Made by a program: the position numbers and the translations under genes | In this document: one piece after another, positions 1 through 62,415 of the stretch | How the letters are laid out: each line of letters opens with the position of its first letter | Numbering within the stretch: the stretch's first letter is position 1 | NCBI GenBank assembly: GCA_017432365.1 | Contig: JAFRJG010000011.1 | Coordinates: 1 to 62,415, forward strand | Direction of reading: 5' to 3' | Source of the DNA: Candidatus Saccharimonadota bacterium | GTDB lineage: Bacteria; Patescibacteriota; Saccharimonadia; Saccharimonadales; Saccharimonadaceae | Length of the DNA: 62,415 nucleotides | Notes under the pieces: generated by a model | Told to the model about the DNA's origin: nothing | The model's database searches: none | What the model saw: the letters and a program-made list of their open reading frames with translations, nothing else

Positions 1-1
1 A

Positions 2-35
2 TTGACAAACTCGGGGGGGGGGGGGGGGGTAACAT
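2..35 (+). promoter_or_regulatory. Promoter with poly-G spacer, candidate phase-variable
   Basis: TTGACA at 2-7 and a TAACAT -10-like box at 30-35 flank a spacer of 22 nt that contains 17 consecutive G (13-29). Loss of five G would give the optimal 17-nt spacing. The tract touches the window edge, so its length may also be affected by sequencing or assembly. It reads toward the surface protein starting at 76. Confidence 0.5.
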
Positions 36-75
36 TACAAACAGAAAGGTCAAAAAGTTAATAAAAACAAGTCAA

Positions 76-1284
76 ATGAAACACACTTCTCTAATGCTCG
101 CCGGCGCAGTATTCTTGTTCAGTTCCGTAGTGGCATTTAGTCCTCTTGCCACCGACTCCGTTCATGCTACCGCCACAATTTCGGAATTGAATCAAGTCTT
201 TTTCGGTGGCGTGCCAAGCGATAACTTTGCCGCCTGCGCGTTGGAGGCCTACGCCGAAGCTAACTCCACTACTCTAGCGGAACTCGCAGAATCCTTTGAT
301 TCTGGTTCCGGATCCATCTCTGAAGAGTCCTTCGCTAACGTCACTACAATCTCTTGCAATCACGCGACCGAACTGAAAATCGCCCTGCTCGATGTTTTCC
401 CAAAACTCGAAGTACTCGATTTATCATTCAGCACTATTGCTAGTTTTGATGGCTTTTACCATCCCTCTTTAAGAGAGCTTAATCTCGTCGGCGCCTCATT
501 TGTCGATGACCAGATGCAAGAGAAGTTAATCACTTTTGCCCTTGATGAATCTTCCGGTCAATACTCTCTCGATTTATCCCCTCTCCAATTCCTCGCCAGC
601 GCCGATCCCGCCGATCAACAATATCAGCTCAAAACCGTCGACGCGTACGAATCGACTTCAATGAACCCCGACGAAGTCGGTTATAGTTTCGATTCCTCCA
701 CTGGTATTGTCACTTCGGACGGCTCATATCACGCTCGTGCTCTCAATTTTGAGCACTCTCCGTACGGCTCCGTTGACGAACCAGAGTATCGAACGTTCAG
801 TGTATATTTTAGCACTCCTTGCGTCGGCGTTGGTATATCGTTTGACGCAGACCTTGTCCAATACGATGATCGCGAAGCGACCTCATATCTCGCGCCACAA
901 GCTTGCTTGGCACTCTACTATCTCGGCGACATCATCGACTCGGATGATTTTATCGCTAGTGCTACCAAGACCGCAGAAAACATCGCTAGCGACAATGATA
1001 AACTCGCTACTCTGGAAAAAGTCACCTTAGCTCCGGCAGCCGTACCGATAGATCAAACCGTAATCTCTGACCCCGCGCGTATTACTTACGCGATTCCAAC
1101 CTCCCCCGAAGCCAGAAACAGCTATACTCTCGTCTTCCGCTTTACGACTGCAGATAAAATTAAAGCCCCTAATACCGGCGCGCCAATCGAAACAAATACC
1201 TCCCTTAGTCCAGTCATATACCTTCTTCCTGCCTGCATTCTCGCCGTTTTTATATTTCTCCCGCTCCTCTACGTCGTCAAATAA
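76..1284 (+). CDS. Secreted/anchored surface protein with LRR-like segment
   Basis: A 402-residue protein with an N-terminal signal peptide (residues 1-31, hydrophobic core then an Ala cut region) and a C-terminal membrane helix (about 379-401) ending in Lys. Just before the helix is APNTG (364-368), which resembles a sortase-type motif although the gap to the helix is longer than usual. Residues 110-145 (LEVLDLSF, LRELNLVG) look like leucine-rich repeats. The order signal peptide, LRR-like part, stalk, motif, helix suggests a cell-surface protein. The ATG follows a purine-rich leader without a strong Shine-Dalgarno. I do not recognise the full-length family. The upstream G tract suggests variable expression. 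Confidence 0.75.
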   Translation: MKHTSLMLAGAVFLFSSVVAFSPLATDSVHATATISELNQVFFGGVPSDNFAACALEAYAEANSTTLAELAESFDSGSGSISEESFANVTTISCNHATELKIALLDVFPKLEVLDLSFSTIASFDGFYHPSLRELNLVGASFVDDQMQEKLITFALDESSGQYSLDLSPLQFLASADPADQQYQLKTVDAYESTSMNPDEVGYSFDSSTGIVTSDGSYHARALNFEHSPYGSVDEPEYRTFSVYFSTPCVGVGISFDADLVQYDDREATSYLAPQACLALYYLGDIIDSDDFIASATKTAENIASDNDKLATLEKVTLAPAAVPIDQTVISDPARITYAIPTSPEARNSYTLVFRFTTADKIKAPNTGAPIETNTSLSPVIYLLPACILAVFIFLPLLYVVK

Positions 1285-1309
1285 TTAAAAATCAAATTTA
1301 CCAATTTTT

Positions 1310-1891
1310 ATGAGTAATCAAGAATACTTAACCGAAGAAAACTATCGAAAAGGCCAAAACACTCTCAAGCTTATCGCCACAGTTATACTAATCGTATCTA
1401 TAATTGCCGGCGTACTCCTCATTACTCTCGGAATTATCGAAAAATCAACCGGCTCAAACAACGCCTCTGCTATCTCTTTCTCTGACGTTGAAGATAGAGC
1501 TAACGCAGATTTCGAAACCGCCACCAGCCAAATGCTTGAAGAATCGAGACAACAAGCAGAAGACATGGAGCGTAAGTTTGATTCTAGCGTCGAAGCAACA
1601 AGGCGCGAGTTTGATGCTGATGTCGCAGCCATTAATCGCAACTTTGGCTCGACCGTTATGATTATGGTAGGTGTTTTTATTCTTATAGCTGGTGCTATGC
1701 TTTCCGGGTTCCTCTTCCTCATCGCTCATCGTCGAGAAGTTACGGCCTTTGGAGTCCAGCAGATGATGCCAATTGCTAAGGAAGCCACCGAAAAAATTAC
1801 ACCTACGGTTGCTAAAGCCGCTGGTACGGTTGCCAAAACCGTTACCGAGGGAATTACCCGCGGAACTAAAAACGACAAAGCGAAGAAATAA
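1310..1891 (+). CDS. Two-helix membrane protein with coiled-coil loop
   Basis: A 193-residue protein with membrane helices at about 20-44 and 114-140. The loop between them (60-110) is charged and helical and probably forms a coiled coil. The C-terminal 45 residues are Lys/Ala/Thr rich, as in an amphipathic helix. It lies 25 bp downstream of the surface protein and is followed by a strong terminator, so the two probably form one transcript. No family is recognised and no function can be assigned. Confidence 0.65.
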   Translation: MSNQEYLTEENYRKGQNTLKLIATVILIVSIIAGVLLITLGIIEKSTGSNNASAISFSDVEDRANADFETATSQMLEESRQQAEDMERKFDSSVEATRREFDADVAAINRNFGSTVMIMVGVFILIAGAMLSGFLFLIAHRREVTAFGVQQMMPIAKEATEKITPTVAKAAGTVAKTVTEGITRGTKNDKAKK

Positions 1892-1910
1892 AGCAACCCG
1901 GCATCTAATA

Positions 1911-1938
1911 AAAATCCAGCCAGTACGGCTGGATTTTT
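1911..1938 (+). terminator. Intrinsic terminator
   Basis: A 10-bp stem (AAATCCAGCC / GGCTGGATTT) with a 5-nt loop runs into T residues. It closes the two-gene unit starting at 76. Confidence 0.85.
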
Positions 1939-2028
1939 GGAAAAATCATCATCCTAATAATTTGCAAAACGCTACTACCACTCGAACCCCCTTACTAATC
2001 GAAAAACTAATCACACCTCATGATTGGC

Positions 2029-2808
2029 TCACTCGAATAACTTCAAATACTCTTTTGCCACTTTTTCTGGCTCCCCCTCGCAAACAATCTTCCCGCTCTC
2101 AATCATTATCGCTCTATCACAAAACTTCCGGACATTTTCCATCGAATGTGTTACTAGAATCACCGTCTGATTCCCCTTGAGCGACGCAAAATAATCGTTA
2201 CACTTCTGCTGGAACGCCGCATCTCCGACCGCTAAGACTTCATCAAGTACTAAAATATCTCCCTTCGCTCGAATCGCGATAGAAAACGCAAGTCTGACCT
2301 GCATCCCGCTCGAATAATTCTTCAACTTCTGGTCTTGGAATTGTTCCAGCTCCGCAAACTTCCAAATATCTTCATACATCGCGTCCATTTCTTTATTAGA
2401 AAATCCCAGTAACGCCCCGTTCAAATATACATTTTGTCGTCCTGTCAGTTCCGGATTGAATCCCACTCCAAGCTCAATAAATGGCACTAAGTTCCCGTTG
2501 ACCGTTACTGTTCCTTTCTCCGGATAATAAATCCCTGATAAAATCTTCAGTAACGTCGATTTTCCGCTTCCGTTTCTCCCGACAATCCCGAGAAACTCTC
2601 CCCGCTTCACGTTAAAGTTAATCCCCGTTAAAACTTTCTGGTCTCGATACCCCTTCACCCCTCGTAAGCGATTGAATATCGCTTGCTTTAATCCCCAAGC
2701 TTTCTCTGTCGGCAACCTAAAGCTCTTCGACAGTCCTCGCACTTCAATCGCATTTTTCTCCTGAACATTCGCCGTCACGATTCTTGAACCGATTTTTCTT
2801 CTTGCCAT
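2029..2808 (-). CDS. Polysaccharide ABC exporter, ATP-binding protein (Wzt/TagH type)
   Basis: A 259-residue ABC ATPase. Walker A is GRNGSGKST (near 76-84), the signature is YSSGMQ, Walker B is ILVLDE, and a switch His is in VTHS. The N-terminal region (FRLPTEKAWGLKQAIFNRLRG) is typical of ATPases that export O-antigen or teichoic acid chains. There is no C-terminal carbohydrate-binding extension. It sits 2 bp after the permease gene and with it should export an undecaprenyl-linked glycan made by the neighbouring enzymes. The exact substrate cannot be inferred. Confidence 0.9.
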   Translation of the reverse strand: MARRKIGSRIVTANVQEKNAIEVRGLSKSFRLPTEKAWGLKQAIFNRLRGVKGYRDQKVLTGINFNVKRGEFLGIVGRNGSGKSTLLKILSGIYYPEKGTVTVNGNLVPFIELGVGFNPELTGRQNVYLNGALLGFSNKEMDAMYEDIWKFAELEQFQDQKLKNYSSGMQVRLAFSIAIRAKGDILVLDEVLAVGDAAFQQKCNDYFASLKGNQTVILVTHSMENVRKFCDRAIMIESGKIVCEGEPEKVAKEYLKLFE

Positions 2809-2810
2809 CT

Positions 2811-3626
2811 CTAAACCTCCTCCGCGAAGAACCGCGACTGTCTATGGAAATACCGCGCCCCGACCACCAAAACCACCCCGACTAACAAAATCGGTATTAT
2901 CGCCAGCGCCGGATGCCCGAGATAATTCCAGCTCGTCATCGTCTCAACCGTCACTAAATTATGTCTCACGTCTTGAATTACTTGTGCAATCGGATTTAAT
3001 AAAATCACTTTCGCCGCCAACTGACTCGCACTCGCCACCATCGACACCGGGTAAATAATCGGCACCGCATAAAACAGCGCCTGAATCACTACTTCCCAAA
3101 TCGACGCAATATCTCGATACTTCACATTTATCGCCCCCAACAAAAACGCAATCCCTAGCGACAAACAATACAACTCAAAAATCGACAAGGGAACTAACAA
3201 CCACGACAAGCTCGGCATCACCCCGTTTAATAATGCAAAAATCACAATCACAACTAAGTTAATTGCTAAGTTAATCAGCGCTGTAAATGTTGTGGAAACT
3301 ACAACAATATATTTCGGAAAACTAATCTTCCTAATCAGTTCCCCTCTCTGAACCATCGCCTGAATCCCCTGACTTGTACATTCCGTGAAGAAACTCCATA
3401 ACGTTGTTCCTGTCAAGAGATACACGGGATAATGTGGGATGTCGCCCCCCATCTTCAACAATTTCGCAAACACAATATATAAAATCGCAAACAACATCAG
3501 CGGTCGCAACAACGCCCAGAGGTATCCGAGTACCGACCCCTGGTATCTCAATCGGAAATCCGTCCGCGTCAGCTCCTTCAATAGAATCCGATTATTACGA
3601 TAAAAGAAATTCGGAATACCACTCAT
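2811..3626 (-). CDS. Polysaccharide ABC exporter permease (Wzm/TagG type)
   Basis: A 271-residue ABC-2 type permease with six predicted membrane helices and the family N-terminus (LLKELTRTDFRLRYQGSVLGYLWALLRPL). It pairs with the ATPase directly downstream. It is the second half of an exporter in a locus that also has a Wzy-like polymerase, so the locus contains elements of both ABC-dependent and Wzy-dependent glycan assembly. The gene is part of the minus-strand operon that starts at the GT2 gene (5582). Confidence 0.9.
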   Translation of the reverse strand: MSGIPNFFYRNNRILLKELTRTDFRLRYQGSVLGYLWALLRPLMLFAILYIVFAKLLKMGGDIPHYPVYLLTGTTLWSFFTECTSQGIQAMVQRGELIRKISFPKYIVVVSTTFTALINLAINLVVIVIFALLNGVMPSLSWLLVPLSIFELYCLSLGIAFLLGAINVKYRDIASIWEVVIQALFYAVPIIYPVSMVASASQLAAKVILLNPIAQVIQDVRHNLVTVETMTSWNYLGHPALAIIPILLVGVVLVVGARYFHRQSRFFAEEV

Positions 3627-3647
3627 ATTACTCTTATTTTACCATGC

Positions 3648-4652
3648 CTACTGACTATTTTTCAAAAACCGTAAAGTATCTCTGACCGCCTCTTTAACGC
3701 CGCGCTCCGTTTTCCAACCCAGTTCCCGCTCTGCCTTCTCTGGATTCGCAAACAACACCGCTAAATCCCCCGCCCGCCTCTCGCCATACTTCACCGGCAG
3801 CTTCTCTCCCGCCGCTTCTTCAAACGCCGCGATAATCTCCTTCACGCTCGTTGCTTTCCCGCTTCCGAGATTATAAACCGCCACGCCTTGCCTCATCTTC
3901 TCAAGCGCCTTTACGTGTCCCTTTGCCAAGTCCGTCACATGAATAAAATCCCTTTCGCACGTCCCGTCCCTCGTCGAATAATCGTCACCAAATACCGTCA
4001 GCGCTGGTATCTCTCCTCGATACACCTTCATCACAATCGGCATCAAGTTATTCGGGATTCCATTCGGATCTTCTCCGATTAGCCCTGACTTGTCCGCCCC
4101 AATCGGGTTAAAATACCGTAAAATCGTCGCCGAGAACTCCGGCTCCGCCTTTACAAAATCTCGAATAACCTGTTCAATCATAAACTTTGTCCAGCCATAC
4201 GGATTCGTAATCCCGACCCCAGTCACTAGTGTCTCGTCCAGTCCCTTCTCCGGCATTTTCTGGTCCCCATACACCGTCGCTGACGAAGAAAAAACCAATC
4301 GCCTCACCTCTGTCTCTTTCATCGCCTTGAGCAAATTAACCGTTCCTCCGATATTCTTCTCATAATACTCGAGTGGTTTCTCGACGCTCTCTCCGACCGC
4401 CTTGAGCCCCGCGAAATGCATCACGGCGTCGAACTCTCCGTTTCGCAAAACTCCTAAAACCCCCGAAAAATCCTCCAAATCAACTTCATGGAACTTTGGC
4501 TTCAATCCAGCAATCTCAAAAATCCGATCAAGAACCTCAATTTTTGAATTGGCTAAATTGTCTAAAATCTCTACCTCGTACCCCGCCCGAATCAACTCAA
4601 CCGCCGTATGTGACCCGATATATCCCGTCCCGCCAGTCAATAAAACCTTCAT
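3648..4652 (-). CDS. galE: UDP-glucose 4-epimerase
   Basis: A 334-residue extended SDR enzyme interconverting UDP-glucose and UDP-galactose. The NAD-binding motif is GGTGYIGSH (7-15), followed by SSSATVYG with the catalytic Ser/Thr and NPYGWTK with the catalytic Tyr and Lys. Length and motifs match GalE throughout. It provides nucleotide sugars for the glycan locus and is translated from the same minus-strand operon as the glycosyltransferase upstream (6-bp gap). Confidence 0.93.
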   Translation of the reverse strand: MKVLLTGGTGYIGSHTAVELIRAGYEVEILDNLANSKIEVLDRIFEIAGLKPKFHEVDLEDFSGVLGVLRNGEFDAVMHFAGLKAVGESVEKPLEYYEKNIGGTVNLLKAMKETEVRRLVFSSSATVYGDQKMPEKGLDETLVTGVGITNPYGWTKFMIEQVIRDFVKAEPEFSATILRYFNPIGADKSGLIGEDPNGIPNNLMPIVMKVYRGEIPALTVFGDDYSTRDGTCERDFIHVTDLAKGHVKALEKMRQGVAVYNLGSGKATSVKEIIAAFEEAAGEKLPVKYGERRAGDLAVLFANPEKAERELGWKTERGVKEAVRDTLRFLKNSQ

Positions 4653-4658
4653 ACTTTC

Positions 4659-5582
4659 CTAACTACGTTTTGAAGTCTCAATCAGTAATAGCTCAAACAA
4701 CTGTCGATGCTTCCGGACGACCACCTGTAAAATAATGCCGCAAACAAACATTAAAACTGCGATGGTCATCAAAAATCCAGCAAAAATCAACGTCGGGAAT
4801 CGCAAAACAAGACCAGTCTCGAAATACTCAATAAACACCGGAGCTCCAAATCCAACCGACAAAATCATTAAAACGCACCCGATAATCCCAAAAAACAGCA
4901 TTGGGCGATATTCTTCAAACAGCCGTACAATCGTCAATAAAACCTTGAAGCCATCAGAAAATGTATTTAACTTTGACTCACTCCCTTCCTCGCGGTCTCG
5001 ATATTTTACTGGAACTTCTTCAATAAAAAAGTTTTTATCCAATGCATGAATCGTCATCTCTGTCTCAATCTCAAATCCCTTTGACAAAACCGGAAAAGTC
5101 TTCACGAAATCGCGAGAAAACGCTCGATAACCAGTCATAATATCTCGAATCTTACTACGAAAAATAACATTAATCAGTCCTCGCACTAATCTATTCCCAA
5201 AATTATGGAACGGCCGCTTGTTCTCCTGAAAATACGTCGACGACAGTCTATCCCCGACTGCCATATCTACACCTTTCTTCAAAACCAAATCACAAAGCGT
5301 CCTCGCTGATTCTGCTGGATACGTCCCATCTCCGTCAATCATCAGATAACAATCCGCCTCAATCTCGCGGAACATACTCCGAACGACGTTCCCCTTACCC
5401 TGCCTCCGTTCGAACCTAACAGTCGCTCCGGCTTTTTTTGCGATTTCCTCCGTTTTATCGGTCGAATTATTGTCGTAAACAAAAATCTCCGCCTCCGGGA
5501 GCGCCTTTTTATAGTCTTTTACGACACGTCCAATCGTCTTTTCTTCATTAAAACAAGGAATCAACACCGCAATCTTTTTCAT
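4659..5582 (-). CDS. Family 2 glycosyltransferase with C-terminal membrane helices
   Basis: A 307-residue enzyme with an N-terminal GT-A domain: IPCFNEEKTIGRVV at the start, DNNSTDKT, and a DGDGTYP metal-binding motif. Two membrane helices follow (about 225-250 and 265-290). This is the dolichyl-phosphate-mannose-synthase-like architecture of enzymes that load a sugar onto a polyprenyl phosphate. It is the first gene of the minus operon. TAAAAT lies exactly 6 nt before the ATG, so its mRNA is predicted to be leaderless. Confidence 0.88.
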   Translation of the reverse strand: MKKIAVLIPCFNEEKTIGRVVKDYKKALPEAEIFVYDNNSTDKTEEIAKKAGATVRFERRQGKGNVVRSMFREIEADCYLMIDGDGTYPAESARTLCDLVLKKGVDMAVGDRLSSTYFQENKRPFHNFGNRLVRGLINVIFRSKIRDIMTGYRAFSRDFVKTFPVLSKGFEIETEMTIHALDKNFFIEEVPVKYRDREEGSESKLNTFSDGFKVLLTIVRLFEEYRPMLFFGIIGCVLMILSVGFGAPVFIEYFETGLVLRFPTLIFAGFLMTIAVLMFVCGIILQVVVRKHRQLFELLLIETSKRS

Positions 5583-5588
5583 GCCTCT

Positions 5589-5594
5589 ATTTTA
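5589..5594 (-). promoter_or_regulatory. -10 box of glycan export operon
   Basis: TAAAAT ends 6 nt before the ATG at 5582. This is the recurrent leaderless spacing in the window. Confidence 0.6.
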
Positions 5595-5617
5595 ACATAA
5601 ATCATAGGCTTTTATGA

Positions 5618-5623
5618 TATAAT
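5618..5623 (+). promoter_or_regulatory. -10 box of sugar-phosphate transferase operon
   Basis: TATAAT ends 7 nt before the ATG at 5631. With the minus box at 5589-5594 it forms a compact divergent promoter. Confidence 0.65.
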
Positions 5624-5630
5624 CCCTATA

Positions 5631-7055
5631 ATGCGCAAGGATTTTACTTTCCTTTCTCGAGTCGTGCTCATGTTGGGCGATATTTTTGCCATCTTTTTTT
5701 CCTTCGCTTTCGCATACTACTACCGTACTCATCTCGACCCCCATTTCTACACTTTCCAACCCGACTTTAGGGGCTACGCTCTAGAAATCTTCTGTCTGAT
5801 TCCGATTTGGCTCGTTATTCTCGCTTTTCTCGGTCTCTATTCTAAGAAGAACCTCGCCCGCCACTCTCGCGCTCGAGAAATCGCCCGTCTCTTGATTGCG
5901 TCCGTCGTTGGCGTCATGGCGCTCATCTCTTTTGATTATCTCGCCCGTCGCGACCTCTTTCCTGTCCGCACCATTATCTTTTACTCGTTTATTCTCTGTT
6001 TCCTCTTCCTTGTCTTGAATCGGACGCTTTTCCGCCTCTTCCGCGACGTTCTCTACCGAAAAAACCACGGCACTCTTCGCGCCGTCATTATCGGTAATAA
6101 CCAAAACACTGATTATCTCGCCGATTATATCTCCGCCACCCCTGAATCCGGCTTCCGCCTCGTCGGCATCGTCGCTAATCGTAAGTTTTTCCCTAAAGAC
6201 CTCAAGGAACGCCAATACTCCTCCCTAAAGGAAGCCTTAAACTCCGCCCGCCCCGACGTCATTTTCCAAACCGATGAACGTCAAACCGAGTACGTTTATA
6301 AGCAGTCTATCGACCGCCATCTTCTCTATTATTTCGTTCCGAGCGAAGCCTCGCTCTCTTCTCAGCTCGGCGACCTCGAACTGGTCGGAAATACTCCCGT
6401 TCTCCGCGTCTCGGTCACGCCACTTCTCGGTAACGCAAAATATGCCAAGCGCGCCGTCGATATTCTTCTTGGCGGTCTCCTGTTTCTTCTCGCTCTTCTC
6501 CCGATGGTTGTCCTCTTCCTTCTCAACAAACTTACCAATCTTACAGCTCCCGCTCTCTACTCCGAATATCGCCTTTCTCAGTTCAATCAGAAGTTTAAAA
6601 TCTACAAGTTCCGTTCCATGAAGCCCGAGTTTTGCGGACTCTCCCCCGAAGAGGCGTTCAAGAAAATCGGTCGTCCCGACTTAATAAAAACCTACCGTAA
6701 AAACGGCGACTTCTTAAAGAACGACCCTCGGATTACTCGCTTCGGGCGTTTTCTCCGTGCGACTTCTCTTGATGAATTGCCTCAGCTTTGGAATGTCCTC
6801 CGTGGCGACATCTCCCTCGTCGGTCCTCGTGCTCTCGTCCCTGGCGAGCTGAAAAAATACGGCGACCGCTCCCTCCTTTTGACCGTTAAGTCCGGTCTGA
6901 CGGGTCTCGCTCAAGTCTCTGGTCGTCGCGACCTTTCCTTTGAAGAGCGCCGCTCGCTCGACCTTTATTACATTAAAAACTGGTCGCTCGCTCTCGATTT
7001 TCAGATTCTCCTCCGCACGGTTAAGGTCGTCTTTCTCCGCGAAGGAGCGAAGTAG
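5631..7055 (+). CDS. Polyprenyl glycosylphosphotransferase (WbaP/WcaJ-like)
   Basis: A 474-residue initiating transferase of exopolysaccharide or capsule synthesis. Four N-terminal membrane helices come first, then a Rossmann-like region (AVIIGNNQNT), another helix near 278-300, and the C-terminal bacterial sugar transferase domain with KFRSM, the DELPQLWNVLRGDISLVGPR motif and GLTGLAQVSGR. It would transfer a sugar-1-phosphate from a nucleotide sugar to undecaprenyl phosphate and so start the repeat unit. Its stop overlaps the GTG start of the next glycosyltransferase (TAGTG). Confidence 0.92.
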   Translation: MRKDFTFLSRVVLMLGDIFAIFFSFAFAYYYRTHLDPHFYTFQPDFRGYALEIFCLIPIWLVILAFLGLYSKKNLARHSRAREIARLLIASVVGVMALISFDYLARRDLFPVRTIIFYSFILCFLFLVLNRTLFRLFRDVLYRKNHGTLRAVIIGNNQNTDYLADYISATPESGFRLVGIVANRKFFPKDLKERQYSSLKEALNSARPDVIFQTDERQTEYVYKQSIDRHLLYYFVPSEASLSSQLGDLELVGNTPVLRVSVTPLLGNAKYAKRAVDILLGGLLFLLALLPMVVLFLLNKLTNLTAPALYSEYRLSQFNQKFKIYKFRSMKPEFCGLSPEEAFKKIGRPDLIKTYRKNGDFLKNDPRITRFGRFLRATSLDELPQLWNVLRGDISLVGPRALVPGELKKYGDRSLLLTVKSGLTGLAQVSGRRDLSFEERRSLDLYYIKNWSLALDFQILLRTVKVVFLREGAK

Positions 7056-8518
7056 TGAAAGTCGCTCTCGTTTGCGACTGGCTTACTAATATCGGCGGCG
7101 CCGAACGTGTCCTAAAATCCCTCTCTGATCTTTTTCCTTCCGCCCCGATTTACACCTCCCAATACAACCCAAAGAAAATTGACTGGTTCAAAGATAAAAA
7201 TGTTCAAGTTGGCTGGCTCCAGATTTTTCCCTCGAGCTTCCGCCGTCTCCTCGGACCGCTCCGTCAATGGTATTTTTCTCATCTTAACCTCTCCGAGTAC
7301 GACTTAATTATCTCCGTGACCGGCGCCGAAGCGAAGGGAATTAAAAAGGGCAACGCTCGCCATGTCTGTTATTGTCACGTCCCGACTCAATACTACTGGG
7401 GCATGAAAGATGACTACCTTAAAAATCCCGGTTTTGGACTGCTGAATCCCCTCGCTCGCCTCGGATTAAAGCTCCTTCTTCCTCCGCTAAAATCTGCCGA
7501 CTTTCGCGCCGCTCAAAAGCCTGACGAATTTATCACCATCTCAACCTATTCTGCCGGCGAAATCAAGAAATCCTATAATCGCGACGCAACTATCATCTTT
7601 CCTCCTGTCGCTGTGGAAAAGTTCTCCACTTCTGACTTTTCCACAACCAAAAGGGAAATAAAAACCGCCAAACGTCAACCGAACACGCCGGAAAAACCCG
7701 AACGCCGAGGCTATATCACGACTTCGCGCCAAGTCAACTGGAAACGTCTCGACTTAGCTATCGAGGCTTGTCTAGCTCTCAAAGTTCCCTTAACCGTTAT
7801 CGGTGAGGGACCCGAGCATAAAAAACTCAAACAACTTGCAAAAAAATCCCATCTCATCAAGTTCGTCCCCCTCGTCTCCCAAGACGAACTTGTCAGCTAC
7901 TTAACTTCCGCCAAAGGCTATATTTTTCCTTCACTTGAACCTTTCGGCATCGCCCCTGTCGAAGCTCTCGCCGCTGGCTGCCCCGTTATCGCCTACGGTA
8001 ACGGCGGTGCCCTCGATTATGTCATCGACGGAGAAAACGGCGTCCTCTTCGGGAAACAAAGCGTCAATTCTCTTCGTCAGGCGCTCAAGCGTTTTGAGTC
8101 TCTGTCTTTTGACGAAACGACCGTTAAGGCTTCTGCCCTCCCGTTCTCAGAAACGCGCTTCCGCGAAAAAATCCTCGCCCATCTCTCCGGTAAACCCCAG
8201 AAAACCCCCTCCGCCCCCGCGCCAAAACCTAAACCAATCGTCAAGAAGCCCGTCTCAAAGCCCGTCGTAAAATCCGCTCCCGTCGCCAAGCCGACCTCAA
8301 CGCCCGCTCCGAAGCCAACTCAAAAACCCGTCGCCAAGTCCACTCCCGTCACCAAACCCGCCCCTCGCTCCATAGATATCGCCCCTCCCCGCCAAAAACG
8401 AAACATAAACCAGAAAAAAGTCAAACCGAAGGGAACCATAAATCATGAAAAAGTCAAACCAAAGGGAACAACGACTCAAAAACCGTCCCAGCCCGGTACT
8501 CAAATCAAGATTAACTAG
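7055..8518 (+). CDS. Family 4 glycosyltransferase with Pro/Lys-rich C-terminal tail
   Basis: A 487-residue protein that begins with GTG at the overlapping stop of the upstream gene. Residues 1-375 are a GT-B fold enzyme: GGAERVL near the N-terminus, VIGEGPEHKKL, and the nucleotide-sugar motif EPFGIAPVEALAAGCPVIAYGNGG. Residues 385-487 are low complexity, rich in Pro, Lys, Ala and Thr, with two KVKPKGT repeats that correspond to a tandem DNA repeat. The basic tail may bind the membrane or glycan. Its 3' end overlaps the polymerase start by 74 bp. Confidence 0.88.
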   Translation: MKVALVCDWLTNIGGAERVLKSLSDLFPSAPIYTSQYNPKKIDWFKDKNVQVGWLQIFPSSFRRLLGPLRQWYFSHLNLSEYDLIISVTGAEAKGIKKGNARHVCYCHVPTQYYWGMKDDYLKNPGFGLLNPLARLGLKLLLPPLKSADFRAAQKPDEFITISTYSAGEIKKSYNRDATIIFPPVAVEKFSTSDFSTTKREIKTAKRQPNTPEKPERRGYITTSRQVNWKRLDLAIEACLALKVPLTVIGEGPEHKKLKQLAKKSHLIKFVPLVSQDELVSYLTSAKGYIFPSLEPFGIAPVEALAAGCPVIAYGNGGALDYVIDGENGVLFGKQSVNSLRQALKRFESLSFDETTVKASALPFSETRFREKILAHLSGKPQKTPSAPAPKPKPIVKKPVSKPVVKSAPVAKPTSTPAPKPTQKPVAKSTPVTKPAPRSIDIAPPRQKRNINQKKVKPKGTINHEKVKPKGTTTQKPSQPGTQIKIN

Positions 8519-9992
8519 CTTTCGTCTTTTTCTTCTTTACCTTTCTCCCTTCGTTCTATATTTTTCCTATTATCCTCGTTTCCTCCTCGCTTCTTCCGCC
8601 TCGACCAATTATGAACTTTCCCTACCACTCCTCTGGCTCGCACTTTTCGCTCTCCTCTCGCTCCGGGACTTCTTCCGCCATCTAAAGGCCCTTGCCCAAT
8701 CCCCGACCAAAAAGCCCCGTCTCCTTTTCTACCTTTTTCCTCTCTATCTTTCCCTGTCCGCCCTCTGGAGTCCTAACCCTCTCCGCGCCGTGTTGACCGC
8801 TGGGATTCTCTGGTGTCTTATTCTCTCCGCCGTCGGTATCTTGACGAACCTCCGACATCAGTCGCGCTTTCGCCGCACAACACTTCAAAAATCCTTCCTC
8901 CTCTCCGCCGTCCTCGTCTCGCTCTTCTGTTGGCTCCAATGTTGCCTTGATGTCTGGCTCCAATTCCCCCTCAAAACTTTCGAAGTTCCTCGTACGCTCA
9001 CTCTCCTCTGCCCTGGCTGTACTTCTCGCATTTTTGGTTTTCCTCATCCTTCCGGCTTCGCGATTGAGCCTCAGTTCATGGGTAATCTTCTTCTCGCGCC
9101 AACTCTGTATTCTTTCTATCTTTTCCTCACGCTCAAGCCCTCCGCCCCTGCTAAAACTCGTCGTCGCCTCGCCCTCCTTTCGACCTTCCTCTTAACGACC
9201 CTCTTCCTTGTCTTTTCTCGCGGCGCGATTTATTCCTTCTTCCTCGGCTTCCTCTTCCTCTGTTTTGCTCTCCGCTCTAAAACCCCTCTCCCCCGTTTTC
9301 GTTTAGCCCGAGCTTCTGTCCTTGTTCTCGTTAGTCTTGTCCTCTGTCTTTCCGCTCAAGTCGTTTTCGCTCACGACAAAACCCCTCGTTCGGCAGCTTG
9401 TACTCTCTCGACGTCTCTCGCTCAACTATCCCTTGACGTTATCAATTTCGACTGTCGCACTCCCGCTGCCAAGTATCGCTATGAACTTCAACAACAAGGT
9501 GCCGATATCTCCGCCGCCTCCGCTGCGGAGGCTAACCACCCTCAAGACTCCTCCGAACCTGTCTATTCTGGCTACGTCGCCGTTTCGACCAATACTCGGC
9601 TCAATCTTAACCGCGCCGCATTCGAATCCGCGACCGCCTCGCCGACTTCGTTCCTCTTTGGCTACGGTCTCGGCTCCGCCGGACTAACTCTCTCTCGCCA
9701 GGGAAAAACCGCCTCAACCATGGAAATTGTCCAAAACGAATACTTCTCCCTCCTCCTTGAGACTGGTTTGCTCGGTCTCTTGCTTCTCCTCCTCTCAGTC
9801 GTCCTACTCGCCAGTCTTCTTAAAGCCTCCCCCTTCTCTTCGGACAAACTTTTCTTCCTCTCTGTTCTTCTCGCGTTCGCCTTCTCGCTTAACTTTTTCT
9901 CGGGGCTTCCGAACGCTCTCCACCTTTATCTCTTCCCTGTTCTCCTCCTCGTTTCTTTCCGAACACAAACCGGTCATAAACCAAAAAGTTAA
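8445..9992 (+). CDS. O-antigen ligase/polymerase-like membrane protein (Wzy/WaaL family)
   Basis: A 515-residue protein with about ten to twelve hydrophobic segments and a large hydrophilic loop at about 300-400. FLFGYGLGSAG and the following NEYFSLLLETGLLGLL match the conserved region of O-antigen polymerase and ligase proteins. It probably polymerises or attaches the glycan made by its neighbours. The chosen ATG lies inside the tail of the previous gene, and a later start cannot be excluded. Its last 104 bp overlap the gtrA-like gene on the other strand. Confidence 0.82.
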   Translation: MKKSNQREQRLKNRPSPVLKSRLTSFRLFLLYLSPFVLYFSYYPRFLLASSASTNYELSLPLLWLALFALLSLRDFFRHLKALAQSPTKKPRLLFYLFPLYLSLSALWSPNPLRAVLTAGILWCLILSAVGILTNLRHQSRFRRTTLQKSFLLSAVLVSLFCWLQCCLDVWLQFPLKTFEVPRTLTLLCPGCTSRIFGFPHPSGFAIEPQFMGNLLLAPTLYSFYLFLTLKPSAPAKTRRRLALLSTFLLTTLFLVFSRGAIYSFFLGFLFLCFALRSKTPLPRFRLARASVLVLVSLVLCLSAQVVFAHDKTPRSAACTLSTSLAQLSLDVINFDCRTPAAKYRYELQQQGADISAASAAEANHPQDSSEPVYSGYVAVSTNTRLNLNRAAFESATASPTSFLFGYGLGSAGLTLSRQGKTASTMEIVQNEYFSLLLETGLLGLLLLLLSVVLLASLLKASPFSSDKLFFLSVLLAFAFSLNFFSGLPNALHLYLFPVLLLVSFRTQTGHKPKS

Positions 9993-10443
9993 TCACCATA
10001 ATCACCGCCGTCCCTAAGACAAAGTTCCCCGTACTCTCGACGAACTCATAAGAAAACGGAATATGGATAAACTGGCAAATATTGAACGCTAGCTTATAGA
10101 GTAATCCGAACACACCGAGCCGGAAAAACGCCGTTAGTGCCGGTTTGATAATTGTTGACGTTACTGCATTCCAGATAAAAAACTTTGCCAAGACGACCTT
10201 TCCGATTTCTCGCCCTTGCCAGGTAAAACGGCTATGGAGATAATATCCCGTAAAAATCCCCACTACCCCCGACACGAGCGACGCTAGCGGTAACAGTTCC
10301 GCCCGAAACACCGTCAACGCTAAAACTTCATAAATCCCATAAGAAACTGCCGTGTTTAACACGCCAAAGATAAAATACTTCCCTGCCTGTTTCTTCTTCC
10401 CTGTTGTCTTTTTTACATTGTCACTTTTTTTCTCTTCACTCAT
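9889..10443 (-). CDS. GtrA-like membrane protein
   Basis: A 184-residue protein with four membrane helices and the GtrA family pattern: KYFIFGVLNTAVSYGIYEVL early and NFLVYDRFVF at the end of the last helix. GtrA-like proteins are thought to help move polyprenyl-linked sugars across the membrane. The last 25 residues are hydrophilic (GGERSEAPRKS) and are encoded antisense to the end of the polymerase gene. The ATG overlaps the stop of the aminotransferase upstream (ATGA), so the two are translationally coupled. Confidence 0.85.
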   Translation of the reverse strand: MSEEKKSDNVKKTTGKKKQAGKYFIFGVLNTAVSYGIYEVLALTVFRAELLPLASLVSGVVGIFTGYYLHSRFTWQGREIGKVVLAKFFIWNAVTSTIIKPALTAFFRLGVFGLLYKLAFNICQFIHIPFSYEFVESTGNFVLGTAVIMVINFLVYDRFVFGKKRGGEQGRDKGGERSEAPRKS

Positions 10444-11600
10444 ACAATCTTCTCCATCACTTTTTTAACTTTTTCTATATCTTCCGGTCGATTATGATAT
10501 CCGAGAGAGAACCGGACTAGCGGCGGCAACTTCCGCACTTTATCGAGATAATAATGTGCACAGAAATATCCCGTTCGCGCCATAATCCCTTCCGCCCCGA
10601 GCGCTCCGCCGAGCATGTGTGAATCGACCCCCTCAATATAAAAGCTCATCGTTGGATTCGGCTCGCGATTTACTAGTTGTACTTTCTCGCTCGCATTCAA
10701 GAACTCAAACAACTCCGCATAATTGTCCTCGAGCTTTTGATGTTCTCGCTTCGAGAGATTCCCGAGCCAATCAATCGCCGCCCCGAGTGCAATAATCTCT
10801 CCCCACGCCTGAAGCCCGCTTTCGAACTTCGTATAAAGATGCTCTGGATTCTTCTCTGCCGACAACAAATAACTCTCTCTATCTACATCATCTACCATGC
10901 CACCCCCGATAAACGTCGTCTCAATCTCTGGCAAAAAATCTTTCCGGAAAATTATTCCGCCTAAACTCGGCGCGTACATCTTATGCGCCGAAAAACAAAT
11001 TGCGTCCGCCTCAGTCTTGTACAATACGTCCGCCGAATGTGCCATCGCTTGCGCTGCGTCGATGACAATCCGCCCCCCTTCCTTATGCACTTTTCGTACC
11101 ACGTCCTTAATGTTCATGAGCTTCCGTCCGTCGATGTTTGACGCCGCGTTTACTACCACGAGCGCCCGAGAAAAATCCGTCCCAAGCGATAAACTTCCAT
11201 CTTCCTCTCGCGCAACTACTTCTCGAGGAATATCATGTTTTTGAGAAAACGCAATCGTTGCCAAGAACGGGGAATTATGTTCTATCTCGCTCGTCACGAC
11301 CTTCTTGAACCGTCCGACCTTGAGCTGAGACAGAATCAGATTTATACCATAAGTGGTATTAAGCGTAAAAGATACAAAATACTCTCGCTTTGACAACTTC
11401 AGATACTTCAAGACTTTCTCGCGCGTTGCTTCGACTCGCTTGTCCGTCTCCACTCCCCAGGGATACTTCACGCGCTCGCCACAAGAATTAAACTTCTCAT
11501 AATACTCATTCAACGCCCGAATTACTGGTCGCGGACGTAAACTTTGGCACGCCGAATCGAGATATACCTCCCTTTCGACAAGATAATCAAAATCTTCCAT
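10440..11600 (-). CDS. Class V aminotransferase fold enzyme (SufS/CsdA-like)
   Basis: A 386-residue PLP enzyme. YLDSACQSLRP resembles the substrate-loop start of cysteine desulfurases, VVNAASNIDGR is in the PLP-binding region, and FSAHKMYAPSLGG holds the Schiff-base Lys. C-terminal GIMARTGYFCAHYY contains a Cys where SufS-type enzymes have their catalytic cysteine. It may be a cysteine desulfurase for Fe-S or thiouridine synthesis, or a sugar-modifying relative given the glycan neighbours. Sequence favours the first, context the second. TATAAT ends 7 nt before its ATG. Confidence 0.78.
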   Translation of the reverse strand: MEDFDYLVEREVYLDSACQSLRPRPVIRALNEYYEKFNSCGERVKYPWGVETDKRVEATREKVLKYLKLSKREYFVSFTLNTTYGINLILSQLKVGRFKKVVTSEIEHNSPFLATIAFSQKHDIPREVVAREEDGSLSLGTDFSRALVVVNAASNIDGRKLMNIKDVVRKVHKEGGRIVIDAAQAMAHSADVLYKTEADAICFSAHKMYAPSLGGIIFRKDFLPEIETTFIGGGMVDDVDRESYLLSAEKNPEHLYTKFESGLQAWGEIIALGAAIDWLGNLSKREHQKLEDNYAELFEFLNASEKVQLVNREPNPTMSFYIEGVDSHMLGGALGAEGIMARTGYFCAHYYLDKVRKLPPLVRFSLGYHNRPEDIEKVKKVMEKIV

Positions 11601-11607
11601 GAAACCA

Positions 11608-11613
11608 ATTATA
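11608..11613 (-). promoter_or_regulatory. -10 box of aminotransferase gene
   Basis: TATAAT on the minus strand ends 7 nt before the ATG at 11600. Confidence 0.6.
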
Positions 11614-11640
11614 TCAGAAGACAGAACCCTCCCAAAATGT

Positions 11641-11646
11641 TAAAAT
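11641..11646 (+). promoter_or_regulatory. -10 box of thioredoxin-like operon
   Basis: TAAAAT ends exactly 6 nt before the ATG at 11653, predicting a leaderless mRNA. Confidence 0.55.
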
Positions 11647-11652
11647 AGTTTC

Positions 11653-12756
11653 ATGGTTTGTATCGCTGCCTTTATCATTCTCGGTCTTGTCGGCGTTTTT
11701 GTCGCGATTGTCTCCCTGTTTAAGCGCGAGGTCGGTCGTGCCTACTTAAAACTCATGAAAAAATCTTTCGGTTGCGTCTCAAAAAAGGTTCGCCTTCAAA
11801 AATGCGACACTAACTTCAAAGATGATGTGAAAAATACTCTCCTGCGTAAAGTCGTTCTGAAACACCCTTCCTGGCTCAGACCCCTCTCTGCCTTGATTGA
11901 AGTCCTCTCTGTCGTCATTGTCATCGTCTTCGCTTGGGCGGTTCTGACCTCAATTAAATCCCTGCTCGCCCTCTGGTCGCTCGGAACCTGTAATGTCGAC
12001 CGTCCCGCCTCGTGTACTCTCTCTTCCGAAGCCTGTTCTCTTGGAGACGACGACGCCTCGAAATCTCTTCCAGAAAAATTCGTGCGCTGGTTCACGGAAT
12101 GGGGCGATATTGTCGCAGCTGTTCCTGACCGCGTTAAATCCTGGTCCGCCGAGGAGTTTTTCCTCGAGCCGACTGTCTTTGTAGACCCCGCCCTCCTCGA
12201 CGCGGACGTCTCTTCTCCCGCCGCTGACGCTCCTTTTGCCCTCGATATTCTCGACCCCGGCTGCTCCGCTTGCATGATGTCTTTCCGTAATCAGCTCTCC
12301 TCTGGTTTCTTCTCGACTCATCAAACCGCCCTCTTGATTTATCCTATCGAACTTGAAGACGGCAGCTATAAGTTTCCCAATTCCGGTCTTTTTGCGCGCT
12401 ATCTTTACGCCACCGCCCTCCTCGACGAAGGAGAAACTGCCGAAAACCAGACTCATTACAGCTTAAAACTCCTCAATCGTATCTTTACCGAAAAAACCGC
12501 CGAGGGAATTATTTACCAAAGCTACTTCAACTCGCTCGACGCGACCGAAGCTAAAGCCGAGTTAAAATCCTGGCTCCGCGACTTTGGCGCGACCGAAGAA
12601 GAGCTCAAAACCATTTCCCAGCTTGAAAAATCCGACGAAGTTAAATCTCTCCTTTCCGAGGTGAAAGCTCTCGCCACTGAAAAAGTCCATATCAAGGGAA
12701 TCCCGACCCTTCTTTATGACAATAAAAAACATCTAGGACTTTACGATGCCGACTAG
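11653..12756 (+). CDS. Membrane-anchored thioredoxin-like protein
   Basis: A 367-residue protein with membrane helices at about 2-22 and 80-104. The rest has a thioredoxin-like region: LDILDPGCSACMMSF with a CxxC motif (C204, C207) and near the C-terminus IKGIPTLLYDNK, where the Pro fits the cis-Pro loop. About 100 residues between these parts could be a DsbA-like helical insertion. It may act in disulfide chemistry outside the membrane. The last 11 bp overlap the next gene. The specific family is not recognised, so the function is inference from the CxxC and cis-Pro. Confidence 0.7.
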   Translation: MVCIAAFIILGLVGVFVAIVSLFKREVGRAYLKLMKKSFGCVSKKVRLQKCDTNFKDDVKNTLLRKVVLKHPSWLRPLSALIEVLSVVIVIVFAWAVLTSIKSLLALWSLGTCNVDRPASCTLSSEACSLGDDDASKSLPEKFVRWFTEWGDIVAAVPDRVKSWSAEEFFLEPTVFVDPALLDADVSSPAADAPFALDILDPGCSACMMSFRNQLSSGFFSTHQTALLIYPIELEDGSYKFPNSGLFARYLYATALLDEGETAENQTHYSLKLLNRIFTEKTAEGIIYQSYFNSLDATEAKAELKSWLRDFGATEEELKTISQLEKSDEVKSLLSEVKALATEKVHIKGIPTLLYDNKKHLGLYDAD

Positions 12757-13207
12757 TACCCCTCCTCCCGCGATTATCTCTTCCATCTCCGAGAATTGTG
12801 GTTCAATCCGCAATTCCCTTAAAGCCGTCCAGCGTTCCGACTCGCGCGCCCGAACTTACTTCGGCGCCATCTACGAAACCGTTTCCTCGAAATACTTAAC
12901 CCCGCTCAATCTCCGCCTCGTCAAGAATAATCTCTCGAGTGTCGATTTAATCAATCTTCAATCTTCCCTCGCTGATTCGCGCACCGCTTTCTCAACCGAT
13001 TTTATCGCTTATTCTAAGTCTCTCGAGGAACTCATTACGATTGACTGTCGCCTCGAGCCGGAAACTTTCTACGAGAAACTCCAAACAACCCGTCAGCTCC
13101 GTGCCGCCGTCGCCGAAGATATGCAAAAACTCAATTCCTCGCTTTCCTCCTCTGTTAAAATTGTCGAAAAACTTAAATCTTCTCTCGGAGACTCCGCTCA
13201 TGAATAA
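12746..13207 (+). CDS. Helical hypothetical protein
   Basis: A 153-residue protein without a signal peptide or membrane helix, predicted mostly helical with heptad-like Leu spacing (NLRLVKNNLSSVDLINLQSSL and the C-terminal 40 residues). It starts inside the end of the thioredoxin-like gene and its own end overlaps the next start by 8 bp, so the three are probably made together. No family is recognised. Confidence 0.6.
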   Translation: MPTSTPPPAIISSISENCGSIRNSLKAVQRSDSRARTYFGAIYETVSSKYLTPLNLRLVKNNLSSVDLINLQSSLADSRTAFSTDFIAYSKSLEELITIDCRLEPETFYEKLQTTRQLRAAVAEDMQKLNSSLSSSVKIVEKLKSSLGDSAHE

Positions 13208-13571
13208 ACCCCATAAAACCCAAGCCCCAACTTCGTCTCCTCGCCTGAACCCGAACACACGCAATCTTCTCCTCCTCGGTCTCGGCGCCTGTCTTATCAC
13301 CGTTCTAACAACCGCCGTCTCCCTGAAAGTCTATCACGACTCCGGCGACATCTATCTCGATCGTTCGCGCCCGGGCTTCCTTCCGGAAACCGAAGAAGCC
13401 GAAGCGGAAAAAGACGACTCCGATTACGCTTTCTCTGATTCCGGCGTCATTACTCAAGAGGTTCTCGACGAGTACCTCTCTAATCTTAAAGCCGAACTGA
13501 ATCGTCTCAACGATTTCTCCTCCGACCCCTTCGGAGAAAAACTCCTTTCCAACGACTCTCTCGGGATTTAG
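13200..13571 (+). CDS. Small single-pass membrane protein
   Basis: A 123-residue protein. The start is the ATG within ATGAATAA that overlaps the upstream stop; a longer reading frame upstream exists but antisense-like composition and the coupling favour this start. One membrane helix (about 20-40) is followed by an acidic segment (EEAEAEKDDSD) and a short helical end. It is the last gene of the 11653 operon and abuts the Mur ligase gene on the other strand with no gap. Function unknown. Confidence 0.6.
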   Translation: MNKPHKTQAPTSSPRLNPNTRNLLLLGLGACLITVLTTAVSLKVYHDSGDIYLDRSRPGFLPETEEAEAEKDDSDYAFSDSGVITQEVLDEYLSNLKAELNRLNDFSSDPFGEKLLSNDSLGI

Positions 13572-14804
13572 CTAATCTCCGAACTTTTCCCTGAGCCACC
13601 CGTCCCCCGGTCCCGCCGTCATCAATAAAATTAAATACCCTTCTTCTCGATACTCTTTCAGCCGTAAATATAATTGCTCATCAAACTCTGCTTCTTCGGC
13701 TATCTCGAAGTTCTCCAAACTACCGATAAACTCCGCCGGCGGAATTACTCGTAGCCCCGGCTTTTCTCGTGTCAAATACGTCGGCGCCCAAAACAGCTTC
13801 TCTACTCCCAAAAACGCTCGCGCATACCCCTTAAACACTTCATGCTGTCTCACGTTTTGATGTGGCTCATAAATCGCTATCACCCCCTTCTTCTCGAGTC
13901 GTTTCGCCTCCTCGCGCGCCATCTCGAGCGTCGCGCGAATCTCCTCTGGATGATGCGCGTAATCCGAATAAACCCCCTCCGCAATTTTTTCCATTCTCCG
14001 CCCGACACCAGGGAACTTATCCATCTCCTCTCTGGCTTTCTCTAACTCAAATTTCTTCCCCATATCTCGACACATCTCTCGCACTCCTTCTATTCCCAGT
14101 GCTAAATCCAACCGCCGTGTCTTCCCCGCAATCGTTAGCCTCTCTGCTCCTTCCGCCTCGAGAATTACCTTCCGACTTTGCCGAATAAACTGCGCAAACG
14201 CCGCCTTATAATCTTCCTCTGTCGGATAAATATCCGGGTGGTCATAAGAAATCGCCGGAATTATCGCAAGCCACGGATGATAATATAAAAAGTTCCGGTC
14301 GTATTCGTCCGCCTCATAAATCAAATACTTTGACCCTGGCACATATTTTCCCGCCTCCGCGAACCCGAGCGTCGTCCCGACTAACCATGACACGGGTAAT
14401 CCGAGCTTCTGGCATAGCCAAACCATCCCTGCGCTCGTCGTCGTTTTTCCATGCGTCCCCGCGACCGCCACCATTTTCAGTCCCAGCTTTTTCACTAAAA
14501 ATTCAATCAGCTCATCTCGCTTCGAGATTTTAAGCTTCCTTTCTCGCGCCAGCTTCAGCTCCGGATGGTCTTTTGGCAACGCGGAAGTATATATCAGCCA
14601 ATCTATACCCCCCGTTTCAATCTTTTTTTGCAAAAACTCTCCGTCTTGCTCGCCGATATAAAACTCAATCCCCGCTCTTTCCAATTCTTCCGTCACCGCC
14701 CCTCGGCTCAAGTCGCTCCCGAACACTTCCATTCCTGCTTCTTTCGCCATCAACGCGAGCGGACCCATCGCCGTCCCAGAAATCCCGGATATATATATTC
14801 TCAT
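13572..14804 (-). CDS. Mur ligase family protein (MurC/Mpl-like)
   Basis: A 410-residue ATP-dependent ligase of peptidoglycan synthesis. It has the N-terminal Rossmann region GISGTAMGPLALMA, the P-loop GTHGKTTT, and the SDYAHHPEEI motif shared by MurC and Mpl. The EADEYDRNF motif and the GTAMG N-terminus are closer to Mpl (murein tripeptide recycling) than to MurC. In a reduced genome it may still serve as MurC, adding L-Ala to UDP-MurNAc. It is shorter than typical MurC (about 460-490). TATAAT ends 6 nt before the ATG. Confidence 0.85.
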   Translation of the reverse strand: MRIYISGISGTAMGPLALMAKEAGMEVFGSDLSRGAVTEELERAGIEFYIGEQDGEFLQKKIETGGIDWLIYTSALPKDHPELKLARERKLKISKRDELIEFLVKKLGLKMVAVAGTHGKTTTSAGMVWLCQKLGLPVSWLVGTTLGFAEAGKYVPGSKYLIYEADEYDRNFLYYHPWLAIIPAISYDHPDIYPTEEDYKAAFAQFIRQSRKVILEAEGAERLTIAGKTRRLDLALGIEGVREMCRDMGKKFELEKAREEMDKFPGVGRRMEKIAEGVYSDYAHHPEEIRATLEMAREEAKRLEKKGVIAIYEPHQNVRQHEVFKGYARAFLGVEKLFWAPTYLTREKPGLRVIPPAEFIGSLENFEIAEEAEFDEQLYLRLKEYREEGYLILLMTAGPGDGWLREKFGD

Positions 14805-14810
14805 ACCCCG

Positions 14811-14816
14811 ATTATA
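14811..14816 (-). promoter_or_regulatory. -10 box of Mur ligase gene
   Basis: TATAAT on the minus strand ends exactly 6 nt before the ATG at 14804. Confidence 0.6.
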
Positions 14817-14887
14817 TCACGCGTCAGTCAACGTTTGTCGGTCCGCGCGGCGTTATTGCTAAAATCGTGTTATAATCATCATAAATC

Positions 14888-15592
14888 ATGGGTGGACTAT
14901 CGAAAAATCATCTCCAGCTCTCGCTCAAGCATCTCCGGTCTGTGAAGACCTGGCAACTTTTCCTTGTTTTTATTCTCCTCATCTTTCTCTCTTTAACCTG
15001 CCTGCGCGCCGACCACGTTAAAATGGTCTCTCTTCGTACCGCTGTCCTGAAAGCCGACGAAGGCGGTGACGCTGATTCTCTCGCCACGGCGCTCAATAAC
15101 CTTCAATCTTTTACTACTTCACATATCGTTGTCAATTTAACCGAGTCGAACGGTGAACAATATCTTGAACTCGGCACCGGCGTTTTTTATCTCGAATCGT
15201 CTTATCGCCGTGCCGCAACTGCTGCCCTCGACGCTGTCGCCGACCAAGAAGTTGACGATTCAAACTCTAACGGCAATATCTACGCTGCCGCTTCCGCTGT
15301 CTGTCGCCCGAAGGCTATCGCTAACGGCTGGACTTGGGACTCCCCTGAGCATATCGACTGCTATATGACCGAACTTGCTAAATATCCCGCCGACTCTCTC
15401 TCTTCCGGCACCGTCACGGTCGATATTCCCTCGACCGAACTTTATCGTCGCGAATTTGCCTCTCCGCTCTGGACGCCGACTCTCTCCGGCTTCGTCCTCC
15501 TCCTCACTAGCCTGTTAGGAATTGTAATTTTTATTCGGTTCCTTATCTGGCTTATCCTTGAGATTAGCATAAACTTGTTAAAAACTGCATAA
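14888..15592 (+). CDS. Two-helix membrane protein with extracytoplasmic domain
   Basis: A 234-residue protein with membrane helices at about 18-38 and 195-220. The 150-residue middle contains two Cys (AVCRP and HIDCYM) that could form a disulfide if outside the cell. TATAAT lies 11 nt before the ATG (14871-14876). No family is recognised. Confidence 0.6.
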   Translation: MGGLSKNHLQLSLKHLRSVKTWQLFLVFILLIFLSLTCLRADHVKMVSLRTAVLKADEGGDADSLATALNNLQSFTTSHIVVNLTESNGEQYLELGTGVFYLESSYRRAATAALDAVADQEVDDSNSNGNIYAAASAVCRPKAIANGWTWDSPEHIDCYMTELAKYPADSLSSGTVTVDIPSTELYRREFASPLWTPTLSGFVLLLTSLLGIVIFIRFLIWLILEISINLLKTA

Positions 15593-15643
15593 AACCCCTT
15601 GACACCCCTGTCTGAGAAAGATAAGATTGAACTACAATATCAC

Positions 15644-15651
15644 TAAAGGAG
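15644..15651 (+). promoter_or_regulatory. Strong Shine-Dalgarno
   Basis: AAAGGAGG about 10 nt before the ATG at 15662 fixes this start. A TTGACA-type box near 15600 may be the promoter. Confidence 0.6.
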
Positions 15652-15661
15652 GTTTAAGCTT

Positions 15662-15871
15662 ATGGCTTATGAACATACTAACAGTAAAGGCGTAAAATAT
15701 TACCTTCGCAAATCCGAAGTTACGCTCCGTGGTGGTAAACCCCAGACTATCTACTTCTTCACGAAAAATGCTGACGGCGGTAAAGGCACTCCCTGTGACC
15801 TTCCTGAAGACCGCGAAGTAAACGAAAACCCTCGCAACGGCTTCTTGACCTTGAAGAAAAAAGCTGCCTAA
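15662..15871 (+). CDS. Small cytoplasmic hypothetical protein
   Basis: A 69-residue basic protein beginning MAYEHTNSKGVKYYLRK, with no membrane segment. The strong Shine-Dalgarno, dedicated terminator and compact size suggest an abundantly made small protein. The alternating charged and aromatic pattern suggests a small beta-sheet fold. I do not recognise the family. Confidence 0.7.
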   Translation: MAYEHTNSKGVKYYLRKSEVTLRGGKPQTIYFFTKNADGGKGTPCDLPEDREVNENPRNGFLTLKKKAA

Positions 15872-15917
15872 CCCAGACGTTAATCCGAGCCTTTGGCTCT
15901 TCATTTCTGCTTTTATT

Positions 15918-15953
15918 TCTCGCTCCACTCGACCTTTGCGGAGCGAGATTTTT
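15918..15953 (+). terminator. Intrinsic terminator
   Basis: Stem CTCGCTCC / GGAGCGAG (15919-15926 with 15940-15947), then ATTTTTAT. It ends the 69-residue gene. Confidence 0.85.
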
Positions 15954-15977
15954 ATCGCCAAAGGGAAATTTTTATAG

Positions 15978-15983
15978 TATAAT
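15978..15983 (+). promoter_or_regulatory. -10 box of CAU tRNA
   Basis: TATAAT 10 nt before the tRNA 5' end. Confidence 0.6.
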
Positions 15984-15993
15984 CTTGACTACT

Positions 15994-16069
15994 GGGGGCA
16001 TAGCTCAGTGGTTAGAGCAGTCGGCTCATAACCGATTGGTCGGTGGTTCAAGCCCACCTGCCCCCACCA
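15994..16069 (+). tRNA. tRNA with CAT anticodon, possibly tRNA-Ile2 (lysidine)
   Basis: A full cloverleaf: acceptor GGGGGCA / TGCCCCC, anticodon loop CTCATAA, T-arm GGTGG TTCAAGC CCACC and an encoded CCA. The body (AGCTCAGTGGTTAGAGCAG and CTTGGTC-like variable region) is closer to bacterial tRNA-Ile(k2CAU) than to elongator Met. As the window also holds an initiator and another CAU tRNA, this one may decode AUA after TilS modification. Its last 22 bp overlap a protein gene on the other strand, whose stop codon is in the T-loop. Confidence 0.85.
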
Positions 16070-16833
16070 ATATACATTGCCACCTCCGCCCCTGCAATCG
16101 CTCCGTCCGCTGCCGCCGTAATTAACTGGCGCAAGTTCTTCGTTCGACAGTCCCCCGCTACCCAAATCCCCGGCGTTGAAGTCCGGCAGTCCTCCCCCGC
16201 CACTACATACCCTTCCTCGTCCAACTTCACCACTCCTCGACCAATCTCCGTACTCGGCACTCTCCCAATTGCCACAAAGACCGCCACCGCGTCCTCCGGG
16301 ATCGGGTCATCGTGATGGATATGATAAACTTTTGACGCCACCCCCTGAAGATATGCCATCTCGTGCTTCGCAGTATTCCCGCTCCCAACAACCACGACTG
16401 GCTTGCCCTTATATAGCGCCCCGTCGCACGTCGCACAATAGGAAATCGCTCGCTTTCCGGCATCCGCCGTTTGCTTTACGCTCATTTTTCTCGGCTTCGT
16501 CCCCATCGCAAGAATTATTGCCCGCGTTTCCAATGTTTCATCTTCGGCAACGACCCTCCAGTCCGCCCCAGCTTTCTCAATTTCCTCGGCTGTCGCTACC
16601 TTAAACTCCGCGCCCAGAGCCTTCGCCTGTTCTTTCACTTTCCGCGCCAATTCCGCCCCAGAAATCCCCGGCTCTCCTGGCCAGTTCTCGATTTTATTAC
16701 TCGTCAAAATCTGCCCCCCTTCCGCACGTGACTCTAAGATCAATACCTTTTTCCCCGCTCGCACGGCATAAATCGCCGCCGTCATTCCGGCAATTCCCGC
16801 CCCGATAATTATCACATCATATCTTTCTCTCAT
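16048..16833 (-). CDS. Thioredoxin-reductase-like flavoprotein, shortened
   Basis: A 261-residue relative of TrxB (usual length about 310). FAD motif GAGIAG (11-16), redox CATC (C133-C136) and the second FAD motif GIWVAGDC are intact. In the NADPH domain the nucleotide motif reads GSGNTA and the HRRxxxR arginines are absent (IHHDD). About 50 residues between that point and FVAIG are missing compared with E. coli TrxB. It may use another reductant or be inactive. ATG at 16833 is chosen because TATAAT (16844-16849) lies between it and the upstream GTG. The stop lies inside the antisense tRNA. Confidence 0.8.
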   Translation of the reverse strand: MRERYDVIIIGAGIAGMTAAIYAVRAGKKVLILESRAEGGQILTSNKIENWPGEPGISGAELARKVKEQAKALGAEFKVATAEEIEKAGADWRVVAEDETLETRAIILAMGTKPRKMSVKQTADAGKRAISYCATCDGALYKGKPVVVVGSGNTAKHEMAYLQGVASKVYHIHHDDPIPEDAVAVFVAIGRVPSTEIGRGVVKLDEEGYVVAGEDCRTSTPGIWVAGDCRTKNLRQLITAAADGAIAGAEVAMYIGGGRWA

Positions 16834-16843
16834 ATCTCCTATG

Positions 16844-16849
16844 ATTATA
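16844..16849 (-). promoter_or_regulatory. -10 box of TrxB-like gene
   Basis: TATAAT 10 nt before the ATG at 16833, with AGGAG between them. Transcription from here would exclude the upstream GTG as start. Confidence 0.55.
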
Positions 16850-16887
16850 TCAAACACCTGCGCTTTTATGTTACAATCTTAAAATCC

Positions 16888-17418
16888 ATGCCTATCTCCC
16901 TCCTTCTTCATAATATTCGCTCGACTTATAACGTCGGCTCAATCCTCCGCACCGCCGAAGGATTTGGCGTTAAAGACCTCATTTTCTCCGGCTATACCCC
17001 GCGCTATGACGACACGACTCTCCTGCCTCATCTCCGCGCCAAGCTCAATCACGAAATCGCCAAAACCGCCCTCGGCGCCGAACAACTTCTTCATCTTCAA
17101 ACTACCGACGACATCCTCACTACCCTCGACCAGCTCAAACAGTCCGGCTTCCTCCTGCTCGGTCTCGAAAACAACCTCGAAGACCCCCGTCTCCGTCCTC
17201 TCGATTTTTTTCATTTCTCCGAGCTTCAAGCGCTCTTCCGCGCCTCCCAAAAACCCCACCTTCTCCTCTGCCTCGGTGAAGAAGTCTCCGGTATCCCCTC
17301 GGAGCTACGTGAAAAAATGGATTACTTCCTAGAAATCCCCATGCAGGGACAAAAAGAGTCGTTCAATGTCTCGGTCGCAACCGGTATCGCTCTCTTTGCC
17401 CTGACTCAGCTTCCCTAA
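16888..17418 (+). CDS. SpoU/TrmH-type RNA 2'-O-methyltransferase
   Basis: A 176-residue SPOUT methyltransferase. The three family motifs are present: NIRSTYNVGSILRTAE (9-24), LGEEVSGIP, and IPMQGQKESFNVSVATGIALF. It lacks the N-terminal substrate-binding domain of RlmB, so it resembles TrmL or TrmH. It would methylate ribose in tRNA or rRNA. The final bases overlap the SDR gene on the opposite strand (4 bp). Confidence 0.88.
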   Translation: MPISLLLHNIRSTYNVGSILRTAEGFGVKDLIFSGYTPRYDDTTLLPHLRAKLNHEIAKTALGAEQLLHLQTTDDILTTLDQLKQSGFLLLGLENNLEDPRLRPLDFFHFSELQALFRASQKPHLLLCLGEEVSGIPSELREKMDYFLEIPMQGQKESFNVSVATGIALFALTQLP

Positions 17419-18230
17419 ATCGCCGTATAGCCCCCATCAACCGGCATAATTAGCCCGTTTACATACGACGCTTCTTCCGAAGCTAAAAACACCACTGCCG
17501 CGTCAAGTTCGCCCGGCTTCCCATACCTCTGCATCGGCACATGTGTCTTTGCAAATTCCTGGAACGTCGGCGTATCGAGAACCGCCTTCGTCAACTCTGT
17601 CTCGAAATATCCCGGACAAATCGCATTGCAAGTAATCCCATCAAGTGCCAACTCCGCCGCTACCGCGCGCGTAAAGTTTACGACCGCCCCCTTCGACGCA
17701 TGATACGCCACCGTATGAATCTCGGTATTTCCAACCAATCCATACATCGACGCAATGTTGATAATCCGTCCATAATGATTTTTCTGCATAATTTTCGCAA
17801 ACGCTCGTGTCATCTTAAATACGCTCGTCTCGTCTGTCGCAATCGTAAAATCCCACTCTTCGTCCGTCATCTCGACCACGCCTTTATCTTTCGAGCTTCC
17901 AGCACAGTTCAACAAAATATCAACCTTCCCAAACTCCTTCTCTACCTTCTTCGCTGCCGCTTCGATGTCTTCAGTCTTCGTCACGTCACATTGAATCGGT
18001 AATATCCGCATCCCGCTCTTCCGACATGTGCAATTTTTGCATTTACACTCACATTTCTTCTCTCCCCCGAACTTCTCCTCAAGCTCTTTCTTGAGCGCCT
18101 CGAGTCGTTCGAATCGCCGCGCGAGAATTACTAAATCCGCCCCTTGTCTCGCAAGCGCCGTCGCCATCTGCCGCCCGAGACCCGAACTCGCTCCTGTTAC
18201 GACCGCTACTCTCCCGGATAGATTAAACAT
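17415..18230 (-). CDS. SDR family oxidoreductase with Cys-rich insertion
   Basis: A 271-residue classical short-chain dehydrogenase: TGASSGLG (12-19), NCAG, catalytic S161, Y176 and K180 (YHASK), and the C-terminal VDGGYTA. It resembles 3-oxoacyl-ACP reductase or gluconate 5-dehydrogenase. Between beta strands 2 and 3 it carries an insertion with five Cys in ten residues (CECKCKNCTC, 60-69), which looks metal-binding and is unusual for the family. AAAGGAG lies just before the ATG. The substrate cannot be deduced. Confidence 0.87.
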   Translation of the reverse strand: MFNLSGRVAVVTGASSGLGRQMATALARQGADLVILARRFERLEALKKELEEKFGGEKKCECKCKNCTCRKSGMRILPIQCDVTKTEDIEAAAKKVEKEFGKVDILLNCAGSSKDKGVVEMTDEEWDFTIATDETSVFKMTRAFAKIMQKNHYGRIINIASMYGLVGNTEIHTVAYHASKGAVVNFTRAVAAELALDGITCNAICPGYFETELTKAVLDTPTFQEFAKTHVPMQRYGKPGELDAAVVFLASEEASYVNGLIMPVDGGYTAI

Positions 18231-18327
18231 TTTTCTCCTTTCTTTCTAATTTCTTCATTCGCTAAATGCTCTCTTATCTTATCACACATCACTCAAAAAT
18301 GCCCGAGTCTGAAACGCAATAAAATGA

Positions 18328-18333
18328 TATACT
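18328..18333 (+). promoter_or_regulatory. -10 box of FtsB-like gene
   Basis: TATACT ends 9 nt before the ATG at 18343. Confidence 0.5.
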
Positions 18334-18342
18334 AAGTTTACC

Positions 18343-18768
18343 ATGTCCTCTTTGTCTCATCATCTCCGCCGTCTTTATTTCCGCCTGAAACATTATTACC
18401 TCTCGCGTGATAACGTCATTTTCTTCGTCGCTATTCTCCTCTGTATTTTCTGGACTTATAGCTCCATTTCCGCCATGTCTCGCAACTGGGAACTGTCCCA
18501 AAAAATCGCCACGCGCTCTCGCGAACTCGCTCTCCTCCGTCTTGAAGTTGATACTATGGAACTCGAAAACGAGTATTATCGCTCGGACGAGTACGCCGAA
18601 CTCTCCGCTCGCGCTAAACAAAACAAGCAGCTCGAAGGGGAACATCTCGTCTATCTCCCTGAAAACTCCGACTCCGCCAAGGCTCAGTCTAAAACCACTT
18701 CCTCTGAACCGACAGTCGTCGCCCCTTCGAATTTCTCTCAATGGATGTCTTTCCTTTTCGGGGTTTAG
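18343..18768 (+). CDS. Septum-formation-initiator-like protein (FtsB/DivIC type)
   Basis: A 141-residue protein with one membrane helix (about 27-46), followed by a coiled coil (50-90, RSRELALLRLEVDTMELENEY) and a short disordered tail. Topology and length fit the FtsB/DivIC family of divisome proteins. The family is common in these genomes, but the sequence is short and other membrane coiled-coil proteins look alike. Confidence 0.6.
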   Translation: MSSLSHHLRRLYFRLKHYYLSRDNVIFFVAILLCIFWTYSSISAMSRNWELSQKIATRSRELALLRLEVDTMELENEYYRSDEYAELSARAKQNKQLEGEHLVYLPENSDSAKAQSKTTSSEPTVVAPSNFSQWMSFLFGV

Positions 18769-18838
18769 CTCCGCGCTCTAAAAACGTCAAAAACCACAAA
18801 ATCGCCTCTGATGGCTTGCAGAAACGCACTTTCTCGCT

Positions 18839-18844
18839 TATACT
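18839..18844 (+). promoter_or_regulatory. -10 box of paired membrane protein genes
   Basis: TATACT ends exactly 6 nt before the ATG at 18851. Confidence 0.55.
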
Positions 18845-18850
18845 TAAATC

Positions 18851-19483
18851 ATGAATAATTCTCAAGAACCAGGAGTTATCTCTAACGTTAGCTATGACGC
18901 CCCCGCTGCGCCCGTCTTCGGCTCGGGAAATAGCGTTAAATCCCCGAAAGAAACCGCTCCTGCCTCCTCGAAATCCCCCTCGAAAAAGTCAATTCTCCTC
19001 ATCTGTCTCGTCGCCCTCCTCTTGATTAGCGGCGGCGTTGCCGGTTTCTTCCTTTATCGCCATTTTAAGACAAAAACCTCGGATGACCCCGAAAATCTCG
19101 TTACCGTTACTTATACTACTCCCGCCGATTCGGAAGACCCCGAAGGGGATTATCTTGCCTATCTCAAGGAAAACACCGCAAAAGCGAAAAAGGGAATTGA
19201 TAAAGTTTCCGCCCTTACCCAAGAAGCTTCTCAATACATCTCCATGGGCGACCTCGAATCCGCCCGTGCGACCCTCGACAGTATTAACGAATCCGACTTA
19301 AAAACCAACGAAGAAAAATATACTTATTACAACGCCTACGGAAATCTCTATGACGTTGATGCCCTGAACGACCCGAAGCTCTGCGCCGAATACCGTCAAA
19401 AGGCTGACGAAATTACCGAAATCATGGATAACGAAGCTATGGAACAAATGAGGGAAAGCTATGCCGCCGAAGACGACGAATAA
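18851..19483 (+). CDS. Single-pass membrane protein with helical-repeat domain (copy 1)
   Basis: A 210-residue protein with a disordered N-terminus (about 45 residues), a membrane helix (about 49-70) and an outside helical domain. The domain pattern (EASQYISMGDLESARATLDSI, then EKYTYYNAYGNLYD) resembles a TPR pair. It overlaps the next gene, of similar architecture, by 23 bp. Possibly a scaffold for envelope proteins; no specific function is recognised. Confidence 0.62.
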   Translation: MNNSQEPGVISNVSYDAPAAPVFGSGNSVKSPKETAPASSKSPSKKSILLICLVALLLISGGVAGFFLYRHFKTKTSDDPENLVTVTYTTPADSEDPEGDYLAYLKENTAKAKKGIDKVSALTQEASQYISMGDLESARATLDSINESDLKTNEEKYTYYNAYGNLYDVDALNDPKLCAEYRQKADEITEIMDNEAMEQMRESYAAEDDE

Positions 19484-20009
19484 TCTCCTCAGCTCTAAAA
19501 AGAACCGCCTGATTCTCTTCATCTGCGCCGGTTTGATTTTGATTCTCGCCGGAGTCCTTGTAGCTGTTCTCGTTCGAAAAACCGCCTCTCGTCGTGCCTC
19601 TGAGGAATCCCCGGTCGCGAGCGAAAATGAGAATCTCGACGCTGATGGCACCGAGGACACTGACGGTCCCGTCGAGCCAGAAGGCGCTTCCGTTCCAATC
19701 GAAGACGCTGTCGCCGCCGCTGAAGCTCGCGCTAATTCTGCCTCTTTCGAAGAATCATTCAATGCGAAGCTCGAGCTAATCGACTCTTATCGTGCCATGG
19801 AAGATTATGCCGCCGTCGATGCCGTCGTCGCCTCTGTCGATACGGGAGCGCTGACCGACCGCCAGCTTTATTACTTCGCCGAAACCGCCTACTTCGCTTA
19901 TGGCGACCGCGAAGAGGATTATGAAAAACGCGACTTTTACCTCTCGCTAAAAACCGAGGCTAAAAACCGTATCTACGCACAAGAACACCCTGAACTCTTT
20001 AATCAGTAA
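19461..20009 (+). CDS. Single-pass membrane protein with helical-repeat domain (copy 2)
   Basis: A 182-residue protein with a membrane helix at about 17-39, an acidic linker (EENENLDADGTEDTD-like), and a helical domain (KLELIDSYRAMEDYAAVDAVV, QLYYFAETAYFAYGDREEDYEKRDFY) resembling that of the upstream gene. The two are probably paralogues from an old tandem duplication. The ATG lies inside the end of the upstream gene. Confidence 0.62.
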   Translation: MPPKTTNNLLSSKKNRLILFICAGLILILAGVLVAVLVRKTASRRASEESPVASENENLDADGTEDTDGPVEPEGASVPIEDAVAAAEARANSASFEESFNAKLELIDSYRAMEDYAAVDAVVASVDTGALTDRQLYYFAETAYFAYGDREEDYEKRDFYLSLKTEAKNRIYAQEHPELFNQ

Positions 20010-20012
20010 CCC

Positions 20013-20041
20013 TTGTCAAACTCCTCAAAATCCGTTATAAT
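20013..20041 (+). promoter_or_regulatory. Promoter of rpsL-rpsG
   Basis: TTGTCA (20013-20018) and TATAAT (20036-20041) with a 17-nt spacer. Confidence 0.85.
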
Positions 20042-20043
20042 CT

Positions 20044-20107
20044 CACGAAAGAGTTTCGTGCTCGAGGTATTGCTGTACTCCGTCGAGCGACACGCGACGC
20101 CTGTCGC
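20044..20107 (+). promoter_or_regulatory. Structured leader of the rpsL operon
   Basis: Three successive hairpins: CACGAAA/TTTCGTG (20044-20060), GCTCGA/TCGAGC (20060-20088) and GCGACA/TGTCGC (20087-20107). The last two share bases and may alternate. The leader may bind S7 or S12 for feedback control; this is inference. Confidence 0.5.
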
Positions 20108-20138
20108 GTTAATCTAACTAAACAGGAAAAGTCTAACT

Positions 20139-20552
20139 GTGCCTACAATTAACCAGTTAATTCGCAAGCCTCGTAAAAAGGCAGCGAAAAAGTCGAAAGC
20201 TCCCGCCCTCGGCTCTATTATTAACACCTTAAAAACCCGTTATTATAATCAGCCCGCCCCGCTCAAGCGCGGCGTCTGTATCAAGGTCACAACCAAGACC
20301 CCGAAGAAGCCGAACTCCGCTCTCCGGAAAGTCGCTCGTGTCCGCTTGACGAATGGTCAGGAAGTCTGGGCGTATATCGGTGGCGAAGGTCATAACCTCC
20401 AGGAACACGCAGTCGTTCTCGTTCGTGGCGGTCGTGTCCCCGACCTCCCGGGTGTCCGCTACCACGTCGTTCGCGGAACCCTCGACCTCCAAGGCGTTCA
20501 AGGTCGTAAGCAAGGCCGCTCAAAATACGGCGCGAAGAAAGAAGGGAAATAA
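20139..20552 (+). CDS. rpsL: 30S ribosomal protein S12
   Basis: A 137-residue S12, near-complete match in motif order: [11 protein letters not shown] at the start, [33 protein letters not shown], and [18 protein letters not shown] is the start codon. A short Lys-rich insertion follows residue 12. S12 forms the decoding centre. Its own promoter and a structured leader lie upstream and rpsG follows 2 bp downstream. EF-G and EF-Tu genes do not follow as in the classical str operon. Confidence 0.97.
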
Positions 20553-20554
20553 TC

Positions 20555-21034
20555 ATGCCACGAAAAACTACTAAATCCCTAGAGAGAAAAGTTTCTCCCG
20601 ACCGAAAATACCAGTCCGTCCTTGTTCAGCGTCTCATCAATAAATCCATGCTCGACGGTAAAAAACAGGCTTCCGAGCGCGCCGTTTACGCCGCCCTCGA
20701 AGGCGCTGCGAAAAAGTTGAAATCCGAAGACCCGGTCGAGGTTTTTGAAAAAGCCCTCGCTAATATCTCCCCGGATTTTGAAGTTAAATCCCGCCGTGTT
20801 GGTGGTGCTAACTATCAAATCCCGTTCCCGATTTCTGGTCATCGCCAACAACATTTCGCCTTCACTTGGCTCGTCCAGGCAGCTCGCGCCCGTTCCGGTA
20901 TGCCGTACTCGAAGCGCCTCGAGCTTGAAATTGTCGACGCCTACAACGAAACCGGTGCCGCCTTCAAGAAGAAGGAAGATTGTCATCGTATGGCTGAAGC
21001 AAACCGTGCCTTTGCGCATTTTGCCCGCGGTTAA
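20555..21034 (+). CDS. rpsG: 30S ribosomal protein S7
   Basis: A 159-residue S7 (usual 155-160). Recognisable segments are QRLINKSMLDGKKQASERAVYAAL, the RRVGGANYQIP motif that contacts 16S rRNA, and the C-terminal KKEDCHRMAEANRAFAHFA. It nucleates 30S head assembly and is a known translational repressor of its own operon in E. coli. It is followed directly by a terminator. Confidence 0.97.
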   Translation: MPRKTTKSLERKVSPDRKYQSVLVQRLINKSMLDGKKQASERAVYAALEGAAKKLKSEDPVEVFEKALANISPDFEVKSRRVGGANYQIPFPISGHRQQHFAFTWLVQAARARSGMPYSKRLELEIVDAYNETGAAFKKKEDCHRMAEANRAFAHFARG

Positions 21035-21060
21035 TTTCCTCCGTAACGAGAAAAACTTAA

Positions 21061-21087
21061 AAATCCCTCCAACTCGAGGGATTTTTG
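21061..21087 (+). terminator. Intrinsic terminator of rpsL-rpsG
   Basis: 9-bp stem AAATCCCTC / GAGGGATTT followed by a T run. The next gene's -10 box begins at its end. Confidence 0.88.
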
Positions 21088-21088
21088 T

Positions 21089-21094
21089 TATAAT
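21089..21094 (+). promoter_or_regulatory. -10 box of first pilin gene
   Basis: TATAAT, exactly 6 nt before the ATG at 21101, immediately after the terminator. Confidence 0.65.
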
Positions 21095-21100
21095 AAGCTT

Positions 21101-21877
21101 ATGTCAAAGCGTCATTCTCGCGGCTTCACTATCATCGAAGTTAGCCTCTTTCTTGCCCTTTCTGGCTTTCTCATGGTCGGGCTTATCGCTTCCGCTAATA
21201 GCTCGATTTCCCGCCAACGTTATAACGATTCTGTCAATGACGTCGCTGATTTTATTCGTGGACTTTACGCTGAAGTTATCAATACTTCTCTGAACCGTAC
21301 CGACGGCGGACGTAGTACTACTCAAGCCGTGTATGGAAAAATGATTGACTTCAACCGTGCTCGTACCGGCTCTGTCTCCAAAATCGACGTCTATACCATC
21401 GTTGGAACCGCCACTAATTCTTCGAGCGACCTCTTGAATGCGAACATTAAAGACGTTTTGGATAGTACTCATCTTCAAGCCAACATCATGACCACTGGTA
21501 GCCCGACTCAAATTTACGAAAAACAGACCCATAACCTCCCTTGGGATACCTCCATCGAAAACGCTGATGGGACTTGGGCTAAAGGTATCCTTCTGATTTT
21601 GCGCTCCCCGACTAGCGGTACCGTCTATACTTATTACTATAACACATATCCGTCTTCCGCCCTAAATCAAAATAGCTTTCAACAAATCCTTACCAACGCC
21701 AGCAACACCAACGATGTCGACCTTTGTATTGACTCGCCCGACAACAACTACGGTGTCCGCCGTAATCTCCGTATTCAAGCTAACGCTTCCGGCTCCTCCG
21801 GCGTTGCCCTCGTCGCTCAGGATTCGTCCGACAATCGATGTGGTACTGGTAACTCTGGGAACACTCCGACTAGCTAA
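21101..21877 (+). CDS. Type IV pilin-like / pseudopilin protein
   Basis: A 258-residue protein with a class III signal: SRG|FTIIEVSLFLALSGFLMVGLI, with Glu at position +5 after the predicted prepilin peptidase site. The rest is a Thr/Ser/Asn-rich globular domain with Cys near the end (DLCIDSP and NRCGTG) that may form a disulfide loop. It is one of three consecutive pilin-like genes. It may be a minor pilin initiating the fibre. Confidence 0.85.
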   Translation: MSKRHSRGFTIIEVSLFLALSGFLMVGLIASANSSISRQRYNDSVNDVADFIRGLYAEVINTSLNRTDGGRSTTQAVYGKMIDFNRARTGSVSKIDVYTIVGTATNSSSDLLNANIKDVLDSTHLQANIMTTGSPTQIYEKQTHNLPWDTSIENADGTWAKGILLILRSPTSGTVYTYYYNTYPSSALNQNSFQQILTNASNTNDVDLCIDSPDNNYGVRRNLRIQANASGSSGVALVAQDSSDNRCGTGNSGNTPTS

Positions 21878-21893
21878 TTTTTATCGCTCATGT

Positions 21894-21899
21894 TAAAAT
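21894..21899 (+). promoter_or_regulatory. -10 box of second pilin gene
   Basis: TAAAAT ending exactly 6 nt before the ATG at 21906. Confidence 0.5.
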
Positions 21900-21905
21900 A
21901 ATCTC

Positions 21906-22847
21906 ATGAAAGGTCGGGAATCGGTTAAAAACGGCTTCACGCTCATCGAGCTTACGCTCGCTATCGCTTTTGTCTCGGTTCTCCTCGTGACGATTTCCCT
22001 CATTACTCAGGAAATCGTTAAACTTTACCGTAAGGGCTATACGATAAAAACCGTTAACCAAGTCGGTCGCGACCTTATCGAAGACTTAACTAGCTCCGTG
22101 ACTAGCTCCACGCTCAAGACCAATAGTATCTGCAACAATTTCACTAGCCATAGTGACCAGTGTAAAAACGACAATGCGCGTAAAACCATGTATGTTCAGG
22201 CTTATTCTTCTGACGTCATCGATATTCAAAGTCCCGGCGCCTCCACAGTCCAGACTCAGGTTCCGCTTTATGGTGCCTTCTGTAGCGGTCAATATAGCTA
22301 CATCTGGAATACCGGCTATCTTTACGGCGATAGCTATTATAAAAAAGGTTCCATTCATAACTCCGCCAACCAACTCAAAACCGCCACTAGTGGCGAATTT
22401 GTCAAACGTACGATTAATGGTCAGTCTTATCGCCTCGCTAAAATCGAGGACCGCAATAACCTCATCTGCCGGAGCTTGTTCGAAACCCCTTCTGATTACA
22501 ATAGCACTATTAGATTCCCCACTAACTTCCAGCTCTCATCTATCTTTGACGCCGGTAGCGTCCCCGAAGTAACCGAGCTTATCTCCGGCTCCAGCTCCGG
22601 CGCTAGCGCCGATACCGCCCTCGCCGTTTATGACCTTGTTGTCTTTCCTCCCGCGAAAGTCGACTCGACCGGTCGCCTTTTCCTCTCCGGCTCGTTCATC
22701 CTCGGCACAATTGAAGGTGGCGTTAATATCATGTCCAGTAGCGATTTTTGTCAAGTTCCCAGCTCCGGCTATTCGAGCTTTGACTTTAGCTATTGCGCCA
22801 TCAATAAATTTAATTTTTCGGTCTCAACAACCGGAACCGGTACGTAA
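21906..22847 (+). CDS. Type IV minor pilin-like protein
   Basis: A 313-residue protein with a class III signal: KNG|FTLIELTLAIAFVSVLLVTISLI. The downstream domain has several Cys (SICNNF, HSDQCKN, AFCSGQ, NLICRS, DFCQVP, FSYCAI) and is Ser/Gly/Thr rich. Length and N-terminus suggest a PilW-like minor pilin. It lies between the other two pilin-like genes and has its own predicted leaderless promoter. Confidence 0.83.
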   Translation: MKGRESVKNGFTLIELTLAIAFVSVLLVTISLITQEIVKLYRKGYTIKTVNQVGRDLIEDLTSSVTSSTLKTNSICNNFTSHSDQCKNDNARKTMYVQAYSSDVIDIQSPGASTVQTQVPLYGAFCSGQYSYIWNTGYLYGDSYYKKGSIHNSANQLKTATSGEFVKRTINGQSYRLAKIEDRNNLICRSLFETPSDYNSTIRFPTNFQLSSIFDAGSVPEVTELISGSSSGASADTALAVYDLVVFPPAKVDSTGRLFLSGSFILGTIEGGVNIMSSSDFCQVPSSGYSSFDFSYCAINKFNFSVSTTGTGT

Positions 22848-22856
22848 AAAGGAGAA
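22848..22856 (+). promoter_or_regulatory. Shine-Dalgarno of PilX-like gene
   Basis: AAAAGGAG a few nt before the ATG at 22860. Confidence 0.55.
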
Positions 22857-22859
22857 AAT

Positions 22860-24146
22860 ATGTTCACTCGGTTAAGCCACTCACGTCAACAATTTAAATC
22901 CGGCGCGACTTCAATCTACGCCGTCGTTATCGCCACGCTCCTTTTTAGTGTCATCACAGTTAGCTTTATTCGCATTATTGTCAGCGAAGCGAATCGTACC
23001 GCCTCTGACGAGCTTTCCCAGATGGCTTATGACGCCGCGCTCGCCGGCGTAGAAGACGCCAAAGCCGCCATTAAACGCTATCTATACTGTAAGAATAATC
23101 CGACCGCGACTGGTTGTTCTACTGTTCTAGCTACTTCCATGGCTGCCGATAACTGCGACTCCGTGAGCCAAATCCTCTACGGGGGCGCTACGGGTGAAGT
23201 TAAGCTCTCGGAAAACGCCAGTAGCACCAGCGAGGAAACCACTAATCAAGCCTATACTTGTGTTATGCTCAGCAACGAGAGTAACAACTATCGTTCGACC
23301 CTCTCCTCGGAAAATCCGATCCGCATGGTCCCCCTCCGCACCCCAAGCTCTGTTAGTCCAAGCGATGTCGCGAAACTGCGCATCTCCTGGCACTCTCGTG
23401 ACAACGGTACTGACCTGAATTTCCGGAACAGCGCTGGTGGCTTCAATAAAATCACCGGTAGTAACTACGCTTCTCCCGCAACTCTTTCCGCAACAGTTAT
23501 TCAGACCGGGGGAGGTTCCTTTGACATTAACTCTTTCGACGGCGTTAGTGGTTCTTCTACCAATCGCGCCATGGCGTTTCTTGTCCCTCAGGCTACCAAC
23601 GCTGGTTCAACCTCAGTCAGTAGGAACACTCTCGTTAACTCTAACCAACATACGACCGACGGGGGATACGACACTCTCCTTTCGACCGAGACCCTTGCTA
23701 AAAACTCCCCTCAAAACATTAAATGCGACGGCTTCACTGCTGGGATTAACCGCGACTACGCTTGCCAAGCTACCCTCGAACTTCCCGACCCTATCGGCGG
23801 CGCCCGTAATCACGATACGTTTTATCTCGTTGTCTCGCTCCCGTATGAAAATCCTGAAACCGAATTTACCGTTGAAATGCTCAAAGCCGACGGCAGCATA
23901 ATTAGCTTCTCTGGCGTCCAATACGTCGTTGACGCGACCGGTCGCGCGAATGACATGTATTCTCGCGTTGAAGCCCGTCTTGAATTTGCCGACGCCTCAT
24001 ATCCGTTTCCGGAATTCGCGCTCCAGTCTCGCGGCGACATCAATAAAGACTTCTATGTCACTGCTGACTGTGCCCTGACAAAAGCCGGTACTGGCACGAA
24101 CCCCTGGACTGTCGAAGCTTGTAACAATAGCAACCCGACGAGCTAA
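22860..24146 (+). CDS. PilX-like minor pilin/pilus assembly protein
   Basis: A 428-residue protein with one N-terminal helix (about 18-42, GATSIYAVVIATLLFSVITVSFIRII) followed by a helix with AYDAALAGVEDAKAAI, the pattern of PilX-type proteins that start with a non-classical pilin signal. The remaining 350 residues are Ser/Thr/Asn rich. It ends the pilin cluster, which lacks the assembly ATPase; a PilB/GspE gene is at 46191. A strong terminator follows. Confidence 0.78.
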   Translation: MFTRLSHSRQQFKSGATSIYAVVIATLLFSVITVSFIRIIVSEANRTASDELSQMAYDAALAGVEDAKAAIKRYLYCKNNPTATGCSTVLATSMAADNCDSVSQILYGGATGEVKLSENASSTSEETTNQAYTCVMLSNESNNYRSTLSSENPIRMVPLRTPSSVSPSDVAKLRISWHSRDNGTDLNFRNSAGGFNKITGSNYASPATLSATVIQTGGGSFDINSFDGVSGSSTNRAMAFLVPQATNAGSTSVSRNTLVNSNQHTTDGGYDTLLSTETLAKNSPQNIKCDGFTAGINRDYACQATLELPDPIGGARNHDTFYLVVSLPYENPETEFTVEMLKADGSIISFSGVQYVVDATGRANDMYSRVEARLEFADASYPFPEFALQSRGDINKDFYVTADCALTKAGTGTNPWTVEACNNSNPTS

Positions 24147-24180
24147 TAACGGTTAGCACGCCCCTCAAAAACGTCTCTCA

Positions 24181-24212
24181 AAACAGGCTAGCCCGCGCTA
24201 GCCTGTTTTTGT
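24181..24212 (+). terminator. Intrinsic terminator of pilin cluster
   Basis: Stem AAAACAGGCTAGC / GCTAGCCTGTTTT with a 4-nt loop and T run. Confidence 0.92.
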
Positions 24213-24249
24213 CCCCCACGACCCTAGTTGGAAAAATGCAACAGTCAAC

Positions 24250-24291
24250 AAAAATGACCGTAAATTGGGGGGGCAATTTACGGTCGTTTTT
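24250..24291 (-). terminator. Hairpin with G6 loop, terminator of tRNA-fMet
   Basis: AAAAATGACCGTAAATTG (24250-24267) pairs with CAATTTACGGTCGTTTTT (24274-24291); one G-T pair. The loop is GGGGGG on the plus strand. It has T runs on both strands and lies just downstream of the minus-strand tRNA. Confidence 0.8.
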
Positions 24292-24323
24292 GAAGACAAA
24301 TCTTTATCTTTTTTAGAGGAACT

Positions 24324-24400
24324 TGGTGGCGGGGGTTAGATTTGAACTAACGACCTTTTGGTTATGAGCCAAACGAGCTACCAGGCTGCTCTACCCCGCG
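24324..24400 (-). tRNA. Initiator tRNA-fMet (CAT)
   Basis: Reads CGCGGGGTAGAGCAGCCTGG at the 5' end, as in E. coli initiator tRNA. The anticodon loop is CTCATAA and the 3' end encodes ACCA. Position 1 is C and 72 is C, so the unpaired 1:72 hallmark is kept (most bacteria have C1:A72). The anticodon stem has only two of the usual three consecutive G:C pairs; 29:41 is U:A. Confidence 0.93.
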
Positions 24401-24454
24401 ATACTTACTCTCAAAGAGAATATACCGAAATTATACCCCTCTCCTCCCCTCCCG

Positions 24455-26053
24455 TCAAGCCTTTTTCTGGTTTTTCTTCGTTTTTCTCTGTCGTTTTTGA
24501 ACTAATCCCTTTATCTCCTCGCGATATTGATAAATAATATATAATATCCCGGCGACGATGACCACGATAATCGCTAAAATCGACACAAACTCCCGTCGCT
24601 CCGTAAACTCCTCCTCTTCGATTGGATACTCCGCTCCATCGTTTTCGACAATCTTCCGACATCTTCCTGTCGCCGGATTCCTCTCGTACCCCTCCGCACA
24701 AGGTTTCAGTTCCGCACTCGCCGTCGTCGCATAACTCTTGCATCTCCCCGTCAGCGGATTCCGATATTTTCCCTCGGGGCATGCCGCGAGCGTCGTCGTC
24801 GGACTCGCCTCGTTCACGCAGTTTCCCGTCTCAAGATTCAGTCGCTTCCCGACCGGACAACTTTTATATTGTTGATATACATTCTCCGCTCCCGGCGTTA
24901 CGTTATATGTCTGAACCCAGTTCTCCCTCCCGTCCGCCAGATATCCCATCATCGCCAAGCTTACCCCCTTCCTCTGTCCCGCCATATAAAGCAGGGAATC
25001 ATCAACTTCCCCGTCTGTATCGATAATCTCGAGTAGGTTCGCGCTCGTCGGATTTTTCGTCAACTGTAAATCCCACGCCGCCCCAGGATAAAATACTATG
25101 AGTCCTTTCGCCTCGACCGCCCCCGACAAAGCGTATAGTTTATTTTTATATCTCAAACTACACCCCGAAAGCTCAACCTTCTCGTCTCCTCGGTTATATA
25201 GTTCAATAAACTGCTCGTCTCGCGAAGCTTCAAAATACGTTAAAATCTCCGAAAACTCTATTTCGCGACATTTCGGCTCAATTTTCTCCTCTTCTACTTC
25301 CGTTATCTTTAGTCCCGGCTTCTCCGGGTTATAACTCAGCGTATAGTTCTCGAGTGCCACGTGTGAGAACCGCTCTTCCATCTCCTCCGCCCGAAAATCT
25401 CGTACGAGTACCGTCGGCTTCTTTGCGTTAAAGCCGGAAAAACATTCATCCTCCTCGAACCCCCAGCATAAACTATCTAAAACTTCCTCCCCGTAAACTA
25501 GTCGAATCCGCCCCTTGCTCTGTGCCATATTCCGCGTATAAATTAAATCCGCCACTTCATGTTCATCTTCCGCTTCCGTTATTTCGCTTGAACTCGCCAG
25601 TCTCATTAGGAGAGACTCGCCGACCATTTCGTATCCCTCCGGAAAACTGAACACAGGATACTCTTTCCCGGAAGAAGTTATATAAACGACCGAAAGGTCA
25701 GCGAGCGAAAATGAAATCCCCTCCGTAGTCTCCCCCGGCTCAACCCCTAGCTCCAAATACTCTCCGACCCCTGAATATCCCGGATTAAAACTCTTTATCA
25801 CGACGTCTTTTACGGTTTTTGTAGCGCCGGACAAATCCCCGACATTTCCCCCACTTTCTTCCGCCTCGTCTCCGTTATTTTCCAGCTCTTCCAGGATTTC
25901 TTCCGCGGTCAAGTCTTCGTTCTCGGAGTCTAAACTCGTCTCTTCTGTCGCCACCCCCGCTCCGCTCTCCTCGAGCGCTAAACTCGCTCTTGGTATCGTC
26001 CCGACGATGAACGCTAAACTAATTCCTAAATACGCCAGCCTCAACTTTTTCAT
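24455..26053 (-). CDS. Lamin-tail-domain surface protein with Cys repeats
   Basis: A 532-residue exported protein with a signal peptide (1-27) and a C-terminal membrane helix (about 490-512) followed by a basic tail. Residues 270-395 form a lamin tail domain (FIELYNRGDEKVELSGCSLRY, then GLIVFYPGAAWDL). Three repeats with the pattern CPxGKxxNxxTGxC follow near 400-475 and are probably disulfide-closed. The N-terminal half is acidic. Lamin-tail proteins are frequent on the surface of these bacteria. TACAGT lies 6 nt before the ATG. Confidence 0.85.
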   Translation of the reverse strand: MKKLRLAYLGISLAFIVGTIPRASLALEESGAGVATEETSLDSENEDLTAEEILEELENNGDEAEESGGNVGDLSGATKTVKDVVIKSFNPGYSGVGEYLELGVEPGETTEGISFSLADLSVVYITSSGKEYPVFSFPEGYEMVGESLLMRLASSSEITEAEDEHEVADLIYTRNMAQSKGRIRLVYGEEVLDSLCWGFEEDECFSGFNAKKPTVLVRDFRAEEMEERFSHVALENYTLSYNPEKPGLKITEVEEEKIEPKCREIEFSEILTYFEASRDEQFIELYNRGDEKVELSGCSLRYKNKLYALSGAVEAKGLIVFYPGAAWDLQLTKNPTSANLLEIIDTDGEVDDSLLYMAGQRKGVSLAMMGYLADGRENWVQTYNVTPGAENVYQQYKSCPVGKRLNLETGNCVNEASPTTTLAACPEGKYRNPLTGRCKSYATTASAELKPCAEGYERNPATGRCRKIVENDGAEYPIEEEEFTERREFVSILAIIVVIVAGILYIIYQYREEIKGLVQKRQRKTKKNQKKA

Positions 26054-26059
26054 GAGCCG

Positions 26060-26065
26060 ACTGTA
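26060..26065 (-). promoter_or_regulatory. -10-like box of lamin-tail gene
   Basis: TACAGT, exactly 6 nt before the ATG at 26053; weaker than its counterparts. Confidence 0.4.
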
Positions 26066-26106
26066 TCACGCCAGACCTTTTTGACTCAAGCATAAGAAAA
26101 ACATGA

Positions 26107-26112
26107 TATAAT
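26107..26112 (+). promoter_or_regulatory. -10 box of membrane protein operon
   Basis: TATAAT, exactly 6 nt before the ATG at 26119. It also makes the in-frame TTG at 26113 an unlikely start. Confidence 0.65.
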
Positions 26113-26118
26113 TTGATT

Positions 26119-26850
26119 ATGGTTAGTTTTGTCTTTCTTGGGTTGATTCTCTTCGGTACGCTCCTTCTCGCCCTGCTTCAGCTCCCTCTTGGAACTCTCC
26201 TCCTGCTTTATCATTCCGTCCTTGGTCGCCCGAACTCGCGGAAAAACTCCGCCACGAAAGTTCGTCCTCTTGTCTCATATTATCTCGCTGGCGTTGCTCT
26301 CGCTGACTTTCTCCTCCTCGCCGCTGCCTGCTTCCTTGTCTCTGCTCTCTCTGCCGGCGCTCTTTCCGCGACCGTCCTACGCTACTTGATTTTTCTCCTC
26401 TTGCTCGGGTTGAGTCTCTTTATCCTCCTCTTTTATTATCGCCGTTCTTCCCCCGTTCGCTCGACCGAACTTTGGCTCCCCCGTCTCTTCGCACGCTTTC
26501 TCGACGCCCGGGCTAAGGCAACTCATAACCTTCCTGAAGCTTTCTCTCTCGGCTTCTCGACCGTTCTCTTTGAACTCCCTTTTTCGCTCCCCCTGTTTCT
26601 CGTTTCCGCCGTCGGTCTTCTCTCGCTCACGCCCTCGGCTCAGCTTCTCGCGCTCTTCCTCTTTACTGTCCTCGCGGTTGCTCCGCTCCTCGTCCTTCGT
26701 TTGAAAATCCGTAGCGGGAAAAACCTCGCCGATGCCCAGCGTTGGCGCCTGAAAAACCGCGATTTTCTTCGCTTCCTGACCGGTTTCGGCTTTTTCGTTC
26801 TCGCCTGCTTCTTCTTTGCTTTCTTCTTGCTCGGAGTCGGAGGTGTCTGA
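26119..26850 (+). CDS. Polytopic membrane protein
   Basis: A 243-residue protein with about six membrane helices. It is rich in Leu, Phe and Ser. The start is the ATG 6 nt after TATAAT rather than the upstream TTG. The stop overlaps the start of the next small gene (TGATG). The partner flavoprotein downstream suggests a possible redox or transport role, but no family is recognised. Confidence 0.7.
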   Translation: MVSFVFLGLILFGTLLLALLQLPLGTLLLLYHSVLGRPNSRKNSATKVRPLVSYYLAGVALADFLLLAAACFLVSALSAGALSATVLRYLIFLLLLGLSLFILLFYYRRSSPVRSTELWLPRLFARFLDARAKATHNLPEAFSLGFSTVLFELPFSLPLFLVSAVGLLSLTPSAQLLALFLFTVLAVAPLLVLRLKIRSGKNLADAQRWRLKNRDFLRFLTGFGFFVLACFFFAFFLLGVGGV

Positions 26851-27095
26851 TGCTTGACCAATTCTTCTCCCCCGAAGCGCTCGTCTCCGACTTGAAGACT
26901 AGTTCTCGCGCCCTGAATCTCCCTGAAGGCTCGGTCGAACCCATCATCAAACACACTCTCGAGGGCGTTTTGACGTGGCTCGAAGGTCGCGATATAATAA
27001 CCAAAAGCGATTTGGAGCGTGCCGTCTCTCGGGAACTTGAAAAATATTCTCCCGACCTTCATCTCCTCTACGAAAACCGTAATAAGTTCATCTAA
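26850..27095 (+). CDS. Small helical protein, ATP-cone-like
   Basis: An 81-residue protein starting at the ATG that overlaps the upstream stop. The helical pattern ending ITKSDLERAVSRELEKYSPDLHLLYENRNKFI resembles the second half of an ATP-cone domain, but the nucleotide-binding N-terminal half is not evident. It lies between a membrane protein and a flavoprotein and is probably co-transcribed with both. Confidence 0.6.
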   Translation: MLDQFFSPEALVSDLKTSSRALNLPEGSVEPIIKHTLEGVLTWLEGRDIITKSDLERAVSRELEKYSPDLHLLYENRNKFI

Positions 27096-27106
27096 AGTGA
27101 GTACCT

Positions 27107-28528
27107 ATGAAAAAAACCTTTGACTTCGACACTATCATCATCGGCTCGGGTATTGCCGGCGCCTCCGCCGCGCTCTCTGTTGCTCGTCTCGCCGGAATCG
27201 ATAAACTCTTAAAAACCGATAAAGCCTTTAAATCCTCCCCGAAAATCGCCCTCGTCGAAAAGGGAAAATGGGGCGGCTCGAGTTTGAATGCCTCCGACGT
27301 CCCTCGTCACGCCCTTTTGAATTTTTCTCATCTCCTCTCGGAGGCACGCGCCGGCGCCCGCTTCGGTCTCTCGACTGGCTCCCTTCGTTATAACTTCCCG
27401 ACTGCTCTGAACTGGCGTACTCTCGCCGTCCGTCGTTCCGGTGCGAACTCGAAAAAACCGTTTGAATCCGCGAACCTTCTCTGTGTCCCCGGTTCCGCTT
27501 CCTTCCTCTCCCCGTATGAAATCGCCGTCGGTGATAAAGTCCTCGCCGCGAAAAAGTTTATTATCGCGACCGGCGGAAAACCTGACTTCGGAGAAATTTC
27601 CGGGCTTGCCGAAACCTCCTGCCTGACTCCTGACGCCGCCTGGAATCTCTCGCGCCCTCCGAAATCCGTCTTTGTCGTTGGTGCCGGCTCGACTGGCTGT
27701 GAGCTTGCGAGCTTCTTCGCTGAACTCGGTTCAACCGTCGTCCTCGGCGAGTCAAAAGGCTCTCTGCTCCCCCGCGAAGACGAAGAAATCGGCAAAATCC
27801 TCGGTAGTTATTTCGAACGCGAACTCGGAATAAAACTCCTGACCCAATCGACCGTCGTCGCCGTCGAGCCTGTTGAAAACGGTCTGAAAAAAGTCCTCTT
27901 TAAGCGTGGCGGTCGCGAAAAATCCGTGACCGTTGAAGCTGTCGTTCTCGCGACTGGCTCCCGTCCGGAAGTAGAAAGCTTGAGTCTCGACAACGCCGGC
28001 GTAAAATATACCCGTTCTGGTATCTCTGTCGATTCGCTCCTCCGAACCTCCATGAAACACATCTTCGCCGTCGGCGATTGTACCGACGCCGCTGAATCTT
28101 CCGCCGAACGCGCCGCCTATGAAGGTGCTCTCGCCGCCGCGAACCTCTTTTCACGTCAGAAAAATCTCAAAAACTACGACGGCTTTGTCCGCTTGACTGA
28201 AACTTTCCCCGCCGTCGCCTCGGCTGGACTGACCGAAAACGACTGTATTAAACAGGGTATAAAAGTCAAAAAGGCAGTCCTCCCCCTCTCTGCCGTCTCT
28301 GCCGCGAATACGTCCGACTTTCGTTATGGGCTCGTGAAACTCCTCGCCGACGAAAAGGGAAAACTTCTTGGCGGCACGCTCGTCTGTCCCGGCGCCGACC
28401 TCGCTATCGGCGAAATCGCCGTCGCCGTCCGCCATAAGTTTTCCGCGACTCAACTCGCCTCGACCCCCCACGTCTCCTCTTCCTGGTCAGAACTGGTTCA
28501 TCTCGCCGCTCGGATTCTTGCGACTTAG
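27107..28528 (+). CDS. Pyridine nucleotide-disulfide oxidoreductase-like flavoprotein lacking the redox Cys pair
   Basis: A 473-residue homologue of dihydrolipoamide dehydrogenase and mercuric reductase. FAD motif GSGIAGASAAL (13-23), NAD motif VVGAGSTGCELASFFAELG, second FAD motif IFAVGDCTD and a C-terminal dimerisation domain are present. The redox site GGTCxNxGCIP is changed to GGSSLNASDVP (56-66), so both cysteines are lost (S59, D64). It cannot act as a disulfide reductase by the usual mechanism. A soluble transhydrogenase or diaphorase-like role is possible. Confidence 0.85.
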   Translation: MKKTFDFDTIIIGSGIAGASAALSVARLAGIDKLLKTDKAFKSSPKIALVEKGKWGGSSLNASDVPRHALLNFSHLLSEARAGARFGLSTGSLRYNFPTALNWRTLAVRRSGANSKKPFESANLLCVPGSASFLSPYEIAVGDKVLAAKKFIIATGGKPDFGEISGLAETSCLTPDAAWNLSRPPKSVFVVGAGSTGCELASFFAELGSTVVLGESKGSLLPREDEEIGKILGSYFERELGIKLLTQSTVVAVEPVENGLKKVLFKRGGREKSVTVEAVVLATGSRPEVESLSLDNAGVKYTRSGISVDSLLRTSMKHIFAVGDCTDAAESSAERAAYEGALAAANLFSRQKNLKNYDGFVRLTETFPAVASAGLTENDCIKQGIKVKKAVLPLSAVSAANTSDFRYGLVKLLADEKGKLLGGTLVCPGADLAIGEIAVAVRHKFSATQLASTPHVSSSWSELVHLAARILAT

Positions 28529-28540
28529 CCAGCTTTAAGC

Positions 28541-28546
28541 TAAAAT
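28541..28546 (+). promoter_or_regulatory. -10 box of DUF5684-like gene
   Basis: TAAAAT 25 nt before the ATG at 28572, with AGGAGAG at 28562-28568 as ribosome binding site. Confidence 0.45.
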
Positions 28547-28571
28547 AAAGGAAAATAACACAGGAGAGAAT

Positions 28572-29009
28572 ATGAACTCTTATTATTACAACAACGCTTA
28601 CCCAATTGAAATCGCGACCTCGAGTCCCGCGACTGGAGCGACTGCTGGACTGATTGCTGGTGTCTTCGTCGTCTTACTCTGCCTCTTTTGTTTCTCTTTC
28701 GCCGTCTTGACGATTATCGGTCGTTGGAAAATCTTTACTAAAGCCGGTCAGGAAGGTTGGAAATCTCTTATCCCGATTTACGCCGAATATACGACCTTGA
28801 AAATCCTCAATATGGAACCTCTCCTCTGTATTCTTTACCTTATCCCCGGTGCTAACTTCATGCTCGACATTGTCGTTAAAGTTAAGCTCGCCAAAGCGTT
28901 CAAGAAAGGCGTTGGCTTCGCTATCGGTCTGATTCTCCTCAGCGGTATCTTCGAGATGATTCTCGGTTTCGGCTCTGCAAAGTTCCACGAACTCCCTTCC
29001 TCGAAATAA
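28572..29009 (+). CDS. DUF5684-like small membrane protein
   Basis: A 145-residue protein with three or four membrane helices. The segment GRWKIFTKAGQEGWKSLIPIY, followed by two more helices, matches the DUF5684 family, often annotated next to signal peptidases. The Tyr/Asn-rich N-terminus (MNSYYYNNAY) is typical. Function in the family is unknown. The gene has its own promoter and terminator. Confidence 0.75.
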   Translation: MNSYYYNNAYPIEIATSSPATGATAGLIAGVFVVLLCLFCFSFAVLTIIGRWKIFTKAGQEGWKSLIPIYAEYTTLKILNMEPLLCILYLIPGANFMLDIVVKVKLAKAFKKGVGFAIGLILLSGIFEMILGFGSAKFHELPSSK

Positions 29010-29024
29010 TCGTCGCACAGAACA

Positions 29025-29055
29025 CAAAAAGGGTCTCCCCACGAGACCCTTTTTG
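29025..29055 (+). terminator. Intrinsic terminator
   Basis: 13-bp stem CAAAAAGGGTCTC / GAGACCCTTTTTG with a 5-nt loop. Confidence 0.93.
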
Positions 29056-29058
29056 TGG

Positions 29059-29064
29059 TAAAAT
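29059..29064 (+). promoter_or_regulatory. -10 box upstream of 29116
   Basis: TAAAAT, followed by a leader of about 45 nt ending in AAAGGAG before the ATG at 29116. Confidence 0.45.
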
Positions 29065-29115
29065 AAACCAAAAGCTTTTTTCTAGTAAGTTACGTTATAA
29101 AGGAGACTCCGCCTT

Positions 29116-29832
29116 ATGGAAAATCAACCTCAATTCTCATCAACCCTCGCTAACCCTCAGGTTCCTGATTCTCCGCTCGCTCCCGCTAAAAAGAAATCGA
29201 GTAGCTCGCTCGTTGTTATGATTCTCCTCGGCGTCCTCGCTCTCGCTGGTCTCGGTTTTGGTGGCTATGAATATTACCATTACGAAATCGCCGGAAAAGC
29301 GAAGCAGTCCGCGGAAACCTCCGACTCGGATAAAAGAGTCTCCGACCTCACGTTCGAAAACTCGAAGCTCCGCGCCGACATTTCCCTCCTGGAAACCCTC
29401 ACGCGTGCGACCGTTGTAGAAGTCGACGACGAAGATAATCCCGGACAGACCATGGGTGTCGCGGAATATCTCTCCGACCTCGCTCCGGAAACTTCGCTAA
29501 AATCCCCCGACTTCGGTCTCGCGCTCGATCTCCCTGATGTTGCTTCTCTGACCGCCGTCTATACCGTCTCTCCCGCCGGAGAAAAACCAAACGCTCTCTC
29601 CGGAACCCTCGCCCTCTCTGACGCCGCTGGTACTCCCCTCGCCACGCTTTATCGCTACTACGTCGAGCCGAACCCGGAATATGCCTTTGACTATGCCGGA
29701 ACCTGCGACGCCGTCATTGGCGAGGTCGGCTCTGTTCAGATTGTCTATAATTACTGTGTCAAGTTCGCCGACGACATTCCGACCGACTTAAAAGCCGCCC
29801 TCTCCGACCCGGAAAACTATTACCAACTCTAG
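29116..29832 (+). CDS. Single-pass membrane protein with coiled-coil and globular domain
   Basis: A 238-residue protein: a disordered N-terminus (1-32), a membrane helix (about 33-55), a coiled coil (70-97) and an outside domain with two Cys (AGTCDAV and YNYCVKF) that could form a disulfide. It stands just upstream of dnaK but has no terminator between them, so read-through into the CIRCE region is possible. No family is recognised. Confidence 0.65.
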   Translation: MENQPQFSSTLANPQVPDSPLAPAKKKSSSSLVVMILLGVLALAGLGFGGYEYYHYEIAGKAKQSAETSDSDKRVSDLTFENSKLRADISLLETLTRATVVEVDDEDNPGQTMGVAEYLSDLAPETSLKSPDFGLALDLPDVASLTAVYTVSPAGEKPNALSGTLALSDAAGTPLATLYRYYVEPNPEYAFDYAGTCDAVIGEVGSVQIVYNYCVKFADDIPTDLKAALSDPENYYQL

Positions 29833-29852
29833 AGCGATATAAGCCTCAAAAA

Positions 29853-29858
29853 TATAAT
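29853..29858 (+). promoter_or_regulatory. TATAAT box abutting the dnaK CIRCE
   Basis: TATAAT lies directly against the left CIRCE arm. Transcription from it would start inside the operator. Confidence 0.45.
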
Positions 29859-29884
29859 TAGCACTCTTGACAACCGAGTGCTAA
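29858..29884 (+). promoter_or_regulatory. CIRCE operator (HrcA site) of dnaK
   Basis: Perfect consensus: TTAGCACTC (29858-29866), a 9-nt spacer, GAGTGCTAA (29876-29884). The spacer begins with TTGACA (29867-29872), which could serve as a -35 with a weak TACTCT -10 17 nt downstream (29890-29895). HrcA bound here would block either promoter until heat or misfolded protein releases it. Confidence 0.96.
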
Positions 29885-29948
29885 TTTGTTACTCTGAATA
29901 TAGAACTTAGCACTTAAAGCCTAGGACTGCTAACGAAAGGAGAACAAC

Positions 29949-31850
29949 ATGTCAAAAATCATTGGTATCGACCTCGGAACGACGAACTCTGCCTTCGCCT
30001 ATATGGTCGCCGGAAAACCGGAAGTTATCACCAACAGTGAAGGTGACCGAACGACCCCTTCTGTCGTCGCTGTCACTAAAAAAGGCGACCGTCTCGTCGG
30101 GAAAGTTGCCCAGCGTCAGCGTGTTACGAATCCGAAAAACACTATCTACGGCATCAAACGTCTTATTGGTCGTAAATATAGCGACAAAGAAGTCCAAAAG
30201 GACCTCGACATCATGCCCTATAAAATCGTCGAAAAAGGCTCTGGCGTCGCTGTTGAAATGGACGATAAAAAATATACCCCGGAACAAATCTCTGCCATGG
30301 TTCTCTCGAAAATCAAGGCAGACGCCGAAGCTTTTCTCGGCGAAAAAGTTACCGAAGCGATTATTACTGTCCCGGCATACTTTGATGACTCCCAACGTCA
30401 GGCAACAAAGGACGCCGGAAAAATCGCCGGTCTCGAAGTTAAACGAATTATCCCGGAACCGACCGCCGCAGCTCTTGCCTATGGCTTGAACAAAAATGAC
30501 AACGAAAAAATTGCCGTCTTCGACCTCGGCGGTGGAACCTTTGACGTCTCGATTCTTGAACTTGGCGACGGTGTTTTCGAGGTTAAAGCCACCAACGGCG
30601 ATACTCATCTCGGCGGGGAAGACTTCGACAACTTAATCGTCAATTTCCTCTGTGACGAATTTAAGCATGAATCCGGAATCGACATTAAAACTGAAGCTGC
30701 CGCCATGCAACGGATTAAAGACGAAGCGGAAAAAGCAAAAAAGGAACTTTCCTCCGCGAAAGAGGTCGAGATTAACCTCCCGTTCTTAACCGCTGACGCC
30801 GACGGTCCGAAACATTTTGAATATACTCTGACCCGCGCCAAGCTCGAAGAACTCGTCAAAGACCTTCTCGACCGTCTCGAAGACCCTGTAAAGAAAGCTC
30901 TCAAAGACGCGAAACTGGAAACGAAAGAGATTGATGAAATCGTCATGGTTGGCGGTATGACCCGCATGCCTGCCGTCGTAGAAAAAGTCAAACAAATCTT
31001 CGGCAAAGACCCGATGCAAGGCGTGAACCCCGACGAAGTTGTCGCCGTCGGCGCGGCTATCGAAGGCGGCGTTCTTCAAGGCGACGTTAAAGACGTACTT
31101 CTCCTCGACGTAACTCCGCTTTCCCTCGGTATCGAGACCATGGGTGGCGTTTGCACGAAGCTTATCGACCGCAACACGACTATCCCGACTTCGAAGTCCC
31201 AGGTCTTCTCCACCGCTGCCGACAACCAGCCCCAGGTAGAAATCCACGTCCTCCAGGGTGAACGGGAAATGGCTGCCGACAACAAATCTCTCGGCCGCTT
31301 CATTCTCGACGGTATCGCTCCCGCCCCTCGCGGCATCCCTCAAATCGAGGTTACCTTTAATCTCGACGCCAACGGTATCTTGAACGTTACCGCGAAAGAC
31401 AAGGGAACCGGTAAGGAACAGTCCATTACGATTCAAAACTCTGGCAACATGAGCAAAGATGATATCGAGAAGGCACAGAAGGAAGCCGAACTTCATGCCG
31501 ACGAAGACAAAAAACGCCGTGAAGCCGTCGATGCGCGGAATGTTCTCGAGAACAAAGTTTATCAATTCGAAAAAATGCCGGACGAAGCCGAATTTAAGGA
31601 CAAAATCTCCGACGAGGATAAGGAAACCATCAAAAAGGCTTGCGACGCCGCTAAAGAAGTCTTGAAGGACGAAACCGCCGACAAGGAAAAGCTCGAAGCC
31701 GCCACAAAAGACCTTGACTCCCGCATCATGCCTATCGGCGCTAAGCTTTATCAGTCCGCCAATTCCGATTCTTCCTCGACCAATACTAACTCTGGCGAGA
31801 AGAGCGACAGCGACAATTCCGACGCCGTCGAAGGTGAAGTCGTTAAATAA
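29949..31850 (+). CDS. dnaK: Chaperone protein DnaK (Hsp70)
   Basis: A 633-residue Hsp70, full length. [14 protein letters not shown] at the N-terminus, the phosphate motifs ([31 protein letters not shown]), the linker [19 protein letters not shown], the substrate domain (30-35% of the length) and a disordered acidic C-terminus. It folds and refolds proteins with ATP, DnaJ and GrpE. GAAAGGAG lies before the ATG. grpE and hrcA are not adjacent, and dnaJ is 22 kb away under its own CIRCE. Confidence 0.98.
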
Positions 31851-31863
31851 AAACCGCCTATCG

Positions 31864-31894
31864 AAAAATACGCCCTTAAAAAGGCGTATTTTTT
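31864..31894 (+). terminator. Intrinsic terminator of dnaK
   Basis: Stem AAAAATACGCC / GGCGTATTTTT with an 8-nt loop and T run. Confidence 0.92.
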
Positions 31895-31900
31895 CTATGT

Positions 31901-31906
31901 TATACT
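31901..31906 (+). promoter_or_regulatory. -10 box of HdeD-like gene
   Basis: TATACT ends exactly 6 nt before the ATG at 31913. Confidence 0.55.
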
Positions 31907-31912
31907 AATCTT

Positions 31913-32518
31913 ATGAACAATAAATCTTCTTCTCTCGACCAACTCGTCACTCCTTTCGCTCTCCTTGCTGTCGGCGTCTGCTTTGCCGTCTGGGCAGACC
32001 AAGTCACCGAATGGATTGCGATTATTCTCGGCGTCTGCGCAATTTTTTACGCCGTCCTCGCCCTCGTTAAGTTCCTTAAATCCGCCCCGGAACTCCGCAC
32101 GACCCTCTCGCTTTTTTATGTCATTCTCTCTTTCTGCGCCGGCGTGCTTCTTGTCTCTCGTGCGAGCTTTATCAAGGAAGCTATCTCGTTTGTTGTTGGC
32201 GTTTATATCATTCTCTCTAGCTCCGTCTCGCTCCTCAACCTCTCGACTCTCCGCCGAAAAACCGGACTCCCCGCCGGTTCATATCTCTGGTCTATCATCG
32301 GTCTTGCCGTCGGCTTCCTCTGTATCTCGGGTCAGTTTATCATCCCGAACGAACTCGCCCGCTTGACCGGTATCGTCCTTATTATTTACGCTCTCGCCGA
32401 CCTTCTCTCCTTCTTCACTCTCCGCTCCGTCAAAAAGCAGGCGGAAAAACAGCTCGACCAGTCTCTTGGCATTAAAGAGGGAAAAATTGTCAAAGAGAAG
32501 AAAAAACCGCAGAAATAA
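31913..32518 (+). CDS. DUF308/HdeD-like membrane protein
   Basis: A 201-residue protein with six membrane helices in three pairs and a Lys-rich tail, matching the DUF308 (HdeD) pattern of repeated helix pairs separated by short loops (LGVCAIFYAVLALVKFL; VGVYIILSSSVSLLNL; TGIVLIIYALADLLSFF). The E. coli member aids acid resistance; the role here is unknown. Leaderless promoter predicted. ackA follows 14 bp downstream. Confidence 0.8.
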   Translation: MNNKSSSLDQLVTPFALLAVGVCFAVWADQVTEWIAIILGVCAIFYAVLALVKFLKSAPELRTTLSLFYVILSFCAGVLLVSRASFIKEAISFVVGVYIILSSSVSLLNLSTLRRKTGLPAGSYLWSIIGLAVGFLCISGQFIIPNELARLTGIVLIIYALADLLSFFTLRSVKKQAEKQLDQSLGIKEGKIVKEKKKPQK

Positions 32519-32520
32519 GG

Positions 32521-32526
32521 TATAAT
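32521..32526 (+). promoter_or_regulatory. -10 box of ackA
   Basis: TATAAT ends exactly 6 nt before the ATG at 32533. Confidence 0.65.
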
Positions 32527-32532
32527 GTCGGT

Positions 32533-33729
32533 ATGAAAAATCCCCGTTTAATCTTAATTACCAATCCCGGTAGTAGCTCCCGGAAATATGCTCTTTATCG
32601 CGAAAACGAGCTTCTCTGCTCGCTACACTTCGAATTTGAAGGTAAACAGGTCGTCTGCACGCTAAAAACCTCCGACGGTGCCAAGAAAAAACTCAAGGAA
32701 ACTTTCCGCTCGCTTAACGATACCGTAAAAAACTTGAACCGGATTTTGACCGACGAAGGCTTCCTCGGTGGCGTCTCGAAAATCGACGCAATTCTCGCCC
32801 GAACTGCCGCCCCTGGCGATTTCTTCGCTCATGACCATCTTGTCGATGACGCCTGTCTCAAGGAACTTGAAGCTGCTAAGAAAAAAGCCCCGCTCCATAT
32901 TCCGACCGTCGCCGGAGAAATTGAAGAATTTGTCAAGGATTTTCAAGGAACTCCGATTATTACCATTTCCGACTCCGGTTTCCACGACGCTCGTCCTGAC
33001 CTGACGAAATACTACTCTTTCGACCTTGACCTTGCTAAGAAATTTGATATTCAGCGCTGGGGTTTTCATGGTCTTTCCGTCGGCTCAATCGTGAATTACA
33101 TGGAACGCGAACATATTTTACTCGAAAAGCTAATCGTCTGCCATCTCGGTTCTGGCTCTTCTCTCACCGCCGTTTTTCAGGGTAAGTCCCTCGACACGAC
33201 CATGGGTTATACCCCGCTCGAAGGGCTTACGATGTCCACGCGTGCCGGCTCCATGGACGTCGCCGCCGCCCTCGCTCTAAAGCGTGGACTAAAAATCGAA
33301 AGTGACGAAGAACTCGAAAAATACCTTAACAAACAATGTGGTCTTCTCGGTCTCTCCGGAAAAACTGACGATATGCGCGAGATTATCCAACTCCGCGACG
33401 AAGGTGATGACCGCGGCACCTTTGCCCATGCCATGTTCGTGTATCGCGTTCAAAGCGAAATCGGGCGCATGGCTGCCTCTCTCGGCGGCGTTGACGCTCT
33501 CGTCTTTACAGCGACCATCGGTGAACGCTCCGCGGAAATCCGCCGTAGCGTCTCTCAAAAGCTCTCTTACCTCGGCTTTTCCCTCGATAACGCGAAAAAC
33601 GAAGCTGACCTCGAGAATCGCCACGAAAATATCGCCGCGGAAGGTTCGAAACCGATTTATGTGATTCGTACCGACGAGTTCGAAGAGATGATTCGCCGCG
33701 CCAAGGTTCTCCTCGACGCCCAAGCTTAG
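32533..33729 (+). CDS. ackA: Acetate kinase
   Basis: A 398-residue ASKHA-fold kinase interconverting acetyl phosphate plus ADP and acetate plus ATP. The N-terminal phosphate motif is ITNPGSSSRKYAL, followed by RWGFHGLSV with the catalytic His, the CHLGSGSSLTAV loop, TMGYTPLEGLTMSTRAG, and the C-terminal VFTATIGERSAEIR. Length is normal. It is the only central-metabolism enzyme in the window and would give ATP in a fermentative cell. No pta is adjacent. Confidence 0.94.
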   Translation: MKNPRLILITNPGSSSRKYALYRENELLCSLHFEFEGKQVVCTLKTSDGAKKKLKETFRSLNDTVKNLNRILTDEGFLGGVSKIDAILARTAAPGDFFAHDHLVDDACLKELEAAKKKAPLHIPTVAGEIEEFVKDFQGTPIITISDSGFHDARPDLTKYYSFDLDLAKKFDIQRWGFHGLSVGSIVNYMEREHILLEKLIVCHLGSGSSLTAVFQGKSLDTTMGYTPLEGLTMSTRAGSMDVAAALALKRGLKIESDEELEKYLNKQCGLLGLSGKTDDMREIIQLRDEGDDRGTFAHAMFVYRVQSEIGRMAASLGGVDALVFTATIGERSAEIRRSVSQKLSYLGFSLDNAKNEADLENRHENIAAEGSKPIYVIRTDEFEEMIRRAKVLLDAQA

Positions 33730-33742
33730 CCTTGAAAACCTT

Positions 33743-34324
33743 ATGGAACAGGTCTCAGTCGCTGAAACTAAAAAGCTTCTCGCTCTCGCCAAGTCCGCCC
33801 TTGACGCTCGCGTCGAGGGGGATTTTGTTGAATTTGGCTGTTATAAAGGGGAAACTTCCGTCCTCCTCGGGAAACTCCTCAAATCTTCTGAAAAATCTCT
33901 CTATCTCTACGACTCCTTCGAAGGCCTCCCCGAGAAAACGCCCGAAGATTTCTCGCCCGCCGGAGCAAACTTCAAACAAGGCGAACTTCTCGTCACGAAG
34001 CGCGAAGTTCTCGAAAAGCTTCGTCACGCCGGTCTCGACCTCCGTAAAATAAAAATTAAAAAGGCGTTTTTCGAACACCTCAACCCTACGACCGACCTCC
34101 CCAGAACTATCGCCTTCGCCTTCCTCGACGGCGACCTCTATGCCTCGATAAACACCTCGCTCGCTCTCGTCGTCCCGAAACTCGCCGCACAGGGAATTAT
34201 CGTTGTTCATGATTATAATAACCCCGAGCTTCCCGGCGCCTCTCGCGCGGTTGACGAGTTCCTCGCCCAAAACCCAGCTTTTTCTCTCCACATTTATCAT
34301 ACTCTTGCTATAATTACCTCATGA
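33743..34324 (+). CDS. TylF-like SAM-dependent O-methyltransferase
   Basis: A 193-residue class I methyltransferase of the TylF/macrocin O-methyltransferase family. GDFVEFGCYKGETS is the SAM-binding loop, YLYDSFEGLPE the acidic loop that follows, and FAFLDGDLYASINTSLAL plus IIVVHDYNN carry the metal-coordinating Asp and Asn residues. It probably methylates a sugar of the surface glycan. The stop overlaps the start of the cardiolipin synthase gene (ATGA). Confidence 0.85.
   Translation: MEQVSVAETKKLLALAKSALDARVEGDFVEFGCYKGETSVLLGKLLKSSEKSLYLYDSFEGLPEKTPEDFSPAGANFKQGELLVTKREVLEKLRHAGLDLRKIKIKKAFFEHLNPTTDLPRTIAFAFLDGDLYASINTSLALVVPKLAAQGIIVVHDYNNPELPGASRAVDEFLAQNPAFSLHIYHTLAIITS
34309..34314 (+). 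promoter_or_regulatory. -10 box of cardiolipin synthase gene
   Basis: TATAAT inside the end of the upstream gene, exactly 6 nt before the ATG at 34321. Confidence 0.6.
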
Positions 34325-35841
34325 AACGCTTATTGCGGAAACTCGGCGTTGTCTTAATTATGCTTTTGCTTGAGGGCGCCGTTCTCTTTACGCTTTCTCG
34401 CCTCGTTTCTCCCGTCGCCGCCGTCCTCGAAGTTGCCGTCTCCCTCGTTGCCGTCTTCTTCGTTATCACGATTATCGACGCCCACGGCGAAACCGCTTAC
34501 GAAACTCTCTGGATTCTGCTGATTCTCATTTTTCCGCTCCCGGGCTTAACTCTCTATTGGCTCTTTTCAAAAAAGTCCATTTTAAACCCCCTTGGCTCCA
34601 TGCTCGACCATTCTCGAAAAAAAATGCCCTATATTCTCGATAACCGGTTCGAACGCTATACAGACCTCGAAAAACATAACCTCCGTCTCGCGGAAACTTT
34701 CCGTTATATCGAAGATAAAACCGGCTTCCCGACTCTCCCGGTCGAGTCCGCCGAATTTTTCCCGCTCGGCGAAAAGATGTATGAAAAAATGCTCGACGAC
34801 CTTAAATCCGCTCAGGATTATATCTTCGTCGAATATTTTATTCTTAATCACGGCGCCATGCTCGATTCTATGCTCGCTATCATGGAAGAAAAAGCCCAAG
34901 CGGGCGTTGATGTCCGGATTCTTTATGACGACTTCGGCTCTCTCTCGACTTTCTCCGCGGAAGACGCCAGTGCCCTCCGGAAAAAAGGTATCAAATGCTT
35001 CGCGTTTAATCCCCTCCTCTTAGTTCGTGGCACTGTGAACAACCGTGACCACCGCAAAATCCTCATTATCGACGGTCAAGTTGCCTACTCCGGCGGGATT
35101 AATCTCGCCGACGAATACATTAATCGCAAAATGCGGTTTAATTACTGGAAGGACATCGGCTTCCGCCTCTCTGGCGCCCCCGTGAAAAACTACGTTAAAA
35201 TGTTCATCGAGTTCTGGAACGCCTATACCCCGGTTCAGGTTCGTCTTTCTCCCGACCGTTTCCTTCCTCCGACTCGCGACGTGGCTCCCGTCAACAACGG
35301 CTACGTCCTCTCTTATTACGACTCCCCCTTTACCGAAGATGCCGTCTCAAACAGCCTCTATATCGAACTCTTATCTCAAGCCACTAAATACGCCTACTTC
35401 TATACTCCTTATCTCATGTTTGGTGATTCACTCCTCTCTGCGTTCTCTCGCGCCGCCGAACGTGGCGTCGATGTGAAGATTTTTATGCCCGGTATCCCCG
35501 ATAAGAAGCTCGTCTATCGCATGAGTCGCAGTTTTTACCCCGCCTTACTCAAGGCTGGCGTCAAGATTTACGAATACACCCCCGGCTTTCTCCACGCCAA
35601 GGCTTCGGTTGTCGACGGAAAAATCGCTACTATCGGTTCCGTCAACCTCGATTACCGCTCCCTTTTCCTTCATTTCGAGAACAACTCGCTTTTCTATAAA
35701 ACCCCACTCATCAAGGACCTCGTTAAAGACTTCAAGGCTACCGAAAAACTCTCTCTCGAGCGCACCGAACAAAACCTCAAGTTCTCTCGCCCCGGTAAAC
35801 TCCTTAACATCCTCCTCCGTCTCCTCTCCCCACTCTGTTAA
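34321..35841 (+). CDS. cls: Cardiolipin synthase (phospholipase D family)
   Basis: A 506-residue phospholipid-synthesising enzyme. Two N-terminal membrane helices (about 10-55 and 60-85), then two HKD motifs: NNRDHRKILIIDG at about 240 and GFLHAKASVVDGK at about 425. It condenses two phosphatidylglycerol molecules, or PG with another lipid, into cardiolipin. Length matches the family (about 480-510). The methyltransferase upstream overlaps its start. Confidence 0.93.
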   Translation: MKRLLRKLGVVLIMLLLEGAVLFTLSRLVSPVAAVLEVAVSLVAVFFVITIIDAHGETAYETLWILLILIFPLPGLTLYWLFSKKSILNPLGSMLDHSRKKMPYILDNRFERYTDLEKHNLRLAETFRYIEDKTGFPTLPVESAEFFPLGEKMYEKMLDDLKSAQDYIFVEYFILNHGAMLDSMLAIMEEKAQAGVDVRILYDDFGSLSTFSAEDASALRKKGIKCFAFNPLLLVRGTVNNRDHRKILIIDGQVAYSGGINLADEYINRKMRFNYWKDIGFRLSGAPVKNYVKMFIEFWNAYTPVQVRLSPDRFLPPTRDVAPVNNGYVLSYYDSPFTEDAVSNSLYIELLSQATKYAYFYTPYLMFGDSLLSAFSRAAERGVDVKIFMPGIPDKKLVYRMSRSFYPALLKAGVKIYEYTPGFLHAKASVVDGKIATIGSVNLDYRSLFLHFENNSLFYKTPLIKDLVKDFKATEKLSLERTEQNLKFSRPGKLLNILLRLLSPLC

Positions 35842-35860
35842 GCTTTTTGCTTGAATCTGT

Positions 35861-35866
35861 TATAAT
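35861..35866 (+). promoter_or_regulatory. -10 box of tdk
   Basis: TATAAT ends exactly 6 nt before the ATG at 35873. Confidence 0.65.
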
Positions 35867-35872
35867 TTTCTC

Positions 35873-36469
35873 ATGTCCGAACTCTACTTCCGTTACGGCG
35901 CCATGGGCTGCGGAAAAACCATGCAGCTGCTTCAAGTCGCCTTTAACTATGAAGAACGTGGTCATAAAGTCTGCGTCTTAAAACCGAAAACCGACACTAA
36001 AAACGGCAATAAACTCTTGACCCGCATCGGTCCTGAACGCCCGACCGACTTCGTCGCGGATAAATCCGCTAACTTATTCGAGATTATTAAATCCTCTTAC
36101 CCCGATATTGCTTGCGTTCTCGTTGACGAAGCTCAATTTTTAACCGAAAAACAGGTTGATGAACTTATGGATGTCGCTGTCCTCCTCGACATTCCCGTTA
36201 TCTGTTACGGACTCCGCTTAAACTTTCGTCGTGAAGCTGGTGGTTTCGAAGGCGCTACTCGCCTTCTCCAGCTTGCTCACCGTCTTGAAGAATTAAAAAC
36301 TATCTGTGACTGTGGCAGAAAAGCGACTTTGAACTGTCGTTTTCTCGACGGTCAACTCGTTACGTCCGGTCCCGACATCCTCATTGACGACGGAAAAACC
36401 GCTATCGAATACCGCGCTCTCTGTAACCACTGCTTCTCCCGCCTTAAACCAAAAAATGACCCGAAATAG
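35873..36469 (+). CDS. tdk: Thymidine kinase (type II)
   Basis: A 198-residue salvage enzyme phosphorylating thymidine with ATP. P-loop GAMGCGKTMQL (8-18), VDEAQFL with the catalytic Glu, YGLRLNFRREAGGF, and a Zn site (ICDCGRKATLNCRF and CNHCF). Presence fits an organism that scavenges nucleosides. The last codons overlap a hairpin that acts as terminator for the minus-strand tRNA downstream. Confidence 0.95.
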   Translation: MSELYFRYGAMGCGKTMQLLQVAFNYEERGHKVCVLKPKTDTKNGNKLLTRIGPERPTDFVADKSANLFEIIKSSYPDIACVLVDEAQFLTEKQVDELMDVAVLLDIPVICYGLRLNFRREAGGFEGATRLLQLAHRLEELKTICDCGRKATLNCRFLDGQLVTSGPDILIDDGKTAIEYRALCNHCFSRLKPKNDPK

Positions 36470-36475
36470 GTCATT
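36451..36475 (-). terminator. Terminator of tRNA-Pro(CGG), inside the tdk end
   Basis: AATGACC (36455-36461) pairs with GGTCATT (36469-36475); on the minus strand the stem is followed by TTTTTT. It covers the tdk stop codon. Confidence 0.75.
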
Positions 36476-36480
36476 CAACC

Positions 36481-36556
36481 TGGTCTGGGTGATCGGACTT
36501 GAACCGACGACCTCAGCGTCCCGAACGCTGCGCGCTACCAACTGCGCCACACCCAG
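36481..36556 (-). tRNA. tRNA-Pro (CGG)
   Basis: Acceptor CTGGGTG / CACCCAG, anticodon loop TTCGGGA giving CGG, T-arm GTCGG TTCAAGT CCGAT and an encoded CCA. Confidence 0.94.
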
Positions 36557-36614
36557 CCACATCGCTATTCTACCAGATTTCTTCAATTCTGTCGACAACC
36601 AACAGGGAACGTGA

Positions 36615-36620
36615 TAAACT
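36615..36620 (+). promoter_or_regulatory. -10 box upstream of 36629
   Basis: TAAACT ends 8 nt before the ATG. Confidence 0.4.
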
Positions 36621-36628
36621 AAAGCTAT

Positions 36629-37177
36629 ATGAAACGTTTATTCCCGACCATTCTCGCTCTCGGCGTCGTTCTCTTCGCCCTTCCGTATCTCTCGAGCGGC
36701 GTCTCGGTCTTCATGGGCAAATGGGCGTATGATTGGGGTCTCCCCGTCCCCGCTCTGAAACTGATTCTCCTCGCTGTCTCGGCGGTTATCCTCGCCCTTA
36801 TCTTTAACCTCATCAAAAAGGCGGTCATTATCACCGTCATCGCCGCTCTCGTCCTCGTCGGCTTAAACGCTCTCGGTCTCTATAATATGAAAACCGACCC
36901 GAAAGAACTGATTGGCCAAATCTCCACGCTCGCCTCCGACAACTCAGAAACTATCGTTACCGCAACTAAAGACCTCTTCTATCAAGCCACTGCCTACGCA
37001 ACCGCCGTGAATCCCGTCCAGACCGTCATGGACTTCGCGAGTGGCGAGGAAGCGTTCTGGTATCTCACGAAGAAATCCGAATCTCTCGACCTGTCCCTCG
37101 ACATTTTCAAGGGATACCGTGTTGCTGACGAAAAAACCGTTGGCGAGTTCACAGCTTATCGCCTGATTAAAGAATAG
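36629..37177 (+). CDS. Membrane protein of unknown function
   Basis: A 182-residue protein with an N-terminal hydrophobic segment (4-30) and two membrane helices (about 42-80). The C-terminal 100 residues are soluble with two amphipathic helices. No family is recognised. It lies between tRNA genes and precedes the tRNA-Pro/tRNA-Arg pair. Confidence 0.62.
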   Translation: MKRLFPTILALGVVLFALPYLSSGVSVFMGKWAYDWGLPVPALKLILLAVSAVILALIFNLIKKAVIITVIAALVLVGLNALGLYNMKTDPKELIGQISTLASDNSETIVTATKDLFYQATAYATAVNPVQTVMDFASGEEAFWYLTKKSESLDLSLDIFKGYRVADEKTVGEFTAYRLIKE

Positions 37178-37236
37178 CCCCGCTTCGCCTCGACCAGTGC
37201 CTCGAGGTATCGTAGCCAAAAACTCGGAAAATATGC

Positions 37237-37242
37237 TATAAT
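37237..37242 (+). promoter_or_regulatory. -10 box of tRNA-Pro/tRNA-Arg unit
   Basis: TATAAT 10 nt before the tRNA-Pro 5' end. Confidence 0.65.
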
Positions 37243-37252
37243 CTCTTCCAAT

Positions 37253-37328
37253 CGGGGTTTGGCGCAGTTGGTAGCGCGCGCGCTTTGGGAGCGCGAGGTC
37301 AGCAGTTCAAGTCTGCTAACCCCGACCA
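37253..37328 (+). tRNA. tRNA-Pro (TGG)
   Basis: Acceptor CGGGGTT / AACCCCG, anticodon loop TTTGGGA giving TGG, T-arm and encoded CCA. It is followed 8 bp later by tRNA-Arg. Confidence 0.95.
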
Positions 37329-37336
37329 AATAATTC

Positions 37337-37413
37337 GCACCCGTAGCTCAGCGGATTAGAGCACTTGTCTTCGGAACAAGGGGTCGTAGGTTCGAATCCT
37401 ATCGGGTGTACCA
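37337..37413 (+). tRNA. tRNA-Arg (TCG), insertion target
   Basis: Acceptor GCACCCG / CGGGTGT, anticodon loop CTTCGGA giving TCG, T-arm GTAGG TTCGAAT CCTAT and encoded CCA. The mobile element begins in its 3' end (GGTGTACCA, 37405-37413); the tRNA remains complete. The recombinase stop codon is at 37399-37401 on the other strand. Confidence 0.94.
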
Positions 37414-38997
37414 TTCTGAAATTAAGTCCTCTTTGAGGTCTTTTTTCATCTGTTGTAAGTCGGTTCGAGCCAAATTATACTTCTCTTTCAGTTCAGGATA
37501 AGTTTTTTCAATCGGTACAAGATACTTTATAGGGGTAAATTGTATGGTTCGACCCGAAAGTTTCAGATCTGCGCCCAGCCTTTTTATCACGGCTCTTTTC
37601 TTCTCCCAGTCATCGCTGTCAAAATCCTCTTTAGCATAACGAGCAAACATGAAAATGTCGGTTGCGGTCTCTCTCCAGTCATGCGCCACAGTCAAAACCT
37701 TGTCTCGCTCATGCTCTAATACTACAATGTCTTTTTCTAATGATTCTTGCTCGGACAAGAAAAAGGCATTGTCGGTAATTATTCCTCTATAAACCGACCG
37801 TCTTAAACCGTCTAACTCATTTTTCTTTTGGGCAATTAACCTGTTATATTTTGCAATTTCATCATTCTGCTTAGCTACTTCAATATCATCTTCCTCTGCT
37901 AAAGCTTCCACTGCAAGCCTGAAAAAGTCCTCATCTATGGTATATTTGCTCAGCTCGTCCTTAATTTGTTTTATTAGTTCTTCTTCTCTAATGTAAATGG
38001 AGCGGTTTTTACAACGCTCATGAGGGTTTTTATCGCAACAATGGCAGTATCGGTGCTCCCTGATAGTGCCGTCTTTTAGTTTCTTAAACTTTCTCTCTGT
38101 TACAATGGCATATCCACACTCTGTACAGGTTAACATCCCTCTTAATAAAAACTGATAGGGTTCTTTTTGAGGTCTGCTAGCGTGATGCGGTTTTAAGATT
38201 TCTTGCATATGCTCAAATTCATCTTCCGTAATCATAGCGGGGTGATTCCCATTATATATCGTTTTCGCCCACCTCAGTTTGCCCGCATAAAATGGATTGG
38301 TTAGGATACCACGTACAGCATTATGGCAGAGCGCGCCACCACCGCTACGCTTTTTAAGCGGCTTCCTTATTCTTAGCTCCTCGTCAGCAATTCTAGTGAG
38401 TTCCGCAACAGTATAAGTGCCAGTAAGGGCTTTTCGCCATAGCATCGAAACCTTATCCCATGTCGCAGGGTCTTTGATGATTTTCTTTTCAATACGATCA
38501 TTCAGATAACCGATAGGCGGACAGCCTGGAAAATCCCCCTTGTCTGCTTTTGAATACATGCCACGTTTAACTTTGGCTTTTAGCTCTTTCACAAATCTGC
38601 TGTTCATGCTATTCTCAATAGAGAAAAGCAACTCATCATTTTCGCGGTACCACTTCTCGTGTGTCCTGATGCCAGACAAGACCCCGCTATCAAGTAGCCA
38701 TTGTAAATCACCGCCGTCCTTTGCGTTACGTGATAACCGACTAGTATCCCATGTAAGAATAACGTTATACTTGCCGTCCGATACGTTTTTCATCATTTCG
38801 CCAAACTTAACCCTTACGTTTGGTTCTTTCGCGCTTTTAGCCTCCGATAATATCTCAACAATTTGCAGGCCCTCATCCTTTGCTATCTCTTTCATAATCC
38901 TGATTTGATCGTCAATAGACTGGACTTGTTTGTCCTCTGATTCGGTAGATTTACGTGCGTAAAGCACGGCTCGTTTGGCTTGGTTTTGCTTATTCAT
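37399..38997 (-). CDS. Large serine recombinase
   Basis: A 532-residue recombinase. The N-terminal resolvase domain has YARKS with the catalytic Ser17 and TWDTSRLSRN; a Recombinase domain (about 160-260) and a zinc ribbon (CTECGY then CHCC and CKNRS, about 300-340) follow, then coiled coil (about 370-430). This type integrates and excises DNA between short att sites. Its C-terminus is encoded by the tRNA-Arg 3' end and the TAG stop belongs to the tRNA. In the circular form the frame would continue for about 25 residues across the rebuilt site. tRNA insertion is more usual for tyrosine recombinases. Confidence 0.94.
   Translation of the reverse strand: MNKQNQAKRAVLYARKSTESEDKQVQSIDDQIRIMKEIAKDEGLQIVEILSEAKSAKEPNVRVKFGEMMKNVSDGKYNVILTWDTSRLSRNAKDGGDLQWLLDSGVLSGIRTHEKWYRENDELLFSIENSMNSRFVKELKAKVKRGMYSKADKGDFPGCPPIGYLNDRIEKKIIKDPATWDKVSMLWRKALTGTYTVAELTRIADEELRIRKPLKKRSGGGALCHNAVRGILTNPFYAGKLRWAKTIYNGNHPAMITEDEFEHMQEILKPHHASRPQKEPYQFLLRGMLTCTECGYAIVTERKFKKLKDGTIREHRYCHCCDKNPHERCKNRSIYIREEELIKQIKDELSKYTIDEDFFRLAVEALAEEDDIEVAKQNDEIAKYNRLIAQKKNELDGLRRSVYRGIITDNAFFLSEQESLEKDIVVLEHERDKVLTVAHDWRETATDIFMFARYAKEDFDSDDWEKKRAVIKRLGADLKLSGRTIQFTPIKYLVPIEKTYPELKEKYNLARTDLQQMKKDLKEDLISEWYTR
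37405..37413 (+). repeat. attL core direct repeat
   Basis: GGTGTACCA at the tRNA-Arg 3' end. The same nine bases recur at 43950-43958. Confidence 0.7.
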
Positions 38998-39000
38998 AAA

Positions 39001-39125
39001 ACTCCTTTTCTACCCAAAAAGGGTAGCCGATTGTTCCACATCCAGAGCGTAAAACCCTTTCTGCTTCGGCTACCCTACATCGGGCAGAAAGAAAACGGTT
39101 TTACGTTATATCTGAATATGGAACA
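39001..39125 (-). ncRNA. Pseudoknotted leader RNA A, upstream of recombinase
   Basis: Starts at TATAAT (39131-39136, minus). Predicted pairs: P1 of 15 bp (39111-39125 with 39032-39046, two G-U), P2 of 9 bp (39097-39105 with 39048-39056), P3 of 7 bp (39084-39090 with 39058-39064). The P3 loop holds GGGTAGCCGA (39066-39075), complementary over 10 nt to TCGGCTACCC (39021-39030) outside P1, a pseudoknot. The latter can instead form a hairpin (39010-39026) touching the Shine-Dalgarno AAAAGGAG (39002-39009). Not matched to a known RNA family by eye. Confidence 0.7.
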
Positions 39126-39130
39126 TCTTA

Positions 39131-39136
39131 ATTATA
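39131..39136 (-). promoter_or_regulatory. -10 box of recombinase transcript
   Basis: TATAAT (minus), about 6 nt before the predicted 5' end of leader A. Confidence 0.6.
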
Positions 39137-39142
39137 TCACAT

Positions 39143-41092
39143 TTAATCTGTTTCTTCCATACCGTCCTCTTCGTCATCGAAGAAAACGAGCGGAATGATT
39201 AGCTTCTGACGCTTGTCGTTTTCGTCCTTGTCGCAACTAACTAACGCAGCGGTTTCTAACGCCGGAATGTACTGTTTGCGGAGATTTTCTACATTTGGAT
39301 AACTCCCAGTTTGGTTATAGTATTCCTTGCATATTTCGCTGTATGTAATACCTTTCCTCTGAATACCACTTCTGCTATTAGCGCGATAAACAGCTAAAAT
39401 GATATTAATATAAAAGCTGAATACCTGTGGCGAAACACCATAAGCCATACTCTTATTAAGAGGAGTCCAAAGTTTCATGGCTTCGTCAACGTCTTTGTTG
39501 GTGGCAATTATTTTGCCATCGATCATTCTAAAAGGCGCATTTAGTAACGCCATCGCTTTTACTAAAGAGATGAAGTGTGAGATTTCGCGTTGCGTTTTAG
39601 GCAACAAGGCTTTTCTCCCATCCATAAACTTGCGTTTTAGATAATCGCTGTTATCAATATCAATGGTATCAACTTTTAACCCCTTAATATGTAGCACTCG
39701 TTCCTTTAGTCGTTTACGTTCCTCATTACCCTCTATTAGAGCATTGTAGGCGTTTTTATGGCTATTCCTGGCAATACTAGTATCAACACCCGCCTTAACT
39801 TTCTCCTGTGTGCTTTCAGGGCTTAAAATTAGGCACCGCGTCTGTTCCTGCTCGTCAATCCGCATATTTGCAGAGCAGAAGAAAGTGGATGGAAACCCCA
39901 GTATATACCCTTCCATTGCCGTGTTTTTACCATTCTTGCCTTTATTAGTAATAGCAAAAGGGGTGCGCTTGTTATCGTGAGACAAGAGGGCTCGCAGATT
40001 TTCTTGCAATTGCGTATCTGGCTGCTCAGTGAAAACTAATATGCGACGCTCCAGATTAATGAAAGGTTGCCCTGTTTTACGATCCGTCTCTTGCAGGCTT
40101 TGGCTATAATAAAAAGCCGTAGGTGTAGTTTTGCCATAAACTTTTACATCTTGGGGCGGGAAATACTTACTAACTTCGCTACAGATATATGTCTTTCCAG
40201 TAGAACTACTAGCGTTAAACATAACGTTTTGTTGGTCTGATTCGGTGTACGCTAAAAGCATAACTAAAAATGTTACTACTTTGCTTACAAAGTCGTATTT
40301 AATCGTTAGGTCAAGCACATCCGCAATATCTTCAACTGTCATTTCCTTAAATCGAGATGCATTGAAAGGCTTCGTTCCGCCGTAAAACTCAGCATACTTC
40401 GACAGGAGCTCATCGGCTGTACCTAATTCCTCGGCAAAATAGTCCGTGAGACTTGAACAGGGCAGTGAGATTTTGTAAACAGATGCCATCGGGACTTGCT
40501 TCGTTAAGCGTTGGACAAGTTCCTCCATAATCTTATCGTCATTTATACATAAGTAAATGTTGCGCATATTTTTTAACGAACCAATCCACTCATTCCTAAG
40601 TTCAGCTCCACCACCAGTGACCACTGGCATTTTGACCCCCTCTTGGATAGCAATAATGCGATCCAGTTCGTCATCGCAAATCAGAACGTCGCTTGAAGTA
40701 CTTTTAATGAGTAAATCTTCGCCAACGAGCAACGGGTCTGCATCGATTGGATAAATCATATATTTCGAAATTGGCTCTCCGCCCAGCATCTCCGCCCCAA
40801 CCTCACTTCTGTCGTCAGCTGGCGTTCTGAGGAGTTTTATATAAGCCACCTTGCCATCTCTATCGAAGACTGGTATACTGAATCTATAGTGTTCGTCAAA
40901 TTTTGCTAAACCTAGCATAAATCTGTCGATACTACTATTACTAATACCACGTCCGTTGAAATAATCACGGACGTCTTTGCTTTCTCGCGCGTCTCTATGA
41001 GCCTTGCGTACTAGCGTTTCTAGCGACACTCCACTTTTCATCTTGGTGGGTTTTTGTCCCTCATTTGTTTTTGTTAAATTATTAATCTTCAT
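39143..41092 (-). CDS. Primase-helicase-like replication protein
   Basis: A 649-residue protein. Residues 40-70 (YFNGRGISNSSIDRFMLGLA) resemble the DnaG-type N-terminal segment, and residues 137-155 resemble a degenerate TOPRIM motif. The C-terminal half is a P-loop ATPase: FNASSSTGKTYI (Walker A about 293-301) and RRILVFTEQPD (Walker B-like). Arrangement suggests initiation and unwinding at the element's own origin, so the element can probably replicate when excised. It starts 4 nt after the stop of the 47-residue gene. Codon use (ATA, TTA, AGT) is unlike the host. Confidence 0.72.
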   Translation of the reverse strand: MKINNLTKTNEGQKPTKMKSGVSLETLVRKAHRDARESKDVRDYFNGRGISNSSIDRFMLGLAKFDEHYRFSIPVFDRDGKVAYIKLLRTPADDRSEVGAEMLGGEPISKYMIYPIDADPLLVGEDLLIKSTSSDVLICDDELDRIIAIQEGVKMPVVTGGGAELRNEWIGSLKNMRNIYLCINDDKIMEELVQRLTKQVPMASVYKISLPCSSLTDYFAEELGTADELLSKYAEFYGGTKPFNASRFKEMTVEDIADVLDLTIKYDFVSKVVTFLVMLLAYTESDQQNVMFNASSSTGKTYICSEVSKYFPPQDVKVYGKTTPTAFYYSQSLQETDRKTGQPFINLERRILVFTEQPDTQLQENLRALLSHDNKRTPFAITNKGKNGKNTAMEGYILGFPSTFFCSANMRIDEQEQTRCLILSPESTQEKVKAGVDTSIARNSHKNAYNALIEGNEERKRLKERVLHIKGLKVDTIDIDNSDYLKRKFMDGRKALLPKTQREISHFISLVKAMALLNAPFRMIDGKIIATNKDVDEAMKLWTPLNKSMAYGVSPQVFSFYINIILAVYRANSRSGIQRKGITYSEICKEYYNQTGSYPNVENLRKQYIPALETAALVSCDKDENDKRQKLIIPLVFFDDEEDGMEETD

Positions 41093-41096
41093 GGCA

Positions 41097-41240
41097 TTAT
41101 TTCCTTTTCTGCATAATTATTTTTACTAACTCTGCCAGATCCGATAAGTCTTGTCTGGCTTTTTCGGCTGATATATTCTCGCCGAATTTACGCTCGTACG
41201 TCTCTTGGAAAGCACGCACAAGCTTTTCTGACACCTGCAT
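41097..41240 (-). CDS. 47-residue protein of the mobile element
   Basis: ATG at 41240 preceded by AGGAG at a spacing of 9 nt; an in-frame ATG lies three codons upstream but overlaps the Shine-Dalgarno spacing. The product (MQVSEKLVRAFQETYERKFG, then a helix ending LAELVKIIMQKRK) is small and helical. It ends just before the primase-helicase start and is probably translated with it. It may be a regulator or replication partner. No family is recognised. Confidence 0.6.
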   Translation of the reverse strand: MQVSEKLVRAFQETYERKFGENISAEKARQDLSDLAELVKIIMQKRK

Positions 41241-41269
41241 CGTATGCATCTCCTATTAACGTACTTGGA

Positions 41270-41308
41270 GGGTTACTCAATTGGGATAGCTATTAAATTA
41301 AGTAACCC
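41270..41308 (-). promoter_or_regulatory. Inverted repeat upstream of the 47-residue gene
   Basis: GGGTTACT (41270-41277) and AGTAACCC (41301-41308) form an 8-bp stem with a 23-nt loop; about 20-30 nt before the AGGAG. It may be a leader hairpin or an operator. Confidence 0.4.
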
Positions 41309-41376
41309 TGCCAGCCATCCTACCCCCAGCTTAGCAAACAAATGTACTCCTGGAAATTAAAGCCGAAGACGTATCG

Positions 41377-41410
41377 AAAAAAATATTGCCACAATAGGGA
41401 GTGTGGCAAT
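41377..41410 (-). terminator. Intrinsic terminator of 41445-42245
   Basis: Stem ATTGCCACA / TGTGGCAAT (41385-41393, 41402-41410); on the minus strand it runs into ATTTTTTT. Confidence 0.85.
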
Positions 41411-41414
41411 AGGG

Positions 41415-41443
41415 TGTCGAAGTGTTGTCGAAGCAATGTCGAA
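41415..41443 (+). repeat. Three iteron-like TGTCGAA repeats
   Basis: TGTCGAA at 41415-41421, 41426-41432 and 41437-41443, starts exactly 11 bp apart, about one helical turn. They lie between a gene end and its terminator, close to the replication protein. They could be binding sites for a replication initiator or repressor. Confidence 0.5.
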
Positions 41444-41444
41444 A

Positions 41445-42245
41445 TTAGATTTTCGATGAGCTTTTACATTCCTCTTTTATCAAGGTTAGTTGCCGCGAAG
41501 TTAGCTTGACATTCTCGACAACGCGCATATATTTAGGTTTTAACTCTATGAATGGAGAAAGCACTTCGCGAATAGTATGATTTCTCTCAAAAACTTTCCC
41601 AAATGGAATGTCACCAATCGGATCATGCCCCTTTGTTTTTAACACCTCATTTAGTTCTTCTTTTGTAATTTTCTCGCCAAAATGCTCCATCGCATAAGAT
41701 ATTACCTCATAGGGTCGTTTTTCATCATGTAGGCACGGGAAGCGATACTCCTCATTGTCGCACGTGACAACAAGGCAAACGTAGTCTTTGGATAATTGAG
41801 CTTGATGCTCTCTAAGGTATTTATCGAAGATGATTTTTATATTATTTATGCTAAGATTAACAAAATAGATATTGTTCAAATCAGCTTTATAATAGTCAGA
41901 CAACATTTCGTATTCTGAAAATTTGTTTTGTGCCCAATCAAAACCATTGGCTAACGTACATTGGGGATCGTCTGGCGCGCCATTATTTACCACCCAGTCC
42001 GCCTGAATAATCCCGCGCCCAGTCAAGCTACGGAGCGCATCAAGCTGTTCGGCGTAGCTAATTTCATATTCTTGAAATCTTTTAAGCCTATCAATAAAAA
42101 ATTGCCCTCTCTTTACGTCATATACAAAAACATCAGGGTTCGAAAACATCTCTATCTCCTGGATACTAGATAACTCTCTTGCCTTTCTCTGTTCAAAAAC
42201 TGCCTCGAGTACAGCTTTTTCTACTGATGTAAGTTCTAAAGTCAT
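41445..42245 (-). CDS. Hypothetical element protein
   Basis: A 266-residue soluble protein with mixed alpha/beta content and no recognised motif. The N-terminus is helical with charged residues; the C-terminal 90 residues (ITKEELNEVLKTKGHD, then TIREVLSPFIELKPKYMRVVENV) could be a winged-helix-like region. AAAGGAT precedes the ATG, and TATAAT lies further upstream. It may regulate or support element replication. No function can be assigned. Confidence 0.6.
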   Translation of the reverse strand: MTLELTSVEKAVLEAVFEQRKARELSSIQEIEMFSNPDVFVYDVKRGQFFIDRLKRFQEYEISYAEQLDALRSLTGRGIIQADWVVNNGAPDDPQCTLANGFDWAQNKFSEYEMLSDYYKADLNNIYFVNLSINNIKIIFDKYLREHQAQLSKDYVCLVVTCDNEEYRFPCLHDEKRPYEVISYAMEHFGEKITKEELNEVLKTKGHDPIGDIPFGKVFERNHTIREVLSPFIELKPKYMRVVENVKLTSRQLTLIKEECKSSSKI

Positions 42246-42313
42246 ACGCTATCCTTTTGCATTATTATATCATAAAAGATGGGAATCTAACAGGGGCAAG
42301 GGATAGTCAGTCG

Positions 42314-42340
42314 TAAAAAAGAAGCTCCTGCGGTAGGAGC
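42314..42340 (-). terminator. Intrinsic terminator between element genes
   Basis: GCTCCT / AGGAGC stem (42324-42340), followed on the minus strand by TTCTTTTTT. It separates the tRNase-like gene from the 266-residue gene. Confidence 0.8.
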
Positions 42341-42379
42341 ATACTGCCCCGTGCAAGAACTTCATTAATTATAATTATA

Positions 42380-42775
42380 CTAAATGAGCGATTTAATGTC
42401 AATGATTTGACCGCGTTTCGTGATAAAAATTAACTCACCAATCTGTTTTTGCTCTTTAGCTTTCTTAACGAGGAAACGCCGCAAATTGTCGTCGCGCATA
42501 TTTTTAATTCTCGACGAATCAAATATAATGTTCTTAGCCTGTTTTAGCCCACGTTTGATATTCCGCTCTAGCTTATCTAGCTTATTAGTAAACGGAGACT
42601 TCATTTCGTATTCTACCCCGTCTAATAAAATGTCTGCGGTGCTGATATTGGATTCTGGAAGAAACTCAATGTTATGACCAGCGGAAGCTAAAATGTCAGC
42701 AATACGAAGCTCATGCGCCCATGGTCTACGCCCAGCAGGTATAATAATCCTGCCTCTTTGTTTTGGGTTATTCAT
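42380..42775 (-). CDS. CdiA C-terminal tRNase-like protein
   Basis: A 131-residue stand-alone protein resembling the CdiA C-terminal tRNase domain: ADILLDGVEYEMKSP with D48, E57 and K59 in PD-(D/E)xK-like order, a basic helix, and IGELIFITKRGQIIDI at the end. Such domains cut tRNA when delivered by toxin systems. Start at 42775 is chosen because TATAAT (42782-42787) ends exactly 6 nt before this ATG; a longer frame extends 14 codons upstream. No antitoxin is identified; the membrane protein upstream is a possible partner. Confidence 0.68.
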   Translation of the reverse strand: MNNPKQRGRIIIPAGRRPWAHELRIADILASAGHNIEFLPESNISTADILLDGVEYEMKSPFTNKLDKLERNIKRGLKQAKNIIFDSSRIKNMRDDNLRRFLVKKAKEQKQIGELIFITKRGQIIDIKSLI

Positions 42776-42781
42776 TACCCT

Positions 42782-42787
42782 ATTATA
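42782..42787 (-). promoter_or_regulatory. -10 box of tRNase-like gene
   Basis: TATAAT (minus) exactly 6 nt before the ATG at 42775. It lies at the end of the upstream gene. Confidence 0.6.
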
Positions 42788-43346
42788 ACATATCTTCGGC
42801 GTCGTCGTCCGGCTCATCAGTCGGTTCGGTCTTCGGCGATTTGTTTGCCTTTTCCGCTTCCTCTTCTCGTTCCTGCAATATCAAGGACTTGGTGGCTTTA
42901 TGCTTTTTTAAGTCATCAGCGTATCGCTTTTTCATTGCATTATTAAAAACAATGGTAGCTATAAAAACACCATAAAACACTGCCAATAATAAATATCCGA
43001 CCCATCCCAAATCATGGTTCGACGCTAAAACAGAAACCACAACCAATACAGCCCAGATAATTTGAAATACCGTAGCGTTGTATCCTCTTAGCTTCCACCG
43101 TTCTACAATAGCCATAGCAAAAGCAGTTGGCAACCCAAGCAAGACTCCGTAAAATAACCCACCTAGTAAACCAGACAATACTACTGCTTCAGATGTAACT
43201 TGTAAATGAGATTGCGAAGAGGCAGGAGAGTCCACATTTGCTACCGAAAAACAACCTCCAATGATAACCCAAGCAATTAAGTAGCCCCAAAAAGTTCTAT
43301 AAACTCTGCGTTTTATTTCATTTTCTATAGCTGTTTTGTTTGGCAT
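42783..43346 (-). CDS. Four-helix membrane protein of the element
   Basis: A 187-residue protein with four predicted membrane helices (about 20-37, 55-80, 95-112, 117-137) and a charged acidic C-terminal tail (EEEAEKANKSP, then DEPDDDAED). It is the first gene after leader RNA B and ends within the promoter of the tRNase-like gene. Membrane proteins next to CDI-type toxin domains can be immunity or transport partners, but that is inference. No family is recognised. Confidence 0.6.
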   Translation of the reverse strand: MPNKTAIENEIKRRVYRTFWGYLIAWVIIGGCFSVANVDSPASSQSHLQVTSEAVVLSGLLGGLFYGVLLGLPTAFAMAIVERWKLRGYNATVFQIIWAVLVVVSVLASNHDLGWVGYLLLAVFYGVFIATIVFNNAMKKRYADDLKKHKATKSLILQEREEEAEKANKSPKTEPTDEPDDDAEDML

Positions 43347-43533
43347 GGAGCACCTTTCGTTGTTATACGTAGATGTCCCTTAAACTAAATGGGACACCCG
43401 CTATTGGGTGTCCATACTCAATTTGCTGCAGAAAGGCGTTAGCCCGACTGGAGCGGGTGCCCCACAAAGGGGCTAATTCGATTATCCACAGTAGTCATCT
43501 GTGAACCTTTCGACAGCTTATGAATATGGACAT
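43347..43533 (-). ncRNA. Pseudoknotted leader RNA B, upstream of membrane protein
   Basis: Starts at TATAAT (43539-43544, minus). P1 of 12 bp (43521-43532 with 43409-43420, one G-U), P2 of 12 positions with one mismatch and one G-U (43506-43517 with 43425-43436), a small hairpin (43487-43503) and P3 of 7 bp (43470-43476 with 43439-43445). The P3 loop holds CACCCGCT (43452-43459), complementary to AGCGGGTG (43395-43402) outside P1. A competing hairpin (43392-43413) uses the same strand. Topology equals leader A though most stems differ in sequence. Confidence 0.7.
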
Positions 43534-43538
43534 TACTA

Positions 43539-43544
43539 ATTATA
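43539..43544 (-). promoter_or_regulatory. -10 box of leader B transcript
   Basis: TATAAT (minus) with TGG before it (extended -10). Confidence 0.6.
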
Positions 43545-43708
43545 CCATAAAACCCGTTAATGTTATAGGCGTCGCGTGATAGTGATGTCGAGATTCGCTT
43601 CGTTTTTAGCGAGCATAAAAGACATTTGCATTAGCCCCAAAAATACCCCTGACTCCGCAGGGGTACCGACTGTTCATTTTGGGGGTCTCTGCCCCAGCTA
43701 ATTTAGAC

Positions 43709-43746
43709 AAAAAATATAATGGGAATAGCCCCATCATATATTTTTT
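43709..43746. terminator. Bidirectional terminator-like hairpin
   Basis: ATGGG / CCCAT stem flanked by AAAAAATAT and ATATATTTTTT. It has a T run on both strands. Confidence 0.6.
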
Positions 43747-43834
43747 AATAAATGTGTAGTAATTTTTACACTATTTTTTAGCACTTTTTGCCCATTTCAA
43801 CCCCTATTGTAGCCATTTTTGACATAAAAAGTGG

Positions 43835-43840
43835 TATAAT
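43835..43840 (+). promoter_or_regulatory. Outward extended -10 at right end
   Basis: TGGTATAAT on the plus strand. A transcript would cross attR and stop at the hairpin at 43958-43996. Confidence 0.45.
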
Positions 43841-43949
43841 TAAGGTTAGACATCGTAATTAAAAGAAGAAACTAGAGAAAAGTAGAAGTAGCACCCACCG
43901 GAACATACAACAAATCTACCTTGATCATGGTTGCAACTTCTTTCACTAC

Positions 43950-43958
43950 GGTGTACCA
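43950..43958 (+). repeat. attR core direct repeat
   Basis: GGTGTACCA, identical to 37405-37413 and immediately before a hairpin terminator. Confidence 0.7.
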
Positions 43959-43996
43959 AAGAAATACCCGGAGCATCTGCTCCGGGTATTTCTTTT
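43958..43996. terminator. Strong hairpin, original tRNA-Arg terminator and terminator of TasA-like gene
   Basis: An 18-bp perfect stem (43958-43975 with 43978-43995) with a 2-nt loop and T runs on both strands. In the uninserted chromosome it would directly follow tRNA-Arg; now it also closes the minus-strand gene at 44039. Confidence 0.92.
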
Positions 43997-44038
43997 ACGA
44001 GCGTAGCGAGGAGTACCCTATCAGACGCACCAGGAAAG

Positions 44039-44848
44039 CTATTGCCAGTTCGACACGCTTCCGCCCCAAGGATTATACTTTTGCCCGAACGCCGCCTCGA
44101 CTGCCGTCTTCGCGTCGGTAAAACCGTTCGCCTGTACCGCCACAACAAACACCGGACAATCAATCGACGAACTCGTCGTAATCCCGGTCAGCTCGTTCCC
44201 GTTCAGTGTCAGTGTTCCTGAATCCGCCACACTCACGCTTGAATCGAGATATAGCCCCTGAATCAACCGCTCAGAGGTCGCCCCGCCCGCGAGCGTCGTC
44301 ATATAATCCGCATAATAAACATGATAATCGGTTCCGTTAATCGTTGTATTGAAATGATGCAACGTCTCGGCGGTTCCCCAATCCCAATTTTTCCCCGCGG
44401 TCGTCCCGTTTTTAGTTTTTCCGTAGTCAAGATGTAATGCACTTCCTGTTCCGTTAAACGCCGTATATCCCTGGTCTAACGTCGCCGGAACCGCCACATA
44501 CGCCCGAATCCATGCCGCCGTCGATTCAGTATTCTTGACCGTCACGATTTTATCTGCATAATTCGTCGCCGTAGAAATCCAAGTACTGTCCGTATATCCG
44601 AGCTCTCCCGCGACCGGATAGAGCGCCTGATTTTGCTGAAAGTTCTCTAGCGTCGTTGTCTTTTCTCCGTTCACTACCTGTCGTTGTTGTTGCGACAACG
44701 CTATATCGACGTCTCCGAAGGTAAAGACGCCCGACAAGTTATCCTTGTCCGTAAAATACGCGAGCGACCGCGATGACAGAAGTAGCGCCCCGATTCCGAG
44801 AATACTCGCAATCGCTAGAGTCTTCTTTTTTGATACCGTTTTATCCAT
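44039..44848 (-). CDS. TasA/camelysin-like secreted fibre protein
   Basis: A 269-residue protein with an N-terminal signal anchor (about 9-30) ending AYFTDKDNLSGVFTFGDVDI, the pattern of SipW-dependent proteins such as TasA and camelysin. The remainder is a beta-rich domain with a jelly-roll-like pattern and many Thr, Asn and Gly. It would be cut by the signal peptidase encoded just upstream, whose gene overlaps it by 34 bp, and may form an extracellular fibre. AAAGGAG lies before the ATG. Confidence 0.83.
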   Translation of the reverse strand: MDKTVSKKKTLAIASILGIGALLLSSRSLAYFTDKDNLSGVFTFGDVDIALSQQQRQVVNGEKTTTLENFQQNQALYPVAGELGYTDSTWISTATNYADKIVTVKNTESTAAWIRAYVAVPATLDQGYTAFNGTGSALHLDYGKTKNGTTAGKNWDWGTAETLHHFNTTINGTDYHVYYADYMTTLAGGATSERLIQGLYLDSSVSVADSGTLTLNGNELTGITTSSSIDCPVFVVAVQANGFTDAKTAVEAAFGQKYNPWGGSVSNWQ

Positions 44849-45369
44849 AATTCTCCTTTCTTAGAATTATTTTGATAAACGAACCGCTCCCCCTTCTTCT
44901 CTGGCGTCAAGACGATTACTGCCATCACCGTACAAAACGCCACCGCCACGTACGCCCCTGGCGGCTGCTGAATAAACTGCGCTAAAAACCCGAGATACGG
45001 AATCCTCAATCGCGCCTCTCCAATCACATTCCCGCTATATACCAAGTTCCCGTCCGCCTCGTCGTTCGCATCTCCTTGCGTCCGATAAAACCTGAGCGTT
45101 CGCCCGGTCTCGTCCGTCTCATCAATCACCTCAATCACTCGATGCGTCACGACCGTTTTCGCATCTGCCAAGAACGTAATCGTCTCTCCGACGTTATATT
45201 CTTCCTTCGGCTTCGTATAAACGAGGTCTCCAACCTGGAACGTTGGCGCCATCGACCCCGACATCACGGTAAATAACTCAAATCCGAGTATCCGTAAACT
45301 AACTAGAACCGCCGCGAGAATTACTACCCCTCCCCCGAGAATTGTTTTGAAGATTTCTTTCGCTTTCAT
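44815..45369 (-). CDS. sipW: Signal peptidase I, SipW/ER type
   Basis: A 184-residue membrane peptidase with catalytic Ser39 in MSGSMAPTF and His76 in VVTHRVIE, as in archaeal, eukaryotic and SipW-type enzymes (His instead of Lys). Membrane helices are at about 8-30 and 145-165. Start is the ATG at 45369: a full promoter (TTGCGT 45415-45420, 17 nt, TAAAAT 45392-45397) and GAGGAG lie just upstream, so longer frames would begin before the transcript. It should process the TasA-like protein. Confidence 0.88.
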   Translation of the reverse strand: MKAKEIFKTILGGGVVILAAVLVSLRILGFELFTVMSGSMAPTFQVGDLVYTKPKEEYNVGETITFLADAKTVVTHRVIEVIDETDETGRTLRFYRTQGDANDEADGNLVYSGNVIGEARLRIPYLGFLAQFIQQPPGAYVAVAFCTVMAVIVLTPEKKGERFVYQNNSKKGELWIKRYQKRRL

Positions 45370-45391
45370 CAATCTCCTCTTGTTGGCGCCC

Positions 45392-45420
45392 ATTTTAAGG
45401 TAGGAATCGTTTTCACGCAA
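45392..45420 (-). promoter_or_regulatory. Promoter of sipW-tasA
   Basis: TTGCGT (45415-45420) and TAAAAT (45392-45397), 17-nt spacer, minus strand. Confidence 0.75.
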
Positions 45421-45481
45421 GCATGAGGAGTAATTTTCTCAAACGCCCCGCCTCTCTTGCGCCAAACTCGAAAAAATATGC

Positions 45482-45487
45482 TAAAAT
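45482..45487 (+). promoter_or_regulatory. -10 box of 45495 gene
   Basis: TAAAAT ends 7 nt before the ATG at 45495; supports this start over the upstream ATG at 45423. Confidence 0.5.
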
Positions 45488-45494
45488 AGACTCA

Positions 45495-46010
45495 ATGTTC
45501 TGGGACGAAGCTGTTTCTAAAACCGAGACCAAGCGCAAAGCCCTCGACGAAGAGTTTAAACTCCTCCTCGAAGCGCTCATGCGAGATTATTTTGAAGAAA
45601 CTAAAAAGTACCTCCCCTCTCTTGAAAAAGAACTAAAAGCCGCGAAAAAATATGACGCCTTCGGCAACGAAATTACCCCTGAGGGGAAAGATGAAGAAGT
45701 TTGGGAATACTTCGCCGAAAAGAACCTCTGGGAAAATATCTTCAACAAAAAATATAAAACCAAACAAGACCATTACCTCAATCGCCTAGAAAACTTCCTC
45801 TCCGAAACCGTCGAAAATCCCGACCGTCATCTCGAACTCTTCGGTCGCGGTCTGCTCTGGCGTTACTATGCGAAGCTCGACGACACCGACCGCCTCTCTT
45901 TTGCCTATATTAAAACCGACGACCCTCTCGATCCCCTTTCCCGTACCGCGAAAGTTTATTTTGAACGCCTCAATAAGCTTCAAACCTCGCCAAAAATCAT
46001 CAAAAAATAA
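45495..46010 (+). CDS. Charged helical hypothetical protein
   Basis: A 171-residue soluble protein rich in Lys, Glu and Leu, predicted almost entirely helical (EEFKLLLEALMRDYFEETKKYL at the start). The ATG at 45495 is chosen over one 24 codons upstream because the only promoter-like box lies between them. It contains a YY/W-rich middle (LWRYYAKLDDTDR). No family is recognised. Confidence 0.6.
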   Translation: MFWDEAVSKTETKRKALDEEFKLLLEALMRDYFEETKKYLPSLEKELKAAKKYDAFGNEITPEGKDEEVWEYFAEKNLWENIFNKKYKTKQDHYLNRLENFLSETVENPDRHLELFGRGLLWRYYAKLDDTDRLSFAYIKTDDPLDPLSRTAKVYFERLNKLQTSPKIIKK

Positions 46011-46032
46011 CCCCGACCTGCGGGATTATTTT
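46006..46032 (+). terminator. Weak terminator after 45495 gene
   Basis: AATAACCCCG pairs imperfectly with CGGGATTATT, followed by TTTTT. Confidence 0.5.
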
Positions 46033-46133
46033 TAGCGTCCGTCTTTATGGCGGAGATGTTGACGCTTTTGGCTATGTTTATGGTTATTGTTTCGGTTTAA
46101 CTTCGCAATAACGACTTTTTTCTTCCTACTCAT
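46032..46133 (-). CDS. 33-residue highly basic protein
   Basis: Minus-strand ATG at 46133 exactly 6 nt after TATAAT (46140-46145). The product MSRKKKVVIAKLNRNNNHKH plus 13 further residues has about half Lys, Arg and His. Size and charge resemble small ribosomal proteins or nucleic-acid-binding peptides, but no known family matches. The coupled promoter and clean frame argue that it is real. Confidence 0.55.
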   Translation of the reverse strand: MSRKKKVVIAKLNRNNNHKHSQKRQHLRHKDGR

Positions 46134-46139
46134 TCTTTA

Positions 46140-46145
46140 ATTATA
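46140..46145 (-). promoter_or_regulatory. -10 box of 33-residue gene
   Basis: TATAAT (minus) exactly 6 nt before the ATG at 46133. Confidence 0.6.
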
Positions 46146-46174
46146 GCACAATCTCCCAAAAGTTAAAGGTATGA

Positions 46175-46180
46175 TATAAT
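46175..46180 (+). promoter_or_regulatory. -10 box of pilB-like gene
   Basis: TATAAT, 10 nt before the ATG at 46191. Confidence 0.5.
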
Positions 46181-46190
46181 CATAATAACT

Positions 46191-47798
46191 ATGGACGAAA
46201 CTGAACTCCAGAACAAGCGCCGCGAAAACGAAGAAACCGCAACGCGCAACCGCGCTCGGATTCTCGGACTCCCGTATCTCGACACGCGTGAATTTGAAGA
46301 AAGTATCCCCCTCATTCACGGTCTCCTCGAGAAGGAGGAAATGTATAGAAACTTCATTCTCCCTCTTCAAAAGGGCGGGGGCGAAAATCATTTCCAGTTC
46401 ATGATTACTTCCCAGACCCCCCGAACCCTCCTCTCCTCGATGCGCGCGGACTATGAACGCGAAGGTGAGCGCGTCGATTTCTTCCTCATTTCCGGCTCCG
46501 CCTTCCGTATTTTCATGACTCGTTACGACCCGCCGAAAGAAATCGTTTATGACGACATTAAAATCGCTGGTGACGGCGACTCGGAAACGCTCGCCTCGGT
46601 TTCGCGAACCCTGAACTCTGTCTCCTCTGATAAAGTCTTCGACTTTCTCCTCGACCAAGCCGATAAGCTCGGCGCCTCTGACATCCATATCGAAAATCTC
46701 CGTAACGAAATCCGGATTCGCATGCGTGTTGACGGTCTGCTCCACCCTGTCGCTGAACTCTCTAAAGACCGCTACCGCGTGATTATGGGGGAGCTTTCCT
46801 CCCGCGCGAACGTTTCGACCGCCGCTTCGACTCCCCAGTCCGGTCATCTCCAGACCGAAATCCATCGCGGAAAAGCAACCCATCTCTTGAACGTCCGCGT
46901 TGAGACGATTCCGACTCTTTACGGTCAAGACGCCGTCCTGCGCCTCTTTAACTTTGACGAGTCGCTCCTGAAACTCGACCTGCTCGGACTCTCTGAACCC
47001 GAAAAATTAGAAATCCAGGAAATCGTTCGCCACCCTCGCGGACTCGTTCTCATGGTCGGTCCGACCGGCTCTGGAAAATCAACCACGCTCTATTCCATGC
47101 TCAACGCTCTGAACACGACTGACCGGAAAATCATCACCCTCGAGGACCCGATTGAATACGGTCTCACGGGGATTTCTCAAATCCCGATTTCAACCCGAAA
47201 GGGCGGCTCTTTCGCCGAGGGGCTTCGTTCCGTTCTCCGTCTCGACCCCGACGTAGTCATGGTGGGCGAGATTCGCGACGTTGATACCGCTAAAACCGCC
47301 ATCCAAGCCTCTATCACTGGTCATCTCGTCCTCTCTTCGTTCCATGCCGACTCTTCCGCAGCGGCTTTCTCCCGCATGATTGATTTAATCGGGACTAATC
47401 CGATTTTCGCCAACTCTATCCGTCTCGTCATTGCCCAGCGCCTTGTTCGAAAGCTTACCAACGCTAAAGAACCGTACGACCCCGATGAATCCGTTAAGAC
47501 CTACATCCGCGACACGCTCAAGGGTGTCGACGGCTTTAGCCCCGACGAAATCAAACTCTACCGTCCCGTCCCGACCCCGGAAAACCCCTTCGGCTTCGCC
47601 GGTCGCGCGATTTTGATGGAACAGCTCGTCGTCTCTGAAGAAATCTCCGAATATCTCAAGGGAGACGTCGCCTCCGCCAACGCCCACTCAATCGAAGCTG
47701 TCGCTCGGAAAAACGGCATGTTAACCCTCGAACAAAAAGGTCTCCTGCTCGCACTGGACGGCGTTACGACTCTCGATGAAGTCTCTCGTGTGATATAA
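46191..47798 (+). CDS. pilB: Type IV pilus/type II secretion assembly ATPase
   Basis: A 535-residue PilB/GspE-type ATPase. After an N-terminal domain come Walker A GPTGSGKSTTLYSMLN (about 285-300), the Asp box ITLEDPIEY, Walker B LRLDPDVVMVGEIRD, and the His box GHLVLSSFHADSSAAAF. There is no tetracysteine zinc motif, which also occurs in other short members. It probably powers assembly of the pilins at 21101-24146, 22 kb away. No platform protein PilC is nearby. Confidence 0.9.
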   Translation: MDETELQNKRRENEETATRNRARILGLPYLDTREFEESIPLIHGLLEKEEMYRNFILPLQKGGGENHFQFMITSQTPRTLLSSMRADYEREGERVDFFLISGSAFRIFMTRYDPPKEIVYDDIKIAGDGDSETLASVSRTLNSVSSDKVFDFLLDQADKLGASDIHIENLRNEIRIRMRVDGLLHPVAELSKDRYRVIMGELSSRANVSTAASTPQSGHLQTEIHRGKATHLLNVRVETIPTLYGQDAVLRLFNFDESLLKLDLLGLSEPEKLEIQEIVRHPRGLVLMVGPTGSGKSTTLYSMLNALNTTDRKIITLEDPIEYGLTGISQIPISTRKGGSFAEGLRSVLRLDPDVVMVGEIRDVDTAKTAIQASITGHLVLSSFHADSSAAAFSRMIDLIGTNPIFANSIRLVIAQRLVRKLTNAKEPYDPDESVKTYIRDTLKGVDGFSPDEIKLYRPVPTPENPFGFAGRAILMEQLVVSEEISEYLKGDVASANAHSIEAVARKNGMLTLEQKGLLLALDGVTTLDEVSRVI

Positions 47799-47799
47799 T
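47794..47799 (+). promoter_or_regulatory. -10 box of methyltransferase gene
   Basis: TATAAT, 8 nt before the ATG at 47808, across the stop of the preceding gene. Confidence 0.55.
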
Positions 47800-47807
47800 A
47801 AATTATC

Positions 47808-48578
47808 ATGACAAAAACCGCTGAAGAAGTTAAAACCTCCGACCACGCCGTTGTCGCCGATTATAACGGCTACGATTATAAAAAAATCTTCTGGGAAGAC
47901 GCCGACCGCGCCTATGAAGACCTTGCCGACCGCCTCGCTATTCGCCGCCTTCTTCCCGATTCAATGGAATCCTTTGTTGATATTGCCGGCGGTTATGGTC
48001 GTCTCGCCGACGAGTACCTCGGTCGTGCGAAATCCTGTACAATTTTCGACTACTCAAAAACCGAACTCGCCGACGCAAAAAAGACCTATGGCGACCGAAT
48101 TAAAACCAAGTCCGGCGATATTTACTCCCTCCCGTTTCAGGACGAGACGTTCGACGGACTGATGATGATTCGCGCCACTCATCATTTCAAGGACATGCAA
48201 CAGGTCATCTCCGAACTCTATCGTATCTTGAAGCCCGGCGGTGTCGCCGTTATTGAAATCGCCAACAAAAGAACCCTCCCGCGCATGTTCCGCTACTGGA
48301 CGAAGAAAACCGATATTAACCCTTTCGAAAAGTCTCAGTCATATCTCGAAGAGTTGAACATGTACAATTATCACCCTAAATACCTTGAAAACCTCTTCGA
48401 AAATGCCGGTTTTAAGACCAAACAAGTCCTCTCTGTCTCGAATTTTCGCTCCGCTAAGTTAAAGAAGCTCCTCGGCTCGAAAACTCTCATGAAGCTCGAA
48501 AAACCCGCCCAAAAACTCCTCGCCCCCGTTCGTTTCGCCCCTTCGATTTATTATCAACTCGAAAAACCTCAAAAATAA
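47808..48578 (+). CDS. Class I SAM-dependent methyltransferase
   Basis: A 256-residue methyltransferase (Methyltransf_11 type). VDIAGGYGRLADEYL is motif I (about 56-70), followed by IFDYSKTEL, SGDIYSLPFQDETFDGLMMI and RILKPGGVAVIEIANK. The substrate may be a quinone, lipid or sugar. It lies between the pilus ATPase and tRNA-Arg and has its own promoter. Specific function unknown. Confidence 0.82.
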   Translation: MTKTAEEVKTSDHAVVADYNGYDYKKIFWEDADRAYEDLADRLAIRRLLPDSMESFVDIAGGYGRLADEYLGRAKSCTIFDYSKTELADAKKTYGDRIKTKSGDIYSLPFQDETFDGLMMIRATHHFKDMQQVISELYRILKPGGVAVIEIANKRTLPRMFRYWTKKTDINPFEKSQSYLEELNMYNYHPKYLENLFENAGFKTKQVLSVSNFRSAKLKKLLGSKTLMKLEKPAQKLLAPVRFAPSIYYQLEKPQK

Positions 48579-48597
48579 AAAACTCCCAAAAGGGAAT
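48576..48597 (-). terminator. Terminator of tRNA-Arg(TCT)
   Basis: TCCC TTTT GGGA stem followed on the minus strand by a long T-rich run. Confidence 0.65.
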
Positions 48598-48604
48598 CAC
48601 GACC

Positions 48605-48679
48605 TGGTAGGTCCGGCTGGAATCGAACCAGCATTGTATCCTTAGAGGGGATATGTCCTATCCGTTGAACGACGAACCC
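48605..48679 (-). tRNA. tRNA-Arg (TCT)
   Basis: Acceptor GGGTTCG / CGGACCT (two G-U pairs), anticodon loop CCTCTAA giving TCT, T-arm GCTGG TTCGATT CCAGC and encoded CCA. Confidence 0.92.
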
Positions 48680-48701
48680 ACAACCTAATTATATCATATG
48701 A

Positions 48702-48707
48702 TATAAT
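48702..48707 (+). promoter_or_regulatory. -10 box of tsaE-tsaB
   Basis: TATAAT ends exactly 6 nt before the ATG at 48714. Confidence 0.65.
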
Positions 48708-48713
48708 GACTTC

Positions 48714-49136
48714 ATGATTTTTCAAACTGAATCCGACCTCGCCGCTTTCGCCGAATCTCTCGGTAAGTCTCTCGAACTCGACCCGGACCACGCTCTTGTT
48801 CTTGAACTAGTTGGCGATGTCGGCGTCGGAAAAACCACGTTCACGCGCGCCCTTGCCAAGGGACTCGGCGTTCGCGAACCCGTTACTTCTCCGAGCTTTA
48901 CCATCTCTAAACGCTATACCTTCCCCGGCGGCGAACTCGTCCACTATGATTTTTATCGCCTTTCTGACCCCGGCTTGATGTCCTCTGACCTCGCTGAAGC
49001 TCTCACCGAGAAAAATACTGTCGTCGTCCTCGAATGGAGCGACTCCGTTAAAAATCTCCTCCCTGCGTCTCGCTTGAAGCTGACTTTTCGCGTCCGCTCG
49101 GACGGCTCACGAGAACTCCTCAAGGAGTGTCTATGA
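48714..49136 (+). CDS. tsaE: tRNA threonylcarbamoyladenosine biosynthesis ATPase TsaE
   Basis: A 140-residue P-loop protein: LVGDVGVGKTTFTRALAKGLG (about 37-57), VTSPSFTI, LVHYDFYRL and VLEWSD. TsaE stimulates the TsaB/TsaD complex making t6A37 of ANN-decoding tRNAs. Length is normal. It is followed by tsaB with a 4-bp overlap (ATGA). TsaD is not in the window. Confidence 0.92.
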   Translation: MIFQTESDLAAFAESLGKSLELDPDHALVLELVGDVGVGKTTFTRALAKGLGVREPVTSPSFTISKRYTFPGGELVHYDFYRLSDPGLMSSDLAEALTEKNTVVVLEWSDSVKNLLPASRLKLTFRVRSDGSRELLKECL

Positions 49137-49483
49137 ACCTCTATCTCGACACCTCAACTCCCGAAGCGATACTCGTTCTCGAAGATACTCAAACCGGCGC
49201 CACTTTTGAATATCGCGAGCTACTCGGTCGCGAAATGGCGGAAAAACTCCTCGGCTTCCTCCGCGATAAGCTCGCCATCCACGCGAAAACCTGGACCGAC
49301 CTCAAGCAACTCACGTTTTTCTCGGGTCCCGGCTCGTTCACCGGCTTGCGCATCGGCGCCACCGTCATCAACACTCTCGCTCACGAACTCCGTCTCCCCC
49401 TTTATGACCATCACGGCGTGAAACACTCTCAGATTATTCCCGATTATGGTCGCCCCGCCCGCGTTACTCCTCCGAAAAAATAA
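49133..49483 (+). CDS. tsaB: Short TsaB (t6A biosynthesis)
   Basis: A 116-residue protein starting at the ATG overlapping the tsaE stop. It has the TsaB N-terminal ASKHA domain: LYLDTSTPEAILVL, TFFSGPGSFTGLRIGATVINTLA and LPLYDHHGVKH. The C-terminal half of typical TsaB (about 230 residues) is absent, and the protein ends with KK. The N-terminal domain contacts TsaD, so a minimal partner may suffice. It is adjacent to tsaE as expected. Confidence 0.85.
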   Translation: MNLYLDTSTPEAILVLEDTQTGATFEYRELLGREMAEKLLGFLRDKLAIHAKTWTDLKQLTFFSGPGSFTGLRIGATVINTLAHELRLPLYDHHGVKHSQIIPDYGRPARVTPPKK

Positions 49484-49492
49484 ATTTTATGA

Positions 49493-49498
49493 TAAAAT
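49493..49498 (+). promoter_or_regulatory. -10 box upstream of 49507
   Basis: TAAAAT ends 8 nt before the ATG. Confidence 0.45.
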
Positions 49499-49506
49499 AG
49501 AATTAT

Positions 49507-49950
49507 ATGAGTAAAAAAGCGAGCATAATCGACACTCTCCAATTAAACAAGCCACAGGGAATTGTCCCCCCGATGAAAAACGTCGTTGGCGGAACTTATG
49601 CAGAAACCCGTTCAGAAATTGAAGCTCGCGAACGTGCCGCCGCCGAAACCGAAGCTGCCCTCCTCGCTGCTCGCGAAGCAAAAAACGCCCCCGCGAAAAA
49701 ATCCTCTGTCTGGTTCGCCGTTTTAACTGTGATTTTCCTCCTTATCGCTCTCCTCGGAACTGGTCTCGGGATTTACGAATACACGAAAAACCTCTCCCTT
49801 GAAGAATCTTACAATAAACTCGAAGAAGATTATATCGAACTGAAAAACTCCGCCGACGAAACCCGCCGCCTATATGACGAACTTGTCGAATCGCTTTTAG
49901 CGGAAGCGAAAACTTCTGAAGAAACTCCCGCAGAAACTCCTCAAGAATAA
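49507..49950 (+). CDS. Single-pass membrane protein with coiled coils
   Basis: A 147-residue protein: an N-terminal helical segment rich in Ala and Glu (43-70), a membrane helix (about 73-94) and a C-terminal coiled coil (100-140, LEESYNKLEEDYIELKNSADE). Architecture resembles divisome or scaffold proteins but no family is recognised. Confidence 0.6.
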   Translation: MSKKASIIDTLQLNKPQGIVPPMKNVVGGTYAETRSEIEARERAAAETEAALLAAREAKNAPAKKSSVWFAVLTVIFLLIALLGTGLGIYEYTKNLSLEESYNKLEEDYIELKNSADETRRLYDELVESLLAEAKTSEETPAETPQE

Positions 49951-49970
49951 AAAACCATGTTATAATAAAC

Positions 49971-50043
49971 GCGGAATATCAATTTTTTATAATTTTTGTT
50001 ATCATTGCCCGCGAAAGTCACCCCGCGGGACGAACGACAATTA
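49971..50043 (+). promoter_or_regulatory. Promoter and leader of rny
   Basis: TATAAT at 49971-49976 and again at 49989-49994. A CCCGCG / CGCGGG-type hairpin lies between about 50010 and 50030. The ATG at 50056 follows a weak GTAGG. Confidence 0.45.
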
Positions 50044-50055
50044 GAAAGTAGGTAA

Positions 50056-51573
50056 ATGGAAATTATCGCCATTATTATCGCCGCGGTACTCGGTATTGGC
50101 GCCGGCGCTGGCTCTCTTTTTCTATATAATAAAAAACACGAAAACGGCGGCAAAAATAAAGCCGAAGACCTGATTCGGAAAGCTAAACACGAAGCTGGCG
50201 ACATCGTTCTTGAAGCGAAAAAAGAAGCAACTCGAATCTCCGATAAGTCCGCCTCTGAAGAAGCTGACCGCCGAAAGGAATGGAAACGCACGGAAAACCG
50301 CCTCGCTGAACGCGAAACCGCCCTTGACCATAAACTCGACCAGCTCGAGAAAAAGACCGAACATCTGAACCGTTCCGAAAAAGAGCTTGAAGAGCTTAAA
50401 ACCGAAGTTCGCGAAATCCGCGTTAAACAACACGAAAAACTTGAAAAAGTCGCCGGACTCTCGAAGGCGGAAGCTCGTGAAAAGCTCATGAAAATGACCG
50501 AATCCGACATCCGTCAGGACCTCGTCGCTCTCGTCGCGAAAGAACAGAAAGAAATCAAACATGACATCGACGAGACCGCCCAAGCGATTCTCTTGACCGC
50601 CATGGAACGCATGTCCTCGGAAGTTACCGCCGACCGGACTGTTACGTCCCTGAAACTCCCCGACGACGACATGAAAGGTCGGATTATCGGTAAAGAAGGT
50701 AGAAATATTCAAGCCCTCCAGCGCGCCACTGGCGTCGATATCGTCGTCGATGACGCTCCCGGTATGGTCGTCCTCTCGAGCTTCGACCCGATTCGTCGCC
50801 AAGTCGCCCGCTACGCTCTCGAGCGCCTGATGAAAGACGGTCGGATTAACCCCGCCAGTATCGAAGAAGCCGTCGCGAAAGGCGAAAAGGAAATTGAAAA
50901 GGAAGTCGTCCGCGCTGGCGAGGACGCCGCTCGTGAAGTTGGCGTCGTCGGTATCCCCCGCGAAATCCTTCATCTCCTCGGCGAACTCAAGTTCCGTACC
51001 TCTTATGGTCAAAACGTCCTTCTCCACAGTATCGAAATGGCTCACATGGCAGGCATGATTGCCGAGGAAATTGGCGCGGATAAGCGTATCGCGAAAACCG
51101 CCACCCTCCTCCATGACATGGGAAAAGCCGTCACTCATAAAATCGAAGGAAAGCACGCTGAAATCGGCGCCGAACTCGCGAAAAAATACGGCATGCCCGA
51201 CGCTGTCGTTCATGCTATCGCCGCTCATCACGACGACATCGAACCGACCTCTCCGGAAGCCTTAATCGTTAAAATCTGCGACGCCATCTCTGCCGCCCGC
51301 CCGGGCGCCCGGAATATTTCCGCCGAGAACTTTGCCGAACGCATGCGCGACCTAGAAAATATCGCCACTTCTTTCCCCGGAATTGATAAAGCCTACGCTA
51401 TCTCCGCCGGTCGCGAAATCCGCGTCATCGTCGAGCCAAAACAAATCGACGACCTCACGGCTCTCAAGCTCGCTCGTGACATCGCCAATAAAATCGAAGC
51501 GACCATGTCCTACCCCGGCGTGATTAAGGTTAACGTTATCCGCGAAACTCGCGCCGTCGAATACGCTAAATAG
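50056..51573 (+). CDS. rny: Ribonuclease Y
   Basis: A 505-residue membrane-anchored endoribonuclease. One N-terminal membrane helix (1-24), a long coiled coil (30-170), a KH domain (about 200-262, GRIIGKEGRNIQALQRATGVD) and an HD domain (about 320-415, LLHSIEMAHMAG, TLLHDMGKA, AHHDDI) with metal-binding His and Asp. It starts decay of many mRNAs. The protein is almost full length compared with B. subtilis RNase Y (520). Confidence 0.96.
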   Translation: MEIIAIIIAAVLGIGAGAGSLFLYNKKHENGGKNKAEDLIRKAKHEAGDIVLEAKKEATRISDKSASEEADRRKEWKRTENRLAERETALDHKLDQLEKKTEHLNRSEKELEELKTEVREIRVKQHEKLEKVAGLSKAEAREKLMKMTESDIRQDLVALVAKEQKEIKHDIDETAQAILLTAMERMSSEVTADRTVTSLKLPDDDMKGRIIGKEGRNIQALQRATGVDIVVDDAPGMVVLSSFDPIRRQVARYALERLMKDGRINPASIEEAVAKGEKEIEKEVVRAGEDAAREVGVVGIPREILHLLGELKFRTSYGQNVLLHSIEMAHMAGMIAEEIGADKRIAKTATLLHDMGKAVTHKIEGKHAEIGAELAKKYGMPDAVVHAIAAHHDDIEPTSPEALIVKICDAISAARPGARNISAENFAERMRDLENIATSFPGIDKAYAISAGREIRVIVEPKQIDDLTALKLARDIANKIEATMSYPGVIKVNVIRETRAVEYAK

Positions 51574-51607
51574 CGCGCCTGTCGTAGTCCGTGAAATCCT
51601 CGAGCAT

Positions 51608-51633
51608 GAAAATCCCCCGACTTTCGTCGGGGG
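51608..51633 (-). terminator. Hairpin terminator of LRR gene
   Basis: CCCCCGAC / GTCGGGGG stem (51614-51633) followed on the minus strand by ATTTTC. It lies between the convergent rny and LRR genes. Confidence 0.75.
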
Positions 51634-51642
51634 CATACAGCT

Positions 51643-52392
51643 TTATCTACTATAAAAGTAGATATTAGAATCGACGAATGCCTGCTGTAATTCCCCGTAC
51701 GGGGGACATTCCCGATACCTCCTCGGTAGTTTGAGGCTTTTCAGCCGTTTGGTTCCTTTGAAGGAATCCTGCTCAAGGCTCAGAAGCGGCGCCCGGTTCG
51801 CGAATCGAATCGTCTTCAACGACCGACACCCCTCAAACGCGCGTCTCCGGACATACCGGATCCCTTTCCCGAAAGAAACCGACTGCATCCGCCGGCAGTT
51901 TTGGAATGCCGACTCCTCGATTTCTTCGACGCCGTTGCCAATCACTAGGCGCTCAAAAGCGCAATCCTTAAAGGCCTCGAAGCCAATCAGCTCGACGCCA
52001 TCCGGAATCCGCAGCTTGAGCATCCCTCGGCATCCTTCAAAGGCTCCGTTATCAATACACTTCAGACTCGAAGGCAGACGCAGGTTTTCGAGCGCACGGC
52101 AGTCATAGAAGGCGTCAATTGAAATTACGTAAACGCCCTCCGGAATCACAACCTTTCGGAGATTTATCGCTCCCGAAAAGGCTTCGATCCCAATTACTTC
52201 CGTCCCTTCCGGCACGACAAACGACGTCAGTCGCTCAATGTCCCCTTCCGGGCATGCCTCGAGTACGTCTTCGCGCTCCAGTACGACATATTCGAACTCC
52301 TCGTCTTCGCCAGAATCAACACTGATGACGAGGGAACCGATGTCGAAATCTTCTTCCAGCTTCCGACTCCTCAACCAATTCGTTAACAACAT
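51643..52392 (-). CDS. BspA-type leucine-rich repeat protein
   Basis: A 249-residue protein with about six LRR_5 repeats (GTEVIGIEAFSGAINLRKVVIPEGV, then AFYDCRALENLRLPSS and relatives). There is no signal peptide or membrane helix, unlike most BspA-type surface proteins, so it may act inside the cell or leave by an unknown route. It has a dedicated promoter, a leader of about 85 nt with two hairpins, GGGAGG before the ATG and a terminator. Codons are more often G-ending than in neighbours. Confidence 0.82.
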   Translation of the reverse strand: MLLTNWLRSRKLEEDFDIGSLVISVDSGEDEEFEYVVLEREDVLEACPEGDIERLTSFVVPEGTEVIGIEAFSGAINLRKVVIPEGVYVISIDAFYDCRALENLRLPSSLKCIDNGAFEGCRGMLKLRIPDGVELIGFEAFKDCAFERLVIGNGVEEIEESAFQNCRRMQSVSFGKGIRYVRRRAFEGCRSLKTIRFANRAPLLSLEQDSFKGTKRLKSLKLPRRYRECPPYGELQQAFVDSNIYFYSR

Positions 52393-52480
52393 AGCCCTCC
52401 CTTCTCTCGCTCTTCTTGGCGAGAACTGTTGTTTTGCTTAACTGCCCCGCACCGAGCTAGTGCAGGCAACTACCTCTTCA

Positions 52481-52509
52481 ATTATAACATATTCTTGTTA
52501 AAACTTCAA
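52481..52509 (-). promoter_or_regulatory. Promoter of LRR gene
   Basis: TTGAAG (52504-52509) and TATAAT (52481-52486) with a 17-nt spacer, minus strand. Confidence 0.6.
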
Positions 52510-52589
52510 CTTTTACCTCTCGCTCGCCCGCTCCTCCTCGTTCTCCTCTAGAAATCGCCCCACCCAACCTCGACCGCCTCGCCGATAAA

Positions 52590-52616
52590 TTAGCACTCTT
52601 GCGTTAAAAGTGCTAA
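52590..52616 (+). promoter_or_regulatory. CIRCE operator (HrcA site) of dnaJ
   Basis: TTAGCACTC (52590-52598), 9-nt spacer, AAGTGCTAA (52608-52616; one change from consensus). The spacer contains TTGCGT (52599-52604), the -35, with TATAAT exactly 17 nt later. Confidence 0.93.
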
Positions 52617-52627
52617 TTCGCTATAAT
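52599..52627 (+). promoter_or_regulatory. Promoter of dnaJ
   Basis: TTGCGT (52599-52604) and TATAAT (52622-52627), 17-nt spacer; the ATG follows 11 nt after the -10. Confidence 0.8.
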
Positions 52628-52638
52628 AAACTCCAGTT

Positions 52639-53568
52639 ATGTCGAAACGTGATTATTATGAAGTTCTCGGTGTCGGAAAAACCGCCTCTGATGACGAAAT
52701 CAAAAAGGCGTACCGTAAGCTCGCAATAAAATACCACCCAGATAAAAACCCGGGTGATAAGACCGCCGAAGAAAAGTTCAAGGAAGCAACTGAAGCCTAC
52801 GAAGTCTTGAGCGACAAACAAAAACGCTCTCGCTACGACCAATTCGGTCATGCTGGCGTCGGTAACGACCCTGGAAACCCGTTTGGCGGTGCCGGAAATC
52901 CTTTCGGTAACGGTAACTTTAACTTCAACGGTCAGAGCTTTAACTTCGACTTTGGCGGCGGAGGTGGTCTCGACGATATTCTCGGTAACCTCTTCGGCTT
53001 CGGCGCCGGCGGGCGTCGCCGTCCCGCGCGCGGTTCCGACTTCGAAACCTCGGTTTCGATTAGCTTTCGTGAAGCAATTTTTGGGACCACCGTCGAAGTC
53101 TCCGCCCCGAGTTCCGAGAAAAAACTGAAAGTTAAAATCCCTGCCGGAATCGACGACGGCATGGCGATTCGTCTCGCCGGAAAAGGCGGCGACGCCCCGA
53201 AAGGCGGCACGAGAGGCGACTTTTATGTCCGCGTCCGCGTCCGCCCCGATAAAAATCTCACTCGCGAAGGCAACATTATTCTCTCTGAAGCCCGGATTTC
53301 CATGGTTGATGCCGCTCTCGGCTGTGAACTTGATGTTGAAACCGTCGACGGAATTGTCACTATGAAAGTCCCCGCCGGAACTCAAAGTGGCACGCCGTTC
53401 CGCCTCTCTAAACATGGCGTCCCTATGCGCGCCGACGGCGACCGCGGACCCCATATCGTCTCCGTTATCGTCGAAACCCCGAAAAACCTCTCACGTCGCG
53501 AACGCGAACTACTCGAAGAGTTCCGCTCTGGCGCCAAAAAAGGTAAAAAACGCGGCTTCTGGAACTAG
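52639..53568 (+). CDS. dnaJ: DnaJ-type co-chaperone without zinc finger (CbpA-like)
   Basis: A 309-residue J-protein. J-domain (about 4-70) with HPD at 33-35, a Gly/Phe-rich linker (about 75-125), then the C-terminal substrate-binding domains. The four CxxCxGxG zinc motifs of canonical DnaJ are missing, so it is type II like CbpA. It stimulates DnaK ATPase. It carries its own CIRCE although dnaK is 22 kb away. A tRNA gene follows. Confidence 0.93.
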
Positions 53569-53596
53569 GGCGGTTGCGCAAAATCCGCCTCTATTC

Positions 53597-53602
53597 TATA
53601 AT
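53597..53602 (+). promoter_or_regulatory. -10 box of tRNA-Met
   Basis: TATAAT 9 nt before the tRNA 5' end. Confidence 0.6.
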
Positions 53603-53611
53603 TGTTCTAGT

Positions 53612-53688
53612 GGTACCGTAGCTCAGCTGGTTAGAGCGTGGGACTCATAAGCCCAAGGTCACTGGTTCGACCCCAGTCGGTACTACCA
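53612..53688 (+). tRNA. tRNA-Met (CAT), elongator-like
   Basis: Acceptor GGTACCG / CGGTACT, anticodon loop CTCATAA, D-arm AGCTCAGCTGGTTAGAGC, T-arm CTGG TTCGACC CCAG and encoded CCA. Body and acceptor are closest to elongator Met. Confidence 0.9.
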
Positions 53689-53693
53689 TTTTA

Positions 53694-53722
53694 TTGACTT
53701 TTTATCGAACTTATGCTATAAT
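53694..53722 (+). promoter_or_regulatory. Promoter of SleB-like gene
   Basis: TTGACT (53694-53699) and TATAAT (53717-53722) with a 17-nt spacer. Confidence 0.8.
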
Positions 53723-53726
53723 ACGA

Positions 53727-53790
53727 AGTAATTGGGCGTTCGCTCAATTCTGAACTTTTTTATTTTGTTTCTCATAAAGGAGGGTTAATT
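53727..53790 (+). promoter_or_regulatory. Structured leader of SleB-like gene
   Basis: AATTG / CAATT arms around GGCGTTCGCT form a hairpin near 53730-53750; AAAGGAGGG precedes the ATG at 53791. Confidence 0.45.
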
Positions 53791-54348
53791 ATGAGAAAAG
53801 ACCTGAAGGAACTCATCAACACTATTAAGAAGGTGAACGCGGTGCTTGACCTTAAATTCAAGGTCATCCTCTGCCTCGCCTGTGCCTTATATCTCGGTGC
53901 GTTCGTCTTTGCTGCAACCGTTGTGGTGACGGAAATTCGCGCTGAGGGTGCGGAGATGTACTCGGAGGAAGACGCCCGCTTGCTTGCACAGGTCATGCTG
54001 AATGAAGCCGGCGGCGTTCCGAGCCAGACCGAACAAAGTATGGTCGCCTGGACCGTCTTGAACCGCGTGGACGATGGTCGTTTCGGCAGCTCGATTTATG
54101 CCGTCCTCTCCGCTCCGGCGCAGTTTGCCTGGTGGAGTAGTACCGCCGTTCGAGATGACCTCTTAGTTCTCGCCCGCGACGTCCTCATCCGGTGGAATCG
54201 CGAGAAAAACGGCGAAACTGAAGTCGGTCGGACGCTTCCGTCGGACAAGCTGTATTTCTACGGCGACGGAGTCCACAACTACTTCTACGCTTCTGGCGAA
54301 GGCGGCACTTACTCCTTCGCGGAGTACCCGACGCCATACACGTCATAA
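53791..54348 (+). CDS. SleB-like cell wall hydrolase
   Basis: A 185-residue exported protein with an N-terminal membrane helix (about 25-46). The catalytic domain (Hydrolase_2 family) shows LLAQVMLNEAGG with the catalytic Glu, VAWTVLNRVDDGRFG and FAWW. SleB-type enzymes are lytic transglycosylases that cut peptidoglycan. In an epibiont it could remodel its own wall or act on the host wall. Full promoter, leader, strong Shine-Dalgarno and terminator surround it. Confidence 0.85.
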   Translation: MRKDLKELINTIKKVNAVLDLKFKVILCLACALYLGAFVFAATVVVTEIRAEGAEMYSEEDARLLAQVMLNEAGGVPSQTEQSMVAWTVLNRVDDGRFGSSIYAVLSAPAQFAWWSSTAVRDDLLVLARDVLIRWNREKNGETEVGRTLPSDKLYFYGDGVHNYFYASGEGGTYSFAEYPTPYTS

Positions 54349-54387
54349 TCGCCAAGTCAGCATCAAGATTAGTTCCTCATCAACCCC

Positions 54388-54414
54388 GCCCGAGACTTTC
54401 GTCTCGGGCTTTTT
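54388..54414 (+). terminator. Intrinsic terminator of SleB-like gene
   Basis: GCCCGAGAC / GTCTCGGGC stem with a 4-nt loop and T run. Confidence 0.9.
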
Positions 54415-54420
54415 GCGCCC

Positions 54421-55440
54421 CTAACCTTTCCCTAAATGCTCCCGCGCCTTGACCGTCGCGACCCGACCTTTCGGCGTCCGCTCAATCATCCCGAGCTGCA
54501 AGAGATACGGCTCATAATACTCCTCAATCGTCGTCGGCTCGTCCCCCGTTAGCGCCGCAATCGTCGTCAACCCGACCGGTCGGTCTCCATAATTCTCAAT
54601 CATCAGTCGGAGCATATTCCGGTCTGCCGGGTCAAGCCCGAACTCATCAATCTCCATCAGCTCCAGCGCCCCCCGCGCCAGCTCCTCGTCAATCTCCGTC
54701 GCCCCCTTAACATCCGCAAAATCCCGCACCCGCTTCACGAGCCGGTTCGCAATTCGCGGCGTGAGTCGACACCTCGTCGCGAGCAACTCCGTCGCCTCCG
54801 GCGTAATCTCTTTCCCGAGCAACGCCGCCGTCCGCGCCACAATCTGTTGCACCTCCGGCAACTGATAATACTCCAGCCGATGAATAATCCCGAACCGGTC
54901 TCTGAGCGGTCCTGCGAGCGCCCCCGTTCGCGTCGTCGCCCCAATCACCGTAAAATGCGGCAAATCTAGTCGCACGCTCCGCGCCGCCGGTCCCTTCCCA
55001 ATCACAATATCGAGCTTATAATCTTCCATCGCTGAATAAAGAATCTCCTCAACCACTCGCCGTAGTCGATGAATCTCATCAATAAACAGCACATCTCCGT
55101 CTTGTAAATTCGTCAACATCGACGCCAAGTCTCCCGCCCGCTCAATTGCCGGTCCGCTCGTCACCTTTAGATTCGCTCCGAGTTCATGCGCAATCACGTT
55201 CGCCATCGTCGTCTTCCCCAGTCCCGGCGGCCCATACAACAGCACATGGTCTAGCGTCGTCCCGTCGTCCCGCTTCTTCACCGCGTCAATCGCCAGTTTC
55301 AGATTGGTTTTTAGGCGTTCCTGCCCAATATACTCGACAAAACTCGTCGGTCGCAGACTCTTCTCGAGTACCTGCTCCTCTGCACTCTCCTCGTGGTTTT
55401 TTATATCCACAACCCGCTCTGTACTCCTCTCAATGGCCAT
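54421..55440 (-). CDS. ruvB: Holliday junction branch migration helicase RuvB
   Basis: A 339-residue AAA+ ATPase. [16 protein letters not shown] at the N-terminus, Walker [13 protein letters not shown], Walker [10 protein letters not shown], sensor VIGATTRTG, arginine-finger region GPLRDRFG and the C-terminal winged helix. It drives branch migration with RuvA; ruvA and ruvC are not adjacent. The ATG is 9 nt downstream of TATAAT (55450-55455), with GGAGAG between them. Confidence 0.97.
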
Positions 55441-55449
55441 ACTCTCCGT

Positions 55450-55455
55450 ATTATA
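55450..55455 (-). promoter_or_regulatory. -10 box of ruvB
   Basis: TATAAT (minus), 9 nt before the ATG at 55440. Confidence 0.55.
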
Positions 55456-55460
55456 TCATA

Positions 55461-55489
55461 TTGCAAAAACTAAAGAATTATTCTATAAT
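55461..55489 (+). promoter_or_regulatory. Promoter of 55537 gene
   Basis: TTGCAA (55461-55466) and TATAAT (55484-55489), 17-nt spacer; divergent from ruvB. Confidence 0.7.
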
Positions 55490-55536
55490 ATGCCAGCAGC
55501 CTAATCATCTAGTACCTTTCAAGATAGGAGGGAATT

Positions 55537-56109
55537 ATGGAAACTTCTCAGATTGTTTCTCAAGAACATGTACCGATTTTGAACCGCCTTCGTCATGTCG
55601 AGGATGACATCGCCGAAGTTCGGCGTCTCTGCGGCTGGCCTGACCACGCCGCTCGCGAACCACGGTTCGTGTATGGAAAAACCGCTTTTCACATCCGCCA
55701 TATCAGCGGCGTTCGGGAATATACTTCCGCCTCTGTTGAACCGCTCGAGCTTCAGGTTGAATATATGCTCGAACTGGCGCAGGAGCTTAGGGATAACCTG
55801 GAACTGTTGCAGACGCTTGTGGAAAAGTCTCTTGACCCGCTTCTTCTGACTGCCGCCGATGCTCATCTCGAAGTCCGGCGCGGCAAGCTGTTCACTTTAC
55901 TGTTGACCCCGAACAACCCTGCTGCGCTTCAAACCCCTGACCGGGAGACGATTCATTGGCTGGCTCAGCACGAACTCGCCGGCGATTATGATTATCTGAC
56001 CTGTGTCTATCTTCAGAACTCCGAAGCTTTGAGCGTTCCGCTCCCGAAGCTGGCGTTAAAAATCGCCCAGGAGTTCAACGAGGTGATGACCGAAAATCTC
56101 ACCCCTTAA
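55537..56109 (+). CDS. Hypothetical soluble protein
   Basis: A 190-residue protein without membrane segments, mainly helical (VEYMLELAQELRDNLELLQTLVEK in the middle). TAGGAGGG precedes the ATG by about 6 nt. Promoter, leader and terminator make it a one-gene unit. Its use of CTG, GAG and GCG codons is unlike the plus-strand housekeeping genes. No family is recognised. Confidence 0.65.
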   Translation: METSQIVSQEHVPILNRLRHVEDDIAEVRRLCGWPDHAAREPRFVYGKTAFHIRHISGVREYTSASVEPLELQVEYMLELAQELRDNLELLQTLVEKSLDPLLLTAADAHLEVRRGKLFTLLLTPNNPAALQTPDRETIHWLAQHELAGDYDYLTCVYLQNSEALSVPLPKLALKIAQEFNEVMTENLTP

Positions 56110-56119
56110 CTTCCTCCTT

Positions 56120-56142
56120 GCCCCGCGCTCGCGGGGCTTTTT
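56120..56142 (+). terminator. Intrinsic terminator
   Basis: GCCCCGC / GCGGGGC stem with a GCTC loop and TTTTT. Confidence 0.9.
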
Positions 56143-56146
56143 CTGG

Positions 56147-56164
56147 TATAATTTCTAAAAAGGA
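56147..56164 (+). promoter_or_regulatory. -10 box and Shine-Dalgarno of rubrerythrin gene
   Basis: TGGTATAAT (-10 at 56147-56152) immediately after the terminator, then AAAAGGAG before the ATG at 56171. Confidence 0.6.
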
Positions 56165-56170
56165 GTCACT

Positions 56171-56713
56171 ATGGAGTTAAAAAAGAACAGTAAAACTTGG
56201 AAAAACCTCGCAACCGCCTTCGCTGGCGAGTCTCAAGCTTGCGTTAAATACCAATACTTCGCTTCTCGCGCCAAAAAAGACGGCTATGAACAAATCGCCG
56301 ACCTCTTTCTCGAAACCTCCGGTAACGAAAAAGAACATGCGAAACTTTGGTTCAAATATCTCAACTCCGGCGCCGTCCCCGACACGAAGTCAAATCTGAC
56401 CGCCGCGATTCAGGGAGAAAACGACGAATGGACTTCCATGTATAAAACCTTCGCCGAAGAAGCTCGCGCTGAAGGTTATGATGAAATCGCCGAAAAATTC
56501 GAAGGTGTCGCCCTTATCGAGAAAGAACACGAAGCCCGCTACGCGAAACTCCGCGACAACATCGAAAACGACGTCGTATTCAAGAGTGACAAGGTAACCG
56601 TCTGGAAATGTCGTAACTGCGGTCATATTTTCGTTGGTGAAACCGCCCCTGAAACCTGTCCCGTCTGCGCCCATCCCCGCTCCTTCTTCGAAATCAAGGC
56701 AAATAACTACTAG
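56171..56713 (+). CDS. rbr: Rubrerythrin
   Basis: A 180-residue diiron protein. The ferritin-like four-helix domain has ESQACVKYQYF, EKEHAKLWF and a second EKEHEARY; the C-terminal rubredoxin domain has CRNCGH and CPVCAHP (Cys4 iron site). It reduces hydrogen peroxide in anaerobes and oxygen-sensitive bacteria. Length and motif order are normal. It suggests that the cell faces peroxide and obtains electrons from a reductase not visible here. Confidence 0.95.
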   Translation: MELKKNSKTWKNLATAFAGESQACVKYQYFASRAKKDGYEQIADLFLETSGNEKEHAKLWFKYLNSGAVPDTKSNLTAAIQGENDEWTSMYKTFAEEARAEGYDEIAEKFEGVALIEKEHEARYAKLRDNIENDVVFKSDKVTVWKCRNCGHIFVGETAPETCPVCAHPRSFFEIKANNY

Positions 56714-56717
56714 CCTC

Positions 56718-56746
56718 TTGACTTTTACCCGAAAATACGGTATAAA
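56718..56746 (+). promoter_or_regulatory. Promoter of 56822 gene
   Basis: TTGACT (56718-56723) and TATAAA (56741-56746), 17-nt spacer. Confidence 0.75.
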
Positions 56747-56821
56747 AAAAGCGGTTTTCGACCACTTTCCGTGCGGGCACCCGCTTAAAACATTCTTGCG
56801 GAAAGTTAGGGAGGGGAGCAC
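56747..56821 (+). promoter_or_regulatory. Structured leader of 56822 gene
   Basis: ACTTTCCG / CGGAAAGT (8 bp) encloses GCGGG CA CCCGC. The Shine-Dalgarno GGGAGGGG follows directly after the stem. Confidence 0.5.
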
Positions 56822-57286
56822 ATGACAATCCAACTGTTACCGGGTTTTAACCCGAATCACCCGTTGTTATCGTTTAACGTCTCTGCTGGCGTCCTTGTTC
56901 ACGACGAACTTCTCGCGAGTAGTCTGGACACACTCCGGCGTCGCGGCTGGCGTTTTAATGATGCTGATTTCGAGAGCGAACAGGCTACTTTGCTCGGCTA
57001 CGCCCCGTCCAATCCGACCGACCACCCCGACTTTGGGGTCTCCGTCCATCTGGAATACGACGACTTCGGCGACTACACGGAGGTTAAACTGGTTTTTCCC
57101 GGCGGTATCCGCGACAATTTGATTCGCGGCTCCCGGGCGAACTTTACCTGCGTAGTTAATCTTCAGAGCTGTTTCTTGGCGGAGATTCGCTACACGTGTA
57201 CCTGTGAGCAGTATCCTCACGGATGCTGTACCTGCTCCGAAGGGCTGGAGTTCCAGTCTGTCAACTCTTCTTTCGTCCCCCGTTAA
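56822..57286 (+). CDS. Hypothetical protein with Cys cluster
   Basis: A 154-residue soluble protein, beta-rich, with a C-terminal cluster CTCEQYPHGCCTC that could bind a metal. It has an own promoter, a stable leader hairpin, strong Shine-Dalgarno and terminator. It lies between rubrerythrin and yebC. No family is recognised. Confidence 0.62.
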   Translation: MTIQLLPGFNPNHPLLSFNVSAGVLVHDELLASSLDTLRRRGWRFNDADFESEQATLLGYAPSNPTDHPDFGVSVHLEYDDFGDYTEVKLVFPGGIRDNLIRGSRANFTCVVNLQSCFLAEIRYTCTCEQYPHGCCTCSEGLEFQSVNSSFVPR

Positions 57287-57292
57287 CCTTTC

Positions 57293-57316
57293 GCCCCGCG
57301 CTCGCGGGGCTTTTTC
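57293..57316 (+). terminator. Intrinsic terminator
   Basis: GCCCCGC / GCGGGGC stem with a GCTC loop and TTTTT; nearly identical to the one at 56120. Confidence 0.9.
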
Positions 57317-57333
57317 ATTCTCTTCTCTTATGA

Positions 57334-57339
57334 TATAAT
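57334..57339 (+). promoter_or_regulatory. -10 box of yebC
   Basis: TATAAT, followed by a leader of about 40 nt with GAGGA before the ATG at 57383. Confidence 0.55.
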
Positions 57340-57382
57340 CACGTTAATTTTCAAGCAAAAGTAACCTAAACGAGGAAGTTTC

Positions 57383-58084
57383 ATGTCTGGACATTCCAAA
57401 TGGGCAACTACGAAACGCCAAAAGGCGGTCGTTGACGCGAAGCGTGGCGCCCTCTTTACAAAAATCGGTAACCAAATCGCTATTGCCGCTCGCCAGGGAA
57501 CTGACCCCGCAATGAACCCTTCTCTTGCCATGGTTCTCGAAAAAGCTCGCCTCGCGAACATGCCGAAAGCTAATATCGAACGCGCTATCGCTCGCGTCGC
57601 CGATAAGTCCGCCGCCGCCCTTCTTGAAGAAGTTTATGAAGCCTACGGACCCGGCGGAACCGGTATTATTATCGAAGTTGCAACCGATAATAAAAACCGT
57701 ACCCTCCCCCTCGTCCGCCATACCGTCGAGAAAAACGGCGGTCGCCTCGCTGACCCCGGCTCCGTCATGTTCCAATTCGCGAAAAAAGGTGTCATTCTTA
57801 TCTCCGAAACCTCTGAAGAGGCTCTATTGACCGCTCTTGACGCTGGCGCTGAAGATGCCGAAGAAACCGAAGACGGTATCGAAATCACGACCCCTGATAA
57901 AGACCTCATGAAAGTTCGCCAAGCTCTCCTTGACCAAGGCTTAACCGTTGCCGAAGCTGAACTGCGCTACGTCCCGACCTCGACTGTCCCTGTCGAAGGA
58001 GAAACCGCCGAGAAGCTCGAAAAGCTCCTCGACAGTATCGACGACCTCGATGATGTTGTTGCCGTCCATACCAACGCCGCCTAA
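57383..58084 (+). CDS. yebC: YebC/TACO1-family protein
   Basis: A 233-residue protein with the YebC start MSGHSKWATTKRQKAVVDAKR, NMPKANIERAI, YEAYGPGGTGIIIEVATDN and a C-terminal LLDSIDDLDDVVAVHTNA. Family members act as transcriptional regulators or help ribosomes pass proline-rich stretches. Full length. Relevant here because at least one protein in the window (the GT4 at 7055) has a Pro-rich tail. Confidence 0.95.
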   Translation: MSGHSKWATTKRQKAVVDAKRGALFTKIGNQIAIAARQGTDPAMNPSLAMVLEKARLANMPKANIERAIARVADKSAAALLEEVYEAYGPGGTGIIIEVATDNKNRTLPLVRHTVEKNGGRLADPGSVMFQFAKKGVILISETSEEALLTALDAGAEDAEETEDGIEITTPDKDLMKVRQALLDQGLTVAEAELRYVPTSTVPVEGETAEKLEKLLDSIDDLDDVVAVHTNAA

Positions 58085-58108
58085 CTCCCGACCCCGAAAC
58101 GCTTTTCC

Positions 58109-58137
58109 TTGACATAAAAAGAAAAATATCGTAAAAT
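58109..58137 (+). promoter_or_regulatory. Promoter of 56-residue gene
   Basis: TTGACA (58109-58114) and TAAAAT (58132-58137), 17-nt spacer. Confidence 0.8.
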
Positions 58138-58184
58138 AGCCCCCAAGCTCTTATGCAGCTCTTTATCTTTCGAGAAAGGGGGAA

Positions 58185-58355
58185 ATGTCTATGGAACTGT
58201 TGCTTTTGGTGATGGCTATGCTAGTTGCTCTTGACCTTCTAGTCTCTGTTAATGTCACTACTGGTGAAGCCGAACTGCGCGCGTACCTCGCGAGCGAATA
58301 TCCGACCGAATTTCGCTTTAGCGAAGGGCTTAGCGTCCTCCATCGCACAGTCTAA
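58185..58355 (+). CDS. 56-residue single-pass membrane protein
   Basis: ATG at 58185 preceded by AAAGGGGG; stop TAA at 58353-58355. The first 24 residues are hydrophobic (MSMELLLLVMAMLVALDLLV), probably a membrane helix or signal peptide; the rest is a mixed-charge tail. Consensus promoter, Shine-Dalgarno and terminator surround it, so it is a well expressed small protein. No family is recognised. Confidence 0.68.
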   Translation: MSMELLLLVMAMLVALDLLVSVNVTTGEAELRAYLASEYPTEFRFSEGLSVLHRTV

Positions 58356-58365
58356 GTATTACCTC

Positions 58366-58389
58366 GTCCCCCTGTTTGGGGGACTTTTT
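58366..58389 (+). terminator. Intrinsic terminator
   Basis: GTCCCCC / GGGGGAC stem with a TGTTT loop and TTTTT. Confidence 0.92.
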
Positions 58390-58406
58390 CTTTCTGGATT
58401 TTATGG

Positions 58407-58487
58407 TATAATAGCTCCACCCTGAACAGGGAATTGAACCTTTCAGACCCCATTGTCGAGGAAACGTCCTCAAAGGAGGTGATTTAG
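58407..58487 (+). promoter_or_regulatory. -10 box and hairpin leader of 58488 gene
   Basis: TGGTATAAT (-10 at 58407-58412); GAGGA AACG TCCTC hairpin directly before AAAGGAGGTG, 9 nt from the TTG start. Confidence 0.55.
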
Positions 58488-59228
58488 TTGGTCGTCATTC
58501 GCCTGAACTCTGGCAAAGCCCTCTGTATTGAGGGAAGCGTTCGCGACGCTCTTCTGAAACCCTTAACCGAGACGGCGGCTCGACTGAATCGCCCGCCGAG
58601 TTTCGCTGAAGTCCTCGCTGACCCCGATTTGCCGCCCCCGAACACTTACAGTTTCTACTACGGCTCATACGCCGCGGCAGCCACCGCCGCCTACAACGCC
58701 TACCGTAGTGGCGGGCTTGCCCGCGACGGTTCTGAGTCCGCCCCTGAAAACCCCGCACCTCGAAAAAGGAGGAAACTCATGAACCACAAACGACGTAACT
58801 ATTGGTCAAAACCCTTGGTTCTTGACTGTGTTAAGCGCTATTATGAGGCTCACGGCAAAATCCCGAGTACCGCCGAAGCGAGTGCTGATTCTACTCTCCC
58901 GAGCTACACGACCCTGAAACAACATCTCGGTCCCCACTCTACTTGGCTCGCCCAAGTCCTCGCGGTCTCCGAAACTGGCTCTGAAATCGCCCCGGAAACG
59001 ACCGACACTGCCAACGAATCGACCGAAGTAGCCGAATCGACAGTCTATAAGCTCACCGCCGAGGCAGTAGAACCGGAGCCAAGCGACCTTGCCGCCGAAA
59101 TCACGACCGACGCAACCGTAGAAGTGCGCGAAGCTTCCGCTCGCGAAACGGACGACACGACCACGATTGAACTGAAACTCCAAATACCTGGTCATTCTCG
59201 TCCAGTTCTTCTTTCGGTCACGTTCTAA
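58488..59228 (+). CDS. Protein with two HNH-associated-repeat-like segments
   Basis: A 246-residue protein starting with TTG behind a near-perfect Shine-Dalgarno. Two segments (about 14-70 and 103-150) share the pattern of a helix, a P-S-xxE-turn, SYxxxxxxxG and a second helix (for example GKIPSTAEASADSTLPSYTTL). This resembles the homing-endonuclease-associated HNH repeat, a DNA-binding motif. No nuclease domain is present. The C-terminal 90 residues are acidic and Thr-rich. A DNA-binding regulator is possible. Confidence 0.6.
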   Translation: MVVIRLNSGKALCIEGSVRDALLKPLTETAARLNRPPSFAEVLADPDLPPPNTYSFYYGSYAAAATAAYNAYRSGGLARDGSESAPENPAPRKRRKLMNHKRRNYWSKPLVLDCVKRYYEAHGKIPSTAEASADSTLPSYTTLKQHLGPHSTWLAQVLAVSETGSEIAPETTDTANESTEVAESTVYKLTAEAVEPEPSDLAAEITTDATVEVREASARETDDTTTIELKLQIPGHSRPVLLSVTF

Positions 59229-59237
59229 CTTCCTCTC

Positions 59238-59261
59238 GCCCCCTGTTCAAGGGGGCTTTTT
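59238..59261 (+). terminator. Intrinsic terminator
   Basis: GCCCCC / GGGGGC stem with a 7-nt loop and TTTTT. Confidence 0.92.
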
Positions 59262-59280
59262 CAAGCTTAAAGTTTCTTGC

Positions 59281-59286
59281 TATAAT
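59281..59286 (+). promoter_or_regulatory. -10 box of pepN
   Basis: TATAAT ends exactly 6 nt before the ATG at 59293. Confidence 0.65.
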
Positions 59287-59292
59287 TTCCCC

Positions 59293-61761
59293 ATGGAACA
59301 TCTACTCGACTTTTTTATCCCGAAACATTATCAACTCTCCCTCTTTCTCGATAAACATCAAAAATCCCTCCAGGGAACCGTTAAAATCTCTGGAAAAATC
59401 ACCAAAGCCGGTCTCCTCAAGCTCCACTCCGTCAACCAAACTATCGATTCCCTCAAAATCAACGACGTCCTGACCGATTTCACTCTCGAAAATGGCGTTC
59501 TGACCGCTCTCACGACCCCTGAGAGTCTCGTAGAGGTCGAAGTGGGCTTCCATGGCTCTCTGAACGAAAACATGCAAGGCGCCTACCTCTCGAGCTACGA
59601 TTATAACGGCAAACCGGAATACCTCATCTCAACCCAGTTCGAATCCCACTACGCCCGCGAAGCTTTCCCTTGCGTCGATGAACCCGCCGCTAAGGCTACC
59701 TTCGAACTTTCAATCACTATACCAGATGATGATGACATTGTTTTGTCGAATACAGCCGGAGCGAAGTCTCCGATTGTGGCGCATCACGGAGGTTACGACC
59801 GAGTAATAGGCGCCGAGCCCCGTAACGACGGGCGCGAGGACGCCGGCGACGCAAGCGGAGCTTCGTGCAAGGCTGTCGTTTGGAAATTCGAAAAAACTCC
59901 GAAAATGTCCACCTACCTCCTCGCTTTCGTCGTCGGCAGATTCAACGTCCTCGAAACTCACACTAAATCTGGCACTCTCGTTCGCACCTTCGCCCCGCTC
60001 GACCAACGCCACTCCCTCCTCTCTTTCCCAAACCAAACCGCCAAAGCCTCTCTCGAATACTACGAAGACCTCTTCAACACTCCTTACCCCCTCGAAAAAC
60101 TCGACCAGGTCGCTATCCCTGACTTCGAAGCTGGCGCCATGGAAAACTGGGGTCTCGTCACTTATCGCTCCTCTCAACTCCTCTGTGACGACTCCTCTTC
60201 CCTCGACGTCAAAAAATCCGTCGCCCTAACTATCACTCACGAACTCTCCCATCAATGGTTCGGCAACCTCGTTACTATGCACTGGTGGAACGACCTCTGG
60301 CTCAACGAATCTTTCGCTACTATCATGGAATACTTCTGCTCCGACGCTCTCTTCCCCGATTTTAAGGTCTGGGACGACTTCTTCACGACCGATTGCTTCG
60401 CCGCTCTCTCGCGCGACGCCCTCCCTGGCGTCCAAGCCGTCCGCGAAGACGTCTCCGACCCCGCGGAAATCGCCACCCTCTTCGACCCCTGTATTGTTTA
60501 CGCCAAGGGCGCTCATCTTATGCTCATGCTCCTCCGCGAAATGCAACAAGACCAATTTTTCAAGGGGCTCAAAGATTATTTCAAAAAATATGCCTATAAA
60601 AACACCACCGCGAACGACCTCTGGAAATCGCTCAATCCCTACGCCGATTTTGACGTTAAAGAGTTCATGACCGCTTGGCTGACCCAGCCCGGCTACCCCG
60701 TTTTGACCGACGGAACTCAACAGCGCTTCCTCCTCGACGGCTCGACCGATGCCAGTTTTTATCCTATCCCCGAAGTTAAGGATGACATGTCTGGTCATTA
60801 TCTCGTCAATCTCTCTGGTCCCGAATTTGCCGAAGCTGTGGAAAACTTCGACCATCTCGCCCACGAACAACAGCTCCGCCTCCTGATTGACCGCCTCCTC
60901 CTCTCGGAAACCCCGCTTGTCTCCTCCGCCTCCCTCCTCCCGCTCCTTCCTCAGTTCAAGCATGAAACCTCCGCCCCTGTCTGGACTCTTGTTGACTTCA
61001 TCATCTCCCGCTTGACTCTTTTTCTCGACGACGACTCCCCAGAAGAGCTCAAGTTCAAGGCGTACATCTACGACCTCGTAAAATCTCCCCTCGCTCGTCT
61101 CGGTCTCACGCCGAAACCCGCCGAATCTTCGAACGACACCGACCTCCGCAATATCTTTCTCGTGGACGCCCTCTATTCGAAAGACCCCGCCTTCCTTGCC
61201 TCCGCCACTGCTCTCTATACTTCCGACTTTGCCTCAATCCCCGCCGAAGCTCGCCGCACCGTCCTCAGTGCGCGTCTCTGGCTCGCCGAAGCCGAAACTT
61301 ACCCTGAACTCCTCGCCGGCTACCGCGCCGCGACCAACCCGGAACTTAAATCCGACCTTCTCTCGGTTCTCGCTAAACCTCGCCTCGAGAAAAATCTTGA
61401 CTTCGCCTTCTCTCTGCTCAAAAATCCCGATCTGCTCAAGCCTCAAGACCACCTCTCCTTCCTCCTCCGCCTCCGCCGCTGGCGCTTCTCGAGAGACCGC
61501 GCCCTCGCCTGGACTTTCGACAACTGGAAATATATCTATAAGATTAACGGGGAAAAGTCCGTTGAAGATTATCCTCGCTATCTCGCCTCAACTATTGATA
61601 AACCAGAGGACGCTCAAAGCTTCTTCGACTTCTTCACTCCTCTCGCCTCTGACCCCGTCCTCGCTCGCACGCTCAAGGTCGCTAAAACCAACATCGAATC
61701 AACCCTCTCTCTTATCGCCTCTGATAAGTCCGCCGTCCTCCGCGCCATCCAGAAGCTCTAG
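59293..61761 (+). CDS. pepN: Aminopeptidase N (M1 family)
   Basis: An 822-residue zinc aminopeptidase. GAMENWGL (281-288) binds the substrate N-terminus, HELSH (316-320) with E339 in NESFA binds zinc, and the ERAP1-like C-terminal domain follows. It releases N-terminal residues from peptides and fits an auxotroph living on host peptides. Residues 157-195 form an insertion in the N-terminal beta domain with G/A-rich, differently biased DNA (59761-59877). The rest of the protein is colinear with the family. Confidence 0.95.
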   Translation: MEHLLDFFIPKHYQLSLFLDKHQKSLQGTVKISGKITKAGLLKLHSVNQTIDSLKINDVLTDFTLENGVLTALTTPESLVEVEVGFHGSLNENMQGAYLSSYDYNGKPEYLISTQFESHYAREAFPCVDEPAAKATFELSITIPDDDDIVLSNTAGAKSPIVAHHGGYDRVIGAEPRNDGREDAGDASGASCKAVVWKFEKTPKMSTYLLAFVVGRFNVLETHTKSGTLVRTFAPLDQRHSLLSFPNQTAKASLEYYEDLFNTPYPLEKLDQVAIPDFEAGAMENWGLVTYRSSQLLCDDSSSLDVKKSVALTITHELSHQWFGNLVTMHWWNDLWLNESFATIMEYFCSDALFPDFKVWDDFFTTDCFAALSRDALPGVQAVREDVSDPAEIATLFDPCIVYAKGAHLMLMLLREMQQDQFFKGLKDYFKKYAYKNTTANDLWKSLNPYADFDVKEFMTAWLTQPGYPVLTDGTQQRFLLDGSTDASFYPIPEVKDDMSGHYLVNLSGPEFAEAVENFDHLAHEQQLRLLIDRLLLSETPLVSSASLLPLLPQFKHETSAPVWTLVDFIISRLTLFLDDDSPEELKFKAYIYDLVKSPLARLGLTPKPAESSNDTDLRNIFLVDALYSKDPAFLASATALYTSDFASIPAEARRTVLSARLWLAEAETYPELLAGYRAATNPELKSDLLSVLAKPRLEKNLDFAFSLLKNPDLLKPQDHLSFLLRLRRWRFSRDRALAWTFDNWKYIYKINGEKSVEDYPRYLASTIDKPEDAQSFFDFFTPLASDPVLARTLKVAKTNIESTLSLIASDKSAVLRAIQKL

Positions 61762-61822
61762 CTCCTTCTGCACCTCTCCTCGATAAAACACCAATAATCC
61801 TCAAAAATCTCGAAAAAACCTC

Positions 61823-61851
61823 TTGCAAAAGTTCTAACTCTGCGCTATACT
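61823..61851 (+). promoter_or_regulatory. Promoter of 23S rRNA
   Basis: TTGCAA (61823-61828) and TATACT (61846-61851), 17-nt spacer, about 280 nt upstream of the 23S start. Confidence 0.7.
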
Positions 61852-62128
61852 CGAGAACAGTTAAACAAGTCGCCACGTTCGACCTCTGTCACAAAGTGAG
61901 AATCCGAAAAACTGCGAGAAAAAAGGATAATAACTCCTGTTTTCTCCGCCCTAAAAGGATTTTTTAACAAATTGGAAAGACAATAGATTTTAATTGACGA
62001 CATTTTAGGAATCGAACTTTGTAGGAGGTGAGTGAAACGAAAACTTGTTTTCTTTTCCGAACCGACGCCCAAATTTCTATTTCAAAGGAATCGAACTTCG
62101 ATTGCTAGATTAAGTCAATGCATAAAAA
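61852..62128 (+). other. 23S rRNA leader with boxA-like element and direct repeat
   Basis: TTTTTTAACAA at about 61960-61970 resembles boxA of rRNA antitermination. AGGAATCGAACTT occurs at 62007-62019 and 62086-62098. ATTGAC (61993-61998) can pair with GTCAAT (62114-62119), possibly part of a processing stem. No ORF with credible features and no tRNA or 16S lies here. Confidence 0.55.
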
Positions 62129-62415
62129 GGTAAATAAGGGCACTAATAGTGGATGCCTTGACAATCAATACCGATGAAGGACGTAGGACTCTGCGATAAG
62201 CCTCGGGGATCTGAGTACGAGAATTGATCCGGGGATTTCCGAATGGGGAAACCTAATCTGAGTCATGTCAGATTGCACGTATTTGAACACATAGAATACG
62301 GAGCGGGAACCGACCGAACTGAATCATCTGAGGAGGTCGAGGAAAAGAGAATAACAAAGGAGTCCGAAAGTAGTGGCGAGCGAAATTGGAATAGCCCAAA
62401 CCGAAAGATCACCTA
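62128..62415 (+). rRNA. 23S ribosomal RNA, 5' part
   Basis: From about 62129 the sequence follows the 23S start: CACTAATAGTGGATGCCTTG, GATGAAGGACGTAGGACTCT, GCGATAAGC, TTTCCGAATGGGGAAACC and AGTAGTGGCGAGCGAAA. The gene continues beyond the window. The exact 5' end is uncertain by a few bases. It has its own promoter and follows pepN directly, with no 16S gene within 350 bp. Confidence 0.95.

Follow-up and report, generated by a model that had tools for sequence, protein, structure and literature searches.

A poly-G tract in the promoter spacer of a putative surface-protein gene in a gut Saccharibacterium: a candidate phase-variable promoter

The window analysed here, a stretch of 62,415 bases that starts at the very first base of a contig (C1) of a Saccharibacteria genome, opens with ATTGACAAACTC-G17-TAACATT, and this arrangement raises the question of whether a long run of guanines between two promoter elements could serve as a switch for the gene that follows. 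The genus is one of gut Saccharibacteria, and the GenBank records that agree in promoter sequence with contigs of four of its genomes (G115, G092, G094, G122) are Candidatus Saccharibacteria from the gut of sheep, goat and roe deer. An earlier note on this DNA had claimed that TTGACA and a -10-like TAACAT are held 22 nt apart by the tract, and that shortening to about 12 G would restore a 17-nt spacing. The coordinates (Table 1) bear out the former, and the arithmetic of the latter is confirmed, in that AACTC and G12 together make 17 nt. We consider it very probable that the G tract is part of a phase-variable promoter of the sigma-70 type that switches a sortase-anchored, LRR-like protein, and the evidence for this reading, along with the alternatives to it, is set out below.

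Table 1. Features at the start of the window.
Feature	Position	Strand	Remarks
-35 element TTGACA	2..7	+	6/6 match; conserved in alignment A2
Non-G portion of spacer, AACTC	8..12	+	Identical five bases precede a G14 tract in relative G149
G17 tract, remainder of -35/-10 spacer	13..29	+	G16 in the copy at the end of contig C19
-10 element TAACAT	30..35	+	Directly 3' of tract; 4/6 versus TATAAT; alignment A2
Diverged copy of leader element CATAAAGGTTATAYA	42..56	+	11/15 identity, alignment A2
Gene for 402-aa LRR-like protein, putatively surface-located	76..1284	+	Hydrophobic signal-like N-terminus, APNTG, hydrophobic C-terminal segment, lysine end
Second gene, 193-aa membrane/coiled-coil-like protein	1310..1891	+	25 nt downstream of first; sub-cut-off Pfam matches only
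Terminator-like hairpin and T-rich tail	1920..1932	+	Weak: 5 such sites found versus 4.5 expected in shuffles

After this tract, G7 is the longest G run that the window contains, the observed count of G9 matches was reached by no shuffle, and the genome as a whole has a run of at least ten G at only three places: the window tract, the end of contig C19, and the inside of contig C9. The layout recalls the porA, opc and fetA promoters of Neisseria meningitidis, where a homopolymer lies between the -10 and the -35 (PMC2791445, as far as the available part of that paper goes), and the parallel with porA drawn in the earlier note is upheld to that extent. A switch of this kind comprises a homopolymer placed between the two promoter elements, a slippable length with a spacer able to pass about 17 nt, and a surface protein as its product, along with tract lengths that vary between the cells of a population and transcription that follows tract length. 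The first is present in the window, and the second is met by G17 and G16; the -10 of the window promoter is itself weak.

The spacing that such a promoter would need can be estimated from its relatives. Through the 5' leader element, members of the promoter family can be located with or without a tract; the element occurs at 35 sites in 24 of the 174 genus genomes, with none in the reversed control. It was possible to use 25 of 30 leader loci for the spacer count, two duplicates, two loci with a poor -35 and one with an N in the spacer having been dropped. No run of eight G is present in 21 of these 25, and their spacers range from 15 to 21 nt, 16 of them measuring 16-17 nt. By comparison, the spacers of pure-tract promoters extend from 12 to 26 nt, with a median of 18 over 39 sites as opposed to 17 without a tract (Mann-Whitney P = 0.007; Brown-Forsythe P = 0.047); the window locus contributes both its copies to these 39, and three records identical to counted sites were left out. 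The window's 22 nt exceeds all 21 tract-free relatives, while the 21 nt of the copy on C19 equals the longest. As the tract-free spacers are mostly 16-17 nt, G17 and G16 are predicted to be weak or off, and lengths of about G11-G13 to be on. In the absence of expression data, we predict weak or absent transcription from the promoter as assembled, and the best transcription near G11-G13.

Under this reading, slippage of DNA polymerase on the G run would add or remove bases and thereby change the distance between the -35 and the -10. At 16-18 nt, RNA polymerase would start well, whereas at G16-G17 (21-22 nt) the promoter would be weak or off, and in a clonal population some cells would then make the LRR-like surface protein and the product of the gene downstream while others would lack them. 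Slippage in living cells is an inference, as is the on/off effect.

Two further observations concern the leader family. The element lies just 3' of the -10, mostly before surface-protein-like genes (loci L205-L234 in addition to the window), and is too distant from the start codon for a usual ribosome-binding site. Interrupted G runs (GGGGGGAGGG and similar) are seen at 16-17 nt spacers in L206, L212, L223 and L226, as if tracts had been locked in the on state by a point change.

The tract begins only 12 bases from a contig start, and it is conceivable that the poly-G was created or lengthened there by short-read chemistry and that the genome has no long tract at all. The 3' end of contig C19 of the same genome matches window bases 1-70, but with G16 for G17 and three substitutions, all to A; in this overlap, which takes up 69 bases in C19, the 12 bases before the tract are identical, and the three differences fall within the 41 bases that follow it. 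The flanks thus match on both sides of the tract in both contigs, which is not what a chemical artefact would predict. A third copy of the locus was not found in the genome, and from these matches we read the start of C1 and the end of C19 as a single locus split over two contigs, with C19 presumably giving the upstream side. The assembly, then, broke at the tract with two lengths, G17 and G16. In each of the three substitutions, a lone base other than A with A on both sides has become A (3/3 among 6 such positions in the 41; P = 0.0019), a pattern expected of out-of-phase reads past a slipped homopolymer. Such dephasing-type errors lend the artefact some support, and they also indicate that the tract is real and slip-prone at least in vitro; G17 versus G16 alone is no proof of variation in vivo, as an error of sequencing or assembly could account for the difference and no reads are at hand. 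Seen twice, the tract is real, with some doubt about its precise length.

The same question arises for the genus as a whole, where 6 of 30 tracts in a one-per-genome sample are placed no more than 100 bp from a contig end, the expected number being 0.26. This excess would suit an artefact, but a mixture of lengths that breaks the assembly explains it equally well; either length mixture or sequencing difficulty would cause it. In relatives, tracts occupy this promoter position at a good distance from contig ends, for example at C4:40746 in G035, and sequencing chemistry cannot yield the strand orientation of the tracts or their fit to the -35 and -10. A tract made by sequencing is therefore very unlikely in our estimation, and a switch at tract loci may also explain draft-genome breaks in this group. 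A similar break has been reported in a Gracilibacterium, another CPR bacterium, at a gene with a hypervariable 9-mer repeat (PMC6851277, in the portion accessible to us); that gene is repeat-based and assembly-breaking like the window locus, but its repeat is an in-frame coding one and not a promoter homopolymer. Contigs C5 and C17 of G445 had been considered as a second locus broken at two lengths, and this was rejected, their orientation showing two upstream contexts with a common downstream end.

The layout is by no means confined to the window. The genus was searched for TTGACA-N(1-18)-G8+-TANNNT (G8-N-TANNNT), with the same pattern read backwards as the control, and 46 sites were found in 31 of 174 genomes, the control giving 0; the sites represent 45 loci, the window locus having been counted at both its contig ends. 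Together with the 16-17 nt norm of the tract-free spacers, this recurrence agrees with the earlier proposal of a promoter with a tract in its spacer that is on near 12 G, the effect on expression being inferred. In the order, sites were present in 30 of 392 genomes, 29 of these in the window's own family, and in the phylum they were present in 11 of 379, nine outside that family, again with no control matches in either scan. A broad scan, run without a control, has the promoter-like pattern in many other phyla among the matches listed, indicating that the arrangement is not unique to Saccharibacteria or Patescibacteria. Taken by itself, TTGACA-N-G10-TANNNT appears, among the matches listed and again without a control, in Streptobacillus notomytis (L143), in L126, L144, L181 and L195 (Treponema), and in many MAGs of Clostridia and Bacilli, many of these matches being host-associated.

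The promoter pattern was also set aside altogether, and 90 distinct tracts of ten or more G were taken from the genus without regard to promoters (30 one-per-genome and 60 picked in order among the matches listed without going through all of them, with most sites near contig starts excluded). By a strict rule, 22 of the 90 lie between TTGACA and a -10, whereas random positions drawn from this DNA do so in 5 of 16,984 cases; by a lax rule, 35 of the 90 are in promoter position versus 371 of 16,929. Motif scans cannot show promoter activity, and the window tract appears to be one of many such promoters. Conservation of the window promoter itself rests on a single relative: among 60 relatives, a recognisable homologue of the 402-aa protein exists in G035 only, where the promoter reads TTGACA-AATC-G14-TAATAT, followed by a full leader element, with the tract inside a contig.

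On the opposite strand, none of the 90 tracts (0/90) lies between promoter elements. This one-sidedness would fit a strand-specific structure too, and with it a real but fixed element, in which the G run sets a constant promoter strength, as stiff DNA or a G-quadruplex, and changes of length are irrelevant or rare. Neither a within-population length distribution nor expression data exist to speak against such an element, but near-identical paralogous promoters within one genome carry unequal tracts (10 and 11 in G030, 10 and 15 in G028, 10 and 14 in G095), the lengths on C1 and C19 differ as well, and the tract-free members of the promoter family keep to their preferred spacing. Mismatch repair restrains slippage, and a G17 without MutS would be expected to slip. 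We accordingly regard a fixed element as improbable.

MutS was found in 0 of 174 genus genomes, the same search being positive in 11 of 14 control genomes, and in only 2 of 246 genomes of the order. With MutS absent, long runs in the genus should be unstable. The absence was also considered as the cause of the tracts and rejected as such; the absence is order-wide, and hence permissive, and does not discriminate the lineages that bear tracts. In Neisseria, variation of the opc promoter was raised in a mutS mutant (PMC3447861, known to us from part of its text).

What, then, would be switched? The earlier note took the downstream gene to encode a surface protein, and the motifs are in keeping with this: the third mark of a porA-type switch is met by the signal-like N-terminus, the sortase-type APNTG anchor and hydrophobic segment at the C-terminus, and the presence in the genome of two sortase genes above the family cut-off. 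A surface location is inferred from these motifs only, and exposure has not been shown. The LRR matches of the 402-aa protein are weak (E 0.0035, below the cut-off), a search against solved structures returned nothing significant, and a single-sequence AlphaFold2 model was uninformative (pLDDT 36). The 193-aa gene is probably co-transcribed, by inference, and the hairpin that follows it is the likely end of a two-gene operon, albeit on weak evidence. Upstream, C19 carries rmlD, for dTDP-4-dehydrorhamnose reductase (TIGR01214, E 2e-86), on the same strand. The position of the gene behind rmlD, together with a spacer beyond the tract-free range, would allow that expansion of the tract has silenced the gene for good, or that transcription reads through from the upstream rhamnose gene, so that the tract no longer has any regulatory part. 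The downstream frame is nevertheless intact over 402 codons with its anchor motif, the leader element is partly retained, and the layout is maintained in many genomes, and a decayed promoter seems to us very unlikely; a promoter that can still switch remains the preferred reading.

It is not supported that tracts favour surface genes in general, and no such claim is made here. By crude signal and transmembrane prediction, there was no surface-protein surplus behind tract promoters, a positive result being obtained for 19 of 37 first ORFs and for 31 of the 62 ORFs of the window that form the comparison set (Fisher P = 1.0), although the window is rich in envelope genes. Many genes behind tract promoters look cytosolic. 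As a separate observation, 7 of 18 first ORFs behind tract promoters that lack a signal peptide have an N-terminal tag like GWESVAxxAxxFxG (L056, L057, L061, L062, L071, L072, L079). The proteins that bear it look otherwise mostly unrelated, and the tag is found in 2 of 82 background ORFs of their own genomes; the motif was chosen post hoc, and that it is an export tag is a possibility.

Beyond the window locus, the sole tract of ten or more G in this genome lies at C9:28512-28523 (G000, L022) and reads as C12 in the coding sense. It falls just behind a type IV pilin-like domain (PF07963, E 0.0038, below the cut-off), at the junction with the C-terminal region; the domain is present in 162 of the 174 genomes of the genus. 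In the assembled sequence the frame closes after 270 aa, and every third run length tested extends it to 555-557 aa. The gene thus has the mark of an intragenic contingency locus, an in-frame tract of which one length class modulo 3 gives the full-length product, and it is a candidate for the second such locus of the genome, with the reservation that the run length may be an assembly error.

In relation to known systems, the window promoter resembles those of porA, opc and fetA in that a homopolymer fills the -35/-10 spacer and the target is a putative surface protein; its length sets promoter strength in Neisseria, whereas no length or expression data exist here. It differs in belonging to a Patescibacteria epibiont lineage without MutS, in the presence of several such promoters in some genomes, in poly-G that, in the 90 tracts tested, is confined to the coding strand and mostly adjoins the -10, and in a product predicted to be anchored to the cell wall, as opposed to an outer-membrane porin. 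A second parallel is seen in Bifidobacterium breve, where G-tract slippage in a sortase-dependent pilus has been measured by deep sequencing (PMC9187656, going by the part available). Both cases involve a gut bacterium, a G tract and a sortase-linked surface structure; the tract of B. breve is intragenic and not in a promoter spacer, and the pilin-like gene on C9 is the closer parallel to it. That gene also resembles the TM7x minor pilins PilX1 and PilX2, which have C-terminal domains, normal host binding depending on PilX2, a proposed adhesin (PMC12206443, insofar as its accessible text shows). What they have in common is a C-terminal domain added to a type IV minor pilin; the C9 gene differs in its C12 at the junction and its broken frame as assembled, no phase variation being described for the TM7x pilins in that text. 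In the open-licence PMC literature, searched partly through top matches only, no report of phase variation or slipped-strand switches in Saccharibacteria, Patescibacteria, CPR or TM7x was found, the Gracilibacterium gene being the nearest, and the earlier statement that such switching has hardly been described in Patescibacteria is consistent with this. The window thus presents a candidate switch whose kind is known, but of which no report was found for this group, and its operation has not been shown, reads and expression data being lacking.

With a random promoter switch before anchored surface proteins, a single clone would have several binding states at its disposal; by inference, the switch may play a part in variable interaction with host bacteria or within the gut. 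If this is so, part of host binding could be tested through tract lengths in existing metagenome reads, and the porA-type switch, familiar chiefly from pathogens that face immune pressure, would extend to parasites of bacteria. It is tempting to go further and suggest that gut Saccharibacteria and scattered Patescibacteria carry a MutS-less phasome of poly-G promoters and intragenic tracts, each clone being a random mixture of surface states; we hold the chances of this to be evenly balanced. If true, the states would comprise adhesins of the anchored LRR and repeat types, a pilin carrying an extra C-terminal domain, and perhaps N-terminally tagged exported proteins, and bacterial hosts or phages would be the target of this diversity no less than an immune system.

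Finally, tracts were also seen in or near other genes. A tract near a pilin gene in G028, at first considered intragenic, proved to be in the promoter of the next gene. Among 30 pilin loci, a G or C run of at least eight bases was present in 2, inside the gene in one (L295, this genome) and downstream of the gene in the other (L308). Tracts outside promoters include an intragenic class just past the start codon, ATGAG[CA]ACTAAAATTCGTCT-G10-12 (G073, G104, G107). In the fuller form ATGAG[CA]ACTAAAATTCGTCT-Gn-TATAAAAG, runs of G10-G12 from the seventh codon, often by contig ends, are found in L035, L053, L267, L272, L273, L274 and L340.

What the first reader, a model, noticed from the sequence alone, without database searches (positions are those of the whole stretch)
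39001..39136. Leader RNA A: pseudoknotted leader before the recombinase gene
On the minus strand, four helices can be read by hand: P1 15 bp, P2 9 bp, P3 7 bp, and a 10-nt loop-to-tail pairing (39066-39075 with 39021-39030) that makes a pseudoknot. The tail strand can instead form a hairpin (39010-39026) touching the Shine-Dalgarno. Two exclusive folds next to a ribosome binding site suggest a regulatory switch controlling recombinase translation. I match it to no known riboswitch or ribozyme.
Basis: partly seen in the sequence, partly recalled or inferred. Interest (0 to 1): 0.82.

Follow-up and report, generated by a model that had tools for sequence, protein, structure and literature searches.

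The report
Pseudoknotted leader before integrase genes
A knotted stretch of RNA at the start of an integrase message in an ultrasmall bacterium recurs, with matching sequence changes, ahead of many related integrase genes, and so looks like a previously undescribed RNA switch for mobile DNA.

Summary
Minus strand 39125-39020 folds into P1 (15 bp), P2 (9 bp), P3 (8 bp) and a 10-11 bp loop-to-tail pseudoknot, just after an extended -10 box (TGATATAAT). All 7 of 7 full-length integrase relatives with at least 66% identity carry it. On those 8 sequences the pseudoknot is paired in 85 of 85 cells, and 8 of 11 pairs changed on both sides. The same architecture, with other sequences, stands before 44 of 179 serine-recombinase starts in Patescibacteria, and before 2 of 229 other ORFs, both second-type (B) leaders. 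No Rfam family matches.

A second leader in the same element (B, 43532-43389) shares the architecture. Its core recurs in 29 of 170 genus genomes, with a canonical terminator hairpin competing with the pseudoknot.

My reading: a cis-acting leader RNA gating integrase expression. In the integrase type I think the pseudoknot sits on the ribosome site (inferred); B types look like transcription attenuators. The signal is unknown. It is a new RNA class of a known kind (regulatory leaders).

The parts
39131..39139 (-). extended -10 promoter element TGATATAAT
   Evidence: sequence; the same box lies just 5' of P1 in the relatives: in 22 of 38 integrase leaders its TAT begins 11-12 nt before P1
39111..39125 (-). 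P1 5' strand
   Evidence: pairs with 39046-39032; P1 96.6% of cells paired, 7 of 15 pairs with double changes
39032..39046 (-). P1 3' strand
39097..39105 (-). P2 5' strand
   Evidence: 95.8% of cells paired, 5 of 9 pairs with double changes
39048..39056 (-). P2 3' strand
39084..39091 (-). P3 5' strand
   Evidence: 92.1% of cells paired, 2 of 8 pairs with double changes
39057..39064 (-). P3 3' strand
39066..39076 (-). pseudoknot loop strand b
   Evidence: 100% of 85 cells paired with the tail strand, 8 of 11 pairs with double changes
39020..39030 (-). pseudoknot tail strand c
39082..39087 (-). strand a (CUGCCC), pairs locally with 39075-39070 when the pseudoknot is open
   Evidence: 91.3% of 46 cells paired, 2 of 6 pairs with double changes
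39016..39020 (-). U5 run directly after the pseudoknot
   Evidence: sequence; kept in most integrase leaders but replaced by UAUUUAAG in part of group 3
   Evidence: present here, not conserved
39002..39009 (-). Shine-Dalgarno AAAAGGAG
   Evidence: sequence
37399..38997 (-). large serine integrase gene
   Evidence: Pfam Resolvase 3e-17, Recombinase, Zn_ribbon_recom; PHROG integrase 1.1e-60
39143..41092 (-). primase-like gene upstream
   Evidence: PHROG DNA primase 4.4e-07; no Pfam hit
43389..43532 (-). leader B: P1 43532-43521 with 43420-43409; pseudoknot 43465-43452 with 43402-43389
   Evidence: covariation in 22 B leaders
43392..43413 (-). terminator-like hairpin of leader B that competes with its P1 base and pseudoknot
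   Evidence: listed by the consensus scan; -14.9 kcal/mol

Best explanation
Leader A is a cis-acting regulatory RNA at the 5' end of the integrase mRNA. Transcription starts at about the first base of P1. A local hairpin (a:b) forms first; once P3 and P1 close, strand b is released and pairs with tail strand c, giving the pseudoknot. The pseudoknot ends directly upstream of the Shine-Dalgarno, and in deep-branching relatives only 1-8 nt before the start codon, so that it hinders 30S binding and keeps the integrase low. A signal not yet known (protein, ligand or folding kinetics) favours the a:b form and lets the integrase be made. Shown: the folds, their conservation and covariation, the gene association, the promoter-like box. 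Inferred: direction of control, the level (translation), the signal.
For: z -7.3. P1-P3 95.3% of cells paired with 14 of 32 pairs double-changed. Pseudoknot 85 of 85 cells, 8 of 11 pairs double-changed, slid controls 20-60%, in sequences chosen by integrase similarity only. Groups 2 and 3: 96.1% (11 sequences) and 96.0% (18 sequences, 11 of 18 pairs double-changed, 44 cells). 44 of 179 recombinase starts against 2 of 229 other ORFs. Pseudoknot ends 11-27 nt before the start in most Saccharibacteria, and 2, 8 and 1 nt before it in L231, L233 and L242; in L229 the purine run AAAGGU lies inside the pseudoknot helix. The U-run needed for a terminator is missing in part of group 3 (UAUUUAAG). a:b is 91.3% paired.
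Against: No expression or probing data. In groups 1 and 2 the pseudoknot is followed by U4-U5, as a terminator would be. Pairing of the upstream pyrimidine strand with the Shine-Dalgarno does not covary in group 1, and own pairs are not clearly better than cross pairs over all 46 leaders (mean percentile 0.42, Wilcoxon p 0.09). Integrase relatives at 45-50% identity in the same genus (L012, L013, L014, L016, L018) lack the leader.
Confidence: 0.45

Rival explanations
1. Transcription attenuator: the pseudoknot helix, followed by U5, is itself a terminator (or blocks one), and read-through decides integrase expression.
For: U4-U5 right after strand c in groups 1 and 2. In the sister B/C leaders a short hairpin just before a U-rich run shares strand c with the pseudoknot: -6 kcal/mol or lower in 33 of 41, against 11 of 38 integrase leaders. 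The consensus scan lists such a terminator in leader B at 43413-43392. In the 8 group-1 leaders strand c can also pair with the P3/P2 strand (97.4% of 76 cells).
Against: The scan finds no terminator at leader A. Integrase leaders lack the short local hairpin (median -5.1 against -10.0 kcal/mol). Part of group 3 and L229 have no U-run.
Confidence: 0.3
2. The RNA acts in trans, for example as a guide or cofactor of the integrase, in the manner of bridge RNAs of IS110 elements.
For: A compact RNA with its own promoter box next to a recombinase gene; variable loop sequences.
Against: Loop sequences share no more with their own attachment region than with those of other elements (longest common stretch 5-7 nt own, 6-9 others; 8 elements). 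The variable loop is explained by its own tail. The protein is a resolvase-type serine recombinase.
Confidence: 0.05
3. The inverted repeats act as DNA: operators or recombination sites for a repressor or the integrase.
For: P1 and b/c are inverted repeats next to a promoter.
Against: G-U pairs are kept and used in the covariation, which fits RNA; the cmsearch scores are strand-specific (147.8 bits sense, 19.4 antisense); the promoter box always lies on the same side.
Confidence: 0.06
4. Ligand riboswitch proper: a small molecule or ion is bound by the pseudoknotted core.
For: Conserved unpaired and paired nucleotides beyond the need for pairing, above all in B and in group 3; antiterminator/terminator logic in B.
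Against: Downstream genes share no pathway: integrases, DUF4352 proteins, HSDR_N_2, DUF4407, unknown proteins.
Confidence: 0.12

Closest known systems
HMP-PP (thiS) riboswitch, PMC6478431 (passages read)
   Same: An ON fold with P1 and a possible pseudoknot excludes an intrinsic terminator; close to what leader B shows.
   Different: Much smaller, firmicute, thiamin genes; the pseudoknot there is short. Leader A has no canonical terminator.
IncI/IncB plasmid repZ leader pseudoknot (recalled, no call)
   Same: Hairpin loop pairs with the tail just upstream of a ribosome binding site.
   Different: There the pseudoknot activates translation of a replication gene and is opposed by an antisense RNA; no antisense promoter was listed opposite leader A.
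IS110 bridge RNA (recalled, no call)
   Same: Structured RNA from the 5' end of a recombinase gene.
   Different: Different recombinase family; no loop match to the attachment region.
Other pseudoknot riboswitches with terminators, such as fluoride and ZTP (recalled, no call)
   Same: Pseudoknot and terminator exclude one another, as in leader B.
   Different: No Rfam match for either leader.

Membership tests
Any Rfam 15 family | match at the curated score | tested here: not met
   best below-threshold matches are mir-3059, 18 of 88 bits, for A and S4-Clostridia, 14 of 37.5 bits, for B
Cis-regulatory leader RNA | conserved structure between a promoter and the start codon of one gene kind | tested here: met
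   promoter by consensus only
Cis-regulatory leader RNA | changes expression of the downstream gene | not testable with these tools
   needs reporters
Transcription attenuator | intrinsic terminator alternative to an antiterminator fold | tested here: not met
   leader A: not listed by the scan, no local hairpin. For leader B the same test is met
Riboswitch | specific ligand | not testable with these tools
   no shared pathway downstream in 10 proteins scanned
repZ-type antisense-controlled pseudoknot | antisense RNA promoter opposite the loop | tested here: inconclusive
   none listed on the + strand at 39001-39140 by a sigma-70 consensus scan
IS110 bridge RNA | loop segments match target and donor DNA | tested here: not met
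IS110 bridge RNA | DEDD recombinase | tested here: not met
   Resolvase, Recombinase domains
HDV-like ribozyme (recalled topology) | nested double pseudoknot with P2 next to P1 | tested here: not met
   strand b lies in the apical loop, 35 nt from P1

The most novel reading that the evidence does not exclude
A phylum-wide class of loop-to-tail pseudoknot leaders is the standard switch of integrative elements in Patescibacteria. The integrase leaders (A) and the cargo leaders (B/C) share one origin and sense a common cue, so that one RNA device times integration, excision and cargo expression. That would be the first RNA class dedicated to site-specific recombination control.
Probability: 0.25. 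Interest if true: 0.88.

Novelty: new variant of a known kind. Interest (0 to 1): 0.72.

Why it matters
Control of large serine integrases is usually sought in proteins (recombination directionality factors, repressors). A conserved RNA in front of the gene, in a phylum of ultrasmall bacteria with few regulators, would be an unexpected control layer and gives a concrete object to test in culturable Saccharibacteria. Its sister leader B offers a ready terminator/antiterminator pair for in vitro work.

Tried and rejected
Tail hairpin as the conserved alternative fold: rejected. Shine-Dalgarno pairing to the P3 5' strand: long in the window, L036 and L040 but no covariation and not general. Hairpin between strand c and the P3/P2 strand: 97.4% paired but only 2 pairs double-changed, kept as a possibility. 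Guide RNA: no support. Chance: rejected. In 499,320 bases of order-2 Markov sequence the descriptor gave 29 hits, so the descriptor alone is not specific; none of those 29 has an exact TATAAT in the 16 nt before P1 (my reading of the list), and with a loose -10 box near P1 only 2 of 229 non-recombinase ORFs score, both B-type.

Dropped or wrong on the way: an L028 hit spans a tRNA and was discarded. L100 was first noted as an integrase leader (notebook) but its next ORF is not an integrase; it is of the B/C kind. L003 was noted as upstream of a recombinase, but its B leader reads the other way. L216 fell out by a coordinate slip of mine and was put back. My notebook sentence that no shuffled hit has TATAAT is true only for the exact word. 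The integrase query found no relative in viral contigs; leader A found nothing in phages or plasmids. One search failed by my own file path.

Limits: groups 2, 3 and B were assembled after the descriptor had shown their pseudoknot, so their percentages of pairing are partly by selection; only group 1 is free of this. Of the B stretches I aligned 22, leaving out L003 and L042 as divergent and L068, L069, L076, L078, L081 as near-duplicates. The census dropped 24 loci as duplicates and needed 200 nt upstream; L039 and L040 carry the leader by the covariance model but miss the descriptor.

Full report
What is there. The minus strand from 39139 to 38995 reads: extended -10 box TGATATAAT, five bases, then P1 of 15 bp that encloses P2 (9 bp) and P3 (8 bp); an apical loop whose GGGUAGCCGA (39075-39066) is complementary to UCGGCUACCC (39030-39021), one base after P1 closes; then UUUUU, a Shine-Dalgarno and the ATG of a 532-residue large serine integrase. 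The nested part alone folds at z -7.3. No Rfam family matches.

Conservation without circularity. The integrase protein was used to find relatives. The seven distinct full-length relatives with at least 66% identity (L036, L037, L008, L038, L040, L039, L041) all have the leader directly before the gene. A covariance model of P1-P3 from four of them found the leader in 6 of 170 genomes of the genus, each before an integrase homologue, and recovered L030, whose integrase is only about 30% identical, at E 1.8e-8. On the model-fitted alignment of eight sequences P1-P3 are 95.3% paired with 14 of 32 pairs changed on both sides. The pseudoknot, which was not in the model, is paired in 85 of 85 cells with 8 of 11 pairs changed on both sides; slid controls give 20-60%, and no shuffle of 500 reaches it.

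Spread. A descriptor (loose -10 box, P1, interior strand pairing to the tail) was run on fetched stretches. In the order (294 genomes searched for the integrase; upstream stretches fetched) and in the phylum (192 genomes) the same architecture stands before many recombinases with quite different sequences. The census gives 44 of 179 recombinase starts against 2 of 229 other ORFs of at least 200 residues; those two are B-type leaders. Sequence-only alignments of two further groups keep the pseudoknot: group 2, 11 sequences, 96.1% of cells, 5 pairs double-changed; group 3, 18 sequences, 96.0%, 11 of 18 pairs and 44 cells double-changed. These groups were picked after the descriptor, so the percentages are partly by selection; the double changes, compared with slides, are not. 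The leader is patchy: relatives at 45-50% identity in the same genus lack it.

A second leader in the same element. The repeat finder linked the promoter and P1 of leader A to 43521-43547 (21 of 27 bases). There, before a 187-residue membrane-protein-like ORF, lies leader B: P1, branched interior, and a pseudoknot GUGGGGCACCCGCU/AGCGGGUGUCCCAU. Its core GGNGCACYCGCTCCAGTCGG occurs (up to 2 mismatches) at 37 sites in 29 of 170 genus genomes, with no hit for the reversed control. Twenty-two B leaders give 88.4% of 1148 cells paired, 36 of 53 pairs double-changed. In B and the related C leaders the end of P1 plus a few bases pairs with the pseudoknot tail strand in a short hairpin just before a U-rich run: -6 kcal/mol or lower in 33 of 41 against 11 of 38 integrase leaders; the terminator scan independently lists it at 43413-43392. 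So in B the pseudoknot and P1 base would be the antiterminator form. Genes behind B and C are mixed: DUF4352, HSDR_N_2, DUF4407, mostly nothing known.

How A may work. In the integrase leaders that local terminator is missing. The pseudoknot abuts the ribosome site: 11-27 nt before the start in most, and in deep-branching relatives L231, L233 and L242 only 2, 8 and 1 nt before it. Part of group 3 has no U-run (UAUUUAAG). I therefore favour occlusion of the ribosome site by the pseudoknot. A local hairpin, CUGCCC/GGGUAG in the window, competes for the loop strand and is kept in group 1 (91.3% of 46 cells). Similar small hairpins (such as GCCC-GAAAU-GGGC in L235) are visible in distant leaders (read by eye). 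A pairing of the Shine-Dalgarno with the pyrimidine strand 5' of the loop is long in the window, L036, L040 and some of group 2 but shows no covariation and no general excess over cross pairs. Direction of control, signal and level are inferences.

Against a guide RNA: loops share 5-7 nt with their own attachment region and 6-9 nt with others (8 elements). Against a DNA site: the sense strand scores 147.8 bits and the antisense 19.4, and G-U pairs take part in the covariation.

Literature. Searches for Saccharibacteria or Patescibacteria with pseudoknot, structured RNA or riboswitch, and for serine integrase or recombinase with pseudoknot and leader or transcription termination, gave no paper describing this (listings only). 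The one paper holding pseudoknot, intrinsic terminator, attenuation and integrase (PMC11109978) has no mention of Saccharibacteria in the passages searched. PMC11665869 speaks of riboswitches only as tools. PMC6478431 (passages) describes the HMP-PP riboswitch, whose logic resembles leader B. The library holds open-licence papers only. Comparisons with repZ, fluoride, ZTP, HDV and bridge RNAs are from recall.

Verdict. A real, previously uncatalogued RNA class, very probably a cis-regulatory leader; mechanism open between ribosome-site occlusion (my choice) and attenuation.

Noticed in passing
window 37399-37413 and L036, L037, L038, L039, L040, L041, L008: In 8 of 8 group-1 elements the 3' end of the integrase ORF runs into the 3' end of a tRNA gene (Arg, Leu or Ala), so that the last codons and the stop come from the tRNA; the shared junction is little more than TGG (the CCA end). 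Of 60 further recombinase loci 57 hold a tRNA (adjacency not checked for each).
   Followed up: partly
window 41245-41435, minus strand: Another structured stretch: a 14 bp hairpin whose loop AGCUAUCC can pair with upstream GGAUGGCU (a mirror-image pseudoknot), before a 47-codon ORF and the primase-like gene; z -2.6.
   Followed up: no
window 42320-42402, minus strand: A perfect TTGACA-17-TATAAT promoter followed by a terminator hairpin GCTCCTACCGCAGGAGC plus U-run: a possible short RNA gene.
   Followed up: no
window 42383-42817, minus strand: ORF with a Pfam CdiA_C domain (E 9.8e-11) and a PHROG head maturation protease match, cargo-like.
   Followed up: no
G000 contig C9 near 3051 and C1 43444: Two B-leader cores in the window's own genome, on two contigs that each carry a serine recombinase.
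   Followed up: no
L217 778-1362, L218, L222, L223, L207, L191, L195, L208 (C-type leaders): A further leader type with P1 UGUCUAAAACCAGUAUCA and a U6-tailed terminator hairpin GACGACC/GGGUCGUC competing with the pseudoknot, several before DUF4352-type exported proteins.
   Followed up: partly
L226 (IMG/VR contig IMGVR_UViG_3300034061_002248) 1639-1658: The only exact B-core match in the viral contig collection.
   Followed up: no

Follow-up and report, generated by a model that had tools for sequence, protein, structure and literature searches.

Pseudoknotted leader RNAs before recombinase and cargo genes in Patescibacteria, and a probable attenuator in a Saccharimonadota mobile element

The element and the anatomy of its two leaders

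The DNA analyzed (the window) is a 62,415-nt contig of a Candidatus Saccharimonadota bacterium (JAFRJG010000011.1). Its minus strand carries an element with the gene of a large serine recombinase, preceded by a structured leader (leader A), and a cargo operon preceded by a second one (leader B). For a further element protein of 649 aa, encoded at 39143-41092, the only match was a weak one to a primase (phrog_47, E 4e-7). The features are as follows, all on the minus strand.

43539-43544, minus: TATAAT, the -10 box in the promoter of leader B, with P1 beginning shortly 3' of it, near +1
43391-43532, minus: leader B, between the TATAAT box and the first cargo gene
43521-43532, minus: P1 5' strand, 12 bp with 43409-43420 (covariation, helix 1)
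43409-43420, minus: P1 3' strand, whose 3' end overlaps X, the 5' arm of the terminator-like hairpin
43506-43517, minus: P2 5' strand, paired with 43425-43436 with one mismatch (helices 2-3)
43425-43436, minus: P2 3' strand, paired with 43506-43517
43487-43503, minus: side hairpin CACAG...CUGUG between P2 and P3, arms 43499-43503 and 43487-43491 (covariation, helices 4-5)
43470-43476, minus: P3 5' strand UUAGCCC, 7 bp with 43439-43445 (helix 6)
43439-43445, minus: P3 3' strand GGGCUAA, paired with 43470-43476 (helix 6)
43452-43463, minus: L, the P3-loop strand of the 12-bp pseudoknot, GGGGCACCCGCU (helix 7; 0 of 100 shuffles)
43391-43402, minus: T, the tail strand of the pseudoknot, AGCGGGUGUCCC, doubling as the 3' arm of the terminator-like hairpin
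43392-43413, minus: X-T terminator-like hairpin, GGACACCC-AAUAGC-GGGUGUCC
43380-43390, minus: U-rich stretch AUUUAGUUUAA, 3' of the X-T hairpin, weaker than the U-run of most other B-type leaders
43372-43399, minus: alternative downstream hairpin of T, GGGUGUCCC with GGGACAUC
42783-43346, minus: first cargo gene behind leader B, 187-aa membrane protein
42380-42817, minus: second cargo gene, directly behind the first, 145 aa with a CdiA_C domain (PF18451)
39020-39136, minus: leader A, with its -10 box at 39131-39136 and the recombinase gene behind
39111-39124 with 39033-39046, minus: P1 of leader A
39097-39105 with 39048-39056, minus: P2 of leader A
39084-39090 with 39058-39064, minus: P3 of leader A
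39066-39076 with 39020-39030, minus: pseudoknot of leader A
37399-38997, minus: large serine recombinase gene (Pfam), whose 3' end overlaps a tRNA-Arg at 37337-37413

The 12-bp P1, P2, P3, and the competing hairpin at 43392-43413, which the first-pass annotation had described for leader B, were all present on the minus strand. The loop-to-tail pseudoknot was also found, although it comprised 12 bp (43452-43463 with 43391-43402) and not the 8 bp given there. Leader A has the same topology, a P1-P2-P3 rod with a loop-tail pseudoknot, as had been stated. The 5' motif ATGT(T)CCATATTCA is indeed common to both leaders (repeat D2); however, it was rejected as a mark of the family, since it is only the 5' strand of P1 next to the -10 box and varies freely with P1. 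Relatives of the leaders preserve the P1 pairing, not the letters of the motif.

Even when folded as nested pairs alone, leader B was more stable than dinucleotide shuffles (z = -5.1; 0 of 200 as stable), and its best fold with the pseudoknot disallowed includes the alternative hairpin at 43372-43399. Ten homologues of leader B were identified in the same genus, located before different genes, one of them elsewhere in its own genome. This second copy (contig 9, 2985-3136, minus strand) lies before the gene of a 208-aa membrane protein and about 1.5 kb from another serine recombinase. In the alignment of the genus homologues, 94.8% of cells were paired and every helix was supported; two-sided changes were observed in 23 of 46 pairs, which bears out the compensatory change in the stems that had been suspected. 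None of 500 shuffles equalled this value, and structures slid along the alignment gave 35-41%. The X-T hairpin was paired in 98.8% of cells (10 distinct sequences). Sequence and covariation thus show the fold, the pseudoknot, and the X-T hairpin, with T as the partner common to L and X, and also the -10 box directly before P1 and the location before genes.

Distribution and gene context of A-type and B-type leaders

Recombinase homologues from relatives carried the same leader upstream in five cases. Five trimmed sequences of this A-type were used as the seed of a covariance model, R1, which was refined to give R2. In the R1 seed, 95.8% of cells were paired and 23 of 38 pairs showed two-sided changes. 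The search with R1 gave matches in 32 of 393 genomes of the order, and that with R2 in 38 of 393 genomes of the class and 31 of 380 of the phylum, these three samples being overlapping ones. The covariance-model search for further members that had been suggested therefore found them, both A-type and, as given below, B-type, in many genomes. The gene downstream was readable in 51 distinct loci and was a large serine recombinase in every one, as called by eye from protein N-termini (for the window gene also by Pfam); two matches with E > 0.03, which look false, and one locus (L080) without an open reading frame in reach were set aside. R1 and R2 took no gene information, but their seeds were recombinase leaders.

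The A-type pseudoknot measured 11-18 bp in 30 of 30 leaders, beyond every tail shuffle. A -10 box with no more than one mismatch was located before P1 in 52 of 53 A-types (background 15%), and in 51 of 53 the eight bases that follow the pseudoknot included four or more U. Leader A shares these traits: its rod and a loop-tail pseudoknot of at least 10 bp are followed by a U-rich stretch with a U4-U5 tract, no X arm is present, and it scored 84.6 bits with R2. The A-type leaders are a Patescibacteria-wide family, of which leader A is a member. Its output may lie in the control of translation, or the pseudoknot may cause pausing or termination. A leader peptide in leader A was considered and dropped, not being conserved among the A-type leaders compared by eye. 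The recombinase search of viral contigs returned no relatives.

Second leaders were sought in 26 stretches around recombinases with a scanner that needs only a -10 box, P1, P3, and the pseudoknot. The scanner also gives chance matches, and second leaders were accepted only on inspection or by a match to R3, a covariance model of six B-type leaders. A second leader, often divergent from the recombinase, was found in many recombinase elements, and R3 added more. Among about 27 recombinase elements read through their bodies, at least 16 had two leaders, the arrangement first seen in the window. Within the order, R3 matched 53 of 295 genomes, and several of these had three or four copies; E values of up to 0.1 were accepted, so that the weakest matches are uncertain. 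Across the phylum sample it matched only 5 of 221 genomes. A fixed-pattern search of a named genome collection returned 12 contigs: ten from Saccharibacteria, one from Nomurabacteria, and one from an Oscillospiraceae MAG, the only B-type in that collection outside Patescibacteria. From these named contigs we infer that the matched genomes belong to Saccharibacteria and Patescibacteria. The Oscillospiraceae case is possibly one of transfer or mis-binning; this contig (L164:570-760) also has serine recombinase-like reading frames. B-type leaders were also observed on two IMG/VR viral contigs (L166, L167).

Behind the B-types lie, among others, genes for DUF4352 and TM2 membrane proteins, for surface proteins and an OmpA-like protein, and for restriction-modification. 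In 28 of 29 B-types, a -10 box with no more than one mismatch preceded P1. Leader B, standing before a membrane-protein gene, lacks the recombinase position of the A-types. The expectation that members would lie upstream of recombinases and element genes thus held for the A-types, always before a recombinase, but only in part for the B-types, which also precede many unrelated genes outside recombinase elements. In view of this wider placement, coordinated control of excision and the first operon, which had been proposed from the two copies, is plausible at most. In one B-type (L026:5507-5680, genome G005), the P1 5' sequence GCUAAACUAU is repeated at the start codon of a methylase gene, and judging by this repeat the P1 3' strand could also mask that start codon.

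Rival pairings of the tail

We then compared the pairings of the tail in 35 B-types. In all 35, an X-T hairpin was followed by a U-rich stretch, and the X arm was the end of the P1 3' strand. The L-T pairing measured 8-12 bp in 34 of the 35 and 13-14 bp in L026. It was equalled by none of 100 shuffles in 33 B-types; of the remaining two, L096 was equalled by 3 of 100 and L026 was outside the search range of that test. Furthermore, the three strands co-varied as L/T/X sets, namely GGCACC/GGUGUC/GACACC, GGGCGAC/GGUCGUC/GACGACC, GGGCAAC/GGUUGUC/GACAACC, and GGAGCACUC/GAGUGUUCC/GAACACUC. R3 encodes the commonest X and T letters and its matches are biased to them, yet the variant sets turned up regardless. 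Six of the 35 were found without requiring X: leader B itself by the earlier reader, and L021, L092, L089, L108, and L026 by the scanner. Within the genus alignment, the most variable column of T (A or G) shifted in step with both L and X. A further strand, U, lies upstream and offers L another partner; this pairing was within the top 5% of shuffles in 17 of 32 B-types, but leader B, L021, and L092 were not among them, and it was rejected as a core feature.

In leader B, the X-T hairpin at 43392-43413 has 8 bp and a predicted energy of -14.9 kcal/mol. The predicted energies favored the pseudoknot state by 8-16 kcal/mol before the pseudoknot penalty; after it, the two modeled states would be comparable, which is compatible with a switch. 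Because two strands compete for T, and one of them is a terminator arm, we propose that leader B is a cis-acting transcription attenuator in which the pseudoknot (read-through) competes with a terminator, and we give this reading a probability of about 0.65. The leader RNA would thus probably decide whether the genes behind it are read.

Under the attenuator model, transcription would start near the 5' base of P1, so that the message opens with the P1-P2-P3 rod. L and X are both complementary to T, which lies just before the U-rich stretch. Pairing of T with X would form a hairpin resembling an intrinsic terminator at the cost of the outer pairs of P1, whereas pairing of T with L would form a pseudoknot of 10-12 bp that leaves P1 whole and blocks the terminator. 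Since the outer pairs of P1 are common to X, two self-consistent states would result: the pseudoknot with a whole P1, and the terminator with a shortened P1. In the former, RNA polymerase would continue into the cargo operon, about 45 nt further. We infer termination by X-T, an ON state represented by the pseudoknot, and a signal of some kind that sets the balance between the two.

Several observations weigh against the attenuator model. Most other B-types have an uninterrupted run of U4 or more, whereas the run of leader B is interrupted (CAUUUAGUUU), as it is in most of its genus relatives (CAUUUAGUUUAA, CAUUUGGUUUUA). The terminator reading is weakened for leader B because of this interruption, and termination at leader B and these relatives may be weak. 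In addition, the pseudoknot adjoins the U-run and could itself promote pausing or termination. Textbook antiterminators capture the 5' arm of the terminator, and the rival pairing in leader B takes the 3' arm instead.

Alternatively, the pseudoknot might mainly govern ribosome access, with the freed tail pairing with the Shine-Dalgarno sequence or another downstream strand. The tail of leader A, with its anti-Shine-Dalgarno-like CCCUUU, can indeed pair beside the Shine-Dalgarno sequence (CUACCC-UUUUU-GGGUAG), and that of leader B can pair with downstream GGGACAUC. However, many distant A-types lack a recognizable Shine-Dalgarno sequence, and its sequestration was rejected as a general mechanism; B-type start codons lie a median of 34 nt after the model end, beyond the tail, and every B-type examined has the X-T hairpin and U-rich stretch instead. 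We therefore regard such a translational switch as unlikely.

Relationship of the two types and comparison with known RNAs

R2, whose training included A-type leaders only, was applied to 28 B-type loci (83.6 kb). Counting matches up to E = 10, all 16 were on B leaders, with a best E of 2e-4 and scores of up to 32.9 bits. The P3-loop motif UGCUCUU..AAUGGGC was also found in both types. Because R2 detects B-type leaders elsewhere, A-types and B-types, judged by these sequence matches, are related (sister) branches, which differ in their output ends: a terminator-like hairpin in the B-types and none in the A-types. Leader B itself scored 8.2 bits with R2 (E 0.26 in 1 kb, third among the matches there) and gave no significant match with R3, nothing being above -0.3 bits; its relatives L021 and L092 are likewise missed by R2. 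Its membership is read from the genus homologues and from the anatomy that it shares with the A-types, that is, the rod, the pseudoknot, and a (weaker) U-rich stretch. These poor scores, together with the low sequence identity between leaders A and B, would fit convergent folds rather than one family, which we consider improbable in view of the matches of R2 on the B-type loci and the common P3-loop motif.

Neither leader type matched Rfam 15 at the gathering score, and no weak match lay on the leaders. With homologues across Patescibacteria, this sustains the suggestion of a new RNA family. Our literature search found no paper on recombinase leaders with pseudoknots, nor on pseudoknots in Saccharibacteria. 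In terminator-type riboswitches (ZTP, preQ1-I, fluoride), a pseudoknot or antiterminator and a terminator hairpin are mutually exclusive upstream of the gene. Leader B resembles these and intrinsic attenuators in having exclusive alternatives in a leader just before a gene; in contrast to the riboswitches, it has no Rfam match, its upstream loop takes the 3' arm of the terminator, and its core is not a recognized aptamer. In the rep leader of IncB/IncI plasmids, a loop-to-leader pseudoknot switches translation on, and an antisense RNA blocks it. The leaders described here likewise have a hairpin loop paired to sequence shortly before the gene of a mobile element, but the B-types differ by their terminator-like hairpin.

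The nearest RNA in logic is LOOT (Rfam RF03000), which is typed as an sRNA and occurs in the same order (14 of 100 genomes); its model gave no match to leader A or B. Like the leaders, LOOT has a hairpin loop, that of its second hairpin, with 8-12 bp of complementarity to a tail immediately beyond the Rfam model; a U-rich stretch comes directly after this tail, and a gene after the stretch, clearly so in about 10 of 13 loci. This complementarity (L008:4091-4234; L139-L151) appears to be an unannotated pseudoknot. In one recombinase element, LOOT is divergent from the recombinase, the position of the B-type leader in other elements. Unlike leaders A and B, it consists of hairpins in a row with no P1 around them, and its conserved letters are different.

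The typing of LOOT, and a fold bracketed by a -10 box and a terminator-like hairpin, would suit a stand-alone, trans-acting RNA of about 150 nt with the downstream gene reached by chance read-through. We hold this to be very improbable, as a reading frame of at least 70 aa starts on the same strand within 100 nt downstream of 26 of 29 B-types, compared with 10.6 expected from random positions, and the constant recombinase gene behind the A-types implies a role in cis. Least probable of all is a 5' stabilizer, in which burial of the 5' end in P1, together with the pseudoknot, shields the message from 5' ribonucleases and the alternative pairings are incidental: P1 is near +1 in nearly all leaders of both types, judged by the -10 box, but such a role needs neither a tail co-varying with two rival partners nor a conserved U-rich stretch.

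In conclusion, leader B is a member of a family of gene-control RNAs in Patescibacteria that had not been catalogued before. The A branch of this family marks recombinase genes in integrative elements throughout the phylum, and its B branch precedes membrane and surface protein, restriction-modification, and cargo genes in the order. A rather speculative extension, in our view more doubtful than not by a wide measure, is a large class of signal-sensing leaders, so far uncatalogued, in bacteria that live as ultrasmall epibionts, with an upstream loop taking the 3' arm of the terminator, that joins recombinase expression, mobile-element cargo, restriction-modification, and surface proteins in one RNA-controlled regulon. 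The leader RNA is open to in vitro testing without host culture. If the switch answers a signal, it would offer a handle on the timing of element movement and on the expression of epibiont surface proteins.
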